From Pseudomonadota bacterium (GTDB lineage: Bacteria > Pseudomonadota > Gammaproteobacteria > Steroidobacterales > MnTg04), in assembly GCA_022572885.1 (NCBI GenBank), contig JACZVC010000026.1, positions 1-41,565 of the forward strand: a stretch of 41,565 nt of DNA, read 5' to 3'. The position numbers and the translations under genes are program-made. Below are positions 1 through 41,565 of the stretch, one piece after another (position 1 is the stretch's first letter; each line of letters begins with the position of its first letter). The notes under the pieces are model-generated. The model made no database searches. It was not told where the DNA came from and worked only from the letters and a program-made list of their open reading frames with translations.

Positions 1-855
1 CGCGTCGCGGAAACCTTCGCTGCTCAGTGCGTCGCGGAGGCCTTCACTGCTCAGCGCGTCGCGGAAGCTTTCGCTGCTCAGCGCGTTGCGGAAACCTTCG
101 CTGCTCAGCGCGTTGCGGAAGCCTTCGCTGCTCAGCGCGTTGCGGAAACCTTCGCTGTTCAGCGCGTCGCGGAGACCTTCGCTGTTCAGTGCGTTGCGGA
201 AGCCTTCGCTGCTCAGCGCGTTGCGGAGGCCTTCACTACTCAGCGCGTCGCGGAAGCCTTCGCTGTTCAGTGCGTCGCGGAAGCCGTCGCTGTTCAGTGC
301 GTCGCGGAGACCTTCGCTGTTCATTGCGTCGCGGAAGCCTTCACTGCTCAGTGCGTTGCGGAGGCCTTCATTGCTCAGTGCGTTGCGGAAGCCTTCGCTG
401 TTTAGCGCGTCGCGGAAACCTTCACTGTTCAGCGCGTCGCGGAGACCTTCACTGTTCAGTGCGTCGCGGAAGCCTTCACTGTTCATTGCGTTGCGGAAAC
501 TTTCACTGTTCAGCGCGTTGCGGAAGCCTTCACTGTTTAGCGCGTCGCGGAGGCCTTCACTGTTCAGTGCGTCGCGGAAACTTTCGCTGCTTAGGGCGTT
601 CTGGAATGCCTGGTCGTTCGCCAGCAGTGTGTACGTGTCTGTCTGCATGAATTGCTGAATTGCCTGATCGCCGAGATTAATATCATCAGCAGTTAGCTGA
701 TCCGCTCGATAGCGTTCTGCCGGCGCTATGGTACCGCTGGCCTGCTCGTCACCGAATGGAAACATGTCGCCGACATACGCGATCACCCCGATGACCACGA
801 GCAGGCTAACAATCAGAACCATGGTCCTGTTATTGCTTGATGTGTTAGTTGTCAT
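1..855 (-). CDS. Membrane-anchored 9-residue tandem-repeat protein (partial, C-terminus beyond window)
   Basis: The frame is open from an ATG at 855 to the window edge, 285 codons with no stop. An AGAGGAG Shine-Dalgarno lies about 8 bases upstream of the ATG. Residues about 12-30 (MVLIVSLLVVIGVIAYVG) form one membrane helix after a short polar N-terminus, so the rest should lie outside the inner membrane. A linker rich in Asp and Gln follows (31-80). From about residue 82 the protein is a near-perfect 9-residue repeat with consensus [F/L]R[D/N]AL[N/S]SEG, about 22 units before the edge. The 9-residue spacing of Phe/Leu, Ala-Leu and charged residues would suit amphipathic helices or a coiled rod, which is inference. 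It lies 82 bases behind the anti-sigma gene on the same strand, so it may belong to the ECF sigma operon. I do not recognise the family and assign no function. Confidence 0.85.
   Translation of the reverse strand, partial: MTTNTSSNNRTMVLIVSLLVVIGVIAYVGDMFPFGDEQASGTIAPAERYRADQLTADDINLGDQAIQQFMQTDTYTLLANDQAFQNALSSESFRDALNSEGLRDALNSEGFRNALNSESFRNAMNSEGFRDALNSEGLRDALNSEGFRDALNSEGFRNALSNEGLRNALSSEGFRDAMNSEGLRDALNSDGFRDALNSEGFRDALSSEGLRNALSSEGFRNALNSEGLRDALNSEGFRNALSSEGFRNALSSEGFRNALSSESFRDALSSEGLRDALSSEGFRDA
3..596 (-). repeat. 27-bp tandem repeat array, about 22 units
   Basis: The units are 27 bp and stay in phase with the minus-strand reading frame. They differ mostly by single substitutions at codon third positions (TTC/CTC, GAC/AAC, CTG/CTA/ATG), with no insertion or deletion seen among them. 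The units encode the FRDALNSEG-type repeat. The left end is cut by the window edge, so the total copy number is unknown. Long open frames on the opposite strand are by-products of the periodicity. Confidence 0.95.
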
Positions 856-937
856 GCCTTTGCTCCTCTCGTTCCCCGGTTCGGGGTTTTTACGATTCTA
901 GTTCAAATACAGGCTATCGCCTGAAAAGTTGGCAACC

Positions 938-1696
938 CTACCGGTCCGTCAAAGCGAACTGGTGTGTCTGCCCTCCTGCCAATTGAAACTCAAGTGTTAT
1001 GCTGGCCGCAAAACCCCTGTCTTTTTCGTCAGTATAGGCCAGAAAAACCACGAACGACTGATCGCCGTTCGCTACGATAGCAATGGAATCCGCGGATACC
1101 TGCAAATCTGGCGGGGCGACCGACTGATGCGCAAAACCCTCAAATTGCAAGCCCTGACCCACGAAATCCAGCACCAGGTTTAGCGGTGCCTTGGAATCGA
1201 ATGCGAATTCGAGCATCAACAGATTATTGTTGCGGTGCAACTCAACCGAGCCTTGCACAGTATCGAGGCCAAGCTCGAGCCGATCCCGAGACAGCCCATC
1301 TGGCAGCGCCTGGTTGTTGACCATGGATCCCACCAAACTCCGCGTATCGATGGATCCGATATCCGCAGGCGCCAGCCGGAACAAGCCGATGGTGACCACG
1401 ACGCCGGCGGCAAAAGCCATGGCCATGCGCGCCGCTGCGGGCATGGCCCAAGCCGATGGCGCCGGCCGCTGGCGGCCGGCAAGCTCTATCTGCGCAAGAA
1501 TACTCCGGCGCAGAGTTTCAGGAGGTTGACGCGCGGGAATCTTACGCAGCAGACCCGCAAGATCGCGGAAGTCTTTTCTCGATGCTCGGGCTTCGGCGGA
1601 TGCATCCAGCAAAGTATCGAGCTCGGCTTGTTGATCGACACTTAGCTCGTTGTCAAGCTCGGCCTGGATCAGCTCAATGTATTTCTTGTCGTTCAT
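938..1696 (-). CDS. Anti-sigma factor, membrane-bound, ECF partner
   Basis: This 252-residue protein begins with a short helical domain (1-70, with an ELIQAELDNELS motif) typical of anti-sigma domains that clamp ECF sigma factors. No Cys/His zinc motif is present, so it is not of the zinc-binding type. One membrane helix lies at about 88-107 (AARMAMAFAAGVVVTIGLFRL). The remaining 140 or so residues are predicted periplasmic and rich in beta strand. Its ATG overlaps the stop codon of the sigma gene (ATGA), so the two are co-translated. The likely role is to hold the sigma factor at the inner membrane until a periplasmic signal releases it. The signal and the releasing protease are not visible here. 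Confidence 0.82.
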   Translation of the reverse strand: MNDKKYIELIQAELDNELSVDQQAELDTLLDASAEARASRKDFRDLAGLLRKIPARQPPETLRRSILAQIELAGRQRPAPSAWAMPAAARMAMAFAAGVVVTIGLFRLAPADIGSIDTRSLVGSMVNNQALPDGLSRDRLELGLDTVQGSVELHRNNNLLMLEFAFDSKAPLNLVLDFVGQGLQFEGFAHQSVAPPDLQVSADSIAIVANGDQSFVVFLAYTDEKDRGFAASITLEFQLAGGQTHQFALTDR

Positions 1697-2238
1697 TTGC
1701 CAACCAGACCCTTTGCCGAGAGCTTATCCTTCATTATCTGCCGCGCCGTATATAGCCTGGATTTCACTGTCTTGTCGGGGATCTGCAGAATCTCGCCAAT
1801 CTCGTGGTAACTGCACTCGGTAAAATGCCGTAACACGATGACCGCACGATATTCCTCCTGCAATTCCATCAAGACCTCCTGAACGCAATTACAGAGGCGC
1901 TCGGCTTCGACCATCTCCTCTGGGTCACGCAGGTTTGACGCCTGTCTGTCATCGAAAGGCTCCAGGTGACCACGCCGTTTGAGAAGATTGATTGATTCAT
2001 TGACTGCGATCCGGTAAATCCAACTGAAAAATTTAAACTTCGGGTTGTACCGATCAAGGTTTTCAAAAACCTTGAGGAACGCGATCTGGGTAATATCGGC
2101 TGCGTCATCAGGATTTCCCAGCATCCGGTAAGCAACGTTGTATATCGGCTTCTCGTAGCGCCTGACCAGTGTTTCCAGGGCATTCCGATCGCCCCTTCTG
2201 CAGTCGCTTATCAGCTCCGTATCACGATCCTTACTCAT
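1693..2238 (-). CDS. ECF-family RNA polymerase sigma factor
   Basis: A 181-residue sigma-70-family protein of extracytoplasmic-function size. Region 2 lies at about 12-85 (YEKPIYNVAYRMLGNPDDAA, then FKFFSWIYRIAVNESINLLK). Region 4 with its helix-turn-helix lies at about 125-175 (EYRAVIVLRHFTECSYHEIGE). I chose the ATG at 2238 (MSKDRDTEL); an upstream ATG at 2271 would add an 11-residue tail not expected in this family. It overlaps the anti-sigma gene by 4 bases. It should direct RNA polymerase to a small envelope-response regulon that may include the repeat protein downstream. Autoregulation is usual in such operons, but I could not pick out a convincing ECF promoter. Confidence 0.9.
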   Translation of the reverse strand: MSKDRDTELISDCRRGDRNALETLVRRYEKPIYNVAYRMLGNPDDAADITQIAFLKVFENLDRYNPKFKFFSWIYRIAVNESINLLKRRGHLEPFDDRQASNLRDPEEMVEAERLCNCVQEVLMELQEEYRAVIVLRHFTECSYHEIGEILQIPDKTVKSRLYTARQIMKDKLSAKGLVGK

Positions 2239-2333
2239 AACTACTGCCGGGCAGCCAAAAAGTTGATGCAAGGGGGAAACCAGCCGTTGATCCTTGATCC
2301 TGGCCGTGATTCATTAAACTCCATCAGCAACCA

Positions 2334-2630
2334 TTATCCATCGGCGGTTTCGATCTCGAACAGGCGGTCAAAACCCGAATACTTGAAAATATCGTTGATA
2401 TGACTGCTGACCTTGATCATTTTCAAGCCCGAACCCGTTGCCGTCAGCCTTTTATGAGTCTTTAGCAAAACTCCCAGACCCGCACTCGATATGTATTCCA
2501 GCTTTTCCATGTCGAGCACGCAGGCTCCAGGCACTTCGTCCAGAAAAGCCTGGGCGCGGTCCGCCTCGGCCGCGTCGAGCCGTCCCACGACAACAATCAC
2601 CCCATCTGCGCCAAAGTCGATCTCAAACAT
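2334..2630 (-). CDS. STAS-domain anti-sigma factor antagonist (RsbV/SpoIIAA type)
   Basis: A 98-residue single STAS domain, the normal length for RsbV/SpoIIAA proteins. The signature LEYISSAGLGVLL at residues 44-56 carries the Ser-Ser pair (48-49) at the position where such antagonists are phosphorylated. The known role of the family is to bind and sequester a partner kinase when unphosphorylated, freeing that kinase's target. The stop codon of the upstream kinase gene lies 3 bases before this ATG, so the two are surely co-expressed. The final output of this switch is not shown by the sequence. Confidence 0.88.
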   Translation of the reverse strand: MFEIDFGADGVIVVVGRLDAAEADRAQAFLDEVPGACVLDMEKLEYISSAGLGVLLKTHKRLTATGSGLKMIKVSSHINDIFKYSGFDRLFEIETADG

Positions 2631-2633
2631 CGC

Positions 2634-3035
2634 CTAAGCCACTCCCTGCCTGAAGGTGATTTTACTGGTCCGGTCGCGATACTCGTAGTGAATGGAATCG
2701 ACCATTTTGAGGACCAGGTAAAGCCCCAGTCCACCGGGATTCCTTTCCTTTAGCGGAACTTCCGTATCTAAAGTTGTCGCTTCGGTCGGATCGAAACGAT
2801 CGACGCCATAATCGGTCAGGCTGACTTCGATACCGCCATTGGCCCGCTGCATCTCGATCAGAATATCGGCCTCGGTTTCGGTGTTGTAAGTGACCATGTT
2901 GACAAACAACTCTTCGGTGGCGAGGTCAACTGTGTTGCGCAGCGAACTGTCGAGGCTTTCCTGCGCGAAAAAATCCGCGGTCATGGATACGATGTTGCGG
3001 ATTTCTTCAAAACTTCTTCTGAACTTTTTTTCCAT
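2634..3035 (-). CDS. Serine-protein kinase / anti-sigma regulatory factor (RsbW type)
   Basis: A GHKL-type ATPase domain of 133 residues from the chosen ATG at 3035, which has a GGGAG ribosome site 7 bases upstream. A start at 3071 would add 12 unlikely residues. The N box is visible as EELFVNMVTYN, the G1 region as DYGVDRFDP, and the G2 region as GGLGLYLVLKMVD. By family knowledge it phosphorylates the STAS protein encoded next to it and may bind a sigma factor or another effector. In Gram-negative bacteria such kinases often control non-sigma targets, so the partner is open. Confidence 0.85.
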   Translation of the reverse strand: MEKKFRRSFEEIRNIVSMTADFFAQESLDSSLRNTVDLATEELFVNMVTYNTETEADILIEMQRANGGIEVSLTDYGVDRFDPTEATTLDTEVPLKERNPGGLGLYLVLKMVDSIHYEYRDRTSKITFRQGVA

Positions 3036-3227
3036 CGATCGACTCCCATTACTAAACCCAAACACCAGCATGCCGCCGACTGGAAGGCAGCCGTTTACCG
3101 GTGACTGGTTCTCCCCCGCGCCTACATCTTGTTCTTGTGTCCGGCGATTTTTCGTCCGGGGCTAGTGTAGACCAGCCAAAGCCCCTCGCAAAGGCTTGCC
3201 GGCCTCGATTTCAGGCCATGCGAGCGT

Positions 3228-4502
3228 TCACATGCCCGAAATCGGCAGCCGGCGAAGCAAAACCACGGTGATATCGTCCGCCTGCGGCACTTCCTTGCCG
3301 AATGCAAAGGTGGCATCGAGCAATTGCTGGCTGAGATCGGCCATGGCGATATTATGGTAAGCCCGCATGACCTCGGCAACACGGCCCTCGCCAAATTGCT
3401 GGCCTTGCTGGTTTTCGTACTCGAAAACGCCATCCGAGATCAGGCCTAGAATGTCACCGGGCTGCATGACGAGCAATTTCGCCTCATCGGGGGCATCCAT
3501 CTCCATGGCGCCGACCGGGAAACTGGTGGGCTTGTGCCATTCACAATCGCCGTTCTCGGCGTGGAAATGCAGAATCGGCCCCTGGCCGCCGGAATGGAAT
3601 CTCACGTGATGGGTGTCGGGGTTCAGAAACCCCATGAACGCCGTGATGAAGCGGTCATCCGGCAGATCCTCGGCAAGCTGGTTGTTGACATGCATGAACG
3701 CAGAATCGAGGTCTGCCCCAACACGAAAGGCGACCCGCATCATTGCCTGCATCTGCGTTGCCGACAATGCCGGTCCGAATCCATGGCCGGTAGCATCCCC
3801 CAGCAGCATGAATAACTGGCCATCGAGCAGAACCAAGTCGAACATATCGCCACCGGTTTGCGAGGTCGGCAGGAACGTTCCATGCAGGTCGTAACCAGGC
3901 ACCGACGGCATCCGGGTCGGCAAGGTGCTCATCTGGATCTCACGCGCGATATTGACCTCTTCGTCCAGATGTCTTTTTTCAAATAATTCCTCAGTCAACT
4001 GGGTTCTTTGCAGCGCAACTGCGCATTGTGCTGCCAGCGAGCGCGCAATCAATTCATCGTCTTTATCAAACTCCCCCGAATTCTTGTTTAGCAATTGGAG
4101 AACCCCTACCAGCGCTTCGTCCCTACCCACCAGCGGGACACAGAGCATGGTCCTGGTCCGGTACCCGGTCGCCTTGTCAACCGCCCCCTGGAATCGAGGG
4201 TCGGCGTAGCAATCCTGAACATTGATAATCTGTCGCGACAGCAGGCATTCGCCGACCAGGCCATCGCCCGCGGCAACCCGGTCGGGCGAATCGAGTTCGG
4301 GAACCTTGATAACCAGATCATGCGAATCCGCTTGGTAAAGCCAAAGCGCCCCCATGTCTGCCCCCAGGATCGATCGACTGACGCTGACCACTTCAGCCAG
4401 CATCGCCGTCAGATCGAATGATGCGGCAAGTTGCTCGGTGACTTCCAGAATCCTGGCCATTGCCTCGGGTGGCAGCGCGGGATGATTCCGGGGTTTAGTC
4501 AT
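3228..4502 (-). CDS. GAF-domain PP2C-type protein phosphatase (RsbU/SpoIIE family)
   Basis: This 424-residue protein has an N-terminal GAF domain (about 25-175), a short helical linker with the EEVNIAREIQMSTLP motif (about 180-195), and a SpoIIE/RsbU PP2C phosphatase domain (about 205-420). Metal-binding aspartates sit in GGDMFD, LGDATGHG, ISDGVFEYEN and ADDITVVLL. Its expected job is to sense a small ligand or redox cue through GAF and dephosphorylate the STAS antagonist encoded downstream, tipping the switch. No membrane segment is seen, so it should be cytosolic. The 190 bases between it and the kinase gene hold no gene I can support. Confidence 0.88.
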   Translation of the reverse strand: MTKPRNHPALPPEAMARILEVTEQLAASFDLTAMLAEVVSVSRSILGADMGALWLYQADSHDLVIKVPELDSPDRVAAGDGLVGECLLSRQIINVQDCYADPRFQGAVDKATGYRTRTMLCVPLVGRDEALVGVLQLLNKNSGEFDKDDELIARSLAAQCAVALQRTQLTEELFEKRHLDEEVNIAREIQMSTLPTRMPSVPGYDLHGTFLPTSQTGGDMFDLVLLDGQLFMLLGDATGHGFGPALSATQMQAMMRVAFRVGADLDSAFMHVNNQLAEDLPDDRFITAFMGFLNPDTHHVRFHSGGQGPILHFHAENGDCEWHKPTSFPVGAMEMDAPDEAKLLVMQPGDILGLISDGVFEYENQQGQQFGEGRVAEVMRAYHNIAMADLSQQLLDATFAFGKEVPQADDITVVLLRRLPISGM

Positions 4503-4565
4503 AAAGCCGATATGCGGTATTTCGAGCTTGCGGAAAGAGTCTTCAAAAAAATCGTGGATTCCGGA

Positions 4566-5066
4566 TCAACTCGAGTAAAACTGGCCCTTGTATCTCAGAT
4601 GGTAAGTCCGGCTTTCGCCGTCCGGGGTGACATCGACGTTGAAGAATAAAGTCTCCCCGTCCACCACGACGACCTCACCGATATAATAAATGGCATTGTG
4701 TTCGGTGACCTCCCTTATGGTCATGTTTTTCAACTGCCCGACGAGGTTGACTGCGGTTCCGGTTACTGTGCCTTTGACCGACGAACCGAACGCACCACCA
4801 ATTTTTCTGGTAATCACAACATTGAGCATTGCCCTGTTGTCGCTACGGGTAATCCCCAGGTTACGGGCTACGTCGGCAGGAACCTGGCTGGTGACGATCG
4901 CATTGATATGCACGACGTAGTCACCAAAATCGATCAGGTTGATGTGGTCGGCAAGCGTTACCCGGCTTACATTTTCATTGATTGCCGATTCCTGGCCTCC
5001 TTCGCAGGCCAGCAAAAGCAAAGTCAGCGCAACCGGTATTAGCGCGAAATTTCCGGCTTTTATCAT
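4566..5066 (-). CDS. DUF4426 family lipoprotein
   Basis: A 166-residue protein with a lipoprotein signal (residues 1-21, lipobox LLLAC with Cys21). The mature part matches the pattern of DUF4426 proteins as I know it: FGDYVVHINAIVTSQVP, NLGITRSDNRAMLNVVITRK, then REVTEHNAIYYIGEV and a C-terminal FNVDVTPDG strand. The family is periplasmic or membrane-bound in gammaproteobacteria and has no established function. It lies just downstream of the act operon, 53 bases after actF, and could be co-transcribed with it. Confidence 0.8.
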   Translation of the reverse strand: MIKAGNFALIPVALTLLLLACEGGQESAINENVSRVTLADHINLIDFGDYVVHINAIVTSQVPADVARNLGITRSDNRAMLNVVITRKIGGAFGSSVKGTVTGTAVNLVGQLKNMTIREVTEHNAIYYIGEVVVVDGETLFFNVDVTPDGESRTYHLRYKGQFYSS

Positions 5067-5119
5067 GGTTACATCGTCTCCGTTAGCCCTGGCTGGCCAC
5101 TACAAACGGCGCGAAATCG

Positions 5120-6391
5120 TCACTCGACACTATCATGTTCCGGTTTGGCTGCGTCACGCAACTCCCACATCGAAATCATCGGGAAAACGTTGAACAGGAA
5201 CAGCAGGATCATCAAAAATCCCGCAAAAATCCCGGCAAACGCGAAGTAGTCGGGAATACTGGCAAATGGCGTGTATTCATCGTAAAGCGATGAAATTACC
5301 ATCAAGTAGCGGTTGATCCAGATGCCCAGGGTCATGATCAGCGTAACGATGACCATCGCCCACCAGCTTCTTTTAACCCAGGCAAAAATCATGCTGCCGA
5401 TCGGGATCGCGACTATACAGCTCATCATGACCCAGAAATAGGGCCCGTAAAAACCGTGCATTTGTTTCCACAGCGGCCCGTATTCCTGCGGCAAATTGCC
5501 GAACCAACTGACAAAAAACTGCGCCCAGAAGAAATACAGCCACAGCAGTGAGAAGCCCGTCAGCATGATCCCCAGGCTTTTCACATGCAGCGTCGAAAAA
5601 TAATCATCGACCGCGATCACACGCCGCAGCAAAACGCTGAGCAGAAGCAGTACGGCAGTCCCCCCGAACATATTGCCGACCATGAAATACATGGGATAAA
5701 CCGAGCTGTGGTAGTGCGGCGTCAGCATCATGCCGAAATCCCAGGCAATGAATGTGTTGGCGAGAGCGCAGCTCAGCAAGATCAGCGGTGAATAAAAGTA
5801 AACGAAGCGCTTGAGTTTTGCTTGGTCCCTGGCTGCCTTCATTTTCAGCAGGCGGCGGTACATGGCACGCCGCCAACGCGGACCGCTCGTCGCGCTCTCC
5901 TGTGTTATATCGGGGAGCAGGCCATAAATGAAAGACACGGCAACCAAAACATAAAAAACGATCAGCGCGACCAGGTTCCTGGTCAGCAAAAAGGTTTCAT
6001 TCAGCCATGCGTTACGGTGCTCGCCGGGCGCCAGGTCCAGCCAGTAGAAGAGATCGTGCCGCCCGAAATAATAAATGATCAGCAAACTGCCAATAGCGAT
6101 CGGCATATAGGCGAGCGTCAGGACTTCTCCCAACCGGTAATATGGGCGCGCCCACTTGGCGCCGATCACGCGCATCATCGCGGTAAACGCCGCGCCAAAC
6201 TGGCTGACGCCGAGCAGGAAAACAAAATTTGCAGTCAGAAACGCCCAGGGTACTTCGCCTGAACCGGTCTGCAGCGCATAAGCCAGCATTGCCATGCAAA
6301 CAATAAATACGACGGCAAAAAACAGCAGCCATTTACCATACCCGCCATTCTTCGCCCGCACACCGAGCGCTATTTCCGGAACACCGTTCAT
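5120..6391 (-). CDS. actF: Alternative complex III subunit ActF (NrfD/PsrC-like membrane protein)
   Basis: A 423-residue polytopic protein with about ten predicted membrane helices, of the NrfD/PsrC family. It is the second NrfD-type subunit of the operon, in the position of actF after actE. Its ATG overlaps the actE stop by 4 bases. By family knowledge ActC and ActF are paralogous membrane subunits of a quinol:electron-acceptor oxidoreductase; ActF is the one not thought to bind quinol in the solved complexes. The C-terminus (WELRDAAKPEHDSVE) is short and polar. No cytochrome oxidase genes follow, unlike in many act operons. Confidence 0.88.
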   Translation of the reverse strand: MNGVPEIALGVRAKNGGYGKWLLFFAVVFIVCMAMLAYALQTGSGEVPWAFLTANFVFLLGVSQFGAAFTAMMRVIGAKWARPYYRLGEVLTLAYMPIAIGSLLIIYYFGRHDLFYWLDLAPGEHRNAWLNETFLLTRNLVALIVFYVLVAVSFIYGLLPDITQESATSGPRWRRAMYRRLLKMKAARDQAKLKRFVYFYSPLILLSCALANTFIAWDFGMMLTPHYHSSVYPMYFMVGNMFGGTAVLLLLSVLLRRVIAVDDYFSTLHVKSLGIMLTGFSLLWLYFFWAQFFVSWFGNLPQEYGPLWKQMHGFYGPYFWVMMSCIVAIPIGSMIFAWVKRSWWAMVIVTLIMTLGIWINRYLMVISSLYDEYTPFASIPDYFAFAGIFAGFLMILLFLFNVFPMISMWELRDAAKPEHDSVE

Positions 6392-6918
6392 TTCTGACCC
6401 AATACATGTTTGATATAATTAACCACATGCCAGCGCTCATCCTCGGGGATGGCGTCGCGATAGAATGGCATCGCAATACTGCCGTGGGTGATCGTGAAAA
6501 ATATCTGGCCATCGGGCTGGAATTGCACATAGTCCATGGTCAGGTCCATCGGCGCGACCACGAACTTCAGCCCGACCAGCCCATCCCCCCTGCCCAGGCC
6601 GCCGTGACAGGTCTGGCAATGGACCTCATACAACGATCTGCCCAGGTCCAGCGACTCGGGCGTTGCCCGGACCGGGTTTTCAAGCTCGCCGGCAGCCAGC
6701 CTGGCCAGCACCAGCTCGTTAATGCCGGCCGGGGTCGGAATGGTTTCCTTGTTCTTTGTCGGTACGGAACTGGCATTGGTATGGACCAGGGATTCCTGTG
6801 GCTTGATCGAGGGCTGGTTACGCATGTCTTCATCCCAGGGCAGGGCTGAAGATCGGGGAATGACCCCCATAACGAGGGCCAGACCCACCAGCGAAAGTAT
6901 CGCTGCAGGCCGCTTCAT
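6388..6918 (-). CDS. actE: Alternative complex III subunit ActE (mono-haem cytochrome c)
   Basis: A 176-residue exported cytochrome with a signal peptide (1-25, ending near SSALPW) and a single haem-binding motif CQTCH at 101-105. Met residues in APMDLTM and HGSIAMPF are candidate axial ligands. The C-terminal helix (DERWHVVNYIKHVL) is typical of class I cytochrome c domains. No lipobox Cys is present, so it is predicted soluble or held by the complex, not lipid-anchored. It overlaps actD and actF by 4 bases on each side, indicating tight translational coupling. Confidence 0.88.
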   Translation of the reverse strand: MKRPAAILSLVGLALVMGVIPRSSALPWDEDMRNQPSIKPQESLVHTNASSVPTKNKETIPTPAGINELVLARLAAGELENPVRATPESLDLGRSLYEVHCQTCHGGLGRGDGLVGLKFVVAPMDLTMDYVQFQPDGQIFFTITHGSIAMPFYRDAIPEDERWHVVNYIKHVLGQK

Positions 6919-7427
6919 CGATCCCCCTCCACCCGGTTCACTGCCTCGGCGCCGGAGTCAAGAATGATATTTTCCGCCAGCTCGCTCTTTTCGCCCTCGG
7001 CGCATTCGACGACCAGCGTAAACCGGTCCACATTGGATGATGGAAGATAAATCCTGTCCCGCCAGGCGGGCAAACCGGAGACGACATGAAAACCGAGCAA
7101 GGTAAACAGCACCCCGAACAGGATCGTCATCTCGTAGCTGATGATCAGGTATGGCGGAATAGTAATGATCGGGCGCCCCGAAGTCGGCAGGATGAATGTC
7201 AATGCCGTCAAGACGCTCAACGCAAAGCCCGCGACCGCGCCGAACAAAGTCCCCGCCAGCGTATAGCGCCGGACCGCTGATTTGCCGAAACCAAGAATAC
7301 GATCGGCCTCATGCAGCGGTATCGGCGACATCGCCGTCAATTCGTCGAAACCCGATTCCTTGAGCCTGCGCAGTGCGCTGATGAATTCGTCCTCGAACTC
7401 AAAAATACCCATTACATTAGTGTTCAT
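6915..7427 (-). CDS. actD: Alternative complex III subunit ActD (DUF3341)
   Basis: A 170-residue DUF3341 protein. The N-terminal segment (GIFEFEDEFISALRRLKESGFDE) and ALHEADRILG-like stretch match the cytoplasmic part of ActD. Two membrane helices lie at about 56-80 and 90-118. The C-terminal domain (about 130-170) is cytoplasmic or membrane-peripheral. It starts 1 base after the actC stop codon and overlaps actE by 4 bases. In the known complex it is a small membrane subunit without cofactors. Confidence 0.87.
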   Translation of the reverse strand: MNTNVMGIFEFEDEFISALRRLKESGFDELTAMSPIPLHEADRILGFGKSAVRRYTLAGTLFGAVAGFALSVLTALTFILPTSGRPIITIPPYLIISYEMTILFGVLFTLLGFHVVSGLPAWRDRIYLPSSNVDRFTLVVECAEGEKSELAENIILDSGAEAVNRVEGDR

Positions 7428-7428
7428 T

Positions 7429-8754
7429 TCAACTCGACCTCCGCAATGGTTTCAGCGTTTCCTTTACCTCGTACAGGGACACGGCCGGTACCCACTTGAC
7501 GAATATCAGGAACAAAGTCGTGAAAACCGCGAAGGAGCCGATGGTGATCGAAATTTCGACGGCCGACGGGAAATAGAAGCCGAATGCGTTGGGCAGGAAT
7601 TTTCTCGGCTGCGAAGTCGCGACGATGATGAACCTTTCACTGAGCATGCCGATGTTGATCAGGATCGAGATGATCAGCATGGACTTCCACGAGGTCCGGA
7701 TTCTCTTGAACAAAATCAACAACGGAACGACAGCGCAAAACAGGACCATTTCCCAGAACATCGGCGCGTAAAAACCGGTCAGCCGCCATTTGAGCGCCTC
7801 CAGCTCGTAAGAACTGCCGCTAAACCAGGTCGTAAACACCTCCATGATGTTGATATAAGTCCAGATCAGCGACAGGAGGACCAGGAGTTTCCCCAGGTTG
7901 ACCAGGTGGATTTCACCAATGTAACGCTCGAAGTTCATGTATTTGCGCAACAGAAACATGACCGTGACGATACCCGCTGTTCCCGAGAATATCGCCCCGG
8001 TCACAAAATAGGGCGCGAAGACGGTGTGGTGCAGGCCAGGCACGAGTGACAAGGCGAAGTCCCAGGACACGATACTGTGCACCGATACAGCCAACGGGAT
8101 AACCAGCACCGCAAAAAAAGTATAGGCCCAGCCCAGCGTGTGCCACTCCTTGGCCGTCCCCCTCCAGCCGAAGGAAAATATCGTGTAGAGCTTGCGCCGC
8201 AGCCCGGTACTTGCATCGCGTACCGCGGCAAAATCCGGCACCGATCCCATGTAAATAAAAATCGAGCTGGCCGTCAGGTAGGTGGTAATCGCCATGACAT
8301 CAAACATCAGCGGCGACCGGAAATTTGGCCATAAATCCATTTGGTTCGGCACCGGGATGGTCCAGTGTACAAACCAGACCCGGCCCAAATGCACCATGAC
8401 AAAAAGCGCCGCGGTAATCAGCGAGAAAAGGGTCATCGCTTCGGCGCTGCGATAAATCGCCTTGCGCCAGGAACTGTTGGTGATATGCAGCACCGCCGAC
8501 AGCAAGGTGCCCGAGTGACTCAGCCCGATCCAGAATATAAAGTTGGACAGGTAGGTACCCCAGACCGCGCTGCGATTCATCCCGGCGGCGCCGACGCCCA
8601 CCTCCAGCTGATAAAACCAGGGAATGAAAAAACAGATGCCGGCGACCGCGATCGAAGTACCAAGCGTTGCCCAGTACTTCGGACCGGTCTCCATCATCGC
8701 CCGCAGGACATCCTTGTTGACCTCGGCATAAGTCGGTTCGATATATTCAGCCAT
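7429..8754 (-). CDS. actC: Alternative complex III subunit ActC (NrfD/PsrC-like, quinol-binding)
   Basis: A 441-residue polytopic protein of the NrfD/PsrC family with about ten predicted helices. The early segment (TEYIEPTYAEVN-type start, then FFIPWFYQLEVGVGAAGMN) and the FWIGLSHSGTLLSAVLHI stretch are typical of ActC. By family knowledge this subunit carries the quinol site near the periplasmic side, next to the FeS subunit. It overlaps actB2 by 8 bases. Length is close to that of other ActC proteins. Confidence 0.88.
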   Translation of the reverse strand: MAEYIEPTYAEVNKDVLRAMMETGPKYWATLGTSIAVAGICFFIPWFYQLEVGVGAAGMNRSAVWGTYLSNFIFWIGLSHSGTLLSAVLHITNSSWRKAIYRSAEAMTLFSLITAALFVMVHLGRVWFVHWTIPVPNQMDLWPNFRSPLMFDVMAITTYLTASSIFIYMGSVPDFAAVRDASTGLRRKLYTIFSFGWRGTAKEWHTLGWAYTFFAVLVIPLAVSVHSIVSWDFALSLVPGLHHTVFAPYFVTGAIFSGTAGIVTVMFLLRKYMNFERYIGEIHLVNLGKLLVLLSLIWTYINIMEVFTTWFSGSSYELEALKWRLTGFYAPMFWEMVLFCAVVPLLILFKRIRTSWKSMLIISILINIGMLSERFIIVATSQPRKFLPNAFGFYFPSAVEISITIGSFAVFTTLFLIFVKWVPAVSLYEVKETLKPLRRSS

Positions 8755-9502
8755 CTGCCTGGACCCGCTTCAGGTAAACAATTGACGGCGTCGTATTCAA
8801 CTCCTCCAGGACATGGTAGCCACGCGGGTTTCTGGCCATCTTCGAGACCTGGCTGTCCGGGTCGTTGAGGTCGCCAAAAACCATGGCCTCGGTCGGGCAG
8901 CTTTGCACGCAGGCTGGCTTTATTTCACCGTCACGAACCCGGCGACGGCCGTCATCCTTCGCTGCGTCTTTGGCCTGGCGTATACGCTGAATGCAAAAGG
9001 TGCATTTTTCCATCACGCCTTTTTCGCGGACAGTGACATCCGGGTTCAACTGCTGCTCCAGCGGCTCATCCCACTCATAGGTGAACCAGTTGAAGAAACG
9101 GACTTCGTATGGGCAATAAACGGCGCAGGTCCGGGTACCGATACAGCGGTTGTAGACTTGCGTATTGAGCCCGTCCTGGTTGTGATAAGTCGCAAAAACC
9201 GGACAGGCAATTTCACAGGGGGCCTGATCGCATTGCTGGCAAAGCATCGGGATGAATTGCAGCTTGATGTCCGGGTACTCGCCCTCCCAGTAACGCTCGA
9301 TCCTGATCCATTTCATTTCCCGACGCATCGCAAACTGTTGCTCACCGACGATGGGCAGATTGTTCTCCGCCTGACAGGCGACCACGCAGGCTTCACAGCC
9401 AGTACAACGATCCAGGTCAATGGACATCGTCCAGTGGTAATCGAACTTGTCGTAATAGCCTGGCTTTCTGTACTTCCTGAATTTTTCCAAAGCTGTGCTC
9501 AT
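8747..9502 (-). CDS. actB2: Alternative complex III iron-sulfur subunit, ActB2 part (separate gene)
   Basis: A 251-residue ferredoxin-like protein with four cysteine groups: C33/C36/C39/C43, C88/C91/C96/C100, C120/C126/C130 and C167/C170/C198/C202. The third group (CIGTRTCAVYCP) has three cysteines, which suits one [3Fe-4S] beside three [4Fe-4S] clusters, the set described for the ActB2 domain. In most described complexes this domain is the C-terminal half of one large ActB; here it is a separate gene 15 bases after actB1. It has no signal peptide, so export would depend on riding with the Tat substrate ActB1 (inference). Confidence 0.88.
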   Translation of the reverse strand: MSTALEKFRKYRKPGYYDKFDYHWTMSIDLDRCTGCEACVVACQAENNLPIVGEQQFAMRREMKWIRIERYWEGEYPDIKLQFIPMLCQQCDQAPCEIACPVFATYHNQDGLNTQVYNRCIGTRTCAVYCPYEVRFFNWFTYEWDEPLEQQLNPDVTVREKGVMEKCTFCIQRIRQAKDAAKDDGRRRVRDGEIKPACVQSCPTEAMVFGDLNDPDSQVSKMARNPRGYHVLEELNTTPSIVYLKRVQADG

Positions 9503-9517
9503 CTACGTCTCCTGTAA

Positions 9518-11767
9518 TCAGGCATGGCCATGTTCGTGCCCCAGAATATTTCGCCCCAGGTCCCGCGTCGTACCGTCGGTCTTGATAACGTGGACCCGCC
9601 TGCCGGTTTTTGAAATTTTCACGCGGGTTGCCGACCAGGCCAGCGCGCCACTGTCGGTATCGGTCTCAGGCGCCAGAATCTCAATCGGGTTCGAGCCTCG
9701 GCCGCTCGCGTAACGGCCGTAGTTGCCGTGGCCTTGCCCGATCGGCATAGCCACCACGTCCGGCCGGATCGCCTCATAGATAAAAGCCGGCGCTTCGAGC
9801 CGGCCGGCCGCGGACTCGACCAGCAAAACGTCGCCTTCGCGAATGGCAAGCTCGGCGGCTGTTTTTGGGTTCAATTCAACCCAGGAGTTGTAGACGATAC
9901 TGGTCAGCGGATCGGGAAGTTCCTGCATCCACGGCAAATTGGCGCCGCGCCCGTCCCGGAAAGCCAAACTCAGATAGGGCTGCATCACAAACCGATATTC
10001 ACTCTCCTTGCCGGCAAAAGATGGCTGCGCCATGCCAACTGCCGACAACATCGCCCGGCCCATGGCCTGGCGCGGACGACCCAGTTGCCGCGGCCGCTCA
10101 CCCCAAACCCCTGATTCCAGGATACTCAACCAGAATTTTCTGAACCCCTGGTCGCTGCTATCGTTGCTTTTGCGCTGATAGATCGCCCGCCACATTTCCA
10201 TGAGGTAATTTTCCATCGACGTCCACGGCATGTTGGCGGGAAGCTCGCCGCCGATCTGGTGCGCCAGCGCGAGAATGATGTCGCCGGCCGACCGCGTATC
10301 GTAGAGTCTCTTGACGACCGGCTGGGCTATAGAGGCAACCGCGAAGCCGACACCCGGGTCGGGGATGTTGTCACCCCAGGCTTCCAGGTAGGTGTCCAGC
10401 GGCAGGATAATATCGGCCAGCGCCATCGTTTCGTTCATGAAGCTCGACATGCCGATGACATACGGAACCGCCATCACCGCCTCTTTAACGTTCGCGGAGG
10501 AAGGCAGGGTAAAGACCGGGTTCGTATCGTGAAGAATCAGCACCTCGGCGTCATCGCCGCTCAGCGATGAAAACAATTCCAGCATGTCTTGATAGCCGGC
10601 GCGCGGTCGTGGAGGGTCACTGGAAAATGTGCTGGCCGGGTTAAACAATATCCCGCCAGCTTCGCCGATATTGCCGCCGATATAATTGAGCACATTGACC
10701 GCGACCAGGTTAGCCGTGCCATTTGTCGATGCGCCGGCGGCCCCGCCTCCTATAGCCAGGCTGGGACTGGCGGCAGAAAATTCTGTCGCAATCCGTACGA
10801 TGCGATCAGCCGATATTCCACTTCGTTCGGCAACGCTGGCCGGCGAATAAGCGCCGAGCGCCCGCTTCCAGTCAGCGGCATCGGCAGCCGCATACAATCC
10901 TTGTTCGACGATGGAATGCGCCATCGCCAGGGCGAGCATGCCCTCGCTGCCAGACCGGGCTGCTACCCACTCGTCGGCATTTGCTCCCGACAGCGACATC
11001 CGCGGCTCAACCTGCACACAGCGGCCGCGCTGTTGGGTCCCCTGCCGCAAGTGCCCGTATGCAACGCTGTGGTGAACCGGCGACAACCAGGCGCCCAGAT
11101 AATCCGCGCCAAAAGAAAGCAGGTACTTGCTGTTAGCAATATCGTAATAAGGCAGGACATCTACGTCGAAACAGGCCTTGTTCGCCGCATACAGGCTGGC
11201 CGGGTGTGAAAACTCATGCTGCAGATAGTTTTCCGAGCCCAGCTGATCCATGAACAGGGCAAACAGCTCATGCAAATGACCGTTGACGCCACCGCTAAGC
11301 AGGTAGGCATTGTTGGCTTTTTTCTGAATTTTCAGCGTACCCAGGACACCGGAGATGGTGGTCAGCGCCTGGTCCCAGCTGATCGGGCTAAAACTGCCGC
11401 TGCCACGCTCGCCATCCCTGAGCAACGGGGTTTTTATCCGGTCCGGGTTATACAACACGTTCAAACCGGCTTGCCCCAACGCACACAGCCTGCCCTGATT
11501 GACCGGGTGAGACGGGTTGCCTTCGATTTTTTTGGCTCGCCCTTCCCGGATTCTGACCGAGATCCCGCAACCGGCCGAACATAGCGTGCAGACAGTATTG
11601 TACCAGGTCGCGATTCCAGGTGAATAATCTTCGGGCAGATTGACCTGCGGGATCAGGAACTCGGTTGACATCTTAGAAGCATCGGCAATGAGAAAACCAG
11701 CACCCGCACCGAGTGTTCCGGCGCCGATAAACTTCAGAAAATCCCGACGATTAATCTTGTTACTCAT
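9518..11767 (-). CDS. actB1: Alternative complex III large subunit, ActB1 part (molybdopterin-oxidoreductase-like, Tat signal)
   Basis: A 749-residue protein with a twin-arginine signal (NRRDFLKFIGAGTLG, residues 6-20) and a molybdopterin-oxidoreductase fold. Cys60, Cys63, Cys67 and Cys95 form a complete CxxCxxxCx27C motif, the FS0 [4Fe-4S] ligand set of the superfamily. Later blocks (VLILHDTNPVFTLP, DIILPLDTYLEAWGD) and the C-terminal MopB-type domain (VYNSWVELNPKTAAELAIREGD) are present. Act complexes are generally thought to lack Mo cofactor in this subunit, so the intact Cys motif deserves attention. Its place between actA and actB2 argues for complex III rather than an independent reductase. 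Confidence 0.86.
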   Translation of the reverse strand: MSNKINRRDFLKFIGAGTLGAGAGFLIADASKMSTEFLIPQVNLPEDYSPGIATWYNTVCTLCSAGCGISVRIREGRAKKIEGNPSHPVNQGRLCALGQAGLNVLYNPDRIKTPLLRDGERGSGSFSPISWDQALTTISGVLGTLKIQKKANNAYLLSGGVNGHLHELFALFMDQLGSENYLQHEFSHPASLYAANKACFDVDVLPYYDIANSKYLLSFGADYLGAWLSPVHHSVAYGHLRQGTQQRGRCVQVEPRMSLSGANADEWVAARSGSEGMLALAMAHSIVEQGLYAAADAADWKRALGAYSPASVAERSGISADRIVRIATEFSAASPSLAIGGGAAGASTNGTANLVAVNVLNYIGGNIGEAGGILFNPASTFSSDPPRPRAGYQDMLELFSSLSGDDAEVLILHDTNPVFTLPSSANVKEAVMAVPYVIGMSSFMNETMALADIILPLDTYLEAWGDNIPDPGVGFAVASIAQPVVKRLYDTRSAGDIILALAHQIGGELPANMPWTSMENYLMEMWRAIYQRKSNDSSDQGFRKFWLSILESGVWGERPRQLGRPRQAMGRAMLSAVGMAQPSFAGKESEYRFVMQPYLSLAFRDGRGANLPWMQELPDPLTSIVYNSWVELNPKTAAELAIREGDVLLVESAAGRLEAPAFIYEAIRPDVVAMPIGQGHGNYGRYASGRGSNPIEILAPETDTDSGALAWSATRVKISKTGRRVHVIKTDGTTRDLGRNILGHEHGHA

Positions 11768-11799
11768 CTCGCCCTCGAGTCTCGCAGCTTCTGCTGCTC

Positions 11800-12339
11800 T
11801 TACTTATGGCATGTCCAGCAATCGCGTCCGTTTTCGACCTCTTTGTGTGTATGGCAATCGACGCACCACGGCATGCGCAGTGGTTGCTGTCGGGTTATTC
11901 GATCCATGGTATCGACCGGGCCATGACATGTTGCGCATTCCAGGCCGGCCCTGATGTGCCGTTTGTGGGTGAAATGCACGAAATCGGGAACGTCATAGAC
12001 TTTGATCCAGGGTATGGGTTTGCGGTCGGCGTAATATTGCGCCACCTTGATGATCTCGGGTTTGTCGGTGGCGACCGACCTGTGGCAACCCATGCATTTT
12101 TCCACCGATGGCACGCCGGCCACCGGCGTACGGGCGGCATAGACGTGGCAATATTGACAGGGGATTTCGTTTTCGCCAGCGTGGATTCTATGGCTGAATT
12201 CGATGGGCTGAACGGGTGTGGCATCGCCAAAATAAGTGCTGTTTACCCAGATTCCCCCCACAAAACCCGCCAGCCCGCTTAAGATAACCAGGGCCGGTTT
12301 TTTAAAATGAGCAAGAGCTTCCAGAACAGAAATTGACAT
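11800..12339 (-). CDS. actA: Alternative complex III subunit ActA (pentahaem cytochrome c)
   Basis: A 179-residue protein with one N-terminal membrane helix (about 15-33), acting as an uncleaved anchor or signal. Five CXXCH motifs lie at 61-65 (CQYCH), 82-86 (CMGCH), 135-139 (CATCH), 159-163 (CVDCH) and 174-178 (CWTCH), the pentahaem count of ActA. Extra His residues (FSHRIH, HFTHKRH) can act as distal ligands. It is the first gene of the act cluster, 32 bases before actB1. An AAGAGAAAT purine stretch precedes the ATG. Confidence 0.9.
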   Translation of the reverse strand: MSISVLEALAHFKKPALVILSGLAGFVGGIWVNSTYFGDATPVQPIEFSHRIHAGENEIPCQYCHVYAARTPVAGVPSVEKCMGCHRSVATDKPEIIKVAQYYADRKPIPWIKVYDVPDFVHFTHKRHIRAGLECATCHGPVDTMDRITRQQPLRMPWCVDCHTHKEVENGRDCWTCHK

Positions 12340-12374
12340 TTTTATATTTCTCTTCGCGTTGCGAATTGTGCCTA

Positions 12375-12408
12375 TTGCTTTTACAAACTACTTGCTTTTA
12401 CAAACTAC
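12375..12408. repeat. Perfect 17-bp tandem duplication
   Basis: The 17-mer TTGCTTTTACAAACTAC occurs at 12375-12391 and again directly at 12392-12408 with no mismatch. The second copy covers the stop codon (TAG, read on the minus strand at 12405-12407) of the DUF6941 gene. The 9-bp core ACAAACTAC also occurs inverted at 12932-12940, on the other side of that gene. Confidence 0.9.
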
Positions 12409-12809
12409 AAATCTGCCTTTTCGGATTTCATTAAATACAGTTTAGGACCGTTGATCTGCTGGCCGGCGATCATGATTTCCACCTGGTATTCGCCCGCCGC
12501 CTCAAATACCAGTTTTTCCATCGGCAACACCAGCTGGGTCACTGCCGGTGCCCGGGTTTCCGGTCTGCTGTCCACATCGGTATGGCCTTCAATGGTAAAA
12601 ATAGCCAGCCCGTCCGGGTCTTTCAGGTGTATCAGGAATTCTTTTTTCCCCTCGTCAGCACGTTGCCACTCTATGATTCCGGCCAAAAACAACCGTTCCT
12701 GTCTGGCGGGAAACGCCGGGGCATACAACTCGCTCAACACGCCTTGAAGACTTAGCTTTCCGTCAGGCTCGACACTGGCCTGGTTACAAAAAAATAAGGT
12801 GACTTCCAC
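12405..12809 (-). CDS. DUF6941 family protein
   Basis: A 134-residue protein starting at a GTG (12809), with CAGGGA just upstream as a possible ribosome site. The pattern FFCNQASVEPDGKLSLQGVLSELYAPAFPA, then LEWQ-like and YQVEIMIAGQQINGPKLYL, matches DUF6941 proteins as I recall them, small cytoplasmic beta-rich proteins of unknown role. It is the first minus-strand gene ahead of actA, 66 bases away, and could share the act promoter. No signal peptide or membrane helix is seen. Confidence 0.68.
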   Translation of the reverse strand: MEVTLFFCNQASVEPDGKLSLQGVLSELYAPAFPARQERLFLAGIIEWQRADEGKKEFLIHLKDPDGLAIFTIEGHTDVDSRPETRAPAVTQLVLPMEKLVFEAAGEYQVEIMIAGQQINGPKLYLMKSEKADL

Positions 12810-12973
12810 GATCCCTGTTGCAAGATGCTCCCGTTACAGGGCCGAGTGTAGCACGCGACTCCAAAACCGCACTGCAAAACCATCGCCGGGAAAGCAGCTC
12901 GCAAAATGCTTGAAGAAAAACAGAGAGTTAGGTAGTTTGTTTCCCAATTATGCATACCGCAAGCGGGGACGCC

Positions 12974-13606
12974 ATGAAAAAACTACCGGGAATTGCCTTG
13001 ATTTTCATCATTGTGCTTAGCAACACGATGGTTGCAAAAGCCGCCGATGGCGACGCCGAAAAAGGGAAGGTCTTGTTTAATGTCTGCATGGCTTGCCATG
13101 GTAAGGATGGCGAGGGCAACGCAGTGCTGAATGCTCCCGCGACCGGCGGTCAGGACGAATGGTATGTCGTCCGCCAACTGAATAATTTCCGGGCAGGGGT
13201 GCGCGGCGCGCACGCAGAGGATATTTTTGGCGCGCAAATGCGCCCGATGGCGCTAACCCTGCCGGATGAACAGGCGGTAATGGATGTTGCCGCGTATATC
13301 GCGACTCTGCCGCTTCCAAAACTGGCAGCCACTATTGAGGGCAATACCGATGCCGGTAAAAAGGCGTTTGCGGTTTGCGTGGCCTGTCATGGGGCCAACG
13401 GGGAAGGCAATGTCTCATTGAATGCGCCACGCCTGTCTGGACAGTATGACTGGTACATCAAACGTCAGATCGACAATTTCAAGGCCGGCATACGGGGCAC
13501 TGACCCGAAAGATATCTATGGCGCGCAAATGCGGCCGATGGCGATGATCCTGGCCACCGATGAGCAGGTTCGGGATGTCACCGCCTATATCGCCACCCTG
13601 GAATAG
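12974..13606 (+). CDS. Exported di-haem cytochrome c (c4/c553-like)
   Basis: A 210-residue protein from the ATG at 12974 (GGGG ribosome site 5-8 bases upstream); an ATG at 12950 is in frame but lacks one. The signal peptide ends near AKAADG (about residue 24). Two homologous class I domains carry CMACH (38-42) and CVACH (135-139), each followed by a repeated block with FGAQMRPMA or YGAQMRPMA whose Met is a likely axial ligand. The gene is divergent from the act cluster across about 160 bases. A role as electron acceptor of the Act complex or donor to an oxidase is likely from context but unproven. Confidence 0.85.
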   Translation: MKKLPGIALIFIIVLSNTMVAKAADGDAEKGKVLFNVCMACHGKDGEGNAVLNAPATGGQDEWYVVRQLNNFRAGVRGAHAEDIFGAQMRPMALTLPDEQAVMDVAAYIATLPLPKLAATIEGNTDAGKKAFAVCVACHGANGEGNVSLNAPRLSGQYDWYIKRQIDNFKAGIRGTDPKDIYGAQMRPMAMILATDEQVRDVTAYIATLE

Positions 13607-13643
13607 GTACGCCCGAGGGAATTACCAGCCGATTTCCGCGGCC

Positions 13644-14504
13644 TTATTCGTTCAGCCTGACCGCGCGGTCTGGTGGCCGGTCGTTGACGCGTTGGCTTCC
13701 TTTCGCAGCAGCCCAGCCGACCAGTACATACCGCGTTCCTGACAACGTCGGTTTCGCCGCGTGCAGGTATCGATGATCCGACGGGAAACAAGCCAGCATG
13801 CCGGCCTCCGGGCGTATACGAAAACCGAAATGCGGGAAATCGAGTTCGCCGCCGGTAAAATCATTGTTCAGGTAAAGCAACAGGCTGTAATCCCTGTCCA
13901 TCCCACGTGACCATTTTCGTTTCGATGCAGTCCAGTTGTCCGCATCGGAATGCGGCTCGTAGTGCCCGCCCTTGTGATAACGAAGTATCTCCGGGCATTC
14001 GAACCATTCGAGCTCGGTCGAGTAGAATGGCTGCACCTCATGAAGAAAAATATCGCTTACCAGGGAATTGACATGATCGTTGATCCCCGCGATATCCACA
14101 TACTCGGTAATCCTCGCGGTCGACTCACGGGTCGCAGCCTGTCCTGATTCCCGCACAACCTCACTTTGGATCGTGGATTTCTCCCCACCCTGTCGATTCG
14201 CATAATCAACGATGAACTGACACTGCGCCGGATCCAGGTATTTCTTGATAATCAATATCCCCGGCGGCACCAAACCCCGGGTTGCCACGATCCCGGGTGG
14301 CTGGTCGGCACAATAAAGCGCTTGTTTTTGCGGCGTATCGAGACCATCACGGATGTACCCCAGCTCGTTGTAGTCGGGAGTCGCTCTCGCGGTGGCTGCT
14401 TTGACGCTTGCCGCAGCCTGATTTCCTGCGCAGCAGTGCTTGTAACGCCTCCCGCTGCCACAGGGGCAAGGATCGTTTCTGCGAGGCATGGGTTGACTGG
14501 ACAT
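13644..14504 (-). CDS. SEC-C motif plus Fe(II)/2-oxoglutarate prolyl-4-hydroxylase-like protein
   Basis: A 286-residue protein from the ATG at 14504; another in-frame start lies at 14576 and neither has a clear ribosome site. Residues 9-25 (RNDPCPCGSGRRYKHCC) are an SEC-C zinc motif. Residues about 85-265 form a P4H-type double-stranded beta-helix with Fe ligands His185 and Asp187 (HSD), a distal His248 (RYLHAAKP) and the 2-oxoglutarate-binding Arg258 (GTRYVL). The substrate is unknown; the SEC-C tag may mediate binding to protein or ribosome-linked partners, which is inference. It is convergent with the cytochrome gene and divergent from fic. Confidence 0.82.
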   Translation of the reverse strand: MSSQPMPRRNDPCPCGSGRRYKHCCAGNQAAASVKAATARATPDYNELGYIRDGLDTPQKQALYCADQPPGIVATRGLVPPGILIIKKYLDPAQCQFIVDYANRQGGEKSTIQSEVVRESGQAATRESTARITEYVDIAGINDHVNSLVSDIFLHEVQPFYSTELEWFECPEILRYHKGGHYEPHSDADNWTASKRKWSRGMDRDYSLLLYLNNDFTGGELDFPHFGFRIRPEAGMLACFPSDHRYLHAAKPTLSGTRYVLVGWAAAKGSQRVNDRPPDRAVRLNE

Positions 14505-14690
14505 GGGGATCGCTGGGTGGCGGCAACAAGTAGTCATCATAACAAAGCAGAAACCGGGCTCGAGCGTCATCGACAAATGCCTGGTTCGCAGGTCTGTATC
14601 GCGTCAGCGGCCACATTGTTTAACATAATCCTGGCTGGTGATTTTCCGAAATCTCTAAGTGATTGTTTTATCTTGCCTTTTAGTTGAACA

Positions 14691-14849
14691 TGTGCAGCGT
14701 ATCGACATTTCCGTGACATATGTCGAAAAAACCGATGAAAATCGACAGGTTTGCTTGATTTGTCCATTTCATCGACATATACTCAAAACATGTCGAAAAA
14801 CTTGTGAAAAATCGACATATCTACCGCATGTGTCTTTTCGATCGACACA
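14691..14849 (+). promoter_or_regulatory. Helically phased array of TGTCGA/ATCGACA operator-like boxes upstream of fic
   Basis: ATCGACA boxes begin at 14701, 14741, 14771, 14811 and 14841. Inverted TGTCGAAAAA boxes begin at 14721 and 14791. Degenerate TGTC or TGTG boxes begin at 14691, 14761 and 14831. All starts are exact multiples of 10 bp apart, and 14701-14770 and 14771-14840 are two 70-bp units whose boxes match while the spacers have diverged. Alternating orientation gives pairs such as TGTCGA-N15-TCGACA. The layout fits a protein that binds cooperatively along one face of the helix. The winged helix at the C-terminus of the Fic protein encoded next is the obvious candidate binder. Confidence 0.8.
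14755..14783 (+). promoter_or_regulatory. Predicted sigma70-type promoter of fic
   Basis: A -35 hexamer TTGATT (14755-14760), a 17-bp spacer and a -10 hexamer TATACT (14778-14783). The -10 is overlapped by the box at 14771-14778, and boxes lie both upstream and in the leader. Transcription would start near 14790, leaving a leader of about 90 bases. Occupied boxes would therefore block the polymerase. Confidence 0.55.
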
Positions 14850-14880
14850 TCGCGACCAGCGCTACAAGGAGTGTTTTGCG

Positions 14881-16035
14881 ATGGCCAAATTCGACCCTCA
14901 AACGCCATACAACGACCTGCCGATGCTGCCGCCAGCGGATGGCGAAATCGAAACATCCGCGATATTGAAAAAATGTATTTCGGCGCGCGTGGCGCTTGCG
15001 GAACTGAAACAGGCCGCCGAGTTAATCCCCAATGCAGCGGTCCTGGTCAATGCACTGCCGCTGATGGAAGCCCGCGCGAGTTCGGAAATCGAAAATATCG
15101 TAACCACGACGGACAAGCTTTTTGAATTTGCCGACGTCGCGGAAGACAAGGCGGACCCGGCGACAAAAGAAGCATTGCGTTATCGGCGAGCATTATTTGA
15201 AGGCAGCCGTGCCGTGCAACTGGGTTCACTCACGGTAAAGACGGCGATCGGTCTTTGCCGTACCGTCAAGAATGACAAGAAACTGGACATCCGCGATAAC
15301 AAGGGAACAAATCTCAAAAGCAGCGCCAGCCGAAAAATCATCTACACGCCACCCGAGGGGAAAAAGCTGATAGCGGAAAAACTCGCTAACTGGGAAAAAT
15401 TTCTGCACGATAAATCGAATATGGATCCACTGGTAAAAATGGCGATCCAGCATTACCAGTTTGAAGCCATTCATCCATTCAATGACGGTAACGGCCGAAC
15501 CGGCCGGATTCTGAATATCCTGTTCCTGGTCGAACAGGGGTTGCTCGATTCACCGATTCTTTATCTGAGCCGCTACATCATTCGCAAAAGAAAAGATTAT
15601 TATCGCCTGTTGCTCGAAGTAACAACCAAAAAGGCCTGGGAGCCGTGGCTGGAATTTGTCATCGAAGGCGTCGAAGAAACCTGCTTGTGGACCACCGAGA
15701 AAATCAAATCAATCCGCGAATTGATGCAACACACGAGTTTATTTATTCAAAAAAAGTTGCCGAGAATTTATTCCTGGGAGCTGAGCGAGTTGTTGTTCAA
15801 ACAACCTTACTGCAGGATCGGAAACCTGGTCGATGCAGGGATCGCCAAACGCCAGACGGCATCTGTTTATCTCAAACAGCTTTGCGATATCGGTGTACTC
15901 AAGGAAAGTAAATCCGGCCGTGAGACCTTGTTCGTACACCCGAAATATATCGATTTACTGACGGTCGAGGAAAACGTCTACATTTATTACGCCGGCATAG
16001 AAACCGAAACAGCAAGCGTCCATACCGCCGCCTAG
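14881..16035 (+). CDS. Fic-domain protein AMPylator (class II, SoFic-like) with C-terminal winged helix
   Basis: A 384-residue protein from the ATG at 14881, with AAGGAG 9 bases upstream; the frame stays open to 14659 but that part is the operator array. A Fic N-terminal domain (about 10-110) carries the inhibitory helix SxxxEN (Ser67 to Asn72, SSEIEN), so this is a class II, self-inhibited Fic. The catalytic motif HPFNDGNGRTGR begins at His198 and is intact. Residues about 310-370 (LLFKQPYCRIGNLVDAGIAK, then YLKQLCDIGVLKE) form a winged helix. The family transfers AMP from ATP to Ser, Thr or Tyr side chains. Autoregulation through the box array is a strong inference. Confidence 0.9.
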   Translation: MAKFDPQTPYNDLPMLPPADGEIETSAILKKCISARVALAELKQAAELIPNAAVLVNALPLMEARASSEIENIVTTTDKLFEFADVAEDKADPATKEALRYRRALFEGSRAVQLGSLTVKTAIGLCRTVKNDKKLDIRDNKGTNLKSSASRKIIYTPPEGKKLIAEKLANWEKFLHDKSNMDPLVKMAIQHYQFEAIHPFNDGNGRTGRILNILFLVEQGLLDSPILYLSRYIIRKRKDYYRLLLEVTTKKAWEPWLEFVIEGVEETCLWTTEKIKSIRELMQHTSLFIQKKLPRIYSWELSELLFKQPYCRIGNLVDAGIAKRQTASVYLKQLCDIGVLKESKSGRETLFVHPKYIDLLTVEENVYIYYAGIETETASVHTAA

Positions 16036-16101
16036 CGCGATTCTCAATCGGCTAACCCGGATGGCCGCATTATGGGCGCCGTAATAATCGGCAGGCTGAT
16101 G

Positions 16102-16122
16102 CGGTCTTTCTTAGCAAGACCG
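16102..16122 (+). terminator. Hairpin after fic (possible weak terminator)
   Basis: CGGTCTT (16102-16108) and AAGACCG (16116-16122) pair perfectly around a 7-base loop. It is followed by an A-rich stretch and TTTT at 16134-16137 rather than an immediate T-run, so termination would be weak. It lies between fic and the next gene on the same strand and could instead act in the leader of that gene. Confidence 0.35.
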
Positions 16123-16141
16123 TAAAACAAGACTTTTAGCG

Positions 16142-16582
16142 ATGCCCGATAACGCAAAACTACCCATTAAGACACAGTTACAACGAAACGCCGTTGCGCT
16201 GATCAGTTTTCTTGTCGCCCTGACCAGTCTCGGCTACAACACCTGGCGGAACGAACAAACCGAGGCTAACCGAAACATTCGTGCCGCCGGCTTTGAAATG
16301 ATTATCGCCATGGCCGATTTGCATGAAGTGGTTTTTCTTGGGCATTTTTCGCCCGGCACCGTCGCCGGAAGTGAAAAAAAAGGGTGGGCAGTGGTTCTTG
16401 GCCTGCAAGACCTGAGCATGGTAATGCCGGCCTCGGTGCAGGAGGCCGCCACCGAGCTTGGCAAGGCCTGGGCAGAGGAGTCCGGAATCCTGGGGGAACC
16501 CGAAGCGAGTATCAGCCAGATCAATTTGACAATTGACAGTCTTCGCTATGAAATCCTGATGACGCTGCAAGCGCTGGACTGA
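16142..16582 (+). CDS. Hypothetical protein with one N-terminal membrane helix
   Basis: A 146-residue protein starting with ATG at 16142. One hydrophobic helix (about 16-33, AVALISFLVALTSLGYNTW) follows a basic N-terminus, so the C-terminal 110 residues are probably periplasmic. That part is helical (FEMIIAMADLHEVVFLGHF, then ISQINLTIDSLRYEILMTLQAL). I do not recognise a family. It lies 106 bases after fic on the same strand, beyond the hairpin. Confidence 0.62.
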   Translation: MPDNAKLPIKTQLQRNAVALISFLVALTSLGYNTWRNEQTEANRNIRAAGFEMIIAMADLHEVVFLGHFSPGTVAGSEKKGWAVVLGLQDLSMVMPASVQEAATELGKAWAEESGILGEPEASISQINLTIDSLRYEILMTLQALD

Positions 16583-16624
16583 ACTGAGCTAACTGTGTCG
16601 TTAACGCGAACAGAAGGCGCCTGC

Positions 16625-16909
16625 TTACTTTTTCCACGACGAATCATAAGGATTGAATCCGGCATCGCTCACACTGACATCGAGTTCTTCAGACGAGTCG
16701 ATCCTTGCATCGCTCGTGTCCTGGTCTTGCAGCTCCTGCAAGGCCTCTTGCACTTTAGCCCCGCCGAAGATTCCGGTCTTCATGATCGACAACTTTAACG
16801 TTTTGATGGTGCCATCCCAAATGTTGGGATTATTCTTATTTTTCACGATATCGTCAGGTCCCTTTTGATCCGGGCCATCGGGCGATTTGACTTTAGGGTC
16901 TGAAGTCAT
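16625..16909 (-). CDS. Small hydrophilic hypothetical protein
   Basis: A 94-residue protein with a strong AGGAGG ribosome site 6-7 bases before its ATG (16909). It is highly charged and rich in Asp, Lys, Ser and Pro (start MTSDPKVKSPDGPDQKGPDD), with a central segment IKTLKLSIMKTGIFGGAKVQEALQ and a disordered acidic tail. No membrane helix, signal peptide or known motif is seen. A short palindrome (16921-16933) lies just upstream. Confidence 0.6.
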   Translation of the reverse strand: MTSDPKVKSPDGPDQKGPDDIVKNKNNPNIWDGTIKTLKLSIMKTGIFGGAKVQEALQELQDQDTSDARIDSSEELDVSVSDAGFNPYDSSWKK

Positions 16910-16920
16910 GATTCCCTCCT

Positions 16921-16933
16921 GATACCAAGTATC
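16921..16933 (-). promoter_or_regulatory. GATAC-N3-GTATC palindrome at the 5' end of the small gene
   Basis: A perfect 5-bp inverted repeat with a 3-base centre directly upstream of the AGGAGG ribosome site of the 94-residue gene. It could be an operator or a small leader hairpin. The site is short, so chance is possible. In the remaining 260 or so bases up to the next gene (16934-17195) I see no gene or clear RNA element. Confidence 0.25.
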
Positions 16934-17195
16934 ACGAGATTACATAATGATTGAACAACAATATTAATTCCTTGCCATTGGGAGTCTGTGACTTACATCA
17001 CGGTTTTTGCAGGCGCACAGCTTCGCGAGCATCGGGCAGTCCCCGGGTGATGGTCTTTGGGAAGCCCTGATGGCTCACCAGCATTCAGTCAGCCCGTTAA
17101 CCCTGAAGGTCGGCCGGCGCAGGTAGCTATTGGCGAGAACTTTCTCCAGTATAAGCCGCTCGGGATTCGTATTTCCGAGAAACAAGGTGCTTTCG

Positions 17196-18881
17196 ATGCT
17201 GGTTCGCCGTTCCGTTTTGTACGCGGTTTTCTGCGGTTTTCTGCTGACCGCCTGCGCGCCGGCGGATCAGACTTCTTCCATAACGCCCGCCAGCCAGGCG
17301 GCTTTTGCCATGCCTGACAGATATGGGGCCGACGTTGCCGAACTCGTGCTGGGCGCCGGCGGCAACGCAGTCGATGCGGCGATCGCCACGGCCTTTTCGC
17401 TCGCCGTGACCTATCCCGAGGCCGGCAACATCGGCGGCGGCGGCTTCATGCTGATCTATATGGATGGCCGATCTTATTTTCTGGATTACCGGGAAGTCGC
17501 GCCAGCCGCCGCCAGCCGCGATATGTATCTGGATGAAAATGGCGATGTCGTTCCGGGCTTGAGCCGGGTCGGTCACAGGGCCCCCGGCGTACCGGGTACC
17601 GTGGCTGGCATGTGGGCCGCGCACCAGCGATTTGGCAGCATGGCGTGGGCTGAATTACTCGCGCCGGCGATCGACCTGGCGGAAAACGGTTTTGTGGCAG
17701 ACAAAATGTTGGCGGCACGGACAAAGAGAAAGCGAAAAACCTACGCGGGAAAAACCAATTTCGATCGGTATTTCGGCAAACTGGAGGCCGGGGCCGTGTT
17801 TTCGCAACCCGAGCTGGCGGAGACTCTCAGGCGAATCGCGGCGAACGGTCGTGCCGGTTTTTACCAGGGAGAGACCGCTGTCTATTTCGTCGATGAAATG
17901 AAACGCGGTGGTGGACTGATCGGCAGGGATGACTTGATCGAGTATCGGCCGGTCTGGCGGGAACCACTCAAGGCGTCGTGGCGTGACTACCAGTTGCTGT
18001 CGGCGCCGCCACCGAGTTCGGGTGGTTTCGCGATCATCCAGTTGCTCAAGATGAAAGACCACCTGGCCGGAGAATTCGATGGGCTAGACCACAACTCCGC
18101 ACAATATGTGCACTTGATCGCCGAAATGGAAAAAAGGGTTTTCGCGGACCGGGCGGAATATTTTGGCGACCCCGATTTCGTCGATGTACCGATTGACAAG
18201 CTGATCGCCGATGACTATATCGAAGCGCGCGCCGCGGAAGTTGACAGGGATGCAATTTCTTCGATCGACAGTGTACCGCCCGGGCTGGAGTCACCCCATA
18301 CAACCCATTTTTCCATCGCGGATAAAGACGGCAACGCGGTTTCCAACAGCTACACGTTAAACAGCTACTTCGGCAGCGGCGTGGTCGTCGAAGGCGCCGG
18401 ATTCGTGCTCAACAACGAAATGGACGATTTCAGCGCCAAACCCGGTGCTCCAAACATCTACGGTGTCGTCGGAAAAACAGCGAATAAAATCCAACCCGGT
18501 AAACGGATGTTGTCATCGATGTCGCCGACGATCCTTTTGCAAGACGGCGAAATCAGCATGGTGTTGGGAACACCGGGCGGGTCGACGATATTTACCACTG
18601 TGTTTCAGGCGATCGTCAATATTCTCGACTTTGGCATGACACCCGAAGAAGCCGCTGGCGCCAGCCGGTTTCACCACCAGTTGCTGCCACCCGACCTGGT
18701 GACTTATAGCCGGAGCCGGCCGTTGTCCGATGCCACGATCGAGGGTCTGATCGAGAAAGGTTACCGGCCCAGGCCGCATAGATGGGACTATGGCGACCTC
18801 CAGATCGTCTGGCGGGATGGCGATCGCTACCGGGTGGCATCGGATCCGCGCAAACGTGGAGAAGCGCGGGTCTTGCACTGA
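17196..18881 (+). CDS. ggt: Gamma-glutamyltransferase (lipoprotein)
   Basis: A 561-residue protein from the ATG at 17196 (AAGGTG ribosome site); an upstream in-frame ATG at 17130 would place the signal peptide internally. The lipobox LLTAC follows a hydrophobic signal. The family blocks are clear: GGNAVDAAIATAFSLAVTYP, GNIGGGGFML, PPPSSGGFAI and the nucleophile motif HTTHFSIADKDGNAVS with catalytic Thr369 at the expected self-cleavage site; MSPTILLQDG and LGTPGGSTI follow. It should cleave glutathione and gamma-glutamyl compounds in the periplasm. Lipid anchoring is less common than a soluble form. It ends 5 bases before the convergent FG-GAP gene. Confidence 0.92.
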   Translation: MLVRRSVLYAVFCGFLLTACAPADQTSSITPASQAAFAMPDRYGADVAELVLGAGGNAVDAAIATAFSLAVTYPEAGNIGGGGFMLIYMDGRSYFLDYREVAPAAASRDMYLDENGDVVPGLSRVGHRAPGVPGTVAGMWAAHQRFGSMAWAELLAPAIDLAENGFVADKMLAARTKRKRKTYAGKTNFDRYFGKLEAGAVFSQPELAETLRRIAANGRAGFYQGETAVYFVDEMKRGGGLIGRDDLIEYRPVWREPLKASWRDYQLLSAPPPSSGGFAIIQLLKMKDHLAGEFDGLDHNSAQYVHLIAEMEKRVFADRAEYFGDPDFVDVPIDKLIADDYIEARAAEVDRDAISSIDSVPPGLESPHTTHFSIADKDGNAVSNSYTLNSYFGSGVVVEGAGFVLNNEMDDFSAKPGAPNIYGVVGKTANKIQPGKRMLSSMSPTILLQDGEISMVLGTPGGSTIFTTVFQAIVNILDFGMTPEEAAGASRFHHQLLPPDLVTYSRSRPLSDATIEGLIEKGYRPRPHRWDYGDLQIVWRDGDRYRVASDPRKRGEARVLH

Positions 18882-18886
18882 TCGGC

Positions 18887-20677
18887 TCAGCGGCGGGGCA
18901 CGATTTCACCACTGATAATCAGCAGGTTGCCAACGTCCAGCGCCGTCGGCGACACGCCGTTGCCGCGCATTTCATTAATGATCAGGTCGATCTTGCCGTC
19001 CCGATCCATATCCGCAGCGGCGGCACTGTACATCAGCGTGTCACCGGCGTCGTCGACCGAGCGCTCGCCATTCGCTCCATATATGTCAGTGATCGCGAAC
19101 ACCGCTGGATCGGGTTGCCGGTCATTCTGCAAATCGATGACCTCCGGCCACCGCCCCGCTTGCCCCCACAAAATATGAACGACCCCCGCCTGCACCCTTC
19201 CCAGCGGGTTTTCCAGGGGCCCCGCTATGGCCAGATCGGCAATACCATCGCCATCGATGTCCCCATGCAAGGAGGTATCGCTGGAAATGGCGCCGGCTGG
19301 CCCGAGGATCGTCGTGGTCCGCACACCGGCCGGACCCGTGGTCATCGAGAAATTCTGATTTCTCAGCAGGGATGCCGAAAAAAACACATGGCCCACTCCA
19401 GCCCTGACCCGGTCTGTGCGGGAAACACCGCTAATATCGCCAACGAACAGGTCCGCGGTCCCGTCGGCGTCATAATCGAGGCCGCCCAGTAACTCCTCGC
19501 CGAAGCGCTCGTTGCTAAACAGATTCGGCACGCTGCCGCCGTCTATACGCGTGGTGCTGCCAGGCGCACTGTCCACCGAAAAACTGAAACCGCTGGCCCA
19601 ACTCGTGCCGAGCGGAAAGTTATCGTCCCAGACAATGAACAAGCTGCCGCCGGGATTGCCGCCATGGCGGATTGCCGAGTTGTTCGGCGCCCCATCGGCC
19701 AGCAAACTGCCGCCAATCCGTGACAATGCGGCAGCAATCAAGACTTCGCTGCGCCCGTTGTTATCCAGATCGGCCAAAGCAACGGTTGCGCCAAAGTGAT
19801 AATCGGCCGATCCCGGCGGTGGCGTAATTTTCGCGATGTGCCCGGCCAGCGCGGTCGCGCCAAAGCCGGCCAGATCGATGGTCAGATTGGCATTGAGGTG
19901 GACACCGCCCCGGATCAGGTAGGCGGCGCCCCGGTTGGATTCGCTTGCATTGTCTTCCTGATCCGCGCCTACCAGGATATCGGCAATCCCATCGCCGGTA
20001 ACGTCACCGGTGCGCACCCACATGCCCAGGCGATCGAGTTCGGCCGCGCCAACCAGGGTAAACAACGTGACACTGGGCGGTGGGGCGGCGAGGTCCACGA
20101 TCACGCCGTTGTTGGCGAGATCTCGCAAGATACTGTTGCCGACCAAAATGGTCAGCGCGCCCGCGCCAATTCTTCCTGACGCAGGTTCGGTGAAATTTTG
20201 CCGGGCGATCAACAGATCACAGAGACCATCGCCGGTTACATCGTCCATCCAGATCTCGCTGCCGGCCACTTCGTTGGGCGCCGAACCGGCGATGGTCAGA
20301 ATACGGGTATTCGGAACCGCGGTATCGATGCTTTGATTTATCTGCCCATCGCCAAATATCAGTCGAACCTGCCCGGCATTCGCCCTGGAAAACGGGGAAG
20401 CGAGCATCTCCGAGCGTGCGTAATCCACGAAGCCGTCATTATCGCAATCGAAACCGCCGGCAACCGGCACGCCAAACGCACCGGTAGCTTCCGCACCGGA
20501 GACGCGGATCAAGCCGTTAGCGGTCGACAGCCCGTTGAGATCGAGAATGACCTGGGCCAAAGGCGGCGGCGGCTGAGGTATCGGTAGCGGTTGAAACTCA
20601 CTGCCACATTGTACGAACAGAAATGATCCACATAGCGCCACACTGCTTTTGTGGATCCATGACCCTGGTCTGTACAT
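18887..20677 (-). CDS. FG-GAP repeat (integrin-alpha-like beta-propeller) lipoprotein
   Basis: A 596-residue protein. A signal region (1-24, SSVALCGSFLFVQC) ends with a plausible lipobox Cys, followed by a Pro-rich spacer (PLPIPQPPPPL). The rest contains at least six FG-GAP blades with calcium-binding DxDxDG loops: DVTGDGLCDLLI, DVTGDGIADILVG, DLDNNGRSEVLIAA, DYDADGTADLFVGD, DIDGDGIADLAIAG and DMDRDGKIDLII. Such proteins form surface-exposed propellers used in adhesion or ligand binding. The exact ligand cannot be told. It is convergent with ggt and the stops are 5 bases apart. Confidence 0.82.
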   Translation of the reverse strand: MYRPGSWIHKSSVALCGSFLFVQCGSEFQPLPIPQPPPPLAQVILDLNGLSTANGLIRVSGAEATGAFGVPVAGGFDCDNDGFVDYARSEMLASPFSRANAGQVRLIFGDGQINQSIDTAVPNTRILTIAGSAPNEVAGSEIWMDDVTGDGLCDLLIARQNFTEPASGRIGAGALTILVGNSILRDLANNGVIVDLAAPPPSVTLFTLVGAAELDRLGMWVRTGDVTGDGIADILVGADQEDNASESNRGAAYLIRGGVHLNANLTIDLAGFGATALAGHIAKITPPPGSADYHFGATVALADLDNNGRSEVLIAAALSRIGGSLLADGAPNNSAIRHGGNPGGSLFIVWDDNFPLGTSWASGFSFSVDSAPGSTTRIDGGSVPNLFSNERFGEELLGGLDYDADGTADLFVGDISGVSRTDRVRAGVGHVFFSASLLRNQNFSMTTGPAGVRTTTILGPAGAISSDTSLHGDIDGDGIADLAIAGPLENPLGRVQAGVVHILWGQAGRWPEVIDLQNDRQPDPAVFAITDIYGANGERSVDDAGDTLMYSAAAADMDRDGKIDLIINEMRGNGVSPTALDVGNLLIISGEIVPRR

Positions 20678-20750
20678 AGCAGCCCCGCAACTTTTCCCCT
20701 GTCATTTGAGACAGCATGTTGCCGTTAAAGTGCATGAAACCGCGGGACAC

Positions 20751-21995
20751 CTAGTCCGCGGAAACCACATCCCGCACTGCCCTGATCAGCGCCAGGTCGC
20801 CGGCTTGCAGTTGCTCTCCCATGCGACGAGTGATTATTTCTGCCAGGCGTTTCGCTTCGGCGAGCATGGCCGGGTCTGCCGTGGCGATTTTTAACGCCAG
20901 GAGCATGCCCTCCCGCGCCAGGAAATCTTCGCCGTTTTCCCGAGTGAACGGCTGCAGGACCGCATACGCCAGCTTTTTCCGACCAGCCTGTTTCGCATAA
21001 ATCGCCAGGGCCAGGGCTTCGCCTGAACTTTTCACGCTGAAACCCGGGGCTATACGCAGGCAACGCTCACACCAACGCCACGCCGCGGCGGTATCGTTGG
21101 CCGCCAACAACCGGGACACCGCATCCCGCGCAAGCCTGACGCCGACCCGGGTATTTTCCCAGGCCAGTAACCGTTCGAGGAACCAGGCCTCGGCACTATC
21201 CGGGTCGGCCTGTTCCTTTATATGCTGGCAGACAGTTTTATATGCCCGATCATATTTTCCGGCCGAAGAATACAGATGCACTTCATCCAGGCATGCTTTG
21301 TGCGCTGTTGCCGCGGCTCGATCCGCCTTGGCCGCGGCGATCTCTGGTGCATTTATCACCTGCAAGCCCAACTCCGCCCTGTTCAGATAAAGACCGTGAC
21401 CGAGGAAACGGAACACGATGAGCAGCCAGTAAAGCAAGACGAAAATGACCACCGGCGTCGGCAGATGCAATGCCAGCAACCCGGGGAACAAGACCGGCAG
21501 CAAACCAAAGGCTATGGCAACACCGGCATAATCCAGCCGCAGCGATAAGATCAGCCTGAAAAGGTTAAGCGGATTCAGTGAGCGAAACGGATTGTCTGAG
21601 ATGACGACAACGCTGATCATCGCCGGCAACAGAAAAATTGCCGACAAGATTACCGCATTTTCCGCTCCCTGGCTGACTCTCGCCGCCGACCAGTATGCCG
21701 CGCCAAAAACCAGGATCAGAAAAAGAATGAACAGTGGCCGAGCCTGGGCCGGGTTGATCAACTCCTCGGACAACACGGGGACATCCGGCCGGCCAAGCGC
21801 TGCGAAGCTCAAGATTATGAAAAGATACTTGGCAAACCAGGGGACCAGGAGGAGCAGCAGCGGTAGTCCCAGAATGCCGGCGGAAAAGCTCAGCCACAGA
21901 CCCAGGGAAAAGCTGATGGCTGCGATAACCGTCGTCATGTCGGTCGCAAAACCGATCAAATCGGCCAACCTGCCCTGATCGGGTTCATTAGTCAT
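20751..21995 (-). CDS. Polytopic membrane protein with helical-repeat cytoplasmic domain
   Basis: A 414-residue protein from the ATG at 21995; a TTG at 22055 is in frame but less likely. Roughly six hydrophobic segments fill residues 15-200 (for example FLGLWLSFSAGILGLPLLLL-like, FLILVFGAAYWSA, GLLPVLFPGLLAL, FVLLYWLLIVF). The C-terminal half (about 225-414) is helical and TPR-like, with WRWCERCLRIAPGF and KKLAYAVLQPF. I do not recognise a named family. It is divergent from the S41 peptidase gene, with about 155 bases between them. Confidence 0.68.
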   Translation of the reverse strand: MTNEPDQGRLADLIGFATDMTTVIAAISFSLGLWLSFSAGILGLPLLLLLVPWFAKYLFIILSFAALGRPDVPVLSEELINPAQARPLFILFLILVFGAAYWSAARVSQGAENAVILSAIFLLPAMISVVVISDNPFRSLNPLNLFRLILSLRLDYAGVAIAFGLLPVLFPGLLALHLPTPVVIFVLLYWLLIVFRFLGHGLYLNRAELGLQVINAPEIAAAKADRAAATAHKACLDEVHLYSSAGKYDRAYKTVCQHIKEQADPDSAEAWFLERLLAWENTRVGVRLARDAVSRLLAANDTAAAWRWCERCLRIAPGFSVKSSGEALALAIYAKQAGRKKLAYAVLQPFTRENGEDFLAREGMLLALKIATADPAMLAEAKRLAEIITRRMGEQLQAGDLALIRAVRDVVSAD

Positions 21996-22149
21996 AACAC
22001 ATACGCTGCACGCCGGCGCCTTGGCCAAAATTTCGTTGCTGTGGTAGTTTGTCAATGCAAACGGACGGCTGACACACTAACAGCCCAACCGAACCCATGC
22101 CATTAGCGCTTGTCAAACCAGTTTCCAGGAAACCACCGTAAGGCACGCC

Positions 22150-23739
22150 ATGTACAACAGTGATCGTTACCCGTTTTTCCGTCTCGCCATCATGCTTGGC
22201 GCCGTATTCATGGCAGCCTGTGGCGGTGGTGGCGGCGGAGGCTCTCCTCCGCCGATAAGCAATTGGGTACAGGGTGTCTTTTTGCCATCCGGCACCTTTT
22301 CCTCACATTGCGCGTCGCCACGGAGCGGTGTGGACGCGAACGGCCGGCCCTTCCCGGATGTGCAAGGCTCGACCCTGGACGAGAATAACTGGCTGCGATC
22401 CTGGAGCGACGAGCTGTATCTTTGGTACAGTGAAATTATCGACCGGGACCCTGCCGGTTTCCAGACCCTCGACTATTTCGACCTACTCAAGACCTTCGCC
22501 ACGACAGCATCCGGCACCGACAAGGACCAGTTTCATTTTACTTTTCCCACGGATGAGTGGCTGGCGTTGTCGCAGGCAGGCGTGAGCGCGGGATACGGCA
22601 TGAATCTGTCGTTCATTTCCTCGGTCCCGCCGCGAAATGTCGTGGTTGCCTATATCGATCCGGGCACGCCGGCGGAGTCGGTACTACCCGTCCTCGCCCG
22701 CGGCGCGATGTTGCTGGCGATCGATGGATTTGACCTGGTCAATGACAACACCAGCGCGGGTATTGACGCATTGAATGCGGGCCTTTTCCCGGCCCAGGCC
22801 GGCGAAACCCATAGCTTTACCGTACTGGATTTTGGCGCGGGGAGCAGTCGTACATTTGACATGGTATCCGCCAATGTCGTGTCAACGCCGGTGCAAAATG
22901 TCAGCACTATTTCGACGATAACCGGTGAAGTCGGCTACATGCTGTTCAACGACCACATCGCGACGGCGGAACAGGGATTGATCGATGCGATCAACTTCTT
23001 GCAGGCCGCAAACATCGACGACCTGGTCATCGATATGCGTTATAACGGCGGCGGGTTTCTGGATATTGCCAGCGAGCTGGCGTACATGATCGCGGGTCCG
23101 GCGCCAACAGCCGGCCGGACCTTCGAGCGTATCGTTTTCAACGACAAACACCCGGTGACCAACCCGGTTACCGGTCAGCCGCTGGCCCCGATTCCTTTTC
23201 ACTCAACCAGCCAGGGTTTTTCCGCACCATTCGGCCAGGCATTGCCAACGCTGGATCTGACCCGGGTTTTTCTTTTGACCGGGCCCAACACCTGTTCGGC
23301 CAGCGAATCGATCATCAACAGCCTGCAAGGCGTCGATGTCGAAATCATCCAGATTGGTTCGACGACCTGCGGCAAGCCCTTCGGATTTTTCCCTGACGAC
23401 AATTGCGGAACGACCTATTTCTCAATCCAGTTCCAGGGCCTCAACGCGAAAGACTTTGGCGACTTCACCGATGGCTTCTCGCCGGCAAACTCCACCGGGA
23501 CCACCGGGGTGCTGGTGACGGGTTGTTCGGTCGCCGATGACTTCTCGGCCGCGCTGGGCGATTCCACGGAAGGGCGCTTGGCCGCGGCACTGGATTATCG
23601 GGACACACAAAGCTGTCCTATGCCATCCGGCACGACGCAAAAACTGGCTTTGTCCGGGCCCGAAACTTTCTCGCTGGATGCGGTTGACGGCCTGGTACCG
23701 AAATCCCCCTGGCTGGAAAACAAGATCATCGTACGCTAG
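22150..23739 (+). CDS. S41-family peptidase lipoprotein (tail-specific protease-like)
   Basis: A 529-residue protein with a lipobox (FMAACGG, Cys at about 24) and a Gly-rich spacer. A PDZ-like segment follows (about 150-245, GYGMNLSFIS ... GTPAESVLPVLARGAMLLAIDGFD). The S41 core includes VGYMLFNDHI, DLVIDMRYNGGGFLDIA and the serine motif NTCSASESIINS, with Ser in CSASE as the candidate nucleophile. GSTTCGKPFGF supplies a candidate catalytic Lys. It should act in the periplasm or at the outer membrane. Substrates are unknown. The gene stands alone on its strand and is followed by a terminator-like hairpin. Confidence 0.85.
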   Translation: MYNSDRYPFFRLAIMLGAVFMAACGGGGGGGSPPPISNWVQGVFLPSGTFSSHCASPRSGVDANGRPFPDVQGSTLDENNWLRSWSDELYLWYSEIIDRDPAGFQTLDYFDLLKTFATTASGTDKDQFHFTFPTDEWLALSQAGVSAGYGMNLSFISSVPPRNVVVAYIDPGTPAESVLPVLARGAMLLAIDGFDLVNDNTSAGIDALNAGLFPAQAGETHSFTVLDFGAGSSRTFDMVSANVVSTPVQNVSTISTITGEVGYMLFNDHIATAEQGLIDAINFLQAANIDDLVIDMRYNGGGFLDIASELAYMIAGPAPTAGRTFERIVFNDKHPVTNPVTGQPLAPIPFHSTSQGFSAPFGQALPTLDLTRVFLLTGPNTCSASESIINSLQGVDVEIIQIGSTTCGKPFGFFPDDNCGTTYFSIQFQGLNAKDFGDFTDGFSPANSTGTTGVLVTGCSVADDFSAALGDSTEGRLAAALDYRDTQSCPMPSGTTQKLALSGPETFSLDAVDGLVPKSPWLENKIIVR

Positions 23740-23862
23740 GCAAGGCAGACCATGTAACACCGTGTATCCCTGCTTATCGACCGGGCGGCAGCGGCTTTTC
23801 CCGGTGGATGGCGTGGACTTTCCCGGAATCCCGATGCGGCAAAAACCATCGCCGCGAACAAT

Positions 23863-23893
23863 GGCGGCATCGATGCCATATCGCCGTTTTTTT
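23863..23893 (+). terminator. Predicted intrinsic terminator after the S41 peptidase gene
   Basis: GGCG (23863-23866) can pair with CGCC (23882-23885); inside lies the 12-bp palindrome GGCATCGATGCC (23866-23877). Seven T residues follow (23887-23893). The stem is imperfect because of the internal palindrome, but the GC stem plus T-run on the correct strand argues for termination, about 125 bases after the stop codon. Confidence 0.5.
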
Positions 23894-23952
23894 GCTCATG
23901 GCGGACGCATTAGCTGATACTATTTAGCCGTCTAAACATGGAGGTGACACGC

Positions 23953-24339
23953 ATGCATAATCCTATTTTCGTCAAGTCGCTCGTTATTGCGCTGATCGCC
24001 GGGTTGCTTTGCCTGGGATTCCCGCAGGGATCGATGGCCGGTATGATCGGTACGGACTCGCTGATTGAAGCACAGGAACGGCAGGGTCAGATTGACAGGA
24101 TCAATGACATTCTGGCCAAGGACAATGTCAGACATCAATTGATCAGATTCGGCGTCGATCCGGCGAATGCCGAAGCCCGTGTCGCGAGTCTGAGCAATTC
24201 TGAACTACTGAATCTGGAAAATAGCCTGAACGGGTTGAATAAAGCCGGCGCCGGCGCTATTGAGATCTTCGGCATCGTATTCATCGTGATTCTTATCCTT
24301 GAATTGCTCGATGTGACCAACCTTGTGCGTGGCATCTGA
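23953..24339 (+). CDS. PA2779-like small membrane protein
   Basis: A 128-residue protein. The ATG at 23953 is chosen because GGAGGTGA (23940-23947) lies 5 bases upstream; an ATG at 23938 would overlap that site. Signal-like helix at about 5-27 (FVKSLVIALIAGLLCLGFPQ, ending near SMAGM), a helical middle with repeated Gln, Asp and Asn (EAQERQGQIDRINDILAKDN), and a C-terminal membrane helix (about 100-120, IFGIVFIVILILELLDV). The order with the peptidase-like gene 8 bases downstream matches the PA2779/PA2778 pair of Pseudomonas, whose function is not established. Confidence 0.8.
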   Translation: MHNPIFVKSLVIALIAGLLCLGFPQGSMAGMIGTDSLIEAQERQGQIDRINDILAKDNVRHQLIRFGVDPANAEARVASLSNSELLNLENSLNGLNKAGAGAIEIFGIVFIVILILELLDVTNLVRGI

Positions 24340-24347
24340 CTGAAAGT

Positions 24348-25280
24348 GTGATCCCGCGATTCACTCGACCGTTGTTGCTGCCATTGGCGATGCTGGTGGG
24401 AGGCTGCGCGGGCAACGTTTTGCAAGGCGAGGCCGATCTGCCTTTGTCGGTCGAGTGGCAGGAGACACCGTTTTTCCCACAGGAGGAATACCAGTGCGGG
24501 CCCGCCGCACTAGCGACCCTGCTAAGCTCTTCAGGCCGGAGCGTACGGCCCGAAGAACTGGTAGCCAGGGTCTATGTCCCTGGAAAGCGCGGCAGTTTCC
24601 AATCGGAATTGCTGGCCGCGACGCGCAGCTACGAACGCATGCCTTATGTGATCCCACCGGAAATTTCCGCGTTGCTGGCGGAGCTCGCCGATGGCCGGAC
24701 CGTGCTGGTTTTTCAAAACCTCGGCGCCAGGCTTCTGCCGGTATGGCATTACGCAGTCGTGATCGGGTTTTCTTTGGAAAAAGACCGCATCGTTCTTCGT
24801 TCAGGGACAACGAAGCGGTTGGAGCAGTCCGCACGGCGGTTTCTCAAGACCTGGCAAAGGGGCGAATCCTGGGGGATGGTCGCTTTGGCCCCGGGCGAAC
24901 TGCCGGCGACCGGCGATGAAAGCCGTTACTTGAAGGCGGTGGCTGCGGCCGAATCTTCCGGTCAACTCAACCTGGCAATTTCGTCATACCAGGCTGCGCT
25001 GGACCGGTGGCCCGATAATTCCACGGCGCTGTTTGGCCTCGGTAATTCATTTTTCAAAAGTGGTAACTTTAGCCAGGCTGAACAAAGCTACAGGAAATTG
25101 TTACAGACCAATCCGGATCACACGGCAACGCGAAATAACCTGGCACAAATGTTGGCCGATCAGGGTCGTTGCCGGGAAGCAAGACAGATCATTGATGAAG
25201 CCCTGTCGAGCTCAGATCCCGAACCCTGGCTGTCGGAAGCCTTGATCGCGACCAGCGAACAAATTTCCAGCTGCCGGTGA
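24348..25280 (+). CDS. PA2778-like C39-type cysteine peptidase lipoprotein with TPRs
   Basis: A 310-residue protein starting at GTG 24348. A lipobox (LVGGC, Cys at about 20) is followed by a papain-like C39 domain (about 40-185): catalytic Cys in EEYQCGPAALATLL, His in WHYAVVIGF, then VLRSG. TPR repeats fill about 200-300 (LNLAISSYQAALDRWPDNST, FSQAEQSYRKLLQTNPDHT). The family resembles C39 bacteriocin-processing peptidases but is exported, so it would act in the periplasm. It is co-directional with, and 8 bases after, the PA2779-like gene, so the two likely work together. Confidence 0.83.
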   Translation: MIPRFTRPLLLPLAMLVGGCAGNVLQGEADLPLSVEWQETPFFPQEEYQCGPAALATLLSSSGRSVRPEELVARVYVPGKRGSFQSELLAATRSYERMPYVIPPEISALLAELADGRTVLVFQNLGARLLPVWHYAVVIGFSLEKDRIVLRSGTTKRLEQSARRFLKTWQRGESWGMVALAPGELPATGDESRYLKAVAAAESSGQLNLAISSYQAALDRWPDNSTALFGLGNSFFKSGNFSQAEQSYRKLLQTNPDHTATRNNLAQMLADQGRCREARQIIDEALSSSDPEPWLSEALIATSEQISSCR

Positions 25281-25371
25281 CCAGTCCGAGTGAAACGTTT
25301 TCCCTTCCGGTATGTTGCAGCAACTTTTTTTGCGTACAGCAACAGTAAACGATAGAGATAAGGAATCTTTC

Positions 25372-26112
25372 TTGCTAGTAGTTAAGCAATGTCCTGTTTG
25401 CCAGGGTTCCGGTGATTAGTATACGGATCGTGGCGTGTACAAGATTTTTCGTTGCACCAACTGCACATTGCTTTACACGAGCCCGGTGCCGGATGCAGAA
25501 GAACTTGAAATTCTGTATCGAAACGAATGGTCCGTCCCCGCCGGCCAGACCTACAGTCACCTGAGCAAACCCACGCGAGCGTGGCGTCTCGGTCGGCGAG
25601 CACGAAAACTCAGGCGTCTCGTTTCCGGAGATAGCCTGCTTGAGATTGGCCGTGGCCCAGGAGACTTTCTGCGTGGCGCCAGGATGGCCGGCTTTACAAG
25701 CATTGCCGGCGTGGAGCCGGGCGACGGCGAGGCCGAATACGCACGCAGCCTGGGGTTTGAAGTTCATAACCAGATGTTCCTGGACGTGGAATTCACGGAT
25801 GCGCGCTTCGATGTCATCGTTTCCCGCCAGGTCATCGAGCACGTCCTCGACCCGGTCAGGTTTCTCACTGCCGCAACGGCTTTGTAGCGACCGGGTGGCT
25901 GTATAATGCTGGAAACACCCTGCAGCAGTCATTTCAAGGCACGCCGCGCGGGCAAAAACTGGCGCTACCTGTGGCTCCCATGGCACCTGAACCTGTTTAA
26001 TGAAAAAAGCTTTGCGGCTTTATTCAACAAATGCGGCCTGGAACCGGTGTCATTCCGCAGGCACCTCCGCAAGACCTATATCACCGCGATAGCTCGACTG
26101 GCGTCGGCCTGA
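25372..26112 (+). pseudogene. SAM-dependent methyltransferase interrupted by two in-frame TAG codons
   Basis: From a possible TTG start at 25372 one reading frame runs to TGA at 26110-26112, broken only by TAG at 25417-25419 and 25885-25887. The N-terminal zinc-ribbon pairs are CPVC before the first TAG and CTNC after it. Motif I is LLEIGRGPGDFL, with Arg where Cys or another small residue is usual. SRQVIEHVLDPVRFL follows. Around the second TAG the sequence reads TAATAL-stop-RPGGCIMLETPC, a normal methyltransferase motif in which one residue has become the stop. The C-terminal part (NLFNEKSFAALFNKCGLEPV) is intact. Decay by two point mutations is most likely; amber readthrough is the alternative. 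Confidence 0.75.
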
Positions 26113-26213
26113 GACCACATCTGTGAAATAGACGCAATCGAAGTCCGCGCTCGAAATCGGGCATTGTCGTTGCAGGCTGCTGCAATAAGTGTCAGATGCA
26201 CTAAACTTGCGGT

Positions 26214-27971
26214 ATGGGTCATGTGCGACATTTCATTCAAGAGCTGCGACGTCGCCGGGTGTTCACTATGGCGGCGATTTACATTGTGGCCGGCTGGGTC
26301 GCCGTGCAGGTTTCCAGCGAAGTATTTCCTGCGGTAAATGTCCCCGAGGCGGCTATTCGTTACGTGTGGCTTGGCGTTCTTCTTGGCCTGCCGCTGGCAC
26401 TGATCTTTAGCTGGCATTACGACCTAACGACTCACGGGGTCGTACGAACGGCGGCTGCCCCAGGCGTTGTACACACCGATCTTTCCCTGCAGCGAATCGA
26501 CATCGTGATTCTGACCGTACTTATCGCAACATCCGTCCTGGTCGTTTTTTACTTGAGCAATCGAATTATTGAAACACGGTCCATGCAGAAAAGTGCTGGC
26601 GATTCAAACAGCTCAATCGCCGTACTCCCATTGGAAAACCTGAGCGGAGACCCGGATCAGGAGTATTTCTCAGCCGGCATGCACGATGCCTTGATTACCA
26701 GCTTATCCAAGATCCAGTCGCTCACGGTCAGCTCGAGAACATCGACCCTGAGATTAAAAAAAGGATTGTCTATTCCAGGCATTGGCACAGCGCTGGGCGT
26801 CGACAACGTGATCGAAGGGTCGGTTACACGGGAGGGAAACAGGGTAAGAATTATCGTTAGGATCATTAGCACAGCAACCAGCGCCTATGTCTGGTCAGAG
26901 AGCTTTGAGCGCGAGCTAACCGGCATACTTTCACTACAAGGCGAGCTGGCCCGTGCCATTGCCAATGCAGTCGAAGTCCGACTGACGCCGGATGAGGAAA
27001 AAAGATTGGCGACAGTCCGCACAGTCAATCCAGTAAGCTATGACGACTACCTAAAAGGGATGTTTCAGCTGCACAAGGAGACGAGACGCGGATACCGGCG
27101 CGGTTTGGCCATACTGAGCAAAGCGGTCGAAAATAACCCCACGAGCGCTCTCGCGTATGCCGGCCTCGCATACGGCTATGCAAAACTTGGCCACAGCCCT
27201 TTCCCGGTCGATGGTGCATACACTCAGGCCAGGGATGCGGCGTTAAAGGCGCTGGAGCTTGACGACACGCTGGCCGAGGCGCACCTGGCCATCGGTATGT
27301 TCAATCTTTATTACGGATGGAACTGGCAAGACGCCGAAAACGCTTTCATTCGCGCATTGAAACTTAACCCCAGTCTGGCCGGCGCCCATTACCACTACGC
27401 CTGGTTGCTGGAACTGCTGGGCCGTACCGAAGAAGCGCTGGCTGCCGGTGAAAAAACCAGGGAACTGGGTCCGCTTTCGCCTTTTTATATCGGCTGGCTC
27501 GCTGCTCAATATAGACAAGCCGGCATATATGAAAAAGCAATTGAATACGCGAATATGACGCTTGAGCTCAGAGACAATTATGCGGTTGGCTTGCTGGTGT
27601 TGGGTAATACCTTTGCTGAAACCGGCGAATTTGACAAGGCAGTCGAGGCACACGAAAAACTGCGCGACAGTGACTTCTGGTCATGGGCGCCCGGTTACTC
27701 ATACGCACTCGCCGGGCGAATCGAGGACGCGCAAAAAATTGCCGATGCCATGGAAAAAGAGCCGGGCAACGCCTTGCCATTGGCTTTGATCAATGCGGCT
27801 ATAGGCAACGACGAGGAAATGTTCCACTGGCTGAATATCGCAAAAGAAAGCAAATTGCCCTGGTACCCATGGATGGTTGCATGGTATCCGGCAGCGCACT
27901 TATATTACGATGATCCACGAATGCAGAAACTGGCTACGGAACTCGGTCTGCAACTCCGAGCAAGGCTTTAA
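26214..27971 (+). CDS. TolB-like/TPR membrane protein (paralogue of the gene at 39927)
   Basis: A 585-residue protein. A basic N-terminus (FIQELRRRRVFTMAAIYIVAGWVAVQV) leads into membrane helices at about 18-38, 46-64 and 95-113. A TolB/FlgO-like domain follows (about 130-265, SSIAVLPLENLSGDPDQEYF, GMHDALITSLSKI, VDNVIEGSVTREGNRVRI). TPR repeats occupy about 275-560 (NPTSALAYAGLAYGYAKLG, LKLNPSLAGAHYHYAWLLE). This architecture is common in environmental Gram-negatives, often labelled as adenylate cyclase-like, but no cyclase or DNA-binding domain is present. It probably scaffolds envelope complexes. The companion paralogue shows the same order. Confidence 0.82.
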   Translation: MGHVRHFIQELRRRRVFTMAAIYIVAGWVAVQVSSEVFPAVNVPEAAIRYVWLGVLLGLPLALIFSWHYDLTTHGVVRTAAAPGVVHTDLSLQRIDIVILTVLIATSVLVVFYLSNRIIETRSMQKSAGDSNSSIAVLPLENLSGDPDQEYFSAGMHDALITSLSKIQSLTVSSRTSTLRLKKGLSIPGIGTALGVDNVIEGSVTREGNRVRIIVRIISTATSAYVWSESFERELTGILSLQGELARAIANAVEVRLTPDEEKRLATVRTVNPVSYDDYLKGMFQLHKETRRGYRRGLAILSKAVENNPTSALAYAGLAYGYAKLGHSPFPVDGAYTQARDAALKALELDDTLAEAHLAIGMFNLYYGWNWQDAENAFIRALKLNPSLAGAHYHYAWLLELLGRTEEALAAGEKTRELGPLSPFYIGWLAAQYRQAGIYEKAIEYANMTLELRDNYAVGLLVLGNTFAETGEFDKAVEAHEKLRDSDFWSWAPGYSYALAGRIEDAQKIADAMEKEPGNALPLALINAAIGNDEEMFHWLNIAKESKLPWYPWMVAWYPAAHLYYDDPRMQKLATELGLQLRARL

Positions 27972-28022
27972 TAATATGGCAATGTCCAGGAACCTGAATA
28001 TCGCTGATCTGGAGCCGCCCAC

Positions 28023-29012
28023 TTGAAAATCCTGTTCCGTTCATTGCTGCTTGTCCCGATGCTTCTCGTTGCCAACGCTGGGCAAGCGGCCGAGCCTCTG
28101 GACATCAGGGAATGGCTGGTGCCATGGGAAGGCACCGTACCGCGCGACCCTTTCGTCGATGATAAAGGCCGGGTCTGGTTTTGTGGCCAGCGGGGAAATT
28201 ACATCGCCTACCTGGTTCCCGAGACCGGTGAGTTCAAGCGCTATGCAGTCGACACCGGAACCCATCCGCACAACCTGATCGTCGATCAGGATGGTTTCGT
28301 CTGGTATGCCGGCAACCGCAACGCACACATTGGCAGGCTCAATCCAGCCAACGGAGAGATAAAGAAATACCCGATGCCCGAAGCGACCGCCCGCGACCCG
28401 CATACGCTGGTGTTTGCCAGCGATGGCAACATCTGGTTCACGCTGCAGCAAAGTAACATGATCGGGCATCTGGATACCCAATCCGGGGAAGTCCGCCTGG
28501 TGGATGTCCCCACATCGCGGGCACGCCCGTATGGCATCAAGCTCGATGCAAAGGACCGGCCCTGGATCGTCCTGTTTGGAACCAGCAGGCTGGCGACCAT
28601 CGATCCGGCGACCCTGGAGCTGACGGAGATACCATTGCCACGGTCAGACGCGCGTCCGCGGCGAATGGAGATTGGCCCAAACGGCGATGTCTGGTATGTC
28701 GATTATGCCGGTGGCTTTCTCGGCCGTTACTCTCCTGAAAGCCAGGAAATTAAAGAATGGGAATTGCCATCCGGCAAACAGTCACGCCCCTACGGCACGG
28801 CGCTGGATGACAATGGCAATATATGGATAGCGGAAACCGGTATCAGCCCGAATCGCCTGGTTGGCTTCGACCCGGAAAATGAAGAATTCTTCGCGGGGTT
28901 TGACATCCCCAGCGGCGCGGGAACCATACGCCACATGTACTTCCACCCGGAAAGCCGGGAAGTGTGGTTCGGCACCGACACCAACTACGTGGGTCGGCTT
29001 GCAGTGCCCTGA
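28023..29012 (+). CDS. Vgb-like (virginiamycin B lyase-type) periplasmic beta-propeller
   Basis: A 329-residue protein starting at TTG 28023 with GGAG about 8 bases upstream. A signal peptide ends near GQAAEP (residue 23). The mature part is a run of six or so blades with the repeated pattern of Vgb/streptogramin-lyase propellers: DPFVDDKGRVWFCGQ, HNLIVDQDGFVWYAGN, PHTLVFASDGNIWFT, PYGIKLDAKDRPWIV, EIGPNGDVWYVDY, GTALDDNGNIWIAE. Lyase activity cannot be inferred; many homologues are non-catalytic sensors or structural proteins. The cytosolic antibiotic lyase has no signal peptide, so this exported protein probably has a different job. Confidence 0.83.
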   Translation: MKILFRSLLLVPMLLVANAGQAAEPLDIREWLVPWEGTVPRDPFVDDKGRVWFCGQRGNYIAYLVPETGEFKRYAVDTGTHPHNLIVDQDGFVWYAGNRNAHIGRLNPANGEIKKYPMPEATARDPHTLVFASDGNIWFTLQQSNMIGHLDTQSGEVRLVDVPTSRARPYGIKLDAKDRPWIVLFGTSRLATIDPATLELTEIPLPRSDARPRRMEIGPNGDVWYVDYAGGFLGRYSPESQEIKEWELPSGKQSRPYGTALDDNGNIWIAETGISPNRLVGFDPENEEFFAGFDIPSGAGTIRHMYFHPESREVWFGTDTNYVGRLAVP

Positions 29013-29055
29013 GCTGGCGGGCCACAAGGCGTGTTCGGTATGCAGGCTTTGGGTT

Positions 29056-29253
29056 CTAGCCGAAAAAACGCTTGATATCGAAGTACAAGGCGCCGGCCCA
29101 ACCGCCCCAGACCCAGATAAACAGCGAAGCCCAGCCAAGAGCCCAGTGTTCTGCAAACATATTCCAGACTATGGCAAACCCGCCGACCACCCACATCGCA
29201 CCCGCGGTACCCAACAGACTGCTTTTCAACACCTGTCTCAATTCATCATTCAT
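29056..29253 (-). CDS. Small two-helix membrane protein
   Basis: A 65-residue protein from the ATG at 29253, with GGGAG 9 bases upstream; in-frame ATGs further up (29262, 29427) are less well placed. Two hydrophobic helices are visible (LLGTAGAMWVVGGFAIVW at about 13-30 and WASLFIWVWGGWAGALYF at about 40-57), with a short basic C-terminus (DIKRFFG). I do not recognise the family. It lies downstream of the pga operon and the DUF5666 remnant, convergent with the Vgb-like gene. Confidence 0.6.
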   Translation of the reverse strand: MNDELRQVLKSSLLGTAGAMWVVGGFAIVWNMFAEHWALGWASLFIWVWGGWAGALYFDIKRFFG

Positions 29254-29344
29254 CGAATCCATCTCCCTAATGAATGAGCCTGCCGTCTTTCCAGACTTTT
29301 CGAGCATACTGCTGCCGGTTGAGTATAGACAGGTTGACGGAAAT

Positions 29345-29641
29345 CTACCTGTTGTCAGCAGGGCAGGAAACCATGCTGCCGGGGAAGTCGTTCGGAGTTG
29401 CCGCACTGTAAGCAACGACCCGTGCATTGATCGAGAATCTCAAGGTGTTGGTATCCGGGCCGCTGACGATGCCACGCACTGCAAATTGCGAGCCGGCCGG
29501 TTTGATCTCAATGCGCTTAGTGACGATATCAGCATCGGCAGTTACAAAACCACTGACTTCGACTATGTCACCCACCGCCATCCCAGCCAATACCTTCGCA
29601 AAACCATTCGAGTGGACTAGCCCGCGGCAGAACAATCCCAA
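29345..29641 (-). pseudogene. DUF5666-domain fragment
   Basis: The open frame of about 98 codons begins at a TTG with no ribosome site or signal peptide. Residues about 20-85 (AVGDIVEVSGFVTADADIVT, RIEIKPAGSQFAVRGIVSGP, LRFSINARVVAYS) match one DUF5666 domain as I know it. Full proteins of this family are exported and have several such domains, so this is probably the remnant of a larger gene. It could instead be a small intact gene with a missed start. It lies 32 bases after pgaD on the same strand. Confidence 0.5.
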
Positions 29642-29673
29642 GTCCGACAGGCACTTATACGGGGATCAGTTGG

Positions 29674-30150
29674 TCAAGGATCTCCCTGCTCCTCAGCTTC
29701 GTTATAACCACCGTGCGTTATGTTCGAAATGCAGCCAAGATCATCGAGGTCGATCAGCAGCCGCCTGGAGGATTGAATACGGTCAATTTCCGTCTCCGGT
29801 ACGCCAAAAAATTCGCTGATTTTTCGTGCTTCCGTCCCTGGCGCAGAGTATCTGCGTTCCTTGCCGTGGAAACGGCGATAATTTATCCCGGACCAGCTCA
29901 CGATACAGCCGGCAATCGTAATGATCATTAGTGCATACCAATCGAGCAGCCCCATCACGACATCGAACCCGCCGTAGTTAATCATGACTTCATAAAATCT
30001 GTCGAAACCCGCCAGCCACGCGCCCAGGGTAATCAGCGGGATCCAGAGGTAGATATAGACCCCCCACATCAACAAGGTCAGGAAGGTATCCCTGGCCCGG
30101 TTCCGCCGGTCTTTGGGCTTGATCGATACGATATAGGCGTCTGGTTTCAT
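29674..30150 (-). CDS. pgaD: PgaD, poly-beta-1,6-GlcNAc synthase accessory membrane protein
   Basis: A 158-residue protein from the ATG at 30150, six bases after the pgaC stop. Two membrane helices lie at about 24-50 (FLTLLMWGVYIYLWIPLITLGAWLAG) and 62-88 (MGLLDWYALMIITIAGCIVSW). A basic, cytoplasmic C-terminal half follows (YRRFHGKERRYS ... ISEFFGVPETEIDRIQ). In E. coli, PgaC and PgaD together form the c-di-GMP-dependent synthase; by analogy this synthase may be allosterically switched by c-di-GMP. Identification leans on topology, size and position as the last pga gene. Confidence 0.8.
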   Translation of the reverse strand: MKPDAYIVSIKPKDRRNRARDTFLTLLMWGVYIYLWIPLITLGAWLAGFDRFYEVMINYGGFDVVMGLLDWYALMIITIAGCIVSWSGINYRRFHGKERRYSAPGTEARKISEFFGVPETEIDRIQSSRRLLIDLDDLGCISNITHGGYNEAEEQGDP

Positions 30151-30155
30151 GATTT

Positions 30156-31409
30156 TCAGGGAGCCTTGCTGGCTCTGATACCGCGGTCCGGACTGGTCCA
30201 GGTTCCTCTTTTTTTGAGCCCGGACAACAATGCCTTTGGCACCGCCACGCAAGTCGCCATCGCCTGCAGAACCCAGTAAAGCAGCGGGTACCAGACCATC
30301 CAGTAATAATAGCGGCTGAGCCGTGGCTCGTAGCGGCTATCGATCGTCAGACTGACGGCGAATTGCACGAGGCAGGTGAAACCCAGCAGCACACCGGTCC
30401 AGCCGGGAATAATGCCCGGCGCTTGCAATGCGGCGGGCAGTTCGACAAATTTCCCCAGGCCCCATAACAAGAAACTCGTCAACATCGCGTATGCCCAGAA
30501 GGTGCTGACCACCAACTCGGTCGTCACCAGCCACATTCGGCGGCTATGCCAATGACGCAGCGATTTTTTATGTAGCATCAGGGCTTCGATACCGCCCTGC
30601 GCCCAGCGCAATCGTTGACGCCAGAGACCCAACAGTTTTTCCGGCATCAGAATCCAGCACAACGCATTGGGTTCGTAACGAATATCCCAGTGGCCGAGCT
30701 GCAACCGCCAACTGATGTCGATGTCCTCGGTTACCGTGTTCAGGTTCCAGAATCCAACCATTTGCAGCGCTTCCTTGCGAAATGCCGCCACGACACCGGA
30801 AACGGTAAAAATCCGGCCATAAATCCGTTGCGCACGCTTGATGAGACCGATAATCGAAGAAAACTCGCCAACCTGGATCTTGCCCAGCAGGGTCGTGCGA
30901 TTTCTCACCCGCGGATTTCCGGTTACCGCCCCTACCCGCGGGCCATTGATGAAGTGACGCATAATCCACTTCGACGCGTATGGATCGAGAATGGCGTCGC
31001 CATCGAGACAAACCAGGTATTCATAACGCGATGCCATTGCTGCCATCCGCAGCCCCATTGCCTTGCCCTGGTTCACATTGAAATGAATGACCCTGAGCTG
31101 GTCGTGCCTGGTTGCCAGCTTGTCGAGTATCTGACCCGTATCGTCATCGCTGGCGTCATTGATCGCGATGATTTCGAAAACCGGGTATTGCTGCAAGACC
31201 ACCGATTCGATCGTGTCGATCACGCTTTCCGATTCGTTGTGACAGGGGATGAGAAAGGAAATTCCGGGATAGTCCGGCAGTTCCGGTGGATCGGTCGGTG
31301 CGCGACGGTCCACCCGCTCACGATGGTAGTAATAAAAAAGCGCGCCGAGAATCCACATGTATGCCATCAACAGCGGGTAGTAAAAAGTGAAACTGAATAA
31401 GGCATCCAT
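30156..31409 (-). CDS. pgaC: PgaC, poly-beta-1,6-N-acetylglucosamine synthase (GT2)
   Basis: A 417-residue membrane glycosyltransferase with a GGAGGT ribosome site before the ATG. After an N-terminal helix (5-28) comes the GT2 domain: ISFLIPCHNE, INDASDD, the LDGDA metal site, TEDIDISWRLQ and the QRLRWAQGG (QxxRW) acceptor motif. Two or three membrane helices follow (about 295-400). It polymerises UDP-N-acetylglucosamine at the inner membrane and passes the chain out. pgaB stops 5 bases upstream. Confidence 0.92.
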   Translation of the reverse strand: MDALFSFTFYYPLLMAYMWILGALFYYYHRERVDRRAPTDPPELPDYPGISFLIPCHNESESVIDTIESVVLQQYPVFEIIAINDASDDDTGQILDKLATRHDQLRVIHFNVNQGKAMGLRMAAMASRYEYLVCLDGDAILDPYASKWIMRHFINGPRVGAVTGNPRVRNRTTLLGKIQVGEFSSIIGLIKRAQRIYGRIFTVSGVVAAFRKEALQMVGFWNLNTVTEDIDISWRLQLGHWDIRYEPNALCWILMPEKLLGLWRQRLRWAQGGIEALMLHKKSLRHWHSRRMWLVTTELVVSTFWAYAMLTSFLLWGLGKFVELPAALQAPGIIPGWTGVLLGFTCLVQFAVSLTIDSRYEPRLSRYYYWMVWYPLLYWVLQAMATCVAVPKALLSGLKKRGTWTSPDRGIRASKAP

Positions 31410-31414
31410 AGGAT

Positions 31415-33352
31415 TTACCTCCGGCTAAACGGATAGTCCGCCAGTGAAATGCCCTGCCGAAGCTGCTCCAGAGCCGGTCTGTTGGCGATGAAATCATCGG
31501 GATAATAGGCGAGATGTTTCACTCCCGCCGCCTGCAGCCTGCGCATTTGCCGTATAAGGACCGTTGCCGGAATTTCGGTTCCAGTGCGCCAGTCGATCGC
31601 CTGCAGCTCAAAAATTGTGCGCTCCAGTCCGCCATCGCGCTGTGCCACCGCTTTTGCCAGACGGTCGAGGTAGAGATCCGGGTCATCGCTGTTTTCCAGG
31701 TATGGCATCGCCATCAACGCCACATAGTCGTAACTTTCAAGAAACAGATCCATGGATTGCGCCAGCCACGTTTCGCTCGAATCGTCAAGGGCTGCAGGAG
31801 CGAACAGGTTGCGGGCTGTCCTTAGCTCCGGCTTCTGTTGCCGCAAAATCCAGATCAGGTCGTTGCCAAGATCGATCAGCGTCCGGGTTTTGAACCTCGA
31901 CCACCTTTTGCCGAGCTCCGGATCGTCGTGCGCCAGCGAGATTTCAAAGTCATCGCCGAATTCACGACGGTAACTGTCCATTGCGGCAGCACTGGCGTCC
32001 TCGTGTTCGTTCAAACGGCCATCATCGTGAAACAAAATACCATCGAAATCTGCGTAGGTCGCAAGATCCTGGTAAATCTCGCGGATCACACGCCGGGCCT
32101 CGGGGTGAAACGGAGACAGCCTGGGCTCGCTATCCGGATCTGGCTTTACACCTGCCGCCGAGTGTTCGAGAACCTGCCAGGCGGGGTCGAATTTCTCGCC
32201 GTGGAACGCCAGTAGCGGCATCCATGCGAAGACTCGCACATCTGAACGAGTCTTGAGTTGCCAGGCAACGCGACTGAACAAGTCAGCCCGAACCGGCAGG
32301 TGCCGATTTGGAAAATACAAGGCGTCAGCAGCGCCATCGGCATCGGGGTCCGCAAAAGCCTGTAGAAAAACGTGGCTGATCTGCAGTTCCTTGATCCGCT
32401 CGATCAATGCATCGAGATTAGACTCCTGCTGCACCGGGTCATCGTCATAGACATAATCAAGATCGACCTGCGCAGCCCTGAGGACCGATTTATCCTGGAG
32501 CAGCAGTTCAGCGGAGAACTCATAGATACCCGGATTTTCGCGGATTAAAATGCGTCGAATACTGGCAAGATCGGACAGCGTATTCATCCCGGTATCGAGA
32601 GTGAGCGAGACAGGCATGCCATGGCTGGCGGCCAGATCCAGGCTCGACGACGTGTATTTTCCGTACGGCCAGCTCATGATTCGCGGGGCTGAGCCGACAG
32701 CAGTACGAATTGCATCGACACTGCGCCCAAGGTCGGCGGCGATCCGGGCATGAAAGTCTTCATATGATTCATAGCGGCCATCGCGATAAGCCCGGTTAAC
32801 CGCTGCCGGCATCGAGTTGGCCTGCGGGTTGGCAACAATGCCCAGGTGCAGGTTGGCGCTGTGCGAAGCGATTTCGACCAGCCCGGATTCCCGCATCTCC
32901 CGAGCCTCGGCCCAGTCGATAAAATCATCGTTGCCAAGTTGCCGCTCTCCGTAATCGACAGCCTGCCCGGGTGGCATTTCGATCCAGTCGCTAACAACGC
33001 TGACCACCGCGGGATAATTGAAAATTTTCAGCAGCGGAAATACATCGGTATAGACGCTCTTCAAACCATCGTCGAAAGTCAGCAGCACCGCCTTTTCCGG
33101 CAACCTTCGTTCGTGGTGAGCGGCAGCGATGAGGTCGTCGATGCTGACCGGCGTGTAGCCATGATGATGCAGCCATGCGAAGTGCGCAGCCAGGTTTTGT
33201 GTCGAGACTGCAAGTGGGTCAGGATCGTAGTCAGCCATGACGTCGCTGCGAACATCGTGATAGGCAATGGCGAAAAAGCTTTGCTCGGCATGCACGGACC
33301 AGGCTGCCAGCGACAGGATGATTATCATGCTGCTCGATGCGGCGCGAAGCAT
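31415..33352 (-). CDS. pgaB: PgaB, poly-beta-1,6-GlcNAc N-deacetylase with C-terminal glycoside-hydrolase-like domain
   Basis: A 645-residue protein. The signal peptide (1-22, ending SVHAEQ) has no lipobox Cys, unlike the lipoprotein PgaB of E. coli. The NodB-type CE4 domain (about 30-280) shows the metal and catalytic motifs FFAIAYHDV, LLTFDDG, EIASHSANLHLG and SWPYGKY. A GHL13-type domain (about 290-640) follows (YDDDPVQQESNLDALIERI, FDGILFHDDG). It partly deacetylates the polymer in the periplasm and may cleave it. Its ATG shares one base with the pgaA stop codon. Confidence 0.92.
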   Translation of the reverse strand: MLRAASSSMIIILSLAAWSVHAEQSFFAIAYHDVRSDVMADYDPDPLAVSTQNLAAHFAWLHHHGYTPVSIDDLIAAAHHERRLPEKAVLLTFDDGLKSVYTDVFPLLKIFNYPAVVSVVSDWIEMPPGQAVDYGERQLGNDDFIDWAEAREMRESGLVEIASHSANLHLGIVANPQANSMPAAVNRAYRDGRYESYEDFHARIAADLGRSVDAIRTAVGSAPRIMSWPYGKYTSSSLDLAASHGMPVSLTLDTGMNTLSDLASIRRILIRENPGIYEFSAELLLQDKSVLRAAQVDLDYVYDDDPVQQESNLDALIERIKELQISHVFLQAFADPDADGAADALYFPNRHLPVRADLFSRVAWQLKTRSDVRVFAWMPLLAFHGEKFDPAWQVLEHSAAGVKPDPDSEPRLSPFHPEARRVIREIYQDLATYADFDGILFHDDGRLNEHEDASAAAMDSYRREFGDDFEISLAHDDPELGKRWSRFKTRTLIDLGNDLIWILRQQKPELRTARNLFAPAALDDSSETWLAQSMDLFLESYDYVALMAMPYLENSDDPDLYLDRLAKAVAQRDGGLERTIFELQAIDWRTGTEIPATVLIRQMRRLQAAGVKHLAYYPDDFIANRPALEQLRQGISLADYPFSRR

Positions 33353-35838
33353 CAGAACGATCCTCCGATAGCCAGCGTGAAAAATGTTGCGTACTCCCGT
33401 TCGCCATCATAGACATTGCGAGTGCGTTGCACTCCGAATTGCAGGCTCAGGCCTGCATGGACCTCGAGGTTGGCCAGATAATGGAGAGAGCCGATCGGTC
33501 CGGTGCCAAAAGAGTCTTGTTGGTGGTAGCCGAAGCCGATGTTGAACTGCTGGGTGAACGCGAATTCATAACGCCGATAAGTGCGCCATTCATTAATCGC
33601 GGTGACCAGGACCGAGCTGTTGCGACGCGGATTGAAATAGACAACATTTTGCGCGCTACCCTTTGCCGCGAAAACCTCCGCATTCAGGTCAAGTTTGTAA
33701 ACAGGCCTGGTAACCACGCGCTGGCTCAGCTGCCCCAACCAGCTTTGCCGCTTGTTGCCGTCGCTGAGCTTTTGTTGCTCAGCGGATATTGAAAATTGTC
33801 GCGACTCGCTCGCACGATATCCAAGCTGCAGACCAATCCGGTCTGCGTTCACGCCAACCCGGTGACCGCGCAACGGCACTATGCCGCTTTGTGTCTCCCA
33901 CAAGGCGGCCAGAGACCATGAATCACTGGCGACCCACTCCAGGCTGCCGCTGACACCCAACTCGCCGCCGCCGCCGCCTCGATCGGTGTTTAGCTCCAGA
34001 TTGCCCAGCCAGTCAGCGCCTCGATACTCGAGGCCCGCGCCTATACGGCGGCGCGTCGAATCGCCCTCAGGGAAATCGGCGAAGGCGTCGGTAGTATGGA
34101 TAAAGGGCCGCCAGCGGTAGGCAACCGGCTTGACAAAGAAATAGCCGTCTACGCGGTATTGCCGGCTGCCGAACTGGACGCCGGAACTATCGCCATAGCT
34201 TGCATCGATGTTGTATTTATACTCGTTGTGACGCTCCCACCTCTGCCGGAGTCGCATCACGTCCTGCCTGCGGGCCGTGTCGACGACGAGCTTGCCGATT
34301 TTGTTGTCTGCAAGCTCGTATCGGCGCCGATCCAGCAAGGCATGCGCGTAACCGACATCCGCCGCGGTCAATTCCGGCTCCACGGACAACACCTGCCGAT
34401 ACTCGAACAGGGCACGGTCGGTCCAGCCGCGTCGGCGATAAACAGTAGCCAGTTCGTGCCGCAAGTCCGTGTTATGCGGCGCCTTTGACAACAGGCCTTC
34501 GAAACGAGCCTGGGATTGGGGCAATTGATCGGCGAAAGCGAGCGACAGACCGGCCGTGATCTCAGCCTGCATGCGTCGCGGATTGCTCTTGAAAACACGT
34601 GAACCGGGTACCTGCCGCCACACCGGCTGGCTTTGCCGCAGTTTTTCAGCGAGATCCATTGCCTGCCGATGCTGTTCCAGGTCGACATAGACATAGAACA
34701 AATCATGGTTCAGTGCGAAGCTGTCCGGCTCCTGCTGCAGAGCCCTCAGCAACAATTCCTGCGCTTTTTCCGGTTGCCTGAGGTACAAGTACGCGCCAGC
34801 CGCGGCAGCCAGAACGTATGGCGGAGTTTCGTCGGCCCCGGCAACAAGTTGTTCAAACTCGGACACTGCTTCGCTCATTCGCTGCCGGGATTGTAGCGCC
34901 GCAATGCGATCGAAACGGGTGGTTTGCTGCACGGAAACGTTGCGGGCGAACTTGCGCCGGGTTCCCGCAAGCTGGTTCAGCACCTTGTCTAACGGGTATC
35001 CGGCCTGCGATTTGCCGGTTGCCGTCTGATTTGCCCAGCGTATCTGCACAGCTCCCCAGTCTGTGTGGAGTTGCCCGAGTTCATCCTCGGTGAGGATGCC
35101 GGGATGGGCGTATGCGATTTCCAGGGCCTGCACCGGCAAGAGAAGACGCTGCATTGCCAGAATCTTGCCGCGTAGTGCACTGCGATGATCCGGCTCATTC
35201 GCCAGGATTTCGTCATAGGCGACAATCGCCTGGACGAAGTCACCGCTACCGCGAAAGACATAGGCCTTGGCCAACAACACGCGTGACCGGTTCCGGTCGT
35301 CGACCACGACAGAACCGAGTACCCGCAAAGCTTGTTTGCGCTGGCCCAGGTCCGCATAGGTCATTGCCAGGCCGAGGTGGCTTTCCAGGCTGCCGGGTGC
35401 GCGGGAAATCGCGAGTTCGTACCAGCCGATGGCCTGTTCGAAATCGCCGATGTTGCGCAACGACTTGGCCAGTGTTTCCACAACTTCCACCGGGGCGGTC
35501 TCGGCGTCCAGCCGCTCGGCCAACTGCATAAGCTTCGAATCCCGCTCGGCCCAACCGAGGACGATCAACAGATCATGAAAGGCATCGGTATTGCCGGGAT
35601 CGCGCTCAAGCAACCGCTCGAGTATGTCGATGGCCACGGCGTAATCCCCGGAGCGTGCACTTTGGACCGCCTGGCTCCGCAGCTGCTCGTGCGATTCAGC
35701 AGGTCGCGCATTCTGGGTGCGATCCTGCGGCAGCACAGTGGCGCCGTCCACGGAATTTGCGCTGACACCAAGCGCCGGGAGTATACACAACACCGATGGC
35801 AGAAAAACGGCTGCCTTTAGAAAAGCTATCAACTTCAT
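33352..35838 (-). CDS. pgaA: PgaA, outer-membrane exporter of poly-beta-1,6-GlcNAc
   Basis: An 828-residue protein with a signal peptide (about 1-27, ending near GVSANS). The N-terminal two thirds are TPR-like helical repeats (for example GDYAVAIDILERLLERDPGN, FEQAIGWYELAISRAPGSLE, PEKAQELLLRALQQEPDS). The C-terminal part (about 540-828) is rich in alternating aromatic strands typical of the export beta-barrel and ends in FTLAIGGSF. It passes the deacetylated polymer across the outer membrane. As the first gene of the operon it faces a 465-base upstream region that probably holds the main promoter. Confidence 0.9.
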   Translation of the reverse strand: MKLIAFLKAAVFLPSVLCILPALGVSANSVDGATVLPQDRTQNARPAESHEQLRSQAVQSARSGDYAVAIDILERLLERDPGNTDAFHDLLIVLGWAERDSKLMQLAERLDAETAPVEVVETLAKSLRNIGDFEQAIGWYELAISRAPGSLESHLGLAMTYADLGQRKQALRVLGSVVVDDRNRSRVLLAKAYVFRGSGDFVQAIVAYDEILANEPDHRSALRGKILAMQRLLLPVQALEIAYAHPGILTEDELGQLHTDWGAVQIRWANQTATGKSQAGYPLDKVLNQLAGTRRKFARNVSVQQTTRFDRIAALQSRQRMSEAVSEFEQLVAGADETPPYVLAAAAGAYLYLRQPEKAQELLLRALQQEPDSFALNHDLFYVYVDLEQHRQAMDLAEKLRQSQPVWRQVPGSRVFKSNPRRMQAEITAGLSLAFADQLPQSQARFEGLLSKAPHNTDLRHELATVYRRRGWTDRALFEYRQVLSVEPELTAADVGYAHALLDRRRYELADNKIGKLVVDTARRQDVMRLRQRWERHNEYKYNIDASYGDSSGVQFGSRQYRVDGYFFVKPVAYRWRPFIHTTDAFADFPEGDSTRRRIGAGLEYRGADWLGNLELNTDRGGGGGELGVSGSLEWVASDSWSLAALWETQSGIVPLRGHRVGVNADRIGLQLGYRASESRQFSISAEQQKLSDGNKRQSWLGQLSQRVVTRPVYKLDLNAEVFAAKGSAQNVVYFNPRRNSSVLVTAINEWRTYRRYEFAFTQQFNIGFGYHQQDSFGTGPIGSLHYLANLEVHAGLSLQFGVQRTRNVYDGEREYATFFTLAIGGSF

Positions 35839-36303
35839 AGGCTAAACCGATGCTCCCGTGGACCCCGTTTCGACCGGTGCTGGCTATCCTTGGTCATGAA
35901 TCAAGGCCCTGTTATCGTGGCTAAAAATCGCCCGTCACCGGGTTCCGGGCTCCAGGTTACAATTCGACCAAAATGCAAAATCGCCAAATTAAGTTAAATA
36001 CTAGCGGGACACCCTGTAGCGGGCCGCGACAGGCCTCTCATTTCCGGGTATTCGAGTGCGCAATATCAAGGAGTTATTCGGTATTGAACGGCAGTCGGCC
36101 AGGCGCTTCCGTCCTGTATTATGTTAAATTCCATTCGCTGAACGATTAAAAAAGGCCGGGGGAAAAGCCCGTCCTGCAGTGTAAATGGCGCGGTTCAGGC
36201 AGGGACAAGTAATAACCGGCCACGTACAATTAATCGCTTATCATCTGCATTCGCCCGGTGATTGCCGACATCAGAACCGAACTATATTTTCCAGGCTGGA
36301 TCA
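35839..36303. other. Divergent intergenic region before pgaA, no gene seen
   Basis: No credible reading frame lies here. It separates pgaA (leftward) from a methyltransferase-like gene (rightward). It contains an AT-rich segment (35965-36003), a 21-bp imperfect palindrome (36013-36033) and a purine-rich stretch (36147-36165). I could not assign a convincing promoter pair, and a c-di-GMP riboswitch was considered but its consensus does not fit. Confidence 0.6.
36013..36033. promoter_or_regulatory. Imperfect 21-bp palindrome upstream of pgaA
   Basis: CCTGT-A-GCGG-G-CCGC-G-ACAGG: 9 of 10 base pairs match around a single centre base. It could be a regulator site for pgaA or for the divergent gene, or an RNA hairpin (8-bp stem with one mismatch, GGGCC loop). 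No T-run follows on either strand, so it is not a terminator. Confidence 0.4.
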
Positions 36304-37272
36304 ATGACTGTTAAACAAAGACTGCATCATCTATACAAGGAACTTACCCATGGCGCCGCTGGTTCGCAATCGGCGCTGACAAGGAATTTTGACAACGTTG
36401 CCGCCATGGAAAATGCGCGAGCGATGCAGGCGCAACACTATGCCGACCTCAATTACCCGAACAAAAAACAGTTTCTGGCATTCCCCTCCTACACTTGTAT
36501 GGTTGATTTTGCCGAGCAACGAGGATGCAGGAAAGTACTGGAAATCGGCGCAGGCTTGTCCACCGCCGTATGGGCGAGTTTCGCAAAGAGATCCGGCGCA
36601 GAGGTGTGCACCGTCGACGCGAGCTTTGCGCGGATGCGATCGTATTTCAAGGATACCCGCCATGAAGAGGCTGTTTCCAGCCACGTAAAGCTTGTCGAAG
36701 GCACGACGATACATTGCGACGACCTCGTTGATTTCTATGCAGACGAACCAAAACAAGCGTACGGCGGCATCGATGTTGAATCTCTGACCCATCACCTTCA
36801 CTTGTTTCAAAATCAGAATTGTTCGATCAAACGCTGGCACAAGGTCAACAAGATCGCCGGTCGCTGGGATTGGTCCGCACGCGATCTGATGACGACAGAA
36901 TCCTCGCTGTCGCTGCCGCGCCGGTTGCTCGACTTGTTTTCCTCGGGCAAAAATTTCGATAACGAGATCACGTTCTTGCAGGACATGGATTCTCAAGATA
37001 AAGGCAGCGTCATCGACAAGTTAATCGCCAATGGCGCCAATTGGGATTTCATTTTTTTCGACTCGGGTGAATTGGCATCGATGATCGAGTGGCCAATGCT
37101 GAAAGACAATATTGCCATCGGCGGCTACGCAGCCTTCCACGATATTTACTTTCCCAAGTCCCTCAAGAATATTGTTCCCTGTGCAGCGATACTGGCGGAC
37201 CCGGATTGGGAAATGGCGTTTTGCGACGACAGCACCAAGCAGGGTTTGCTGATCGCGCAGCGGCTACGCTGA
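36304..37272 (+). CDS. Class I SAM methyltransferase-like protein
   Basis: A 322-residue protein from the ATG at 36304; an upstream TTG at 36262 is in frame but weaker. After a helical N-terminus, motif I appears as VLEIGAGLSTAVWASFA and an acidic strand end as VCTVDAS, typical of a Rossmann methyltransferase. A later strand WDFIFFDSGELAS and FHDIYFPKSLKN complete the core, with a large insertion in between (about 130-230). The substrate is unknown. No signal peptide or membrane helix is seen. It is divergent from pgaA. Confidence 0.7.
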   Translation: MTVKQRLHHLYKELTHGAAGSQSALTRNFDNVAAMENARAMQAQHYADLNYPNKKQFLAFPSYTCMVDFAEQRGCRKVLEIGAGLSTAVWASFAKRSGAEVCTVDASFARMRSYFKDTRHEEAVSSHVKLVEGTTIHCDDLVDFYADEPKQAYGGIDVESLTHHLHLFQNQNCSIKRWHKVNKIAGRWDWSARDLMTTESSLSLPRRLLDLFSSGKNFDNEITFLQDMDSQDKGSVIDKLIANGANWDFIFFDSGELASMIEWPMLKDNIAIGGYAAFHDIYFPKSLKNIVPCAAILADPDWEMAFCDDSTKQGLLIAQRLR

Positions 37273-37279
37273 GGCTGCC

Positions 37280-37513
37280 TTGAAAAACTGGCCACTCGAA
37301 AACAAGGTTGCCGCCTGCGCCCTTTCCCTGGGAATGGCGATCGCTCCGTTTGCCACTTCCTTTGCCGACCTTGAGAATTTTTGTGAACGCCATGGCGGTA
37401 CAGTGCGAGGAGAGATTGTTGAGCAAGCCGGCGCAACCAATGTGTTCAATATCTATACTGAAGCGGGCGCCGGGTTTGCCGATCATGTTGAGGCTCAAAA
37501 CGCAGCAAGATGA
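37280..37513 (+). CDS. Possible small exported protein
   Basis: A 77-residue frame starting at TTG, 8 bases after the methyltransferase-like gene. It opens with a convincing signal peptide (VAACALSLGMAIAPFATSFA, cleavage before DLENF) and a short mature part with one Cys (ENFCERHGGTVRGEIVEQAG). The start codon is rare and the ribosome site weak, so the gene is uncertain. It could also be a truncated remnant. Confidence 0.35.
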   Translation: MKNWPLENKVAACALSLGMAIAPFATSFADLENFCERHGGTVRGEIVEQAGATNVFNIYTEAGAGFADHVEAQNAAR

Positions 37514-37551
37514 TTTCAAGTTTGGCTTGCTTCGCGAGACTTGCGGCTCGC

Positions 37552-37959
37552 TCAACCACCGTCAGGGTTGATCGGCCGGAGAAACTCACCAATAGTTTTG
37601 TGAGACTCCAATGGGTGCCTTAGTCGCCGTTGAAGGTCTATTTCGTAGCGGTTCCGCCGCCCAATCTTCTTGATTATCAAGACACCGGCCTCGGCCAGTC
37701 TGGTCAATATTCTTGGTACCGCACGCTCGGTTATACCTACTCGAATGGCTATTTCTCGCGTCGTTGGTTGGGGCATTTGTGTAAGGCAAACAAGCATATG
37801 CGCGTTGTTGCTGAAAAAAGACCAATTGCCGTGGCTGTTGCTGGCGTTATCCGTGTTCCCCGTGGCGCGAGCATGTCTTACGACATATAGTACGCGACAC
37901 AAAAATTGTATATCATGGCATCGTACCTGCGCACAAAACTCGATGTCATACGGAGGCAA
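37552..37959 (-). CDS. Winged-helix (MarR/ArsR-like) transcriptional regulator
   Basis: The conserved part is residues about 44-135: a helix with NWSFFSNNAHMLVCLTQMPQ, the recognition helix TTREIAIRVGITERAVPRIL, a wing with GVLIIKKIGRRNRYEIDL, and a tail RHPLESHKTIGEFLRPI. This matches a common family of small winged-helix regulators in actinobacteria and proteobacteria. The first 40 or so residues from the TTG at 37959 are unlike family members, and no good start codon is seen nearer the domain, so the N-terminus is uncertain. It lies divergent from a small membrane-protein gene. Confidence 0.7.
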   Translation of the reverse strand: MPPYDIEFCAQVRCHDIQFLCRVLYVVRHARATGNTDNASNSHGNWSFFSNNAHMLVCLTQMPQPTTREIAIRVGITERAVPRILTRLAEAGVLIIKKIGRRNRYEIDLQRRLRHPLESHKTIGEFLRPINPDGG

Positions 37960-37964
37960 CGCGG

Positions 37965-38177
37965 ATGCAGCAGTTCGGACACATCCTTTTTATTTTGGGA
38001 ATCCTTATCGCGTTTGGAACGGGCATGGACATTCATCACCCATGGCTGCCAATCAGTCTGGCATTGTTTGGTATTTTCGTCGGTGGAGCCTTGCTGGTTG
38101 TCGCGCTGCGGTCGCTTTTCCGGTACCGCTTTGGCCACCCTATGGAAATCGCGGGAATAAAGTACGGGAAGCTCTGA
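37965..38177 (+). CDS. Small two-helix membrane protein
   Basis: A 70-residue protein with a GGAGG ribosome site 8 bases before its ATG. Two hydrophobic helices (IILFILGILIAFGTG-like at about 6-21 and LPISLALFGIFVGGALLVVALRSL at about 28-50) are joined by a short polar loop (MDIHHPW), with a basic C-terminus. I do not recognise it. It is divergent from the winged-helix gene and 126 bases before nhaD. Confidence 0.62.
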   Translation: MQQFGHILFILGILIAFGTGMDIHHPWLPISLALFGIFVGGALLVVALRSLFRYRFGHPMEIAGIKYGKL

Positions 38178-38303
38178 TCTATTCATGAACTCGTATCTTG
38201 CGCCCTGATAATATTCCACCTGATAGCCTAAAAAATTGTTCGTTAATTCATTGACCTGGCACCCGAGGCAGAGCCAGTTCGCGGAGTTCTAAAGGAAATC
38301 AAA

Positions 38304-39776
38304 ATGAAAGTATCCGTCATGCCCACTCGTAAAATTCGTGCTGTCAGGCGCTCGCGGCCGATTGTTCTGCTCCTGACGGGCCTTGCGTGTGCGCTGCTTC
38401 CCGGCAGCGTGTTGGCGGCAGGTACTGCTGGCACCCTGAAGCTGGTGGAGAACTGGGTCGGAATCTCCGCGCTGATATTGTTTGCGGTTGCGTATGTCTT
38501 CGTTGTGATAGAGGAATTCACGCAGCTGAAGAAGTCCAAACCGGTATTGCTCGCCGCCGGATTTATCTGGGCGCTGGTCGGTTATGAGTATGCGAGTCAC
38601 GGCCTGGTTCACGCGGCTGAAACTGCCGTGAGGGTCTTCCTGATTGAATTTACGGAATTGTTCTTGTTTCTGCTGGTCGCGATGACGTACGTCAACGCGA
38701 TGAGCGAGCGAAACATATTTGAGTCTCTGCGAGCCTGGCTGATCAATCAAGGGTACGGGTACCGGCGCTTGTTCTGGACCACAGGACTTATCACTTTCTT
38801 TCTGTCGCCAATAATTGATAATTTGACGGCCGCCCTGGTGATGTGTGCCGTCGCCCTCGCCGTCGGCAAAGATAATCGACGTTTTGCCGCACTGAGTTGT
38901 ATCAATATCGTGGTAGCTGCCAATGCCGGGGGAGCGTTTAGCCCGTTCGGTGATATTACGACGTTGATGGTATGGCAAAGCGGGCTGGTCGAATTCCAGG
39001 CCTTTTTTGCACTCGCCATACCCTCCGTGGTGAACTACCTTGTGCCAGCGACGATCATGTCTTTCGCCGTTTCGCACGAAGTACCAAAAATCGATGATTC
39101 CGATGCTGTCGAGATGAAGCGCGGTGCAAAAACCATCATATTCTTGTTCGCTTGTACGATAGTAACCGCAGTGTCTTTCCATAATTTCCTGCACCTGCCG
39201 CCATTCCTCGGCATGATGTTGGGTCTCGGTTATCTAAAAATGTTCGGCTACTACCTGCAAAGAACGCATGTTAGGGCAACGGCCGATCAAGCCGGCTATG
39301 GCGTTATAGGCGATATTCAGCCATTCGATAGCTATCGGGAACTCGCCCGGGCGGAGTGGGATACGCTGATGTTTTTCTTTGGCGTTATCATGTGCGTCGG
39401 CGGTCTGGGTTTTATCGGCTATCTCGATCTGGTGTCGCAGTTTATGTACCTGGAACTCGGCCCGACCACGGCGAACATTTTGGTCGGCTTCTTCTCAGCG
39501 ATCATCGACAATATACCGGTCATGGTTGCAGTCCTGCAGATGAACCCAATAATGGATCTCAACCAGTGGCTCCTGGTCACTCTGACCGCCGGTGTCGGTG
39601 GCAGCATGTTATCGATTGGATCTGCCGCCGGCGTCGCGCTAATGGGACAGGCTCGTGGCATCTATACTTTCTTTGGCCACCTCAAGTGGGCGCCCGCCAT
39701 TTTGCTCGGTTACGCGCTCAGTGTTTGGGTGCATTTGCTGGTCAACACTCGCTTCGTTGGCGTTGCGGTGAATTAG
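38304..39776 (+). CDS. nhaD: NhaD-type sodium/proton antiporter
   Basis: A 490-residue ion-transporter-superfamily protein with an N-terminal signal-like segment (to about 39, SVLAAG) and about 11-13 helices. Family blocks: FTELFLFLLVAMTYVNAMSE, LITFFLSPIIDNLTAALVM, AANAGGAFSPFGDITTLMVW and, in the second half, FFSAIIDNIPVMVAVLQM, GVGGSMLSIGSAAGVALMG. The Asp-Asn pairs (IIDN) in the two halves are typical of the inverted-repeat ion sites. It exports Na+ (or Li+) for H+ under alkaline or saline conditions. An AAGGAAA stretch precedes the ATG. Confidence 0.9.
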   Translation: MKVSVMPTRKIRAVRRSRPIVLLLTGLACALLPGSVLAAGTAGTLKLVENWVGISALILFAVAYVFVVIEEFTQLKKSKPVLLAAGFIWALVGYEYASHGLVHAAETAVRVFLIEFTELFLFLLVAMTYVNAMSERNIFESLRAWLINQGYGYRRLFWTTGLITFFLSPIIDNLTAALVMCAVALAVGKDNRRFAALSCINIVVAANAGGAFSPFGDITTLMVWQSGLVEFQAFFALAIPSVVNYLVPATIMSFAVSHEVPKIDDSDAVEMKRGAKTIIFLFACTIVTAVSFHNFLHLPPFLGMMLGLGYLKMFGYYLQRTHVRATADQAGYGVIGDIQPFDSYRELARAEWDTLMFFFGVIMCVGGLGFIGYLDLVSQFMYLELGPTTANILVGFFSAIIDNIPVMVAVLQMNPIMDLNQWLLVTLTAGVGGSMLSIGSAAGVALMGQARGIYTFFGHLKWAPAILLGYALSVWVHLLVNTRFVGVAVN

Positions 39777-39926
39777 AGCCTGGGTGAACTGACCCAATAG
39801 CCAATAAAGAATCAGCGAATCGGGGTAATGGGCGGTCGCACTCCGGGACAATGGCGTTAATACATGTGCCCTCGAGAAATCGGACTGCTATGATTACGCA
39901 TCCTCCAGATACGGAAAACTCGGCGA

Positions 39927-41510
39927 ATGGCAGAAAATTCCCTGGTTCGGTTCTACCATGAATTAAGACGCCGCAAGGTGATTCGCGTAGCGATCGTTTA
40001 CGCGTTCGTCGCGTGGCTGCTGATCGAAGTCGCTTCCGTCGTTTTCCCGGGACTCCTGTTGCCCGACTGGACCGTTCGACTCGTCATCGCGCTCGCAATC
40101 ATCGGCTTTCCGATCGCCCTGGTAATGGCCTGGGCCATCGAACTAACGCCCGACGGCATCAAAGGCGATTCAGGAGTCTCCGAACAGGCCGCTGAAGTGA
40201 TTGCCACGAAATCCACAGCAGAAAGTGAAGACGACCAGCGTCGTTCGATCGCCGTGCTGCCATTCCTGAACCTCAGCAACGATCCGGAAAACGAGTATTT
40301 CAGTGACGGGATGGCCGAGGAATTGCTCAATCTTTTGTGCAAGCTGCCACAGCTCACGGTTGCCTCGAGAACGTCTTCATTTTGCTTTAAAGGGAAGGAC
40401 GTCGACCTCAGTACGGTTGCGGAAAAGCTCGGCGTGGATGTGATCCTCGAAGGCAGTGTCCGGCGCTCCGGCGATCGGGTCAGGATCACTGGCCAACTCA
40501 TCGACGGAAAATCCGACAGACACCTCTGGTCGGAAACCTATGATCGCGAACTGAAGGACATTTTCGCCGTCCAGGATGAGATTGCGCACCATATCGTGGA
40601 AGCGCTGGAAATCAAGTTGACGCCGACTCAGCAACGCTCGATTCAAAAGAAGGCCACGACGGGCAACATGGATGCATACGATTTCTATCTTCGCGGCCGT
40701 TATTTCTTTGAACGCAAAGAACTCGACTACGCACAACAGATGTTCGAGAAGGCCATCGAGCAGGACCCTGAGTTTGCACTTGCCTGGGCTGGAGCTGCGG
40801 AATGCCACGCCTGGAACTGTATGTGGTTTAAAAAAACGCCGGAAAGTCTACAAGCAGCAAAGGAATGCAGTCTTAAAGCACTGCAACTCGCACCGGACCT
40901 GGCCGAAGCACATGCGTGCCGCGGTTTGGCTTTGTCGACGAACGGCAAATATACTGAAGCCGAGGTTGAGTACCAGTCCGCAATTAAACTCGATCCACGG
41001 CTGTTCGAAGGCTATTATTACGCTGGCAGGGCCTATTTCGCACAAGGGAAATTCCGCGAAGCGGCCGACATGTTTGCAAAAGCAGGAGCCGTTCGCCCTG
41101 ACGACGTTGCAGCTGCAACATTACGAAGTACATCGCTGCGAACGGTAGGGACAGAAGAAGAAAAACAGGACGCGGCCGAGCATTCTGTAGAGGTTGCCGA
41201 GCAATATCTGGTGTTGAATCCCGACGATGCAATCGCCATGTCTCGTGGCGCCAATGGTTTGATTTATAGCGGTAACATCGACAAAGGTATCGAATGGGCC
41301 GAACGCGCGTATGCGATCAACCCGAGCGCCTGCGGATACAATACAGCCTGCTCGCTCATATTGGCAGGAAAGACAGAGCGCGCTCTGAATCTCCTTGAAG
41401 AACACACACGAAAAAGCAACGTCCATATCGATTGGCTAGAGCAGGACAGCGACTGGGACACTGTCCGGGATCATCCGCGATTCAAGGCAATTCTGAAAAG
41501 TCTGTCCTGA
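39927..41510 (+). CDS. TolB-like/TPR membrane protein (paralogue of the gene at 26214)
   Basis: A 527-residue protein. The N-terminus (FYHELRRRKVIRVAIVYAFV) closely resembles that of the 26214 gene and leads into membrane helices (about 16-35 and 45-70). A TolB/FlgO-like domain (about 108-240, RRSIAVLPFLNLSNDPENEYF, GMAEELLNLLCKL, GVDVILEGSVRRSGDRV, DEIAHHIVEALEIKLTP) and TPR repeats (about 250-500, YAQQMFEKAIEQDPEFALAW, EAEVEYQSAIKLDPRLFEG) follow. Between helix and TolB domain lies a short charged linker. No enzyme motif is seen. The rest of the window (41511-41565) holds no gene. Confidence 0.82.
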   Translation: MAENSLVRFYHELRRRKVIRVAIVYAFVAWLLIEVASVVFPGLLLPDWTVRLVIALAIIGFPIALVMAWAIELTPDGIKGDSGVSEQAAEVIATKSTAESEDDQRRSIAVLPFLNLSNDPENEYFSDGMAEELLNLLCKLPQLTVASRTSSFCFKGKDVDLSTVAEKLGVDVILEGSVRRSGDRVRITGQLIDGKSDRHLWSETYDRELKDIFAVQDEIAHHIVEALEIKLTPTQQRSIQKKATTGNMDAYDFYLRGRYFFERKELDYAQQMFEKAIEQDPEFALAWAGAAECHAWNCMWFKKTPESLQAAKECSLKALQLAPDLAEAHACRGLALSTNGKYTEAEVEYQSAIKLDPRLFEGYYYAGRAYFAQGKFREAADMFAKAGAVRPDDVAAATLRSTSLRTVGTEEEKQDAAEHSVEVAEQYLVLNPDDAIAMSRGANGLIYSGNIDKGIEWAERAYAINPSACGYNTACSLILAGKTERALNLLEEHTRKSNVHIDWLEQDSDWDTVRDHPRFKAILKSLS

Positions 41511-41533
41511 GCAAACTTGACGACCAGTCTGTT

Positions 41534-41546
41534 TGTCGACTCGACA
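41534..41546. promoter_or_regulatory. TGTCGA-C-TCGACA palindrome
   Basis: A perfect 13-bp palindrome 24 bases after the stop codon of the TolB/TPR gene, made of the same TGTCGA half-sites as the fic array. No T-run follows. It may be a site for the same regulator or a chance match. Confidence 0.25.
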
Positions 41547-41565
41547 GATCCAAATGACAACACGC

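What the first reader, a model, noticed from the sequence alone, without database searches (positions are those of the whole stretch)
14691..14849. Helically phased operator array before a Fic-winged-helix gene
Seven clear and three degenerate TGTCGA/ATCGACA boxes start at exact multiples of 10 bp over about 160 bp, in alternating orientation. They form two 70-bp units (14701-14770, 14771-14840) where the boxes are conserved but the spacers match no better than about 4 in 10. The array straddles a good promoter (TTGATT-N17-TATACT) and its leader. The Fic protein it precedes has its own C-terminal winged helix, so a self-repressing circuit that coats one face of DNA is plausible. AMPylation of the protein could switch it, which is inference. 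I know of no described Fic operator of this form.
Basis: partly seen in the sequence, partly recalled or inferred. Interest (0 to 1): 0.72.

Follow-up and report, generated by a model that had tools for sequence, protein, structure and literature searches.

The report
Self-operator array of defence toxin SoFic
A bacterial anti-phage toxin gene carries in front of it a strictly 10-base-spaced row of recognition boxes that the toxin's own DNA-reading domain very probably uses to switch its gene off, and many phages carry one unit of the same row, perhaps as a decoy.

Summary
The downstream gene is a SoFic-family AMPylase, a known anti-phage toxin family with a C-terminal winged helix. In 58 of 62 non-redundant SoFic upstream regions the same TGTCGA boxes recur; 426 of 452 boxes fit one 70-bp lattice (0 >, 21 <, 40 >, 51 <; random mean 101), while spacers diverge. 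Box letters follow the recognition helix: SoFic-type with TGTCGA (65 of 70, 5 none), RL/RI/RM with TGTATA (12 of 21, 9 none), one SGRQ with TGTCGC. This supports the Fic protein's own winged helix as reader. Boxes flank a recurrent TATACT -10, so cooperative self-repression is the best reading; binding was not tested. Fic self-repression is known (CccR), not this lattice. Unexpectedly, single 57-bp units occur in phages without a SoFic gene: at least 120 IMG/VR stretches against 0, 1 and 8 for control patterns, and in named virulent phages, often with one spacing a base longer. A phage KB57 unit as BLAST query hits 279 of 5426 E. coli genomes; SoFic is in 278. Phage decoys of a defence toxin are the boldest open reading.

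The parts
14691..14707 (.). Upstream two-box remainder of a unit: degenerate > box TGTGCA 14691-14696 and exact < box TCGACA 14702-14707
14721..14777 (.). Complete 57-bp operator unit 1: > 14721, < 14742, > (TGTCCA) 14761, < 14772
14791..14847 (.). Complete 57-bp operator unit 2: > 14791, < 14812, > (TGTCTT) 14831, < 14842; 70 bp from unit 1
14755..14783 (+). Promoter-like TTGATT-N17-TATACT; TATACT (14778-14783) directly follows the < box at 14772; a TATACT-like hexamer after a TCGACA-like box recurs in 36 of 62 relatives, the -35 does not
14881..16035 (+). SoFic-family protein adenylyltransferase, 384 aa, stop codon included (Fic_N, Fic, SoFic-like_C; HPFNDGNGRTGR motif present)
15850..15888 (+). 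Recognition helix of the C-terminal winged helix, residues 324-336 (starts RQTASVYLKQL)
   Evidence: its role in DNA reading is inferred

Best explanation
The array is the autoregulatory operator of the SoFic gene at 14881-16032. SoFic dimers would read TGTCGA half-sites with their C-terminal winged helices. The strongest site is the convergent pair 21 bp apart (two helical turns). Each 57-bp unit adds a second, weaker convergent pair 11 bp apart, and units repeat every 70 bp, so the proteins would sit on one DNA face. Occupied units would cover the TATACT -10 and the leader, and would keep expression of a self-toxic AMPylase low and steeply self-limited. Shown by computation: boxes, lattice, conservation, position around the -10, helix-box covariation. 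Inferred: binding, cooperativity, repression.
For: 44 of 44 close relatives with upstream sequence (45 loci, L039 has none) have at least 3 exact boxes in 300 bp. Among 62 non-redundant SoFics, 58 have at least 3 boxes in 250 bp upstream, against 0 of 60 in a downstream control, and 364 of 394 neighbour distances are multiples of 10. The lattice holds 426 of 452 boxes, null maximum 112 in 200 trials. Both boxes are exact in 112 of 125 of the 21-bp pairs and 45 of 118 of the 11-bp pairs. Box identity exceeds spacer identity in 102 of 102 same-register pairs (0.83 v 0.45; the register was fitted on the boxes, which favours them). Helix-box covariation 65/0 against 0/12, plus TGTCGC with SGRQ (L065) and TGTTAA with [ST]RQTA (3 loci). 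The own-genome paralogue (L047) has TGTATA boxes 21 bp apart. The exact 19-bp divergent pair occurs in the own genome only in this array (2 sites). Precedent: CccR self-repression, with DNA-binding helices 70.2 A apart in the dimer, close to 21 bp of B-DNA (about 71 A; my arithmetic).
Against: No binding or expression data exist here; a 2023 paper states that DNA binding by SoFic had not been shown. No -35 hexamer is shared. 5 of 70 SoFic-type loci give no pair of one box type (L092, L096, L237, L273, L274): L092 and L237 mix TGTCGA with TGTTTA, L096 shows TAAACA boxes in phase, L273 and L274 show no such boxes, and L069 is also unexplained. 26 of 452 boxes fall off the lattice. 9 of 21 R-L/I/M proteins, 2 of 5 [ST]RQTA proteins and 8 of 8 'other' helices gave no pair. 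A single TGTATA pair is weak alone: in the search over any hexamer, shuffles matched L047 in 27 of 100. The helix classes were drawn after seeing the data and the Fisher test is not corrected for descent. Which half-sites pair in one dimer is not settled: 19-bp divergent neighbours are the most frequent spacing.
Confidence: 0.82

Rival explanations
1. A different, unlinked regulator reads the boxes and SoFic is only the regulated gene.
For: Single units also occur in genomes and phages without SoFic.
Against: Box letters follow the Fic protein's own recognition helix, also for two Fic paralogues in one genome; arrays sit in front of fic on chromosomes and on plasmids. 38 of 40 whole viral records with a unit lack a SoFic-like C domain over cut-off, so a reader there would be host-encoded or of another kind; this does not exclude a host-wide factor.
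Confidence: 0.1
2. The array is a recent plain tandem duplication without function.
For: Units repeat at 70 bp, and a 97%-identical relative (L001) has one unit more than the window, so duplication or loss of whole units does happen.
Against: Boxes 22/24 against spacers 23/46 within the window; boxes 0.83 against spacers 0.45 between relatives (register fitted on boxes); phase kept down to about 55% protein identity and in gamma- and alphaproteobacteria.
Confidence: 0.02
3. The boxes form RNA hairpins in the leader (attenuator) rather than protein sites.
For: TGTCGAtAaA...TttAtTCGACA-like context is an extended inverted repeat that could pair in RNA (consensus); no folding was computed.
Against: Enterobacterial arrays and phage units mix TGTCGA with TAAACA partners, which do not pair at two positions, at the same 21-bp spacing; boxes also lie upstream of the recurrent -10; spacing follows the DNA turn, not a stem.
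Confidence: 0.03
4. A partition, recombination or replication site that travels with the gene.
For: Four SoFics on alphaproteobacterial plasmids lie beside recombinase or integrase genes, three of them also near rep genes.
Against: In the loci examined the array lies upstream of fic on chromosomes and on unrelated plasmids, with a recurrent -10 among the boxes.
Confidence: 0.03

Closest known systems
CccR of Yersinia pseudotuberculosis (PMC9755527; passages read)
   Same: Fic domain plus C-terminal HTH, dimer, represses its own promoter through inverted repeats
   Different: One 46-nt footprint, AGATAATCAT-N26-ATGATAATCT; no repeated 70-bp lattice, other box letters; the paper gives 29% identity to SO_4266 with 45% coverage; a T6SS effector
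SoFic / EcSofic anti-phage AMPylase (PMC12249575, part 1 of 4 read; PMC3667792, passages)
   Same: Same protein family; dimer; toxic when expressed
   Different: The part read concerns toxicity, the dimer and the AS1 antitoxin and mentions no operator in front of fic; no shared AS1-like small ORF was seen downstream in the 13 loci looked at here
Coxiella burnetii CbFic2 (PMC10628234, passages)
   Same: Fic-wHTH protein that binds DNA and couples DNA to (de)AMPylation
   Different: Tested with random DNA; no specific operator named in the passages seen
Phased multi-site repressors such as the omega repressor of pSM19035 (recalled, no call)
   Same: Tandem half-sites that cover one DNA face
   Different: Unrelated ribbon-helix-helix protein, other repeat length (recalled)

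Membership tests
SoFic protein adenylyltransferase | NCBIfam NF046030 over its cut-off | tested here: met
   578.2 bits against 550
SoFic protein adenylyltransferase | Fic_N, Fic and SoFic-like_C domains in order | tested here: met
   fold: 3zcn Z 41.6, rmsd 2.5, 362 aligned
SoFic protein adenylyltransferase | Catalytic HPFx(D/E)GN(G/K)R motif | tested here: met
   HPFNDGNGR in the translation; motif as given in the abstract start of PMC2686095 (listing)
SoFic protein adenylyltransferase | Protects against phage | not testable with these tools
   PADLOC SoFic model 388.3 bits is a family name only
Fic-HTH autorepressor (CccR type) | C-terminal HTH-like domain and inverted repeats in the own promoter | tested here: met
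Fic-HTH autorepressor (CccR type) | Same operator (AGATAATCAT, N26) | tested here: not met
   TGTCGA lattice instead
Fic-HTH autorepressor (CccR type) | Binding and repression measured | not testable with these tools
   no wet data
Sofic-AS1 toxin-antitoxin pair | Small antitoxin gene downstream | tested here: inconclusive
   No shared ORF of 30-90 aa starting within 150 bp downstream in the 13 loci looked at (ATG/GTG starts only, compared by eye)

The most novel reading that the evidence does not exclude
Phages, including virulent Vequintavirinae, carry one SoFic operator unit in their genomes as a DNA decoy. Multiplying phage DNA would soak up SoFic and hold this AMPylating abortive-infection toxin on DNA: an anti-defence element made of DNA only. 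The enterobacterial phages read here use the mixed TGTCGA/TGTTTA box dialect of E. coli SoFic arrays.
Probability: 0.32. Interest if true: 0.92.

Novelty: new variant of a known kind. Interest (0 to 1): 0.8.

Why it matters
It gives a widespread anti-phage AMPylase a concrete regulatory code: box letters, spacing, unit size and the helix residues that go with them, all directly testable. It suggests how a toxin without an obvious antitoxin could be kept low. Because phages keep single units of what looks like the same operator, it opens a testable case of a DNA-only counter-defence, or at least of a defence toxin that meets its own operator on phage DNA.

Tried and rejected
Plain duplication, RNA hairpins, partition sites and an unlinked regulator were weighed and rated low (see rivals). 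An AS1-like small antitoxin downstream was not seen in the 13 loci looked at. A phage-encoded reader was sought: 3 of 40 whole viral records match SoFic-like_C, 2 of them SoFic itself and 1 weak, below cut-off. BLAST from one podovirus capsid protein gave 41 named records, all under 60% identity (best 29%), not followed. A rigid score for the phage units with a fixed 19-bp middle spacing put only 4 of 12 named phages (and the Salmonella contig) above the null maximum of 18 of 24; the looser reading shows why: six have 20 bp. Literature: (open-licence PMC only; long hit lists were capped, e.g. 20 of 1,035 and 20 of 158) showed no SoFic operator and no phage-borne SoFic site in their listings; subscription papers and preprints were not searchable. 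Newer SoFic structures (9tb0, 9tc4, 9tch, 9tcl) and 9vjc appear by sequence, but their titles were not seen, and they were not among the rows (library up to 8 April 2026); one of them could already show DNA binding.

Full report
Observation. The window has seven exact TGTCGA/TCGACA boxes between 14702 and 14847 and three degenerate ones at 14691, 14761 and 14831 (read), all on one 10-bp grid. In 200 order-3 Markov simulations of the whole window the densest 165 bp held at most 4 boxes, against 7 observed. An order-2 simulation trained on the short array region itself reached 7 or more in 22 of 3000 runs, as expected of a model that has learned the boxes; it is the weaker control. Boxes of the two 70-bp repeats match 22 of 24, spacers 23 of 46.

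The gene. The protein at 14881-16032 is SoFic (NF046030 578.2 bits, cut-off 550; SoFic-like_C, Fic_N and Fic; PADLOC SoFic). Nearest solved folds are the Shewanella SoFic structures. The model has mean pLDDT 81.7 and a C-terminal part of helices and two strands with a helix at 324-336.

Relatives. Of 45 genome loci found with the protein, one (L039) has no upstream DNA; the 44 others all have at least 3 exact boxes in 300 bp upstream. 58 of 62 have at least 3 exact boxes in 250 bp upstream; the downstream control has 0 of 60 and a mean of 0.13. 364 of 394 neighbour distances are multiples of 10 after orientation correction. The four others: L065 uses TGTCGC at spacings 21 and 19, L092 mixes TGTCGA and TGTTTA, L096 shows TAAACA boxes in phase, L069 is unexplained.

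Lattice. The arrays fit one pattern with period 70: > at 0, < at 21, > at 40, < at 51. 426 of 452 boxes in 58 loci fit (all boxes in 40 loci); random placements with the best of 70 phases give a mean of 100.6 and a maximum of 112 in 200 trials. The 21-bp convergent pairs are the firmest (both exact in 112 of 125), the 11-bp pairs looser (45 of 118), the 19-bp divergent pairs in between (132 of 219). Half-site context is aAtaTGTCGAtAaAa. In same-register pairs of relatives boxes agree at 0.83 and spacers at 0.45, boxes ahead in 102 of 102 pairs; the register was fitted on boxes, which favours them. Close relatives differ by whole 70-bp units (window against L001). A TATACT-like hexamer directly after a TCGACA-like box is found in 36 of 62, exact TCGACATATACT in 18 of 62; no -35 is shared, and a ctgggTCACg block lies upstream instead.

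Who reads it. A second Fic group at 38-45% identity has other boxes in nearly the same geometry. For 111 loci (two duplicates, L093 and L295, dropped) I took the best of 64 TGTNNN boxes by lattice pairs and compared it with the recognition helix. SoFic-type helices: 65 TGTCGA, 5 none. R-L/I/M helices: 12 TGTATA, 9 none. [ST]RQTA helices: 3 TGTTAA, 2 none. SGRQ: 1 TGTCGC. Other helices: 8 none. No helix found by my pattern: 4 none, 1 TGTTAA, 1 TGTATA. No helix class mixes boxes. Fisher p is 2.7e-14 for TGTCGA against other boxes, uncorrected for descent, with empty rows left out and classes drawn after seeing the data. Many TGTATA loci have a single pair only, which is weak alone (for L047, 27 of 100 shuffles reach one pair when any hexamer counts; 0 of 30 when only TGTNNN boxes count); the weight lies in the agreement of 12 loci on one box. 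Several empty rows look as if the upstream DNA is coding (my reading), which was not tested. The own genome has one Fic of each kind. This is the best evidence that the Fic protein's winged helix reads its own boxes.

Mechanism. The nearest tested case is CccR: dimer, self-repression, 70.2 A between DNA-binding helices (PMC9755527, passages), about 21 bp of B-DNA. I therefore propose one dimer per 21-bp pair, a weaker 11-bp pair next to it, and units stacked at 70 bp over the -10 and leader. The 19-bp divergent pairing remains possible. Binding, cooperativity and repression are inferred; a 2023 paper says SoFic DNA binding had not been shown (PMC10628234, passages).

Phage-borne units. Three control patterns of the same boxes gave 8 (other spacing), 0 (orientation swapped) and 1 (half a turn off). 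The four-box unit gave 28. Of the 127 fetched pieces of these two scans (1.3 to 15 kb) only L154 and L166 encode SoFic. 40 whole records were searched for the SoFic-like C domain: 2 SoFic, 1 weak. The 125 elements without SoFic (101 non-redundant) share the SoFic half-site context and show no exact box at the next lattice slots on either side; the fourth box is exact in only 27. By my own ORF lie between genes, 26 at an edge and 48 inside an ORF of 100 aa or more, of 127 loci including the two with SoFic, so many are not plainly intergenic. Of the 53 intergenic ones, 25 sit between co-directional, 11 between convergent and 7 between divergent genes, and 10 could not be classed.

Named phages. 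A 65-bp stretch of Klebsiella phage KB57 as query matched 52 phage-collection records at E up to 10, of which 7 (Riemerella type) are 18-base matches and 1 is a Salmonella contig; the other 44 (some are GenBank/RefSeq doubles, some weak or partial) are phages of Klebsiella, Escherichia, Cronobacter, Salmonella and Raoultella. An E. coli array as query added weak matches (E 0.04 to 2) in Enterobacter, Erwinia and Pectobacterium phages, besides 3 Microviridae records with 23-base matches. I opened 12 phage elements, chosen by these matches and so partly alike by construction: 10 have all four boxes (two with a TAAGCA variant) at spacings 21, 19 or 20, and 11; KNP2 has three and P8734 two. Four of the 10 have the 19-bp middle spacing of the SoFic arrays and six have 20 bp, which among TGTCGA pairs of the SoFic loci occurs once against 137 at 19; this difference is unexplained. 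With 19 bp held fixed only 4 of the 12 phages exceed the null maximum. Among the 10, boxes agree at 0.86, spacers at 0.51-0.64, flanks at 0.28-0.29. All 10 mix TGTCGA- and TGTTTA-type boxes, as E. coli SoFic arrays do, though not always in the same order. The KB57 unit as query against 5426 E. coli genomes hits 279 at E up to 10; a SoFic gene was found in 278. The two lists were not intersected; two hits were opened and both lie just upstream of fic. Function in phages is unknown; decoy is my boldest reading. An exact mixed-dialect four-box scan of IMG/VR gave 5, of which two have the record lengths of BIS47 and Ro1, and its control 0.

Units in chromosomes without SoFic. In a class sample 12 of 369 genomes hold the three-box pattern: 8 beside SoFic, 1 (L102) beside what reads like a decayed SoFic start in my translation (tblastn at 1e-5 did not find it), 3 elsewhere. 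In a sample of relatives 12 of 59 hold it; of the 10 not already seen, 9 lie beside SoFic and 1 elsewhere. The solo ones lie near an AbiEi-like gene (L098), an Nmad2 gene (L103), a HipB/HipA-like pair (L308) and an unclear region (L109); a Salmonella houtenae contig has six boxes before an AbiEi/AbiEii pair (L260). None of the five genomes behind L098, L102, L103, L109 and L308 has a SoFic over cut-off; the Salmonella genome was not searched.

Novelty. Fic self-repression is known from CccR; the 70-bp lattice, its unit and the helix-box code were not seen in the listings, a limited library with capped lists. I file the array as a new variant of a known kind.

Noticed in passing
L117-L236 and L248-L254 except L154 and L166 (IMG/VR); L258, L259, L261-L269 (named phages): Single SoFic operator units in phage genomes without a SoFic gene found nearby.
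   Followed up: partly
L260:2506-2700, L098:1501-1546, L103:1501-1546, L308 around 1501, L109 around 1501: SoFic-type boxes beside other toxin-antitoxin or defence-like genes (AbiE, HipBA-like, Nmad2; L109 unclear); the genomes behind L098, L103, L109 and L308 have no SoFic over cut-off.
   Followed up: partly
L047:1439-1465: Second Fic in the own genome (43% identical) has its own TGTATA pair 21 bp apart, so two Fic proteins in one cell may use separate operators.
   Followed up: yes
upstream regions of 36 SoFic loci: Shared ctgggTCACg block about 21-30 bp upstream of TATACT instead of a -35 hexamer; perhaps another factor's site.
   Followed up: no
L263, L265-L269: Six named-phage units have a 20-bp instead of a 19-bp middle spacing; not explained.
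   Followed up: no
L237:806-1372: E. coli SK1144 SoFic has a very long array of about 570 bp with boxes in mixed dialect.
   Followed up: no
L102:1490-1700: Eight-box lattice in front of what reads like a decayed SoFic gene.
   Followed up: no
window 13644-14576 (-): 2OG-Fe(II) oxygenase with a SEC-C motif upstream of the array on the other strand.
   Followed up: no
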